Assembly: GCA_002373595.1 (NCBI GenBank)
Contig: DFKT01000023.1
Coordinates: 1 to 10,578 of the forward strand
Direction of reading: 5' to 3'
DNA from: Lachnospiraceae bacterium UBA3638
GTDB lineage: Bacteria > Bacillota > Clostridia > Lachnospirales > Lachnospiraceae
Length of the DNA: 10,578 nucleotides
The position numbers and the translations under genes were made by a program. Below, in pieces: positions 1 to 10,578 of this stretch. The notes under the pieces were generated by a model that had not been told where the DNA came from, made no database searches, and was given only the letters and a program-made list of their open reading frames with translations. Positions within the stretch are counted from its first letter, which is position 1, and each line of letters opens with the position of its first letter.

Positions 1-146
1 GCACGATAAAGGAGCTTATCCTTTCCGAGGATGTGCTCCTGTCCAACGACCTCATCTATAGTGCGGGGTCTCATTCTCGCGGCCAGGGGTGATTCCTTTT
101 CCCTCTTCTCCTGCGAGGCATATTCAAAAAGGTTTAACTGATCCAT
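1..146 (-). CDS. rarA: RarA/MgsA AAA+ ATPase, N-terminal fragment (cut by window edge)
   Basis: Reading the minus strand from the ATG at 146-144 gives 48 complete codons with no stop before the window edge. The start of the protein has the RarA hallmark: PLAARMRPRTIDEVVGQEHI at residues 20-39, then LGKDKLLYRA. RarA (MgsA, Mgs1/WRNIP1 family) is a clamp-loader-like AAA+ ATPase that acts at stalled replication forks. In family members this segment precedes the Walker A motif, which would lie just outside the window. The start ATG shares one base with the stop of the upstream Mur ligase gene (TGATG, 148-144). There is no clear Shine-Dalgarno sequence, so translation is probably coupled to the ligase. 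What is seen is only the N-terminal fragment; the gene is probably whole beyond the edge. The identity rests on recognising a conserved motif. Confidence 0.85.
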   Translation of the reverse strand, partial: MDQLNLFEYASQEKREKESPLAARMRPRTIDEVVGQEHILGKDKLLYR

Positions 147-1462
147 CAGGACTGAGTATCCCTTCTTACCAGCTGTGCAAATACATCTCCGCGCTCTTCG
201 AAATTCTTGAAGTCGCCGTACGAAGCGGCTGCGGGCGAGAGCACTGCGCCCATTCCTTTGGGTGTTACGCGTCTGGCAGCTTCGACTGCCTGTCTTAAGT
301 CTATGGTCGGATAGACATTGGGAAGTGCTCCCTCGTCTCTAATCTCCTCGTAGATCCTGCGTCCGGTAGCATACATGAGGACGAAGTTAAGATCCTGTCT
401 CGATCTCATGAAGTTCTCAAGTACGGCATAGGATATACCTCTGTCCATACCTCCGACGATGAGAGTCTTCGCGCCGGGTATGCTTCCTGCTGCGGACATG
501 GTAGCTTCGGGTATCGTGGAAATCGAATCATCATACCAGAATATGCCGTTATGCTCTCCGAGGGGCTGCATGCGGTGCGGCAGAGCATCGAAACTCTCCA
601 TCTCCTTGACGACCTTCTCAGGATCGCATCCGTAATTCTCCGTAGCTATCTTATAAACGAAATATGCATTGTATCTGTTGTGTACACCATAGAGCCTGAG
701 CTGCATGTCCTTGAAAGGACCTCCGGCTTTCTCCATATCCTCGTGTGTGAGGATCTGCTTATTCGAAACGCTCTCTATAGCGGGAACATTCTCTCCCACA
801 TAGGCATAGTCATCTTCCGACTGGCATGTGATGATATGGCTCTTCGCGCGGAAATAATTCTCCACGGTCCCGTAGTAGTCGAGATGCTCTTCGTAGAGAT
901 TTAAAAATACCGCTATATGGGGTGACCACTTGGAGAAATTAAGCTGATGACAGCTCATCTCGAATACGACTATGCTGTTCTCCTGATCCTGCTTGCTAAG
1001 CTCAGCATACGAATCCAGACAGGGGATGCCTATATTTCCTACCAGGTATACATTCTTGTCCGTGCACTTCCGAAGGACATGTGCGAGCATGGAAGCCGTG
1101 GTACTCTTACCCTTGGTACCCGTGACTCCTATGCAGCACCCGCTAAACTCCGAGAGGAACATCTCCGTCTGCGATGTGAGCTTCGCCGTGACGCGGTCAT
1201 ATCTGGCCATATTCTCGGCGAACTTTTTCTCCTCATACTCGGAGGGCCGGCCGGGTATCATCTCCGGTGCACGCCATGCTATACCGGGGCTCTTGACTAT
1301 GATGTCATACGGGGTATCATCAAGCTCCGCCGGAGTGCCCTGAAACAGGTCGATCCAGGCAGGTTTGCAGAAAGCGCGAAGGAAGCTTTCGGTAGACTGT
1401 CCCTCACGTCCGTATCCCCATATGAGAACCTTTTTGTTCTTTACTGTTTCCTTGATAGACAT
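146..1462 (-). CDS. murD2: Mur ligase of the MurD2 type: probable UDP-MurNAc-L-alanine--L-glutamate ligase
   Basis: This is a 438-residue cytoplasmic ATP-dependent Mur ligase with the MurD architecture. It has an N-terminal Rossmann-like domain (VLIWGYGREG at 12-21) and a P-loop GTKGKSTT at 115-122. EMSCHQL at 168-174 stands where MurD has ELSSFQL. NLYEEHLDYYGTVENYFRAK at 188-207 ends in the Lys expected to be carbamylated, and GVHNRYNA lies at 259-266. The C-terminal domain has SPAAASYGDFKNFEERGD at 409-426. Canonical MurD has NDSKATN; here the segment is DDSISTIP (311-318), so the conserved Lys becomes Ile. The GGDGK motif is GGMDRG (337-342), so the Lys that contacts D-Glu in E. coli MurD aligns with Arg341. 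These differences, with murL about 1.8 kb away, favour MurD2, which adds L-Glu rather than D-Glu to UDP-MurNAc-L-Ala. An atypical D-Glu-using MurD remains possible. An in-frame stop shortly upstream fixes the ATG, although no good Shine-Dalgarno precedes it. Confidence 0.75.
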   Translation of the reverse strand: MSIKETVKNKKVLIWGYGREGQSTESFLRAFCKPAWIDLFQGTPAELDDTPYDIIVKSPGIAWRAPEMIPGRPSEYEEKKFAENMARYDRVTAKLTSQTEMFLSEFSGCCIGVTGTKGKSTTASMLAHVLRKCTDKNVYLVGNIGIPCLDSYAELSKQDQENSIVVFEMSCHQLNFSKWSPHIAVFLNLYEEHLDYYGTVENYFRAKSHIITCQSEDDYAYVGENVPAIESVSNKQILTHEDMEKAGGPFKDMQLRLYGVHNRYNAYFVYKIATENYGCDPEKVVKEMESFDALPHRMQPLGEHNGIFWYDDSISTIPEATMSAAGSIPGAKTLIVGGMDRGISYAVLENFMRSRQDLNFVLMYATGRRIYEEIRDEGALPNVYPTIDLRQAVEAARRVTPKGMGAVLSPAAASYGDFKNFEERGDVFAQLVRRDTQS

Positions 1463-1471
1463 AGCATGATC

Positions 1472-1500
1472 ATTTTAGCATTTTTTCCATAAAAATGAAA
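1472..1500 (-). promoter_or_regulatory. Possible extended -10 promoter of murD2, close to a leaderless start
   Basis: On the minus strand TGCTAAAAT (1480-1472) matches an extended -10 element, TGnTATAAT. A poor -35 (TTTCAT at 1500-1495, 17-base spacer) lies upstream. Only nine bases separate the -10 hexamer from the murD2 ATG, so transcription would begin within about 0-3 bases of the start codon. That agrees with the absence of a Shine-Dalgarno sequence, but the match is in an AT-rich stretch and could be chance. Confidence 0.35.
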
Positions 1501-1512
1501 GAAAAATCCTTT

Positions 1513-1541
1513 TTGCAAAGGGCGCACATATGTTGTACAAT
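1513..1541 (+). promoter_or_regulatory. Sigma-A-type promoter for the amidase pair
   Basis: TTGCAA at 1513-1518 and TACAAT at 1536-1541 are separated by exactly 17 bases. They match the -35 and -10 consensus at four and five of six positions. Transcription would start near 1548, leaving a leader of about 45 bases before the amidase ATG at 1593. No riboswitch or obvious operator is visible in the leader. Divergent murD2 lies on the other side of the same 130-base gap. Confidence 0.6.
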
Positions 1542-1592
1542 ACCTACTAACCGTTGTTTGCTTTATTTCATTTGTTTCATAAGGGGTACACA

Positions 1593-2576
1593 ATGAAAAA
1601 ACTGAGCATATCAATCTGTTTAATTCTGATCGCACTCTCTGCGGTCCTCTTTAGACCGATAAATGCAAAGGCCACAGGATCCGACTTTTCCGCTATATTC
1701 GATGCGGATTATTATCTCACGAGATATCCGGACATCGCTGCTGCAAGCGGAGGAAATAAGGATGTCGCAAGAGTGCATTTCTTAAATGCCGGAATGCGCG
1801 AGGGCAGACAGGGGTGCGCATCTTTTGATGTCAGATATTACAAGGCAGCCAATCCCGATCTCCGGGCAATATTCGGAGAAAACCTCGAGAGCTACTATCT
1901 GCACTATATGACCTTCGGAAAGAATGAAGGTCGCGCAGGATCATCGGGCGACGGATCGTATCCCGTACTCACCGCTTCATCCAATCAGATTCAAGTATCA
2001 GTGCCTTCCGACGGAACCGGTTTTCTCGCAGGCAGAACAGTCATCCTCGATCCCGGACACGGCGGCGCCGATCCCGGATGCATCAGAAACGGCGTATTCG
2101 AGAAGAATATCAACTATCCTGTAGCGCTTAAAGTAAAGGCTCTCCTCGAAGCTAACGGCGCAACAGTCATAATGACCAGATCCGACGATTCTTTCGTATC
2201 ACTCGAGTCGAGATGGACTCTTGCCAACGCTCATCCCGAAGCGATATTTGTCAGCATACATGTAAATGCGATCTCGGGATATCCCGGCATCAGTGGCATG
2301 AACGCATACTGCGACAGCAGGAACAATCCATACAGCAACGCCCTTCGCTTATCGCTTCTTAACGGCGCTACAGCTTCGACAGGCGCCGGGAACAGGGGCG
2401 GAGATCCCAATGCGACCATCAAAGTCGTGCATTATTCATATATCCCCGCTGCTCTGATAGAGATCGGATTCCTCTCCTCCACTCAGGAATTCACTCTCCT
2501 CATCACAGACGATTATCAGAATAAAGTTGCCGCAGGTATCACTGCCGGCATCACGGATTTCTATAACAATTACTAA
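1593..2576 (+). CDS. Secreted N-acetylmuramoyl-L-alanine amidase (Amidase_3) with two N-terminal repeats
   Basis: This 327-residue exported zinc amidase should cleave the MurNAc-L-Ala bond of peptidoglycan. The start at 1593 is chosen because AAGGGG (1581-1586) sits six bases upstream and the protein then opens with a classic signal peptide. That peptide has a basic MKK, a hydrophobic core to about residue 20, and likely cleavage after AKA at 25-27. Two related repeats follow, at residues 36-74 and 78-116, each of the form FD-x-x-YY...PD...G-x-x-EGR. A Ser/Gly-rich linker then leads to the Amidase_3 domain (about 148-325). Zinc ligands are expected at His156 (DPGHGG), Glu170 (FEKNIN) and His223 (SIHVNA), with catalytic Glu290 (ALIEIGF), so the enzyme looks intact. 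The N-terminal repeats probably bind the wall or another surface partner; this is inference. The gene is followed 15 bases later by a membrane protein gene in the same direction. Confidence 0.88.
   Translation: MKKLSISICLILIALSAVLFRPINAKATGSDFSAIFDADYYLTRYPDIAAASGGNKDVARVHFLNAGMREGRQGCASFDVRYYKAANPDLRAIFGENLESYYLHYMTFGKNEGRAGSSGDGSYPVLTASSNQIQVSVPSDGTGFLAGRTVILDPGHGGADPGCIRNGVFEKNINYPVALKVKALLEANGATVIMTRSDDSFVSLESRWTLANAHPEAIFVSIHVNAISGYPGISGMNAYCDSRNNPYSNALRLSLLNGATASTGAGNRGGDPNATIKVVHYSYIPAALIEIGFLSSTQEFTLLITDDYQNKVAAGITAGITDFYNNY
1698..1940 (+). repeat. Two tandem protein-level repeats (FD..YY...PD...GxxEGR) in the amidase
   Basis: Residues 36-74 (1698-1814) and 78-116 (1824-1940) of the amidase align as two copies of a roughly 39-residue unit. 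Each has FDxxYY or FDxRYY, then YPDI or NPDL, then a histidine-containing helix, then GMREGR or GKNEGR. The similarity is at protein level and the DNA copies have diverged. Such units occur at the N-terminus of clostridial cell-surface hydrolases; their ligand is not known to me. Confidence 0.65.
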
Positions 2577-2591
2577 TACCCGGAGAAAGAA

Positions 2592-3233
2592 ATGAACAGG
2601 ATATTCAGCGCAGAAACCGCTTCGTCTGCCATCAGGCTTTTCCCCGCTCTGATCATCGAAGCTGTGCTGCTTAAGTTGTGGCTATCGGATGTATTTTTCA
2701 AACTAAGCATAAAGGTGGACGAGGATGAGCATGTAGTAAACATCCCTCCCATCCCCGAGGATATAAGAGAAAAAATGACCGCCGAGAGGCCGGGATCGCA
2801 TGAATGCCCGGATTTCGAGAAGTTTGTCCGGCTCCTCTCATCCTTTAAGTGGGCTCTTCTTTTCTGCATACCCACCGCTCTTCTCTTTTTCCTGGATGCA
2901 ACGCAGGATATACCGGGACTCGTCTGTCTCTTTGTTTTCGCGGCGCTGATACTTATATCCTGCACGATGACACTCGCAGAATACTCCCGCATAAGCAGGA
3001 AAAAAGTGATGGTACTCGATGCGGTGCATTACAATTCATTCTCAAAAGAAGGCGCAGTAAAGAACGCAGATTATGTCATAATCTTTAATCCTGTGACTTA
3101 TTCTTTTACTCCCGGTCTCGTGGAAAAAAAGTCCTTCGTGCCCTCGGGCAAGGATTTCTCACCCTGTAAGGTACTCGGATATGAAGATGGCGGAAGGATC
3201 CGCATCATCGGATGGTTTAAGAAAAACTCTTAA
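2592..3233 (+). CDS. Unrecognised 213-residue membrane protein downstream of the amidase
   Basis: I do not recognise this family. A clear ribosome binding site (CGGAGAAAG, 2581-2589) stands just before the ATG, and the amidase stop is only 15 bases upstream, so the two genes are very probably co-transcribed. The hydrophobicity pattern suggests three membrane segments: about 16-37, 86-101 and 108-128. Between the first and second is a charged, Pro-rich loop (KVDEDEHVVNIPPIPEDIRE at 41-60). The last 80 residues are soluble, basic and rich in beta-type residues (YVIIFNPVTYSF at 161-172, GGRIRIIGWFKK at 200-211). There is no signal peptidase site or known catalytic motif. The context allows a role in export, localisation or control of the amidase, but that is only guilt by association. 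The 3' end overlaps murL by 17 bases in convergent orientation. Confidence 0.75.
   Translation: MNRIFSAETASSAIRLFPALIIEAVLLKLWLSDVFFKLSIKVDEDEHVVNIPPIPEDIREKMTAERPGSHECPDFEKFVRLLSSFKWALLFCIPTALLFFLDATQDIPGLVCLFVFAALILISCTMTLAEYSRISRKKVMVLDAVHYNSFSKEGAVKNADYVIIFNPVTYSFTPGLVEKKSFVPSGKDFSPCKVLGYEDGGRIRIIGWFKKNS
3217..3233. other. Convergent gene overlap whose inverted repeat contains both stop codons
   Basis: The 17 bases shared by the plus-strand membrane protein gene and minus-strand murL read TTAAGA, a five-base loop, then TCTTAA. This is a perfect 6-base inverted repeat. The outer triplets are the TAA stop codons of the two genes, one on each strand. The stem is AT-rich and lacks a usable T-tract, so it is unlikely to be a strong terminator by itself. 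Confidence 0.7.
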
Positions 3234-4689
3234 GAAAAGAATCCAGACCTTCTCTTACTCTGTCAATTATCTCATCCGGAACCCCGTTCTCATCGTTCCA
3301 GCTGTGTAAAATACAATTAAGAGCAGAGCTTTCTGTTTGGTTTACATAATCTATGTATCTTTCGGTGAGTAAACTCTTCCCGCCGTGCGAAACATAATAT
3401 GAAAGTGATGCCTGAACCTCCGATCTCGTTCCGACACACTCGAATGGTTTATTCTCGTCTATTCCGGTAAGTTCACGGAAATCCTTATCTAATGACTCTT
3501 TGTCAAGCAGCTTCTCTCCGAAGATATTCAGTATTTCTGCGTCATTCAGGAAGGGCAAGAGTATTATATTGACAAAAAGACACTTAGGGCAATCGCAGCA
3601 CCATATGCCCTCTTTGCTGCCCCTGTTGCAGCTCCTGAAAGCCTTGTGATATGCGGTATATCCGGAGAAAAGGGCTGCGATCTGGATCTCGGCAAGGGGT
3701 CTTAAGAAACTGAAGTAGTGAATATCGGAATCGGTGAGATCCGAGATATACTCCCGGAAGTCCCTCTCGAATTCAAAGCTCTTGGAGTATTGATGGTTTA
3801 CATAAGATCCTTTGACTGTGGTCTCATTTGCGCTGTTTTCGTTGGAGAGAGCGATGTATTTCCTGCCGGAAAGATAAGCCGAAATAACGGCCGAAAATGC
3901 GAGTACGGCGGAGAACGGAATGTGTCCGTTCAGGTATCCAAGCGAATTGAGTTCTATGATCTGCTTATCGAGGATCCTCTTCGCAGTATATGCGCCCGAC
4001 TTGTGATCACATACATCTATGACATTTCTCGTGGTCTCATTGCCGTTTACGACATAGGTGACGATATCCTCTCCTTTAAGGAGCTCGAGACTCACGACGG
4101 AGTCCTTACCGCCGCCTACGGGTACGAGGAAGCCTTGGTACGAGCGAGGATCGTGGAGGGGTAAGTTGCAATCCCCGGCCATTCCGTTCGCGCTGTGCGA
4201 GTCCGCATGGCCGTCGGCCGCATTCTCATCTCCCGCCGTCCCATCTGCAAATGTCAGGAGTTCATCCTCCGTCACATCATCTATTCCGTTCAGATACAGG
4301 AATTCTCCGAGTCCGTCATGGAAGAGATGCTTCCAGAATTTAAGCTGCTTATCAGTGAATTTTCCCGCTTTTATTTCGAATTCTTCGGGGCATGCGGTCT
4401 TGTAATAGCTGATCGCTTCCACCATACCGAGAGACAGGATGAGCCTGCGGAGAATAGGATCGCTGTCCGCATTATCCCCTCTTCCCCAGAGCACTGCTTC
4501 ATCTTCGCCGGGCTTTTTGCCATATACATGAGAATAGGGGAACTCCCACTTGGATACGAACTTCCGGAGTCCCTCTATCTCAAATCTGTATGACACATAG
4601 AGCACACCCTTCTCGGTATGTACGTCACATCCTTCGTAGATGAATCTCTTATGCTTTTTCCTTAATTCTTCAAATACATTTTTTGACAT
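3217..4689 (-). CDS. murL: MurL: UDP-MurNAc-L-Ala-L-glutamate epimerase (PP-loop ATP-dependent enzyme)
   Basis: This 490-residue cytoplasmic protein matches the MurL family as I know it. MurL inverts the terminal L-Glu of UDP-MurNAc-L-Ala-L-Glu to D-Glu, consuming ATP to AMP and PPi. An N-terminal domain (about 1-145) has FFHDGLGE-like features around 122-130 (LFHDGLGEF). An Asp/Ala/Gly-rich insert lies at 148-176. A PP-loop PVGGGKDS follows at 190-197, which is the nucleotide pyrophosphatase signature. Then come ALSNENSANE at 280-289, SFLRPLAE at 327-334 and a cysteine cluster: Cys354, Cys364, Cys365, Cys367 and Cys370 (WCCDCPKC). The PP-loop fits carboxylate activation by adenylylation. The ATG is preceded by purine-rich AGAAGAGAAGAA, 31 bases after the upstream membrane protein gene, suggesting it ends the clpB-side operon. 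The alternative is another PP-loop ATPase (7-cyano-7-deazaguanine or tRNA-modification type), but the SNENSANE block and nearby murD2 favour MurL. Confidence 0.8.
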   Translation of the reverse strand: MSKNVFEELRKKHKRFIYEGCDVHTEKGVLYVSYRFEIEGLRKFVSKWEFPYSHVYGKKPGEDEAVLWGRGDNADSDPILRRLILSLGMVEAISYYKTACPEEFEIKAGKFTDKQLKFWKHLFHDGLGEFLYLNGIDDVTEDELLTFADGTAGDENAADGHADSHSANGMAGDCNLPLHDPRSYQGFLVPVGGGKDSVVSLELLKGEDIVTYVVNGNETTRNVIDVCDHKSGAYTAKRILDKQIIELNSLGYLNGHIPFSAVLAFSAVISAYLSGRKYIALSNENSANETTVKGSYVNHQYSKSFEFERDFREYISDLTDSDIHYFSFLRPLAEIQIAALFSGYTAYHKAFRSCNRGSKEGIWCCDCPKCLFVNIILLPFLNDAEILNIFGEKLLDKESLDKDFRELTGIDENKPFECVGTRSEVQASLSYYVSHGGKSLLTERYIDYVNQTESSALNCILHSWNDENGVPDEIIDRVREGLDSFLKSFS

Positions 4690-4720
4690 ATTCTTCTCTT
4701 CTATCTACTTAAAATAGTCT

Positions 4721-6211
4721 TTACTCTGATAAAATTACCTGTTCCTTATCATAATACTCGGCGCAAGCTTTATTAAACCAATTATCAGGATCAGTACTGA
4801 AATCGGCATAATATACCATTTCCGTATACTGATCCAGCGCGTCAAAAGTCACGATAGAAACATTTTTATCATTTAAGACAGTAAGCCTGTCTTTCCATTG
4901 TTTGCCATAGTCCTGCGCATATCCCTTTGCAAGCCATACTCCTGCTCTATAGCTCGAACTATGTTTTAGATCACGGATCCCAAAAACACAAAATGCGGCT
5001 AAAACAAAGACTACAAATATATACATTTTACTCTTTATCAGAAATCCCAAAAAACGGTCATTTCCCTCACCGGTTCCTTTTTTTGCCACATAATACCCAC
5101 ACCAATAAATCACATTAAGCAAGATGATCGTAATGAAATTATAAAAGTAAATATCCGCCATCCTTCCACCACGTATGCCACCTTCAATGTAGAAATTTGA
5201 AACAACCTCGGAAGCATATATCAAAAATGATACCACCGAAAACACTCCCGGCAGTCTAAAATACTTCTTCAGATTACCATTTCTGTCTATACATGCTATG
5301 ACCATAGGAATGACAGCGATCACAAGAAATAATAGTTTTAAATCCGTAAAAATCAAAACAGCCTTGGCAGAGTGTACGATTGAATCAACAATGGCCTCCA
5401 AAGGTCCTATTTTGACCTCCCCGTATTCGCCTGTTAGTCTTGCCGCGTTACGTCCCCCATATATACTTAGAAAAACACAAAACAAAAAAACAAACGTAAC
5501 AGGCAATGTCTTTACAAGTTTTTTTCTATCTGTAAGAGCCAAAACAAATGTAAACAAAAGCAGGAAACTAACACCTATGAGAGAGGTTCCAAAATTATTG
5601 CCACCAATAAGGATTGCTAACAACACACAAACAAAGTATCTCAAAGCGGCAGTTACTCTATTCTTGCTATCCGAATTGATCACGTTAAAAAGTAAAACAA
5701 GAAAAATCAGAAATAACGAGTTTATAACTGTATAATTTACTGCGCCAACATACCAGAAAAAGCTTTCCGTCGGATACGGGACGCAAAGTATCTTGATCAT
5801 AACGAATCCGGATACAGTGATCAATGTATAAATCTTATTCTTCAATATTGAATTAAAGAATATGTAATCACACAACACAATGGCGCACAGAACAAAAAAA
5901 GGAACTATGTGGTATAGTTTCTCACTCCCCCACGCTGATGGGACGATACAGCCGAAAAACGCCGCCGAGAAACGTGACTCTCCAAGAATATAATATTCCT
6001 TTACCCCGCTGAATATTGCTTTAAAGCATCCGACAATCCCGGATTTCTGAGCAACCGCCCGGTGAAGAAACAATCCCAGTGTCCAATCATCCGCTGTGGG
6101 ATAATCATAAAATCCCAGGATCATAAGAGGGATCAACACTATTACTAAAGCAAATATACAACCTAGCGCTATTGCTTTAAGTTTTTTCTCTTCATTTTTC
6201 TCTGCAGGCAT
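4721..6211 (-). CDS. Polytopic membrane protein, DUF6056-like (GT-C type glycosyltransferase fold suspected)
   Basis: A 496-residue integral membrane protein with roughly ten or more hydrophobic segments (for example 13-34, 101-120, 127-143, 160-177, 190-204, 209-226, 236-250, 292-306, 355-374, 396-411). It ends in a soluble tail of about 85 residues. Residues 36-43 read DYPTADDW, and an acidic pair in the first external loop is typical of GT-C sugar transferases that use polyprenyl-linked donors. ESRF (78-81), FFWYVGAVNY (151-160) and GGRMADIYFY (348-357) also resemble DUF6056 proteins. The substrate is unknown; a surface polysaccharide or wall glycan is a guess. The ATG at 6211 forms TGATG with the upstream stop, with AGGAA (6225-6221) nine bases ahead. 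A TTG at 6214, one codon earlier, is also possible. The base composition is much more AT-rich than clpB or murL. Confidence 0.7.
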   Translation of the reverse strand: MPAEKNEEKKLKAIALGCIFALVIVLIPLMILGFYDYPTADDWTLGLFLHRAVAQKSGIVGCFKAIFSGVKEYYILGESRFSAAFFGCIVPSAWGSEKLYHIVPFFVLCAIVLCDYIFFNSILKNKIYTLITVSGFVMIKILCVPYPTESFFWYVGAVNYTVINSLFLIFLVLLFNVINSDSKNRVTAALRYFVCVLLAILIGGNNFGTSLIGVSFLLLFTFVLALTDRKKLVKTLPVTFVFLFCVFLSIYGGRNAARLTGEYGEVKIGPLEAIVDSIVHSAKAVLIFTDLKLLFLVIAVIPMVIACIDRNGNLKKYFRLPGVFSVVSFLIYASEVVSNFYIEGGIRGGRMADIYFYNFITIILLNVIYWCGYYVAKKGTGEGNDRFLGFLIKSKMYIFVVFVLAAFCVFGIRDLKHSSSYRAGVWLAKGYAQDYGKQWKDRLTVLNDKNVSIVTFDALDQYTEMVYYADFSTDPDNWFNKACAEYYDKEQVILSE

Positions 6212-7896
6212 CAATAGTATTTCCTGTCCAAATTAACAAGAATAAAATCATCAAACTCAGTAATATAACCATCCTCGAAGGCAGGAGGAAGATCATTATT
6301 CCAACCATATTCCCGAGCCTTCTCTATCACTTCCCTGTCATCAGTCGTATGGAACTCGTCTATCCCGTGCATCCTTAAGAACTCTATTATCTGACCGTTT
6401 GTGTGATTAAATGCGTCACACCCCCACCTCAAAATCGATATTTGCGGTGTTTCCATAAAGCAGTAACCAAGAGGGTTGTAGTACTTTTCTTTCCAATGCA
6501 CATCTATTGGATCCGTCACCGAACACAAAATTCTGAATCTACCGGAATCAAACGGAATAATGATATTCCTAATAACACTTTTCGGAACATCGTATGCCCC
6601 AACAAATATCACCGGCTTCGATGTATCATATCCGTTATTAAGATCATCAGCAATATTATAGATTCCTTCTCTTGCATCAACGTACTTTTCATAATCAACA
6701 TAAAACCATCTGTTTATATCGACACATTGAGCCAATACCAACAGTGTCATAAAACCGCACAAGATTACATTTGCCTTTTTCGGTAATCTGCTAACCATTA
6801 TAGATAAAATCAGCATAGCAAATGCAACGGTTACAAGGATATACTGCGCGGATCTATATTTTGTAACCGTTCCTTCCACCTCAGCCATAAATGCCGGTAG
6901 TCCGAACATCACAAAAATACATAATATCGGATAGATGGTCCTTTTCTTTCCTGATATGTATAAGGCAAAAACAAGAATTGTCAGTCTGGAAAATGCCAAG
7001 ATTGTGATTGGAAGATAGAACAGCGCATTCAGATAGTACATCGAAATAAACCTTTTTAGCGTCATTCCAAATTCCGAAGCAGAAGAAAGATTATCTCCAA
7101 AAACATGCCTGTATAATACGTCATACGAAGCAAAGCTGTCTGCATTATATAAACATTTCACAAGATTCAGAATCAACGCTCTTGCAGCGATTGACAGCAC
7201 TATTTCTCCCGTTCCGACAAATAACCATAGGATAAAACCTCGATTGCGTGCTTCCCTGCTGCCTTCTTCGCAAAGTATCTTAAATATAAAGAGGGTGATT
7301 GCTCCCAGGACATACACCAACATAAAAGACTCATAACATCCGGTAGCCACCGTCAGGGCTGTTATCGCACAGACGAAGTCCTTAATCTTTCCTTTTGCCG
7401 AATCGTTCGAAGAGGAACATACAAGCCTATCAGAATGGTAAAGAGCAATTGCCACCAGCGCGTATCCCATGCAAATTCCATTGTGAAGCTGATATATGTA
7501 TACTTCACTTATGATCGGACAGGTCACAAATATCGCCGCTATCAGTCCAAAGACATATCCCGGCAGAACATATTTATTTCCGATCTTACTTTTCCATAGA
7601 GCACACCACAGTGTAGCAGCCAAAGCCAAGATCACTACACCTAAAAAGTCCGTAATGATCGGTGATGCCTTAGACAATGCGCCAAATAACAATTTGTTAA
7701 TAAGAAAAACCGTCCATCTCCCTACATATGGAGCAAGTCCGTCATCAAAATAGAGTTTTACGGCAGTGTCATCCATTCCTATTCCGATATGAAACCACTC
7801 ATATCCATACGCCGCCACCGAGGCCAGGCATAGAATGATTAGGTAAATCTTATTTTTTATAAGGTCTGCAACTTGTCTGTATATGGATTTGTTCAT
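6211..7896 (-). CDS. GtrII-like glucosyltransferase-domain membrane protein
   Basis: A 561-residue protein with about ten or eleven membrane segments between residues 14 and 392, followed by a soluble C-terminal domain of about 170 residues (393-561), probably outside the membrane. The N-terminal loop has GIGMDDTAVKLYF (38-50) with the acidic pair Asp42-Asp43, then APYVGRW (55-61). That layout is like GtrII-type glucosyltransferases, which move glucose from an undecaprenyl carrier onto surface glycans. EVYIYQLHNG (131-140) and CYESF (187-191) are further conserved-looking loop motifs. The gene starts 28 bases after the clpB stop with only a weak ribosome binding site and overlaps the next gene by TGATG, so it is probably the second gene of the clpB transcript. 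The acceptor and sugar are unknown. The family call is from pattern memory and the membrane topology is estimated by eye. Confidence 0.7.
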   Translation of the reverse strand: MNKSIYRQVADLIKNKIYLIILCLASVAAYGYEWFHIGIGMDDTAVKLYFDDGLAPYVGRWTVFLINKLLFGALSKASPIITDFLGVVILALAATLWCALWKSKIGNKYVLPGYVFGLIAAIFVTCPIISEVYIYQLHNGICMGYALVAIALYHSDRLVCSSSNDSAKGKIKDFVCAITALTVATGCYESFMLVYVLGAITLFIFKILCEEGSREARNRGFILWLFVGTGEIVLSIAARALILNLVKCLYNADSFASYDVLYRHVFGDNLSSASEFGMTLKRFISMYYLNALFYLPITILAFSRLTILVFALYISGKKRTIYPILCIFVMFGLPAFMAEVEGTVTKYRSAQYILVTVAFAMLILSIMVSRLPKKANVILCGFMTLLVLAQCVDINRWFYVDYEKYVDAREGIYNIADDLNNGYDTSKPVIFVGAYDVPKSVIRNIIIPFDSGRFRILCSVTDPIDVHWKEKYYNPLGYCFMETPQISILRWGCDAFNHTNGQIIEFLRMHGIDEFHTTDDREVIEKAREYGWNNDLPPAFEDGYITEFDDFILVNLDRKYY

Positions 7897-7924
7897 ACCG
7901 GCTTTATTATCAAAAATATCCCAA

Positions 7925-10513
7925 TCATTTTACTCCTGCCGTGAGTTCACCATCCTTAAGGTCTATGAGGATCGTGTCGCCTTCGCCTACCTTGTCCTCG
8001 AGGATGAGGCGTGCGGAAAGCGTCTCCACATGCTTCTGGACGAATCTCTTAAGCGGTCTCGCGCCGTATACGGGATCGTACGCATTGTCTACTATGTACT
8101 GCATAGCTTCGGGCGTGATCTCGATGCTGACGGACCTGTCCGCAAGGCGCTTATTGAGATCCGAAACGATGAGATTAACAATGCCCGAGAGATTGTCCTT
8201 GGTAAGGGGCTTGAAGAATATGGTCTCATCAAGCCTGTTTAAGAACTCGGGTCTGAAATGCGCACGGAGCTCCTCGGTAACGGACTCTCTCGCATCCTCT
8301 TCTATCTCGCCGTCCTCATTTATTCCCTCAAGGAGATACTGCGCTCCTATATTGGATGTCATTATCAGTATGGTATTCTTGAAGTCCACGGTGCGTCCCT
8401 GTGAATCGGTCACACGACCGTCATCAAGTACCTGCAGGAGCACATTGAACACATCGGGGTGGGCCTTCTCTATCTCATCGAAAAGCACAACGCTGTAGGG
8501 CTTACGGCGCACTGCCTCGGTGAGCTGTCCGCCCTCCTCATATCCTACATATCCGGGAGGCGCTCCGATGAGTCTCGATACGGAGAATTTCTCCATATAC
8601 TCACTCATATCTATACGGACCATATTATTCTCATCATCAAAGAGCGCAGCCGCAAGTGACTTGGCAAGCTCTGTCTTACCTACACCGGTGGGTCCCAGGA
8701 AAAGGAACGATCCGATGGGCTTGGAAGGATCCTTGATACCTGCCTTGGAACGGATGATGGACTCTGTAACCTTGGTGACCGCTTCATCCTGTCCCATGAC
8801 TCTCTTGTGAAGTTCATCATCGAGATGAAGAGTCTTTGCTCTCTCACTCTCGGTAAGTTTGGCAACAGGTATACCCGTCCATCTGGAAACTATCTGGGAT
8901 ATCTCCTCCTCGGATACTCTCTCGTGGACAAGCTTTGTCTCATCCTCACTGCCTGTCTCCTCTGCCATCTCGAGCTGCTTCCTGAGTTCAGGAAGCGTGC
9001 CGTATGAAAGCTCCGCAGCCTTCTCGAGATTGCCCTCGCGCTGTGCGATCTGGATCTCGGTATTTACGCGGTCTATCTCACTTCTTAAATCAGAGAGTTT
9101 ATTTGCCGCATTCTTCTCATTGTCCCACTGAGCTTTCTTACCCGCAAATTCCTCACGCAGGTCGGCGAGTTCCTTCTGCAGATTGGCAAGTCTCTCGGTG
9201 CTTAATTTATCGTCCTCTTTCTTAAGAGCCGTCTCCTCGATCTCGAGCTGCATGATCTTTCTGTTCATCTCATCGAGCTCTGCAGGCATCGAATCCATCT
9301 CGGTCTTGATAAGTGCACATGCCTCATCCACAAGGTCTATAGCCTTATCAGGAAGGAAACGGTCGCTGATATATCTGTTGGAAAGAACGGCTGCGGACAC
9401 AAGAGCATTGTCCATTATCTTAACACCGTGATAGACTTCATATCTCTCCTTGATACCACGGAGAATGGATATCGTATCCTCGACGGAAGGCTCGTCTACG
9501 AGCACGGGCTGGAAACGTCTCTCAAGCGCGGAGTCTTTCTCAATATACTGTCTGTACTCATCGAGAGTGGTCGCACCTATGCAGTGAAGCTCACCCCTTG
9601 CGAGCATGGGCTTGAGCATATTGCCGGCATCAAGCGCACCGTCAGACTTGCCCGCACCCACGATGGTATGCAGCTCATCGATAAAGAGAATGATCTCTCC
9701 GTTACTGCCCTTTACATCTTCGAGGACAGCCTTTAATCTCTCCTCGAACTCTCCTCTGTACTTCGCACCGGCTACGAGAGCACCCATATCAAGTGCAAAA
9801 ATCTTTTTATTCTGAAGTGCACTGGGCACATCACCGCGCACGATACGCTGTGCAAGTCCCTCTACGACTGCGGTCTTACCTACACCGGGCTCACCGATGA
9901 GAACGGGGTTATTCTTGGTCTTGCGCGAAAGGATCTGTATCGCGCTCCTTATCTCACTGTCCCTGCCGATGACGGGATCGAGTTTACCGCTTCTGGCTTT
10001 CTCTACAAGCTCCTGTCCGTACTTCTCAAGTGTATCGTAAGTAGCCTCGGGATTGTCATTGGTAACACGCTGATTGCCGCGCACGGTGGCAAGTGCTCCC
10101 AGGAATCTGTCGCGCGTAATTCCGTACTCGGAAAACATCGCTTTCATCGACTTACCGGGATACTTGATCATCGAAAGGAAAAGGTGCTCTACGGAGACAT
10201 AATCATCTCCCATCGCCTTGGCCTCATCCTCTGCGGAGGTGAGTACTTTATTCAATTCCTGGTTAACGTATACCTGGATATTCGCACCGGATACTTTGGT
10301 GCATTTGGAAAGGTACTCTTCAGCCTTATTAACGAAGTGTTCCTTGTTGATCTCCATACGCTCGATGAGCTTAAGTATAAGACTGTCATCGAGTCTTAAG
10401 AGAGAGACAAGAAGGTGCTCCTGTCCTATCTCCTGATTACCGTATTCATTCGCCAGACTGTCGCATCCGTTGATGGCTTCGACTGACTTCTGCGTAAACT
10501 TTTGTATATTCAT
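7925..10513 (-). CDS. clpB: ATP-dependent disaggregase ClpB (Hsp100)
   Basis: An 862-residue cytosolic AAA+ chaperone that, with DnaK, threads aggregated proteins through a hexameric ring. The N-terminal double Clp repeat spans about 1-150. The first ATPase has Walker A GEPGVGKT (207-214), Walker B LFIDE (276-280), pore loop KYRGE (251-255) and arginine fingers Arg332-Arg333. A coiled-coil M-domain covers about 400-530. The second ATPase has GPTGVGKT (607-614), VLFDE (676-680), pore loop GYVGY (654-658) and sensor-2 GARPLKR (817-823). The long M-domain and absence of a ClpP-binding IGF-type loop separate it from ClpA/ClpC. Length matches the family norm of about 860. The start at 10513 is chosen because GAAGGTGA lies just upstream and the protein then opens with the usual NIQKFTQKS; an in-frame ATG 18 codons earlier overlaps the promoter. 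Neighbours on the same strand are two membrane proteins and murL. Confidence 0.97.
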
Positions 10514-10517
10514 AATA

Positions 10518-10525
10518 TCACCTTC
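10518..10525 (-). promoter_or_regulatory. Strong ribosome binding site that fixes the clpB start
   Basis: GAAGGTGA on the minus strand is a near-perfect anti-16S match, four bases before the ATG at 10513. It decides in favour of the 862-residue product over an 880-residue reading that begins at 10567. Confidence 0.85.
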
Positions 10526-10538
10526 TTTCAACTTTATT

Positions 10539-10567
10539 ATTATCAGACAGAATGGGATATATGTCAA
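10539..10567 (-). promoter_or_regulatory. Consensus sigma-A promoter of clpB
   Basis: A perfect -35 TTGACA (10567-10562) and a near-perfect -10 GATAAT (10544-10539) are separated by exactly 17 bases, giving a transcript start near 10532 and a leader of about 20 bases. No CIRCE inverted repeat (HrcA site) and no CtsR heptad repeat (GGTCAAA pair) is visible between 10514 and the window end at 10578. A site farther upstream would lie outside the window. Confidence 0.85.
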
Positions 10568-10578
10568 TCTGTTCTATA

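Follow-up and report, generated by a model that had tools for sequence, protein, structure and literature searches.

A MurL-MurD2 gene pair in gut and rumen Lachnospiraceae that appears to stand in for the usual D-glutamate racemase route

The window, that is, the whole analysed stretch of 10,578 nucleotides from Lachnospiraceae bacterium UBA3638 (contig DFKT01000023.1), had been described in a first-pass annotation as holding a MurD-type ligase and, 1.8 kb away, a protein with a MurL signature. We found both open reading frames, on the same strand and 1,754 bp apart. The gap between them is filled by two opposite-strand genes, which are neighbours of the pathway genes and lie outside the pathway. 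The genes are as follows.

146..1462, minus strand: MurD2-type ligase gene, 438 aa, predicted UDP-MurNAc-L-Ala--L-glutamate ligase (TIGR01087, residues and tree)
1593..2576, plus strand: Amidase_3 N-acetylmuramoyl-L-alanine amidase gene (PF01520, E 1.8e-43; FDxxYY repeats by eye), taken from the internal ATG at 1593 of a frame that opens at 1554
2592..3233, plus strand: 213-aa open reading frame with no NCBIfam or Pfam match
3217..4689, minus strand: MurL-like gene, 490 aa (NF041275 and predicted fold)

Rfam and tRNA scans of the window gave nothing of use, and a promoter scan (14 sites versus a shuffle mean of 7.5) was left unused. In the NCBIfam search the ligase scored 248.6 bits against the murD model TIGR01087, above the cut-off of 211.95. 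This D-Glu ligase model was its best MurD model, and the NCBIfam matches included no model for bacterial MurD2. The MurL-like protein matched NF041275 over residues 13-479 with 241.9 bits (E 9.6e-72) and was the only protein in the source genome to do so. Since the Xanthomonadales cut-off of this model is 700 bits, a score that none of the 291 class genomes and none of the 150 family genomes reached, we regard the window protein as a distant MurL and not as one of the Xanthomonadales type.

The active-site motifs of the window MurD, GTKGKST, EEH, DSIST and GGMDRG, are non-canonical, as the annotation had noted. The canonical set, 30 MurDs from other genera, without exception shows Asn in motif one, DH in motif two, DSK in motif three and, in motif four, Lys where the window protein has Arg. 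Comparison with this set and with 77 MurL-linked MurDs placed the specificity positions as follows; loci L022, L082, L151, L153 and L160-L162 were incomplete in some motif columns.

1112..1114, minus strand: MurD2 K117 (Asn113 in E. coli, published numbering), K in 77/77 MurL-linked and N in 30/30 canonical MurDs
887..889, minus strand: MurD2 E192, aligned with E. coli D182 and X. oryzae E197 (role of E197: PMC8788868)
521..523, minus strand: MurD2 I314, aligned with E. coli K319, I in 77/77 MurL-linked and K in 30/30 canonical MurDs
440..442, minus strand: MurD2 R341, aligned with E. coli K348 and X. oryzae R358, R in 77/77 MurL-linked and K in 30/30 canonical MurDs
218..226, minus strand: MurD2 A413-S414-Y415, aligned with E. 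coli A414-S415-L416 (P433 and F435 in X. oryzae)

E192 and R341 correspond to the published L-Glu specificity pair, carried as E and R by X. oryzae MurD2, and the K and I at the N113 and K319 positions are shared with X. sacchari MurD2. According to PMC8788868, the X. oryzae single mutant E197D has altered specificity and E. coli MurD K319T accepts L-Glu. The window protein differs from X. oryzae MurD2 in having A and Y in place of P433 and F435, but we do not hold this mismatch to be family-defining, because the X. oryzae P433A and F435L mutants retained stereospecificity (PMC8788868). Neither Arg at the K348 position, which S. mutans MurD also carries (PMC8788868), nor Ile at the K319 position, which MurDs of a third type (L196-L199) share, can serve as a marker by itself, and both were rejected in that role. 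Counting against the L-Glu reading, the D182 position is still D in 39 of the 77 MurL-linked MurDs (Pseudobutyrivibrio and others), while the window has E. With canonical MurD, the partner of MurI, the window protein has in common the Mur ligase family and the core catalytic residues (equivalents of H183, K198, D317, S318 and T321), but the Asn113, D182, K319 and K348 positions are changed. Judged by alignment, the specificity residues of the window MurD match those of MurD2.

The association of the two genes extends well beyond the window. Of 160 MurL loci the best 80 were compared, and in 77 of these MurL lies upstream of MurD on the same strand; at L018, L023 and L081 no MurD was present in the sequence at hand, which ends 0.2 to 2.8 kb past MurL. 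MurL-MurD fusions occur in three cases (P0198, L011 and G101). In a tree of 58 picked sequences, the MurL-linked MurD type formed a branch separate from canonical MurD and grouped with X. sacchari MurD2 with support of 100/99 and in all 200 bootstrap trees, X. sacchari and E. coli both being long branches. Identity to the X. sacchari proteins is about 29% for MurL and about 32% for MurD2. Distances among the MurL proteins are correlated with those among the MurD2 proteins (r 0.92, 40 pairs, 0 of 2000 permutations), as shared ancestry alone would also bring about. The characterized systems of X. oryzae (MurD2-MurL, XOO_1320 and XOO_1319), Micromonospora and Salinispora likewise have MurL near a MurD-type gene and lack MurI and D-amino-acid transaminase. 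They differ from those described here in that the window genes, unlike the Xanthomonas pair, are split by two opposite-strand genes, that fused MurL-MurD proteins exist here, and that the present lineages lie outside the distributions given in two reviews.

The MurL signature named in the annotation could be located in full, and we place one further motif beside it.

4099..4122, minus strand: MurL PP-loop PVGGGKDS, residues 190-197, aligning with QueC SGGQDS
3823..3846, minus strand: MurL SNENSANE motif, residues 282-289 (MurL alignment)
3781..3798, minus strand: MurL NHQYSK motif, residues 298-303 (MurL alignment)
3580..3630, minus strand: MurL Cys cluster C354-x9-C364-x2-C367-x2-C370, a QueC-like putative zinc site (MurL alignment)

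In the PP-loop, GGG, D and S are kept in 122 of 122 MurLs and K in 121; in the cluster, C354, C364 and C370 are kept in all 122 and C367 in 121. The corresponding motif in QueC is C-x8-C-x2-C-x2-C. A structure predicted from 59 picked sequences (pLDDT 88.8, pTM 0.90) matched a chain of the QatB-QatC complex and QueC, which points to a QueC-like fold. Foldseek alone, however, found no match for the model at E ≤ 0.001. In sequence, the QueC profile matched MurL with a probability of only 37%, there was no Pfam match at E ≤ 0.001 and hence none to PF06508 (QueC), and a PDB sequence search gave no match even at E 10. The GGGKDS loop and the C(x)9CxxCxxC motif are variants of the QueC ones; they align with those of E. 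coli QueC with a score of 35.3, whereas none of 60 shuffles scored above 25.1. MurL departs from QueC, QatC and Cap9 in the first PP-loop residue (G, not S), in its Cys spacing (x9 instead of x8) and in substrate and outcome, which for MurL is epimerization. An anti-phage role like that of QatC was rejected on account of the MurD linkage and the lack of a PADLOC match.

The source genome (G000) consists of 112 contigs and is 82% complete; the argument for the pathway therefore rests on the genus. MurI scored above cut-off in none of the 31 genus genomes, as against 42 of 47 other relatives, and the genomes lacking it include G012 and G027, which are 98% and 99% complete. D-amino-acid transaminase (Dat) was above cut-off in 0 of 78 relatives, and the genus gave nothing stronger than matches of 29-39 bits. 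A single MurD above cut-off, MurD2-like, was found in 28 of the 31 genomes and none in the other three, and among the matches listed (down to about 98 bits) the genus showed no second MurD. Among the matches listed, the search proposed in the annotation, for murI, dat and a second, canonical murD, gave nothing above cut-off in the genus, and none of the annotation's computable grounds for refutation applied to this organism or to the genus. It is conceivable that MurI and a canonical murD fell into assembly gaps and that the window genes are accessory, as the fragmented state of G000 and the second MurDs of six MurL-positive genomes from other lineages might suggest. However, MurI is missing even from the two nearly complete genomes and no second MurD was listed for the genus. 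We rejected an assembly gap as the cause of the missing MurI, and consider this explanation highly improbable.

Within the genus, MurL was found in 26 of 31 genomes and not in five; G008, G017 and G025 have no MurL, yet possess a MurD2-scoring ligase. In three partly overlapping samples MurL and MurI never occurred together: they were present in 28 and 42 of 78 relatives (Fisher p 2.5e-14), 12 and 126 of 150 family genomes (p 1.6e-11) and 13 and 243 of 291 class genomes (p 1.5e-11), relatedness being ignored in each test. MurI was likewise above cut-off in 0 of 16 named MurL-positive genomes. The window MurD might instead be an ordinary, divergent D-Glu ligase, fed with D-Glu by an unrecognized racemase or by the rumen medium, with another role for MurL. 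In favour of this stands its best family match, TIGR01087; 16 of the 31 genomes in the genus also show weak matches (24-36 bits) to the racemase family, and both MurL and an above-cut-off MurI are absent from 12 of 150 family genomes, so that some further route probably exists. However, G000 lacks even a weak match to the MurI model, and the mutual exclusion in all three samples, the linkage or fusion of MurL to a MurD type siding with X. sacchari MurD2, and the E192-R341 pair make this explanation improbable.

Second MurDs above cut-off are kept in 6 of 37 MurL-positive genomes. In G465 and G458 the second MurD is canonical by motif and adjoins an mraY-like open reading frame, and neither genome has a MurI match; the four others are of the third type, with Ile at the K319 position. 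These two genomes would fit a conditional MurD2-MurL route used beside another MurD, but in the genus of the window the matches listed include no MurD other than the MurL-type one, which should therefore be the main enzyme there. We regard a conditional role as very unlikely. In P. xylanivorans DSM 14809 the stretch from mraY to ftsW carries no murD, in keeping with the replacement of canonical MurD. In the window's genus, mraY scored only 85-95 bits, under cut-off (4 genomes), and the comparison is uninformative there.

With the gene content, linkage, residues, phylogeny and predicted fold observed here, the window pair very probably constitutes a racemase-independent D-glutamate branch of peptidoglycan synthesis. 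The annotation's proposal that the organism builds its stem peptide in this way is thus supported by gene content and by MurD2-type residues. The reactions are established in X. oryzae as well as in Micromonospora and Salinispora (PMC8788868), and by analogy the window enzymes are predicted to act as in X. oryzae, MurD2 joining L-Glu to UDP-MurNAc-L-Ala and MurL then turning this residue into D-Glu. Free D-Glu and MurI, the latter missing from the genus, would then not be needed. The QueC-like PP-loop domain of MurL, in a role that we infer here, would adenylate the alpha-carboxylate of the L-Glu residue with release of PPi, an adenylate intermediate for X. oryzae MurL having been proposed by the authors of PMC8788868. 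Adenylation would acidify the alpha-proton, proton exchange would lead to the D form, and hydrolysis of the adenylate would free the product and AMP. We think it probable that MurL is a QueC/QatC-fold adenylating enzyme, sharing its ATP-pyrophosphatase core with QueC, which acts on a tRNA base, and with the anti-phage protein-modifying QatC and Cap9, that carboxylate adenylation beside a zinc-Cys motif makes an otherwise reversible epimerization one-way, and that in Clostridia a MurL-MurD2 module has spread, replacing MurI and canonical MurD. The fold thereby supplies a concrete mechanistic hypothesis for MurL.

The second residue of the stem peptide is regarded as D-Glu in nearly all bacteria, and MurI is being pursued as a target for antibiotics. 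In a group of gut and rumen bacteria the usual D-glutamate route appears to be replaced by the two-enzyme route known from Xanthomonas and some other bacteria, with the usual racemase missing. If so, some Bacteroidales make their stem-peptide D-Glu without MurI, and so do gut and rumen Lachnospiraceae such as Pseudobutyrivibrio and the strain that bears the label Butyrivibrio fibrisolvens 16/4. Gut and rumen Lachnospiraceae lacking MurI would be spared by a MurI drug, and a drug against MurD2 or MurL of Xanthomonas or Stenotrophomonas could strike commensals. The pathway, described in PMC8788868 as limited to relatively few genera, would therefore be less narrow than that. The annotation had suggested that this would be a notable instance in a Gram-positive-type lineage; with Micromonospora and Salinispora, however, Gram-positive cases had been described before (PMC8788868), and what is new relative to two reviews is the route in Clostridia and Bacteroidales. 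Within the open-licence PubMed Central literature, we found no report of MurL in Lachnospiraceae and no link between MurL and QueC; a term look-up showed the word MurL to be absent from PMC12502697 and PMC8142540, and PMC8788868 and a further review describe MurL as having no known conserved domains. Among the best 120 of nearly 8000 matches listed in our protein searches, 13 MurL homologues carry a source name, and 12 of these are called 'hypothetical protein'.

The window encodes a MurD-type ligase and a MurL-like protein, which the first-pass annotation had read as an L-Glu ligase (MurD2) and an epimerase that together make the glutamate racemase MurI dispensable. Its coordinates and motifs for both genes matched exactly on checking, and its identification of both genes held up. 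The genes are arranged as follows.

146-1462, minus strand: MurD-type ligase gene
1593-2576, plus strand: Amidase_3 amidase with FDxxYYxxxYPD repeats (by eye), between MurL and MurD2
Plus strand, between the Amidase_3 gene and MurL: 213-aa ORF, without family match
3217-4689, minus strand: MurL
Within 4721-7896, minus strand, between MurL and ClpB: DUF6056 protein gene
Within 4721-7896, minus strand, adjacent to the DUF6056 gene: second ORF, without family match
Minus strand, last in window order: ClpB

The ligase passed the cut-off of TIGR01087 (248.6 bits; cut-off 211.95), and the MurL-like protein matched NF041275 over nearly its full length (241.9 bits, E 9.6e-72), a score below that model's Xanthomonadales cut-off of 700. 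A purine-rich stretch lies ahead of the MurL start codon (ATG, position 4689). A Pfam search found only the Mur ligase middle domain in the ligase and nothing in MurL; PF26298 and PF26299 are precomputed Pfam labels on the best 120 MurL homologues listed in a protein search. Among the 13 listed homologues with source names, 12 are called 'hypothetical protein' (seven Lachnospiraceae and one Clostridium from NCBI, four from JGI), and the thirteenth, the 840-aa MurL-MurD fusion P0198, is labelled as a MurD. The gene pair at 4721-7896 has a low GC content (about 37-42%) and was perhaps laterally acquired.

We compared residues linked to substrate choice. According to one review (PMC8788868), X. 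oryzae MurD2 and E. coli MurD differ at E197/D182, R358/K348, P433/A414 and F435/L416; the E197D/R358K double mutant switches MurD2 to D-Glu, P433A and F435L leave its stereospecificity unaltered, and E. coli MurD takes L-Glu once it carries K319T. In the alignment (published E. coli numbers, one less than Met-containing ones), the window ligase has E192, R341, A413, Y415, I314 and K117 at the D182, K348, A414, L416, K319 and N113 positions. It shares E and R with X. oryzae MurD2 and has A and Y instead of P433 and F435. The X. sacchari ligase, whose gene adjoins an annotated murL (the record says murD; we term it MurD2), carries E, R, P, F, I and K at these positions. In 77 MurL-linked MurDs (from loci L008-L087), K, I and R at the N113, K319 and K348 positions were invariant (77/77 each), as they were in all 119 further top-ranked homologues of the window ligase in the database search, and the D182 position was occupied by E 38 times and by D 39 times. 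In contrast, N, K, K and D stood at N113, K319, K348 and D182 in all 30 canonical MurDs drawn from other genera of the same family and order; 29 of these belong to MurI-positive genomes. Because Arg at the K348 position also occurs in S. mutans MurD (PMC8788868) and Ile at the K319 position in a third MurD type (four genomes), the whole residue set carries the argument and no single one does. D at the D182 position is kept in Pseudobutyrivibrio and others, so the specificity of these ligases is less certain than that of the window's. As far as sequence can tell, the reading as L-Glu ligase plus epimerase was right.

Identity between the window ligase and 30 MurDs of other genera is 23-29%. In a maximum-likelihood tree of 58 sequences, one branch (support 100/99; 200/200 bootstrap trees) parted 42 MurL-linked MurDs, including those of the window and X. 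sacchari, from 16 canonical MurDs, namely that of E. coli and 15 belonging to the order. Since the X. sacchari and E. coli branches are long, the tree is support, not proof, for a single MurD2 lineage. MurD lay downstream of MurL on the same strand in 77 of the best 80 of 160 MurL loci; for the remaining three, the available sequence stops 0.2 to 2.8 kb past MurL. Spacing was within 600 bp in 73 loci and 2.7-2.8 kb in four, namely Lachnospiraceae bacterium AC2028 and three near relatives. Two more fusions were found, in an 859-aa frame (locus L011) and in a 1,019-aa frame of a one-contig genome from another family (G101). The genes lying in the gap differ by eye between the window and the AC2028 relatives, so the two separations look independent. 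FDxxYYxxxYPD-repeat proteins, by eye and from different genes, lie in the gap in both (window 1593-2576, with an amidase domain; AC2028, L020:11524-12600).

The first-pass annotation had pointed to murI, the D-amino-acid transaminase gene (dat) and a second, canonical murD as genes to search for. MurI (TIGR00067) was above cut-off in 0/31 genomes of the window's genus and in 42/47 other relatives. The window's own genome (1.94 Mb, 112 contigs, estimated 82% complete) gave no MurI match, not even a weak one, and a single MurL match; weak matches (24-36 bits) occurred in 16/31 genus genomes, some of them without MurL. The transaminase (TIGR01121) was above cut-off in none of the 78 relatives, with matches of only 29-39 bits in the genus and of 147-232 bits in nine genomes outside it. 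MurL was present in 26/31 genus genomes (no match in G008, G011, G017, G020 and G025). MurD was above cut-off in 28/31, one each among the matches listed (231-270 bits), and below it or without a match in G011, G019 and G020. The AC2028 MurL is identical to that of genus member G027, and AC2028's record carries no MAG label; a cultured strain is therefore probably part of the genus.

MurL and above-cut-off MurI never coincided in three partly overlapping samples, each including the window's genome: 78 relatives (MurL 28, MurI 42, both 0, neither 8), 150 family genomes (MurL 12 in 11 genera, MurI 126, both 0, neither 12) and 291 class genomes (MurL 13 in 10 genera, MurI 243, both 0, neither 35). 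Fisher p values, ignoring kinship, were 2.5e-14, 1.6e-11 and 1.5e-11, respectively. Sub-cut-off racemase-family matches occurred in MurL-positive genomes G481 and G175 and in the genus. Among 16 named MurL-positive genomes (AC2028, MA2020, KH1T2, eight Pseudobutyrivibrio, the 'Butyrivibrio fibrisolvens 16/4' record and four Bacteroidales), none had MurI above cut-off and ten had weak matches. Family genomes with neither include G388, G389, G394, G433, G436, G438 and G478, and several of the 12 are 95-100% complete.

We also examined 37 further MurL-positive entries (class and family samples plus the 16 named; G496, which is AC2028, equals G027, and more duplicates are possible). All 37 had a MurD above cut-off and six had a second, with MurI above cut-off in none of the six. 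By motif the second MurD was canonical in G465 and G458 (K319 position not read in G458), lying in an apparent dcw cluster by eye (L195, L225, L226); these genomes possibly represent a transitional state or a dual route. In G310, G258, G106 and G138 (L196-L199) it was of the third type (GSDGKT, NHLD, DSIASSP or DSIGSSP). The module can thus occur beside another MurD, and we claim a sole route for the window's genus only.

Gene-order evidence for loss of canonical murD comes from one genome pair. MurI-positive G044 has the order PBP, mraY, murD, ftsW-type gene, and MurL-positive P. xylanivorans DSM 14809 (G506) has rsmH, short ORF, PBP, mraY, ftsW-type gene, with an mraY/ftsW-type interval too small for murD (ftsW/spoVE matches, 309-318 bits, were somewhat below cut-offs). 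This comparison says nothing in the window's genus, where mraY is divergent (85-96 bits in four genus genomes and MurI-positive G033; L184-L187, L192; cut-off 192 bits). The mraY of the window's genome (L192:4865-5863) adjoins a greA-like gene, and no other dcw gene was found beside it.

One review (PMC8788868) places the pathway in Gammaproteobacteria, Alphaproteobacteria and rare actinobacteria, and the parts seen of two reviews on MurL/MurD2 name neither Clostridia nor Bacteroidales. Judged from gene content, this is a known pathway in a new lineage, scattered across Clostridia and present in Bacteroidales, and MurL gains a new structural lead. MurL homologues also lie on three Pseudonocardia plasmids; the sole one inspected (Pseudonocardia alni NZ_CP052772, L167:5800-7200) had no annotated MurD neighbour there. 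Bacteroidales assemblies with MurL and a MurL-linked MurD were L076, L080, L082, L083, L085 and L086, and the four checked had no MurI above cut-off. The four Bacteroidales MurDs in the tree nest as a single clade among Clostridia, which suggests a transfer across phyla.
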